The position numbers and the translations under genes are program-made. From contig JAGRHX010000944.1 of the NCBI GenBank assembly GCA_020444775.1, positions 1-8,876 of the forward strand: DNA of 8,876 nt, in the 5' to 3' direction. Numbering within the stretch: the stretch's first letter is position 1; every line of letters begins with the position of its first letter. This DNA is from Gammaproteobacteria bacterium. Lineage in GTDB: Bacteria > Pseudomonadota > Gammaproteobacteria > HK1. The notes below the pieces were generated by a model, which saw only the letters and a program-made list of their open reading frames with translations, did not search any database and was not told where the DNA came from. Below are positions 1-8,876 of the stretch, piece by piece.

Positions 1-2912
1 TGCAGGCCGAAGCCCAGGCCGACGCTGAGGGCCGCCACGAGCCATTGCACATCGGCCCAGGCGACGCCGACCGTGCTGAACGCATAGAGGATGCCGATAG
101 CCGCGATGATGTACTGCATCACCGTGCTGATCGCGTAGCGGCTGCCGAAGTCCAGCGGCAGGCGTTGCAGCACGGCGATCTCCAGCACGCCAGGCAGATT
201 GCGCGCCGCGGCGGTGGTCATGAAGATCACGAACAGCATCACCAGCAGGCCCTGCAGGGTGACCGGCACGCTGTCCATCTGACCGTCCACGCTGGTGGTG
301 TGACGCCACAGCTCGACCTCGTTGAGCACACCGAGCGCCGGTATGACCGCGCTCCACACCAGCCACAGACCGATCAGCATGGCGATGTTGAGCGCCGTGT
401 TGATCAGATGCCGGGTCTGCTCGCCGACCTCCTCGATGTCGATCTGCGGCTCCTCGACGACCGCTGCATCGCTCTCGGGCTCGTTCTGTTGCTGGCGTCG
501 TGCCTCCCAGCGCTCACGGGCCTTTTGCAGGGCATGCTTGCGTCGCGTCACCTGCAACCATCTGAAGACCATGTAGCGCAGCACGATGAGGCCCGCGAAC
601 ATGGCCACCGTGGTCACCAGACGCAGCTCCAGCTGGCGTGCCGTGTAGACATAGCCCAGCGCGGCGAGCACGGCCAACGATACCGGGACCAGGATGGCGG
701 CCGGGTACCAGACCGGACGCAGACGCGACAACCAGCCGTCCGGATGGGCGCTCAGCAGGCTGGCCGGCAGCCCGTACCTGGGATGCAGCAGGCGCCAGGC
801 CAGATAGCTCAGGGCCAAAGTGCTGATCACGAACAGGCTGCGACCGATGCTCTCCCGGTAGGCGGTATTGCTTTGCAGGTCGAAGGCCGTGGCGAGCACC
901 ATTGCTGGCACGCTGACCAGGATCCACCAGTCGATGGTGCGCCGGCTGCGCCGCATGCTGTCGGGGTTCCAGTTGAAGTGAGCCTCACCCAGCCCCGAGG
1001 AGCGCATCACGCCACGCAACAGCATGGCGCCGAAGCACAGCAGGGCGCCGTTGATGAGGCCAGCACCCACCGCGCGACTGAACTCGCCGGCGTGGATGGC
1101 CGAGTCCAGCAGCAGACCGGCGCCACCGAGCAGCAGGAACCAGGGCATCGGAATCAGGATGGTGATGAACAGCGCGTTCAAGGTATGACCGAAACTGTCG
1201 TCGCGAATCCGTCGCATGCGTTCGGTCAGGGCACGCAGGTGCGCGCCGGTACGTCGATTCGACCAGAACAGGTAGACGATCAGCACAACCGTCAGCAACG
1301 AGCTCACCATGTGTATACGCACCTGGCGCAGCAGATCGCCGAGCACTTCGATCCAGACCGTCGGCGTCAGCAGGTAGGCCCAGGCCGCGGGCTGCTCGTA
1401 GACGACCTGCATGCCGAAGGGCCGCACGCTTGGGGTCCAGATCAGGTGGCGGTCCAGGAACGCGCCATACTCGACCGCGACCGCCACCAGCTGGCGTTGC
1501 TCGACATCCATCTCGGTGAGCAGGCGGGATTGATCGGAGTAGGCCCTGGACAGCTGGCCGAGCACCGGCTCACGCTCGGTGAGCAGCGTGCGCACCTCCT
1601 GGCGCATCGACTCCGAGTCGGCGAGACCCGCCTCGCGGAGCACCCGGCCGACCGCCGCCTCCAGATCCACCAGGGCCTGGCGCTGCTCGTCCACCTCGAG
1701 CTGCGCGAGGTTGATGCTGCCGAGCAGCTCGCTGCGCTGTTCCGCATTGACCCGATACCGACGGACATCGGGAAGGCGGTTGCGTTGCTCGCGTAGCACC
1801 TGACCCAGGGTGTCCGAGAGCCGTGACAGCTCCACCCGTTGTCTGGCCGTCTTGAAGCTGCGTCCTATGTCCTCGGCCTCGGACTTGATTCGCAGCAGCT
1901 GCTGGCGGAAGCCCTCGAGACGCTGCAGCTGGTCGGCGAGCGTCTGCGAGAGCCGCGCGTTCTCCCCCGCGACGGCGGCCAACAGAGGGTGCTTGCCCGC
2001 GGCCTCGCGCTGCGCGGCCTCGGCGCGTTTCAGGGCACTTTGAGCCTCGCTCGCGCGCTGCGCAGTGAGCTGCGTCTCCAGGGCCTTGGCCTGCTCGTCC
2101 AGGCGTGTGACCTCGCGTGCCGCCAGGGTCCGTCTGGCCTGCACCAGGCGGGTGCGAATGTCCAGGCTCAACAGCTCCTGCTCGATGCGAGCCAGCTGTG
2201 CAAGTCGTGCTTCCTTACGCGCGGTCAGGGCGAGTGCACGTGCCGCCTTCAGCGCTGCCGGCGCATCCGCGGGCTGGGCACCGTCCTCGTTGTCGATGCG
2301 GGTGATTGCCGCGCGCGCCTCGCTGGCCTCGGCCGCGGCGCGACTCGGTCGATCCTTGAGCTCGGCCAGGGTCTTGTCGGCTTCCGCGACCGTGCTACGC
2401 GCCGCGGCCAGCGCGCTGCGGGTCTCGATCAGACGCTGCTCGACGACGTTGGCGGGGGTTTGGGGGTCGAGCGTAGGGATCGGCGCCGGGCTTGCCGCGA
2501 GGGTCTTCTCCAGGCTCGCCAGCTCTTCCGGACCGTTCTGGATGATGCGTCTGTATTCGTTGGCGGCGCGATCGTGATCCAGCTTCGCCTCGACCCGAGA
2601 GCGCACCGTCCGGTACAGCTCCAGGGTCTGTGTCTGGACGCTGTCCTCGGGGTTGAGGCCCCCCTCCAGCTCCTTGATGCGCGCGTCGATCTGCTCGAGG
2701 CTCAGACCTTCTTGCGGACGGCTGGCCGCCTCACTGTTGCCGCCAATAGCGGTCGCCGGACCTTCCTCGGCGGTGGTGGATCGAGTCTGGGCACTGCCAG
2801 CCGGGCTGTAGGCGAGTCCGAGCAGGACGCTGCAGATCGTCAGTAGCATCGCCAGCGCGGTGGCGACCAGTTCGTCCCGGGCCGATGGGTTCAACGATGT
2901 TCGCGTGGACAA
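1..2912 (-). CDS. MscK/MscM-family large mechanosensitive channel (3' end cut by window edge)
   Basis: About 970 residues are visible, read from a TTG at 2912; the C-terminus lies beyond the left edge. Residues ~16-41 form a signal peptide (hydrophobic ALAMLLTICSVLLGLA, then SPAGSA before Gln42). Residues ~60-500 are Glu/Arg/Gln/Ala-rich and helical, with stretches such as VEQRLIETRSALAAA, as expected for the periplasmic coiled-coil domain of MscK/MscM (MscS_porin type). The first membrane helix is near residue 533 (SSLLTVVLIVYLFW), and about eleven helices follow. The last visible residues, AALSVGLGFGL, match the conserved start of the MscS pore helix TM3; just before it lies MQYIIAAIGILYAFSTVGV, as in E. 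coli MscK. Only the cytoplasmic MscS beta and alpha/beta domains are missing, so full length should be near the ~1,100 residues of E. coli MscK and MscM. The family releases solutes on hypo-osmotic shock, and MscK gating also responds to K+. Which paralogue this is cannot be settled here. Confidence 0.93.
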   Translation of the reverse strand, partial: MSTRTSLNPSARDELVATALAMLLTICSVLLGLAYSPAGSAQTRSTTAEEGPATAIGGNSEAASRPQEGLSLEQIDARIKELEGGLNPEDSVQTQTLELYRTVRSRVEAKLDHDRAANEYRRIIQNGPEELASLEKTLAASPAPIPTLDPQTPANVVEQRLIETRSALAAARSTVAEADKTLAELKDRPSRAAAEASEARAAITRIDNEDGAQPADAPAALKAARALALTARKEARLAQLARIEQELLSLDIRTRLVQARRTLAAREVTRLDEQAKALETQLTAQRASEAQSALKRAEAAQREAAGKHPLLAAVAGENARLSQTLADQLQRLEGFRQQLLRIKSEAEDIGRSFKTARQRVELSRLSDTLGQVLREQRNRLPDVRRYRVNAEQRSELLGSINLAQLEVDEQRQALVDLEAAVGRVLREAGLADSESMRQEVRTLLTEREPVLGQLSRAYSDQSRLLTEMDVEQRQLVAVAVEYGAFLDRHLIWTPSVRPFGMQVVYEQPAAWAYLLTPTVWIEVLGDLLRQVRIHMVSSLLTVVLIVYLFWSNRRTGAHLRALTERMRRIRDDSFGHTLNALFITILIPMPWFLLLGGAGLLLDSAIHAGEFSRAVGAGLINGALLCFGAMLLRGVMRSSGLGEAHFNWNPDSMRRSRRTIDWWILVSVPAMVLATAFDLQSNTAYRESIGRSLFVISTLALSYLAWRLLHPRYGLPASLLSAHPDGWLSRLRPVWYPAAILVPVSLAVLAALGYVYTARQLELRLVTTVAMFAGLIVLRYMVFRWLQVTRRKHALQKARERWEARRQQQNEPESDAAVVEEPQIDIEEVGEQTRHLINTALNIAMLIGLWLVWSAVIPALGVLNEVELWRHTTSVDGQMDSVPVTLQGLLVMLFVIFMTTAAARNLPGVLEIAVLQRLPLDFGSRYAISTVMQYIIAAIGILYAFSTVGVAWADVQWLVAALSVGLGFGL

Positions 2913-2923
2913 GCAGCCTCTCC
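2910..2923 (-). promoter_or_regulatory. Shine-Dalgarno and TTG start of the MscK-like gene
   Basis: On the minus strand GGAGAGG (2923-2917) lies a few bases before TTG (2912-2910). No ATG or GTG occurs in this frame over roughly the preceding 85 bases. The first in-frame ATG inside the gene is codon 22, in the middle of the hydrophobic signal segment; starting there would remove the N-region of the signal peptide. TTG is therefore the best start. It may lower translation, which is inference. Confidence 0.7.
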
Positions 2924-3156
2924 AATGCGAGCGATGACCGGCAAGCAGCGGTCCGGGGCCGGATGGGGCTTGACGATCACGGTCGGTGACCCATCGGCGG
3001 CGGCATGATTGTAGAGTGTACGCTGCTCGATCTGGGGCCGGGCGGGTCACCGCGTCCAGGTCGCGCGGCAAGATGGCACAATGCCGCGCTCATGGTCACG
3101 ATGCCGGCGGGTTCGTGGCCGGTCACACCCGACCCGAACGGAGCCCAACGAAGACG
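2913..3156. other. Divergent intergenic spacer between the channel gene and the nitroreductase gene
   Basis: No convincing gene lies here. The nitroreductase frame stays open upstream to an ATG at 2986, but those residues are Arg/Gly/His-rich and do not resemble the family. Promoters for both directions should be in this spacer. On the minus strand TACAAT (3013-3008) resembles a -10 box about 95 bases before the channel start, but it has no matching -35. On the plus strand TTGACG (2970-2975) resembles a -35 box but has no good -10 at the right spacing. I call no promoter. Confidence 0.5.
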
Positions 3157-3897
3157 ATGAACGTGCCCGATCAGTCCGAAGACCAATCCCATACGCAATT
3201 CTCCCAATCCCAATCCGATGCCGCGCTGAGCGTGGAGCAGGCAATCAAGACCCGCCTGTCCTGTCGGCGTTATCTGGACAAGCCGGTCAGCCGTGAAACG
3301 GTGGAGAAGATGCTGGAGATTGCGCGTTACGCGCCCAGCGGCACCAACATCCAGCCGTGGAAGGTGCACGTCACCATGGGTGAGACACGTCGGCGTCTGT
3401 CCGCGGCCCTGACCGAGGCGTTCTTGAGCGGGCCCGAGGAAGAGCGGGAGTATCAGTACTATCCGACCGATTGGTTCGAGCCCTATCTGGGCAGACGCCG
3501 GGCCTGTGGTTGGGGGCTGTATGGCGCGCTGGGCATCGGCAAGGGCGAGCGTGAGAAGACCCGGGATCAGCATGCCAAGAACTTCGATTTCTTCGGCGCG
3601 CCGGTGGGGCTGATATTCAGCATGGACAAGCGCTTGAATACCGGCAGCTGGCTCGACTACGGCATGTTCTTGCAGAGCGTGATGATCGCGGCCCGTGGTC
3701 TGGGGCTGCACACCTGTGCGCAGGCCGCCTTCTGTGGCTTCCACTCCACCATTCGCGAGGTGCTGGGGATCCCCGACAGCGACCACATCATCTGCGGTAT
3801 GTCGCTGGGCTATGGTGACATGAGCGCTCCGGAGAACATCTGGCGAACCGAGCGCGAGCCGGTGTCGTCGTTCACGACCTGGATGATCGAACCATGA
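3157..3897 (+). CDS. FMN-dependent nitroreductase family protein
   Basis: This is a 246-residue protein of the nitroreductase (NfsB/FMN reductase-like) family, cytosolic flavoproteins that use NAD(P)H to reduce nitro groups, quinones or similar acceptors, usually as dimers. The N-terminal FMN signature is visible: SCRRYLDKPV at residues 35-44 (phosphate-contacting Ser/Arg) and YAPSGTNIQPW at 58-68. GLGLHTCAQA at 181-190 and the end GYGDMSAPENIWRTEREP at 218-235 fit nitrobenzoate/nitrophenol-type reductases, where NxxRTxREP near the C-terminus is common. I chose the ATG at 3157 because homology begins about 25 residues later. ATGs at 2986 and 3073 are in frame but add atypical sequence. The ribosome-binding site is weak (GGAG at 3140-3143, 13 bases away). 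Residues 5-20 are a Gln/Ser/Asp-rich tail. The stop overlaps the start of the hydrolase gene. The substrate is unknown. Confidence 0.9.
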   Translation: MNVPDQSEDQSHTQFSQSQSDAALSVEQAIKTRLSCRRYLDKPVSRETVEKMLEIARYAPSGTNIQPWKVHVTMGETRRRLSAALTEAFLSGPEEEREYQYYPTDWFEPYLGRRRACGWGLYGALGIGKGEREKTRDQHAKNFDFFGAPVGLIFSMDKRLNTGSWLDYGMFLQSVMIAARGLGLHTCAQAAFCGFHSTIREVLGIPDSDHIICGMSLGYGDMSAPENIWRTEREPVSSFTTWMIEP

Positions 3898-4793
3898 GCG
3901 TTGTGCCGGAGCCGCTGGCCGAGGAGCCACGCTACGTGCCGGGCATGTCTCCCGCCGAGTTCGAAGCCCAGGTGCACGCGCGTTGCACGCTGCTGCACAC
4001 CGCGTGCGGCACGGGCAGGCTGGCCTGGCGTCGGTTCGGCGAGCCGGGCCGTCAGCCCCTGATCCTGTTGCATGGTGGATTCGGCTCGTGGCGTCATTTC
4101 ATCCTCAACGTGATACCTCTGAGTCGACACTACTCGGTCTATTGCCTGGATCTGCCCGGGCTCGGTGACTCGGCCGAGCCACCTGGGGAGTACTCGCCCG
4201 GTCCGCTCGCGGAGATCGTCTGGCAGGGTATCCAGACGCTGTTGCCGGATGCCTCCGGGGTGAACATCGCCGGCTTCTCCTTTGGCGGCATCGTCGGCAG
4301 CCACGTGGCCGCCATCGGCGCCGAGCGGGTGGGCCGCTACATCGGTATCGCGCCGGGCGCGCTCGGGATCCGGTCCACGGTCAAGCTCGAGCTGCGCAAG
4401 CAGCGTGCCGACATGAGTGAGGCCGAGCTCGACGCCACCCATCGTCATAACCTCTCGGTGTTGATGCTCGCCGACCCGGAACGCATCGATGCGCTGGCCG
4501 TGTATCTGCAACGCGAGACGGTGCGTCGGGCACGGGTGCGTAGCGGCGACATCCCCTTCACCGATCTGGCGGCGCGCGCGCTCGAGCGTTGCAGCTGTGC
4601 GATCAGTGGTATCTGGGGCTCACGCGACGCCATAGCGGCCGGCGAGGTGCACCTGCGTGAAGCGGTGTTCCGGCGTATCCAACCCGATTGCCGATTCGAG
4701 GTGATCGAGGGCGCCGGCCACTGGGTGATGTACGACAGGCCGGATGCGTTCAATCGGGTGATGCTGGAGCTGCTGGCCAGCCCGGGCCGCTAG
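3894..4793 (+). CDS. Alpha/beta hydrolase fold protein
   Basis: A 299-residue alpha/beta hydrolase with a complete apparent catalytic triad. The oxyanion-hole loop LLHGGFGSWRHF lies at residues 58-69, the nucleophile elbow GFSFGG at 127-132 (Ser129), the likely acid in WGSRDAI at 241-247 (Asp245), and the base in GAGHWVMYDRP at 273-283 (His276). A helical cap domain fits residues ~160-230. There is no signal peptide, so it should be cytosolic. The family covers esterases, C-C bond hydrolases and haloperoxidase-like enzymes, and the sequence does not pick one. Its ATG shares bases with the stop of the nitroreductase gene (ATGA at 3894-3897), which points to translational coupling and probably a joint pathway. 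The N-terminal ~40 residues precede the fold and include PAEFEAQVHARC. The substrate is unknown. Confidence 0.9.
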   Translation: MSVVPEPLAEEPRYVPGMSPAEFEAQVHARCTLLHTACGTGRLAWRRFGEPGRQPLILLHGGFGSWRHFILNVIPLSRHYSVYCLDLPGLGDSAEPPGEYSPGPLAEIVWQGIQTLLPDASGVNIAGFSFGGIVGSHVAAIGAERVGRYIGIAPGALGIRSTVKLELRKQRADMSEAELDATHRHNLSVLMLADPERIDALAVYLQRETVRRARVRSGDIPFTDLAARALERCSCAISGIWGSRDAIAAGEVHLREAVFRRIQPDCRFEVIEGAGHWVMYDRPDAFNRVMLELLASPGR

Positions 4794-4821
4794 CGAATCA
4801 CAGGCCAGAGGTACCCGAGCC

Positions 4822-5283
4822 ATGATCTTCGACCGTCTCAAGCAGATGTTCACCCAGGCCATGGAGGAGGCGGCGAGCGCCGATGCGCGCGCCGCCGAGC
4901 ACGGCCGGCAACTCGCGGTCGCGGCGTTGCTGGTCGAGATGATGCGTGCCGACCGCGATGTGCACCAGGCCGAACGCGACACCGTGGCGCGGGCTCTCAC
5001 CCAGATCTTCTCGTTGCCCGACGAGGAGACCGAGGCGCTGTTGGAGCTCGCGGATTCGCGCGCCGACGATGCCACCTCGCTATTCGAGTTCACCTCGACG
5101 ATCAACGACCGGTTCGAGCCCGACGAGAAGATCGAGGTGGTGGAGATGCTCTGGCGGGTCGCGCATGCCGATGGCGAGGTGGACAAGCACGAGGCCCATC
5201 TGGTCCGCAAGATCGCCGATCTGCTGCATCTTCGCCATCGCGAGTACATCGCGGCCAAGCTACGCGCTGAGAGCCCGAGCTGA
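4822..5283 (+). CDS. TerB-like (TerB/DjlA-type) helical domain protein
   Basis: A 153-residue all-helical acidic protein. Two similar motifs, MRADRDVHQAE (41-51) and AHADGEVDKHE (114-124), match the repeated A-D-G-x-(V/I)-x-x-x-E pattern of the TerB domain (also found in DjlA N-termini), in which the acidic residues may hold a metal ion. The N-terminus MIFDRLKQMF is amphipathic, and there is no signal peptide or membrane helix. It begins 28 bases after the hydrolase stop, with AGAGG at 4807-4811 as a likely ribosome-binding site, so it is probably the last gene of the nitroreductase operon. The tellurite-resistance name comes only from the founding family member. No other ter genes are present, so a role in tellurite resistance should not be assumed. 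Many bacteria carry such single TerB proteins of unknown function. Confidence 0.85.
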   Translation: MIFDRLKQMFTQAMEEAASADARAAEHGRQLAVAALLVEMMRADRDVHQAERDTVARALTQIFSLPDEETEALLELADSRADDATSLFEFTSTINDRFEPDEKIEVVEMLWRVAHADGEVDKHEAHLVRKIADLLHLRHREYIAAKLRAESPS

Positions 5284-5321
5284 GGCGTTCGAATCGGCGA
5301 CCGGTCGAACGGCAATTGGAA

Positions 5322-5344
5322 GCCTGGTGCCACGCCAGGCCTTT
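5322..5344 (+). terminator. Candidate intrinsic terminator after the TerB-like gene
   Basis: GCCTGGTG (5322-5329) can pair with CGCCAGGC (5333-5340) around a three-base loop, giving an eight-base-pair GC-rich stem with one T-G wobble. It is followed by CTTTA, a short T tract. It lies 38 bases after the stop of the TerB-like gene, where the plus-strand operon should end. The weak T tract makes intrinsic termination uncertain. Read on the minus strand, no T run follows the stem. Confidence 0.45.
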
Positions 5345-5351
5345 ACGGCTC

Positions 5352-5424
5352 GATTTCTTCAAGACCCCCGAGTTCTTCAAGACCCCCCGGGTTCTTCAAG
5401 ATCTCCGAGTTCTTCAAGACCGCC
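5352..5424. repeat. Four tandem copies of an ~18-base unit
   Basis: The invariant core TTCTTCAAGA occurs at 5355, 5373, 5392 and 5410, so spacing is 18, 19 and 18 bases. Each unit is close to GAGTTCTTCAAGACCCCC, with copies at 5352-5369, 5370-5387 (plus one extra C), 5389-5406 and 5407-5424, and the start of a fifth (GAGT) at 5425. Each core contains the small dyad TCTT-C-AAGA. The array lies entirely between the convergent TerB-like and cytochrome genes. The one-base length difference and scattered substitutions argue against coding sequence. Replication slippage is the simplest origin; a protein-binding or RNA-processing role is possible but unproven. Confidence 0.85.
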
Positions 5425-5432
5425 GAGTCGAA

Positions 5433-5458
5433 CTGAGCGCGGCTTTGGCTCAGCGCTC
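5433..5458. other. Inverted repeats over the 3' end of the decahaem cytochrome gene
   Basis: Two overlapping perfect six-base stems are possible: CTGAGC (5433-5438) with GCTCAG (5448-5453), or GAGCGC (5435-5440) with GCGCTC (5453-5458). They overlap the cytochrome stop codon at 5450-5452. Neither is followed by a T run on either strand, so I do not call a terminator. They could slow exonucleases at the 3' end of the redox operon transcript or be chance in GC-rich sequence. Confidence 0.35.
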
Positions 5459-7246
5459 GGCCCGCCGGTAGGGTGGGCCTAGATGATGGAACTGGTGGCA
5501 GTCCACGCAGCGGATCCGCACCTCGGCGCGCAGCCGTCCATCGGCCGCGTCCTGACCCACATGACAGCCCTTGCACAGCTCGATGTCGGGGATGATCACG
5601 TCACGTGCGGACGCCGAGGCGGTGGCCTTGTGGCAGTCGTTGCAGCCAATCTGTTGATGACGACGATGGTCGAAGCGGGCGAACGCGAACCATTGCTCGG
5701 CGACCCGCAGCGGCGCGGTGGACCAACCAGCAGATGACCCGGTCGCGCCGGCCGTCGCACTATGCGTCGCTCCATCCGGCGCGCTGATCTCGTGGCACAG
5801 GCCACAGGCCTGCTCGCCGAAGGCCGGGTCCTGGACCCGCGCCTGGATACGCGCCAGCGCGTCATCACCCAGCGGCTCGTCCGGGTGCACCGTGGCGTCC
5901 AGATCCGCGAACCATGTGGCGAGATGCTCGCCGCGCGCCGCGGCGTCCTCGCCCGCGCGGGCCGCGGCCCGTTGCAGACGTGCAGGCCAGTCGCCGGCCA
6001 CTAGCGCTGCGGTCAGCATGTTGGCGGTGCTCTGCGTGAACAGCGTGGCCCGATCGTGCGGCAGCCGGGTGCGCTCATCGTCGATGTCGAGCGCCAGCCG
6101 GTGACAGTCGGCGCAATGTGCCTGATAGCGTACCGGGCGAAAACCGGTGCCGTCCGGCTCACGATCGTGACAATCGGCGCAGCCGAATTTCCAACGGCCC
6201 AGGGTCGGGTGCCTGACCCCGTCCACCGCGCCGCCATGGGCCTTGTGCGCATAGTTCAGATTCGAGCGATCGATGGCGGGCGCCAGGGCCCGTTTACCCC
6301 ACGTTTGAATCGGACCCTCGGCCAGCAGCCGGTAGCCAGCCAGCCTGAACGGTGGATGACCCTGCTCGAAACCGCTGACCGCCAGCAGCAGCGAGCCGGG
6401 TTTGTGGGCCCGCGGATCGGCATGGCAGGCTATGCAGAATGCATCGCTGTTGCGGGTGAGCTGGCGGGCTCCGCTGTGCTCCTCGTGACAGTCCCGGCAT
6501 TCGCCGGCGGCGCCCGCATGGGGCCCTCCGGCCGGTGTGGGCGCCGTCGAGCTCAGACCGTGGCGGGCCAGATCGCGGTGGCAATCCAGACAGCGAGCAC
6601 TGGCGACCGGCTGGAACGGGGCCGTATGACAGACACGGCACTGCTCGGCGAAGAAGCCGTGCGCGTTGGCGCTGTGACCGGCGCTCCACAGCTCTCGCCA
6701 TGTCGCCCAGGATGAGGCCGGAGATCGAGCCGTCAGCAGCGCCGGTCGGGTCGATTCGCCCTGCACCAGATCGCCGATCAGCGGTAGCAGACCGAAGACC
6801 ACCAGCACTGTCAGGGCCAGCACGGTACCGAGCACCCGTTTGCGCAGCAGTGGGTTGCGGCCCTGGCCCAGCGCTGGTGGCATCTGCACGGGTGATTGCG
6901 GCAGCGTCTGCACCAGCTCGACGCTGCAGGCGAGGTCGTGTTCCTCGCCCGGATCGACGATACGTATCTCGTAGGGACCTATACGAACCGAGTCGTCGAT
7001 GCGCAGACGCGCGCCCGGCACCGGTGTGCCGTTCAGCTCGATCGCCTGACTGCCGGTCGCCACCAGACGCAGACCGTCGTCGTCGGTGAAGATGCTCGCG
7101 GCGTGCAGGGCAACGCGTGGATCGGGGAGGAATATCTCGTTGCCGGTACCCCGCCCGATCCGCAGGCTGTGTGCCTCGATGCTCACCTCGCGGGCCAGTC
7201 GGGTCGCACTACCGGCGCGGCTGAGCTGGATGATCCTGCAACGCAT
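5450..7246 (-). CDS. FHA domain-TM-decahaem c-type cytochrome fusion
   Basis: A 598-residue protein in three parts. Residues ~1-98 are an FHA domain: LRIGRGTGNEIFL at 28-40, LHAASI at 47-52, IELNGTPV at 69-76. The canonical FHA phosphate-contact Ser, three residues before His48, is Val45 here, so phosphothreonine binding is doubtful. Residues ~138-160 form one membrane helix preceded by RKR (135-137), which puts the FHA domain in the cytoplasm and the rest in the periplasm. Ten CxxCH haem c motifs follow, with first Cys at 203, 219, 250, 271, 356, 378, 481, 535, 558 and 580, grouped 4+2+4. At least nineteen other His in this part can act as distal ligands, including the cytochrome c3/c7-like FDHRRH before haem 8. 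The start lies five bases after the stop of the cytochrome b-like gene with no clear ribosome-binding site, suggesting coupling. Likely role: periplasmic electron carrier. Its redox partner is unknown. Confidence 0.92.
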   Translation of the reverse strand: MRCRIIQLSRAGSATRLAREVSIEAHSLRIGRGTGNEIFLPDPRVALHAASIFTDDDGLRLVATGSQAIELNGTPVPGARLRIDDSVRIGPYEIRIVDPGEEHDLACSVELVQTLPQSPVQMPPALGQGRNPLLRKRVLGTVLALTVLVVFGLLPLIGDLVQGESTRPALLTARSPASSWATWRELWSAGHSANAHGFFAEQCRVCHTAPFQPVASARCLDCHRDLARHGLSSTAPTPAGGPHAGAAGECRDCHEEHSGARQLTRNSDAFCIACHADPRAHKPGSLLLAVSGFEQGHPPFRLAGYRLLAEGPIQTWGKRALAPAIDRSNLNYAHKAHGGAVDGVRHPTLGRWKFGCADCHDREPDGTGFRPVRYQAHCADCHRLALDIDDERTRLPHDRATLFTQSTANMLTAALVAGDWPARLQRAAARAGEDAAARGEHLATWFADLDATVHPDEPLGDDALARIQARVQDPAFGEQACGLCHEISAPDGATHSATAGATGSSAGWSTAPLRVAEQWFAFARFDHRRHQQIGCNDCHKATASASARDVIIPDIELCKGCHVGQDAADGRLRAEVRIRCVDCHQFHHLGPPYRRAER

Positions 7247-7251
7247 CGTCG

Positions 7252-8097
7252 CTACCAGTAGTAGTGGACCGAAACCACGTGCAGGAGCAGCGCGGCAAGC
7301 AGGGCGACGCTGAGCGGTACGTGCGCGAACAGCCAGATTTCGAGCAGGGTGCTCATCCGGATCTCGCTTCGGGCCTTCTCCAGCAGGGTCTGCTTGCGGG
7401 TGAGCAAGCCGATCAGTCGGCGCAATGCCGCGCTGTCGGCGGCGCCGATGGACTGCACCTCGGCCTGCGCCACGCGCAGCGCCTCACGAGTGGCGCATGG
7501 TTGCAGAGCGGGCAGCATGCGTTGCAGCAGATTGCCGGCGATGCGTGTCTGGTGGCTGGCCCGATGCACGGCCTGATTGACGCGGTCGGGCAGGTTCATG
7601 CTCTCGGTCCGACATTCGGCGTCGATACCGGTGATCTGGTTGAGCATCTCGTCAATCGACAGACCGCCGCGGTTGCGGGTCATCATCGCCGGATAGCGAC
7701 GATAGGCGAGCACACCCAGGATGCCGCTGAGCACGCAGGCCAGGGTCAGCAGATAGGCGAGCAGGTGGACGTTCGGACCGAACTCCAGGCCGCTGTGGGC
7801 GGTGACGATCACCGGCAGGGCACAGCCCAGATAGACGTGCGCCGACAGCCAGCCGCTGAGCGGGCGCCGGCCATGCTCATAGCGTCGCTTGCGGATCCCG
7901 AACCAGCTCAGCCAGAGGATGAGCGCCGCGCCGATACAGCCCAGCACATAACCGAGCGGCGTGTCGCCGCGAATCACGCCGAACGGCGGCTCGTCCAGCC
8001 ACAGCGCCAGCAGGCACAGCAGCGCAAGGCCAGCGGCTATCCACAGATAGCGCCTGCGCCGGTAGGCAAGAAAGGACTCGTGTGGCAGTGAGCTCAT
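7252..8097 (-). CDS. Membrane protein with cytochrome b-like di-haem His pairs
   Basis: A 281-residue membrane protein with about five helices near residues 18-34, 49-67, 84-101, 112-131 and 252-277. His87 and His101 in helix 3, and His259 and His273 in helix 5, are each 14 apart. This is the i/i+14 spacing that lets two helices hold two stacked b haems in respiratory cytochromes b. His111 and His278 near the membrane faces are extra candidates. Positive clusters (RRRR at 13-16, IRKRRYEHGRR at 68-78, YRRYPAMMTRNR at 132-143) put the N-terminus, the helix 2-3 loop and a ~115-residue hydrophilic loop (~133-250) in the cytoplasm. The C-terminus HYYW is then periplasmic. I infer that it moves electrons between the iron-sulfur protein encoded just upstream and the decahaem protein encoded just downstream; a quinone site is possible. 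No named family is recognised, and the haem assignment rests on His spacing alone. Confidence 0.8.
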   Translation of the reverse strand: MSSLPHESFLAYRRRRYLWIAAGLALLCLLALWLDEPPFGVIRGDTPLGYVLGCIGAALILWLSWFGIRKRRYEHGRRPLSGWLSAHVYLGCALPVIVTAHSGLEFGPNVHLLAYLLTLACVLSGILGVLAYRRYPAMMTRNRGGLSIDEMLNQITGIDAECRTESMNLPDRVNQAVHRASHQTRIAGNLLQRMLPALQPCATREALRVAQAEVQSIGAADSAALRRLIGLLTRKQTLLEKARSEIRMSTLLEIWLFAHVPLSVALLAALLLHVVSVHYYW

Positions 8098-8109
8098 CTG
8101 GCCGGCCGC

Positions 8110-8876
8110 TCAGGTGCGCGCGACCAGCGCGAAGAAGTCCTCCGGACGGACCCGCGCTGCGGCCCCGGTCGGGCAGGCACGCACGCAGGCCGGCCCACCG
8201 GTGAGGCCGGTGCACATGTCGCATTTGACCGCGAGCTTGGCCTGGCTCTCTTCATTGCCGGCCCTTCTCTGGCCGTTCCACGAGCCCAGCAGGCGGGACA
8301 GGAATCCGCTCGGCCCGGGGCGTGGCGCGGCGAGCTGGATGACGCCATAGGGGCAGTTGCGCACACAGTTGCCACAGCCTATGCAGGCGTCGTTGACATA
8401 GACCTCGCCGCTTTGCGAGCGATGGATGGCATCCGGCGGACAGTCGCTCATGCAGTACGGATGCTCGCAGTGGCGGCAGGAGGTCGGCACGTGCAGATTC
8501 GCGTAGCGTGGCCCCGATTCCCGGTCCAGGCGCGACACACCTTGATGGGTGCCGGCGCAGGCTCGCTCGCAGTTGTCACAACGGATGCAGATGGATTCGT
8601 CGATGATCAGCACGTCCGTGGCCTCGCCCAGCCCCTGCTGGAGCAGGAACTCGATGACGCTGCTCGCCTCCGGCTGCGCGCTCAGGCTCTCGTTGCGACT
8701 GATCCTCTCCCTGAACTTGTCCTCCACGTCACGACGCAGTCGCGGGCTCTGCTCGAGCAGCGCCTTGACCGCCTCGCCCTCTATACGAATGGTCTCGGTG
8801 CCGTTGGCCGCGGCGCGCACGGTCGCCGATCGCGGCGTGTCCGAGACCAGCGCCATCTCGCCCACGTAGTTGCCGG
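8110..8876 (-). CDS. cNMP-binding domain fused to a four-[4Fe-4S] ferredoxin module (5' end cut by window edge)
   Basis: The visible 254 residues begin inside a cyclic-nucleotide-binding domain; the start is beyond the right edge. GNYVGEMALVSDTPRSATVRA keeps the phosphate-binding cassette, including the GE pair and the PRSA arginine and serine that contact ribose and cyclic phosphate in CRP-like domains. After a helical linker come sixteen Cys, all in cluster motifs: 96/99/102/106, 133/136/141/145, 164/167/170/174 and 218/221/230/234 (visible numbering). The layout resembles the four-cluster DmsB/HycB-type electron-transfer subunits. The segment GPSGFLSRLLGSW (187-199) before the last cluster is amphipathic and could contact the membrane. 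There is no twin-arginine signal in the visible part, but the N-terminus is unseen. The stop is 12 bases before the cytochrome b-like gene. Probable role: cytoplasmic electron input or output for the membrane and decahaem proteins, possibly gated by cAMP or a related nucleotide, which is inference. Confidence 0.9.
   Translation of the reverse strand, partial: GNYVGEMALVSDTPRSATVRAAANGTETIRIEGEAVKALLEQSPRLRRDVEDKFRERISRNESLSAQPEASSVIEFLLQQGLGEATDVLIIDESICIRCDNCERACAGTHQGVSRLDRESGPRYANLHVPTSCRHCEHPYCMSDCPPDAIHRSQSGEVYVNDACIGCGNCVRNCPYGVIQLAAPRPGPSGFLSRLLGSWNGQRRAGNEESQAKLAVKCDMCTGLTGGPACVRACPTGAAARVRPEDFFALVART

What the first reader, a model, noticed from the sequence alone, without database searches (positions are those of the whole stretch)
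5450..8876. Three-gene transmembrane electron conduit with two signalling domains
The genes are 12 and 5 bases apart and encode, in order, a cNMP-binding/four-[4Fe-4S] protein, a five-helix protein with two i/i+14 His pairs, and an FHA-TM-decahaem cytochrome. Together they supply an unbroken redox chain from cytoplasm through membrane to periplasm. What is unusual is that the cytoplasmic ends of the chain carry a second-messenger domain and a phospho-signalling fold, as if electron flow were switched allosterically and not by transcription. No catalytic subunit such as a molybdopterin enzyme or hydrogenase is visible, so the set may pass electrons to or from a soluble partner, an outer-membrane conduit, or an upstream gene beyond the window.
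Basis: partly seen in the sequence, partly recalled or inferred. Interest (0 to 1): 0.82.

Follow-up and report, generated by a model that had tools for sequence, protein, structure and literature searches.

The report
Electron conduit with cyclic-nucleotide-binding reductase
Three neighbouring bacterial genes look like a wire that carries electrons from inside the cell across its inner membrane, and relatives suggest the wire is fed by NAD(P)H and may be switched by the signal molecule cAMP.

Summary
The three genes and their features are real and conserved. Gene 1 is only the 3' end of its reading frame: the contig cuts it. Full-length relatives are ~800-aa proteins with an NAD(P)H/FAD domain, two cyclic-nucleotide domains and four [4Fe-4S] clusters, so the "missing" electron input is most likely a fused flavin reductase. 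Gene 2 has every motif published for the inner-membrane protein of the proposed PCC3/PCC4 extracellular-electron conduits (He et al. 2017). Gene 3 is an FHA-TM-decahaem cytochrome. Among 369 genomes the three families occur in the same 16 (a 17th is cut by a contig end); order is kept in 26 of 31 copies, and two genomes fuse genes 1 and 2. New here: the relatives' cyclic-nucleotide sites keep their ligand residues, and cyclase genes (7 copies, 0.6 expected) or phosphodiesterase genes (8, 0.1 expected, one clade) lie within 5 kb of 15 of 31 copies; 16 have neither. Many relatives continue into outer-membrane-type genes; the window does not. Best reading: an NAD(P)H-fed, probably cyclic-nucleotide-gated transmembrane electron conduit, a new variant of the PCC4-type inner-membrane module. 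Gating and direction are inferred, cofactor distances untested, FHA phosphate reading doubtful.

The parts
8110..8874 (-). Gene 1, 3' part only (5' end lost at the contig end): C-terminal fragment of a NAD(P)H/FAD - 2x cNMP - 4x[4Fe-4S] reductase
   Evidence: full-length relatives
8749..8874 (-). second half of cyclic-nucleotide domain 2 (Glu and Arg of the phosphate-binding cassette present)
   Evidence: role of the residues recalled from CAP/PKA
8173..8589 (-). four [4Fe-4S] cluster motifs (16 Cys), DmsB/HycB-type arrangement
7252..8097 (-). Gene 2: five-helix protein, probable di-haem b cytochrome, with the IMP motifs WX3HX13H (W83-H87-H101; W255-H259-H273) and SGXXG (124-128)
5450..7246 (-). 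Gene 3: FHA - TM - decahaem c-type cytochrome
6914..7246 (-). FHA fold (residues 1-111), predicted cytoplasmic
   Evidence: side of the membrane inferred
6764..6853 (-). single membrane helix (residues 132-161)
5483..6661 (-). ten-haem domain: 10 CxxCH plus 10 invariant extra His (probable distal ligands)

Best explanation
The operon encodes an inner-membrane electron conduit of the kind proposed for the IMP modules of PCC3/PCC4. NAD(P)H reduces FAD in the (here truncated) N-terminal domain of gene 1; electrons pass through four [4Fe-4S] clusters to two b haems of gene 2 and across the membrane to the ten haems of gene 3 in the periplasm, then to a periplasmic or outer-membrane acceptor. In many relatives the next genes supply a plausible outer-membrane exit. 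Two cyclic-nucleotide domains lie in the sequence between the flavin domain and the Fe-S domain and probably gate the flavin-to-Fe-S step in response to cAMP, made or destroyed by enzymes encoded close by in about half of the relatives. Shown by computation: domain content, conservation of cofactor-ligand residues, gene order, co-occurrence, fusion, neighbour enrichment. Inferred: cofactor occupancy, direction of flow, cAMP binding and gating, acceptor, and that the window's lost 5' part is like its relatives'.
For: Ligand residues: 16 Cys, 4 His (b haems), 10 CxxCH + 10 His invariant in the alignments. Full-length relatives carry Pyr_redox_2/3, two cNMP domains and Fer4; the NAD(P) motifs are kept and a CxxC before the Fe-S part is found in 0 of 26; best PDB sequence relatives of the flavin part are YpdA/Bdr, then TrxR-type enzymes including ferredoxin-NADP reductase. 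Co-occurrence at high score: 16 all three / 1 two / 352 none of 369 genomes. Order kept in 26 of 31 copies. Gene 1-gene 2 fusion in L064 and L065. All three IMP motifs in 116 of the 120 listed homologues (of 979 found). cNMP ligand residues: domain 1 Glu and Arg 26 of 26, domain 2 Glu 23 and Arg 25 of 26. CHASE2 genes within 5 kb: 6 against 0.35 expected; within 20 kb: 15, near 14 of 31 copies, against 1.02. Class III phosphodiesterases within 5 kb of 8 of 31 copies against 0.10. Control COX1: 0 CHASE2 (0.53 expected) and 0 phosphodiesterase (0.18 expected) within 5 kb of 73 loci. A distant relative (L066) has a separate, unrelated NAD-binding/2Fe-2S reductase beside cNMP-FeS, IMP-like and decahaem genes.
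Against: The NAD(P)H domain and the first cNMP domain are not in the window. No cyclase, phosphodiesterase, porin or second cytochrome was seen in the window. 16 of 31 copies have no cAMP gene within 5 kb, and all 8 phosphodiesterase cases group together on the tree, so may be one event. The phosphodiesterases score under the curated cut-offs (CpdA 66-87 against 225 bits, SpdA 127-141 against 400), so their substrate is unsure. He et al. propose inward flow to quinone. Structure searches did not place gene 2 in a known fold. Cofactor distances were not measured.
Confidence: 0.62

Rival explanations
1. An electron-uptake module: electrons from an outer donor enter through the decahaem protein and reach the quinone pool at gene 2 (the model He et al. 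2017 drew for PCC3/PCC4); gene 1 is a side branch.
For: Gene 2 has all published IMP motifs; an FHA-labelled ten-haem protein is listed in 27 of 87 iron-oxidising Gallionellaceae genomes (PMC10734462 Table 1); the b haems could meet quinone.
Against: The NAD(P)H/FAD + four-cluster protein is the neighbour of gene 2 in 26 of 31 copies and fused to it in two of them; uphill reduction of NADP+ from a weak donor has no evident energy input here (general knowledge).
Confidence: 0.2
2. A periplasmic reductant supply: NAD(P)H electrons serve a soluble periplasmic enzyme, not the outside. (Compatible with the best explanation up to the last step.)
For: The window has no porin or outer cytochrome; 29 of 30 host genomes match the haem-copper oxidase family (which also holds NO reductases), so the hosts probably respire oxygen.
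Against: 18, 16 and 15 of 36 mapped loci carry the lipoprotein-like, barrel-like and second decahaem families.
Confidence: 0.3
3. The cNMP and FHA domains are structural relics, with no signalling role. (Concerns the gating step only.)
For: FHA Ser kept in only 3 of 27 rows, and the window also lacks the His of SxxH; 16 of 31 copies have no cAMP gene within 5 kb.
Against: cNMP ligand residues almost fully conserved; cyclase and phosphodiesterase linkage; one copy (L044) is followed by a PP2C phosphatase and a Ser/Thr kinase.
Confidence: 0.25

Closest known systems
PCC4 subgroup II / PCC3 inner-membrane protein (IMP) modules, He et al. 2017 (PMC5566968)
   Same: Five-helix IMP with SGXXG and two WX3HX13H; Fe-S gene upstream of IMP; ten-haem cytochrome; Fe-S+IMP annotated as one gene in one published genome, as fused in L064/L065.
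   Different: Fused NAD(P)H/FAD domain in relatives; two cNMP domains and an FHA domain (the terms cyclic nucleotide, FHA and cAMP give 0 hits in that paper's main text; its supplements could not be read); no porin in the window.
'Forkhead-associated protein', 10 CXXCH, cluster 403 of the Gallionellaceae pangenome (PMC10734462)
   Same: Ten haem motifs and an FHA label.
   Different: A table line under 'Other'; no operon or function in the passages read; sequences not compared.
NADPH oxidases / ferric reductases (FRD domain)
   Same: NAD(P)H to flavin to two b haems held by two HX13H pairs (motif likeness noted by He et al.).
   Different: Unrelated flavin domain (TrxR/YpdA type), Fe-S clusters in between, decahaem partner; no PF01794 match.
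YpdA/Bdr and ferredoxin-NADP reductase of the thioredoxin-reductase superfamily
   Same: Flavin part: best solved sequence relatives; no CxxC in 26 of 26.
   Different: Fused to cNMP and four-cluster Fe-S domains.
DmsB/HycB/HydN-type four-cluster ferredoxin subunits
   Same: Four-cluster Cys pattern.
   Different: Fused, and paired with an IMP and a decahaem protein; no molybdenum enzyme gene seen in the window.

Membership tests
PCC3/PCC4 inner-membrane protein (IMP) | Five membrane helices | tested here: met
   Model mean pLDDT 87.9; long helices 16-34, 47-75, 80-102, 110-142, 219-279; membrane placement inferred from hydrophobicity
PCC3/PCC4 inner-membrane protein (IMP) | WX3HX13H on helices 3 and 5 | tested here: met
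   W83/W255 and the four His conserved, His and W83, W255 invariant in 23 rows; both motifs in 118 of the 120 listed homologues
PCC3/PCC4 inner-membrane protein (IMP) | SGXXG on helix 4 | tested here: met
   S124 G125 G128 invariant in 23 rows; 117 of the 120 listed
PCC3/PCC4 inner-membrane protein (IMP) | Sequence homology to a named PCC4 IMP | not tested
   No named PCC4 sequence was fetched
PCC4 (whole system) | Fe-S gene directly upstream of IMP (subgroup II) | tested here: met
PCC4 (whole system) | Porin in the cluster | tested here: not met
   None recognised in the window, which ends upstream at the contig edge; relatives have a barrel-like gene in 16 of 36 maps
PCC4 (whole system) | Cytochromes with 4, 5 and 10 haems | tested here: not met
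   Only the 10-haem one in the window; a C554-type, mostly 4-haem family in 12 of 36 maps and a 5-CxxCH gene in L001
Thioredoxin reductase | Redox-active CxxC | tested here: not met
   CxxC in 0 of 26 full-length relatives; this domain is not in the window
Cyclic-nucleotide-binding domain (CAP/PKA type) | Conserved Glu and Arg of the phosphate-binding cassette | tested here: met
   Domain 2 of the window has both; relatives 23-26 of 26; roles recalled
FHA domain | FHA fold | tested here: met
   Foldseek E 2e-6, prob 1.00, FHA entries fill the rows listed
FHA domain | Phosphothreonine-contact residues (Arg, Ser, Asn; recalled) | tested here: inconclusive
   Arg 26/27, Ser 3/27, Asn 13/27; window has Arg and Asn, not the Ser or the His
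Ferric reductase / NOX membrane domain | Recognisable PF01794 or fold match | tested here: inconclusive

The most novel reading that the evidence does not exclude
A bacterial transmembrane (in many relatives trans-envelope) electron conduit whose flow is gated after translation by cAMP: two intact cyclic-nucleotide domains are built into the NAD(P)H-oxidising subunit, and adenylate cyclases (in one part of the tree) or cAMP phosphodiesterases (in another clade) are encoded in or next to the operon; an FHA domain on the cytochrome may add a second, kinase-linked input in some lineages.
Probability: 0.45. Interest if true: 0.88.

Novelty: new variant of a known kind. Interest (0 to 1): 0.66.

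Why it matters
Known control of extracellular electron transfer by cAMP is, to my recollection, transcriptional. A redox enzyme that binds cyclic nucleotides on the same chain that moves the electrons would be a direct valve on electron export. It also gives the PCC3/PCC4-type inner-membrane protein, whose function is only proposed, a concrete candidate electron donor, NAD(P)H, which can be tested in cultured bacteria such as Sphingobium herbicidovorans, where the operon is plasmid-borne.

Tried and rejected
Searching the window's own genome: none is held; the upstream DNA could not be read because the contig ends at 8876 (inferred).

Gene 1 as a thioredoxin reductase: rejected, CxxC in 0 of 26 relatives. 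Gene 2 as a PF01292 b561: only 13 bits, and the His pairs lie two per helix; some listed homologues do carry a precomputed PF01292, so a remote tie is not excluded. Fold search of gene 2 against the PDB: no match with E under 0.001; top rows are helical bundles; the sequence-profile search found nothing credible. The model of gene 3 is poor beyond the FHA domain and TM helix (mean pLDDT 66), so haem positions were not read from it. No model file appeared in the Python box when I looked, so cofactor distances were not measured; a three-protein complex was not modelled.

PP2C/kinase linkage as a general rule: rejected; of 30 genomes, PP2C lies beside the operon in G176 and about 9 kb away in G011. 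Literature: eight searches showed me no paper on a cNMP-binding or FHA-bearing conduit of this kind; four of them listed only part of the papers found (15 of 401, 15 of 104, 15 of 512, 10 of 23), so this is weak evidence of absence. Nearest: PMC5566968 and PMC10734462. What I saw: PMC5566968 passages plus section 3 part 5; PMC10734462, PMC13322032 and PMC12442390 passages only; all others search listings only. Supplementary files were not readable.

Limits of the counts: the genome searches score only a few first-look candidates per genome (3, 2 and 6), so copies per genome are lower bounds. The enrichment tests assume uniform placement and independent genomes; relatedness is not corrected; contig breaks lower the observed numbers. 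Merged before the counts: two split CHASE2 hits (G216:C117, G231:C179); second pieces of one cyclase gene in G030:C167, G343:C37 and G247:C28. For G231 the operon position is only the gene 2 fragment.
Full report
WHAT IS THERE. On the - strand three ORFs follow one another with gaps of 12 and 5 bases: 8874-8110, 8097-7252, 7246-5450. The first has no start in the window. The protein database gives a contig length of 8876 for the window's own third protein, which implies that the window is the entire contig and gene 1 is cut. Within the fragment lie the second half of a cyclic-nucleotide domain and four [4Fe-4S] motifs.

THE MISSING END OF GENE 1. A Thalassolituus metagenome-assembled genome (L002) carries the complete counterpart, 843 aa. 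A search with its cNMP/Fe-S half found 6614 proteins; of the 120 listed, 113 are 720-880 aa and all but about six shorter ones carry Pyr_redox_2 besides cNMP and Fer4 domains. One full-length copy next to the other two genes was scanned: Pyr_redox_3 111.6 bits, Pyr_redox_2 80.1, two cNMP stretches 130.3, several Fer4 models. In 26 full-length rows the NAD(P) fold keeps GxGD...E (26 of 26) and N-R (25 and 25 of 26), and no CxxC precedes the Fe-S part, so it is not a classical thioredoxin reductase; the closest solved sequence relatives of that part are YpdA/Bdr, then TrxR-type enzymes including ferredoxin-NADP reductase. NADPH rather than NADH is suggested by the Arg after the second strand (recalled rule).

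GENE 2. The motifs published for the IMP of PCC3 and PCC4, namely five helices, SGXXG on helix 4 and WX3HX13H on helices 3 and 5 (He et al. 2017, PMC5566968, section 3 part 5), are all present and invariant in 23 aligned rows, occur together in 116 of the 120 listed homologues, and fall on the expected helices of a confident model. He et al. argue from the same motifs for two b haems. Fold search neither confirmed nor excluded a ferric-reductase or b561 relation.

GENE 3. Ten CxxCH and ten other His are invariant in 27 rows, as expected for ten bis-His haems. The N-terminus folds as an FHA domain in the model, followed by one membrane helix. The Gallionellaceae pangenome lists a 'Forkhead-associated protein' with 10 CXXCH in 27 of 87 iron oxidisers under 'Other' (PMC10734462 Table 1, passages).

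CO-OCCURRENCE AND ORDER. In 369 genomes of the class of G001, full-length FHA-cytochromes (over 430 bits; next best 60) occur in 16 genomes (17 copies), reductases (over 290 bits; G019's 207-bit hit covers only the flavin part) in 17, gene 2 (over 270 bits; next best under 100) in 17: the same 16 plus G231, whose gene 2 match is cut near a contig end and which gave no FHA-cytochrome match. 352 genomes have none above these scores. In 398 genomes of the phylum, gene 2 exceeds 250 bits in 15, two of them already counted; the 13 new ones all have the reductase upstream and the FHA-cytochrome downstream, and in two (L064, L065) reductase and gene 2 are one open frame. Of 31 copies in 30 genomes, 26 have the three in order on one strand, with up to 815 bases between profile matches (usually under 80). 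The exceptions are G007, G040 and G231 (pieces on different contigs) and two copies in G114, where a cyclase-TPR-FecR block lies between reductase and gene 2 (in one of them about 6 kb of the stretch was not mapped). A named example is Sphingobium herbicidovorans plasmid pMSHV, B6S01_RS18455-18450-18445; eleven further Sphingobium sp. plasmid records match gene 2, of which one region was looked at and has the same layout.

SIGNALLING. Both cNMP domains keep Glu and Arg of the phosphate-binding cassette (domain 1: 26 and 26 of 26; domain 2: 23 and 25 of 26). Around the operon lie CHASE2-cyclase genes. In G169 cyclase, TPR-type, FecR-type, reductase, gene 2, gene 3 and the outer-membrane-type genes follow on one strand (TPR and FecR there assigned by clustering with scanned L048 proteins). 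Over 30 genomes, CHASE2 genes lie within 5 kb of 6 of 31 copies (expected 0.35) and within 20 kb of 14 (15 genes, expected 1.02). All class III cyclases: 7 of 31 copies within 5 kb, expected 0.61. Class III phosphodiesterases (CpdA/SpdA/Rv0805-like, under the curated cut-offs; the counterpart in Sphingobium sp. TomTYG46 is annotated CpdA) lie within 5 kb of 8 copies, expected 0.10; of 20 such genes in 18 genomes, the other 12 lie elsewhere. Fifteen of 31 copies have one or the other within 5 kb; 16 have neither. As control, 73 COX1 loci in 29 of the 30 genomes have 0 CHASE2 (0.53 expected) and 0 phosphodiesterase (0.18 expected) within 5 kb, and 2 CHASE2 (1.94 expected) and 0 phosphodiesterase (0.67) within 20 kb. 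On the gene-3 tree the nine phosphodiesterase rows (eight genomes and L072) group together (node support 93/67), perhaps one event, while the six cyclase rows are interspersed with unlinked rows on the other side, over weakly supported branches; the window pairs with P0122 and lies near a long branch. The cyclases of L046, L048, L050 and L058 have a Lys three residues before GD that I recall as adenine-specifying; the cut L039 frame shows none. FHA: Arg kept 26 of 27, Ser 3, Asn 13; the window lacks the Ser and the His. L044 has a PP2C phosphatase (over its curated cut-off) and a Ser/Thr kinase directly downstream of gene 3.

WHERE THE ELECTRONS GO. Of 36 mapped loci (window included), 18 carry an HbpS-like family that starts like a lipoprotein (three members scanned: L037, L040, L043), 16 a family of mostly ~600-740 aa whose members end in Tyr in 15 of 16 (the other is cut), like outer-membrane barrels, and 15 a second decahaem family, 1130-1383 aa with 10 CxxCH in 13 and cut in two, with LVIVD repeats in the one scanned. 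The window has none of these; downstream it meets a convergent TerB gene. A distant relative, L066, has a tetrahaem gene, a cNMP-FeS gene without flavin domain, an IMP-like gene, a decahaem gene without FHA match, and an unrelated NAD-binding/2Fe-2S reductase: close to the layout He et al. describe for PCC4, again with an NAD(P)H-type reductase at hand.

VERDICT. It belongs beside PCC4-type modules as a new variant, not as a member of PCC4, since the window shows no porin or further cytochromes. Gating, direction and acceptor are inference.

Noticed in passing
window 5351-5428: 18-base tandem repeat, 4.3 copies, between the convergent stops of gene 3 and the TerB gene.
   Followed up: no
window 3157-5283, + strand: Nitroreductase, alpha/beta hydrolase and TerB genes, convergent with the operon; link to it unknown.
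   Followed up: partly
window 3-3071, - strand: Large membrane protein running off the contig end; not scanned, resembles MscK-type channels from memory.
   Followed up: no
L036 13349-17601; same family in L037, L058, L068: Cytochrome c maturation gene ccmF (L036 scanned) near the operon or its distant relative.
   Followed up: partly
L047, L053, L054, L058, L060: Glutamate dehydrogenase-type gene as a recurrent neighbour (family of 5 loci; L060, L047 and L054 confirmed by Pfam).
   Followed up: partly
L068 9194-11891; L069 8827-13617: Distant gene-2 homologues beside cytochromes with 24 CxxCH, like the published PCC3.
   Followed up: no
L066 1460-8498: PCC4-like cluster with a separate NAD-binding/2Fe-2S reductase.
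   Followed up: partly
L043 6799-9888: Caspase-domain/Sel1 protein directly upstream of the reductase.
   Followed up: no
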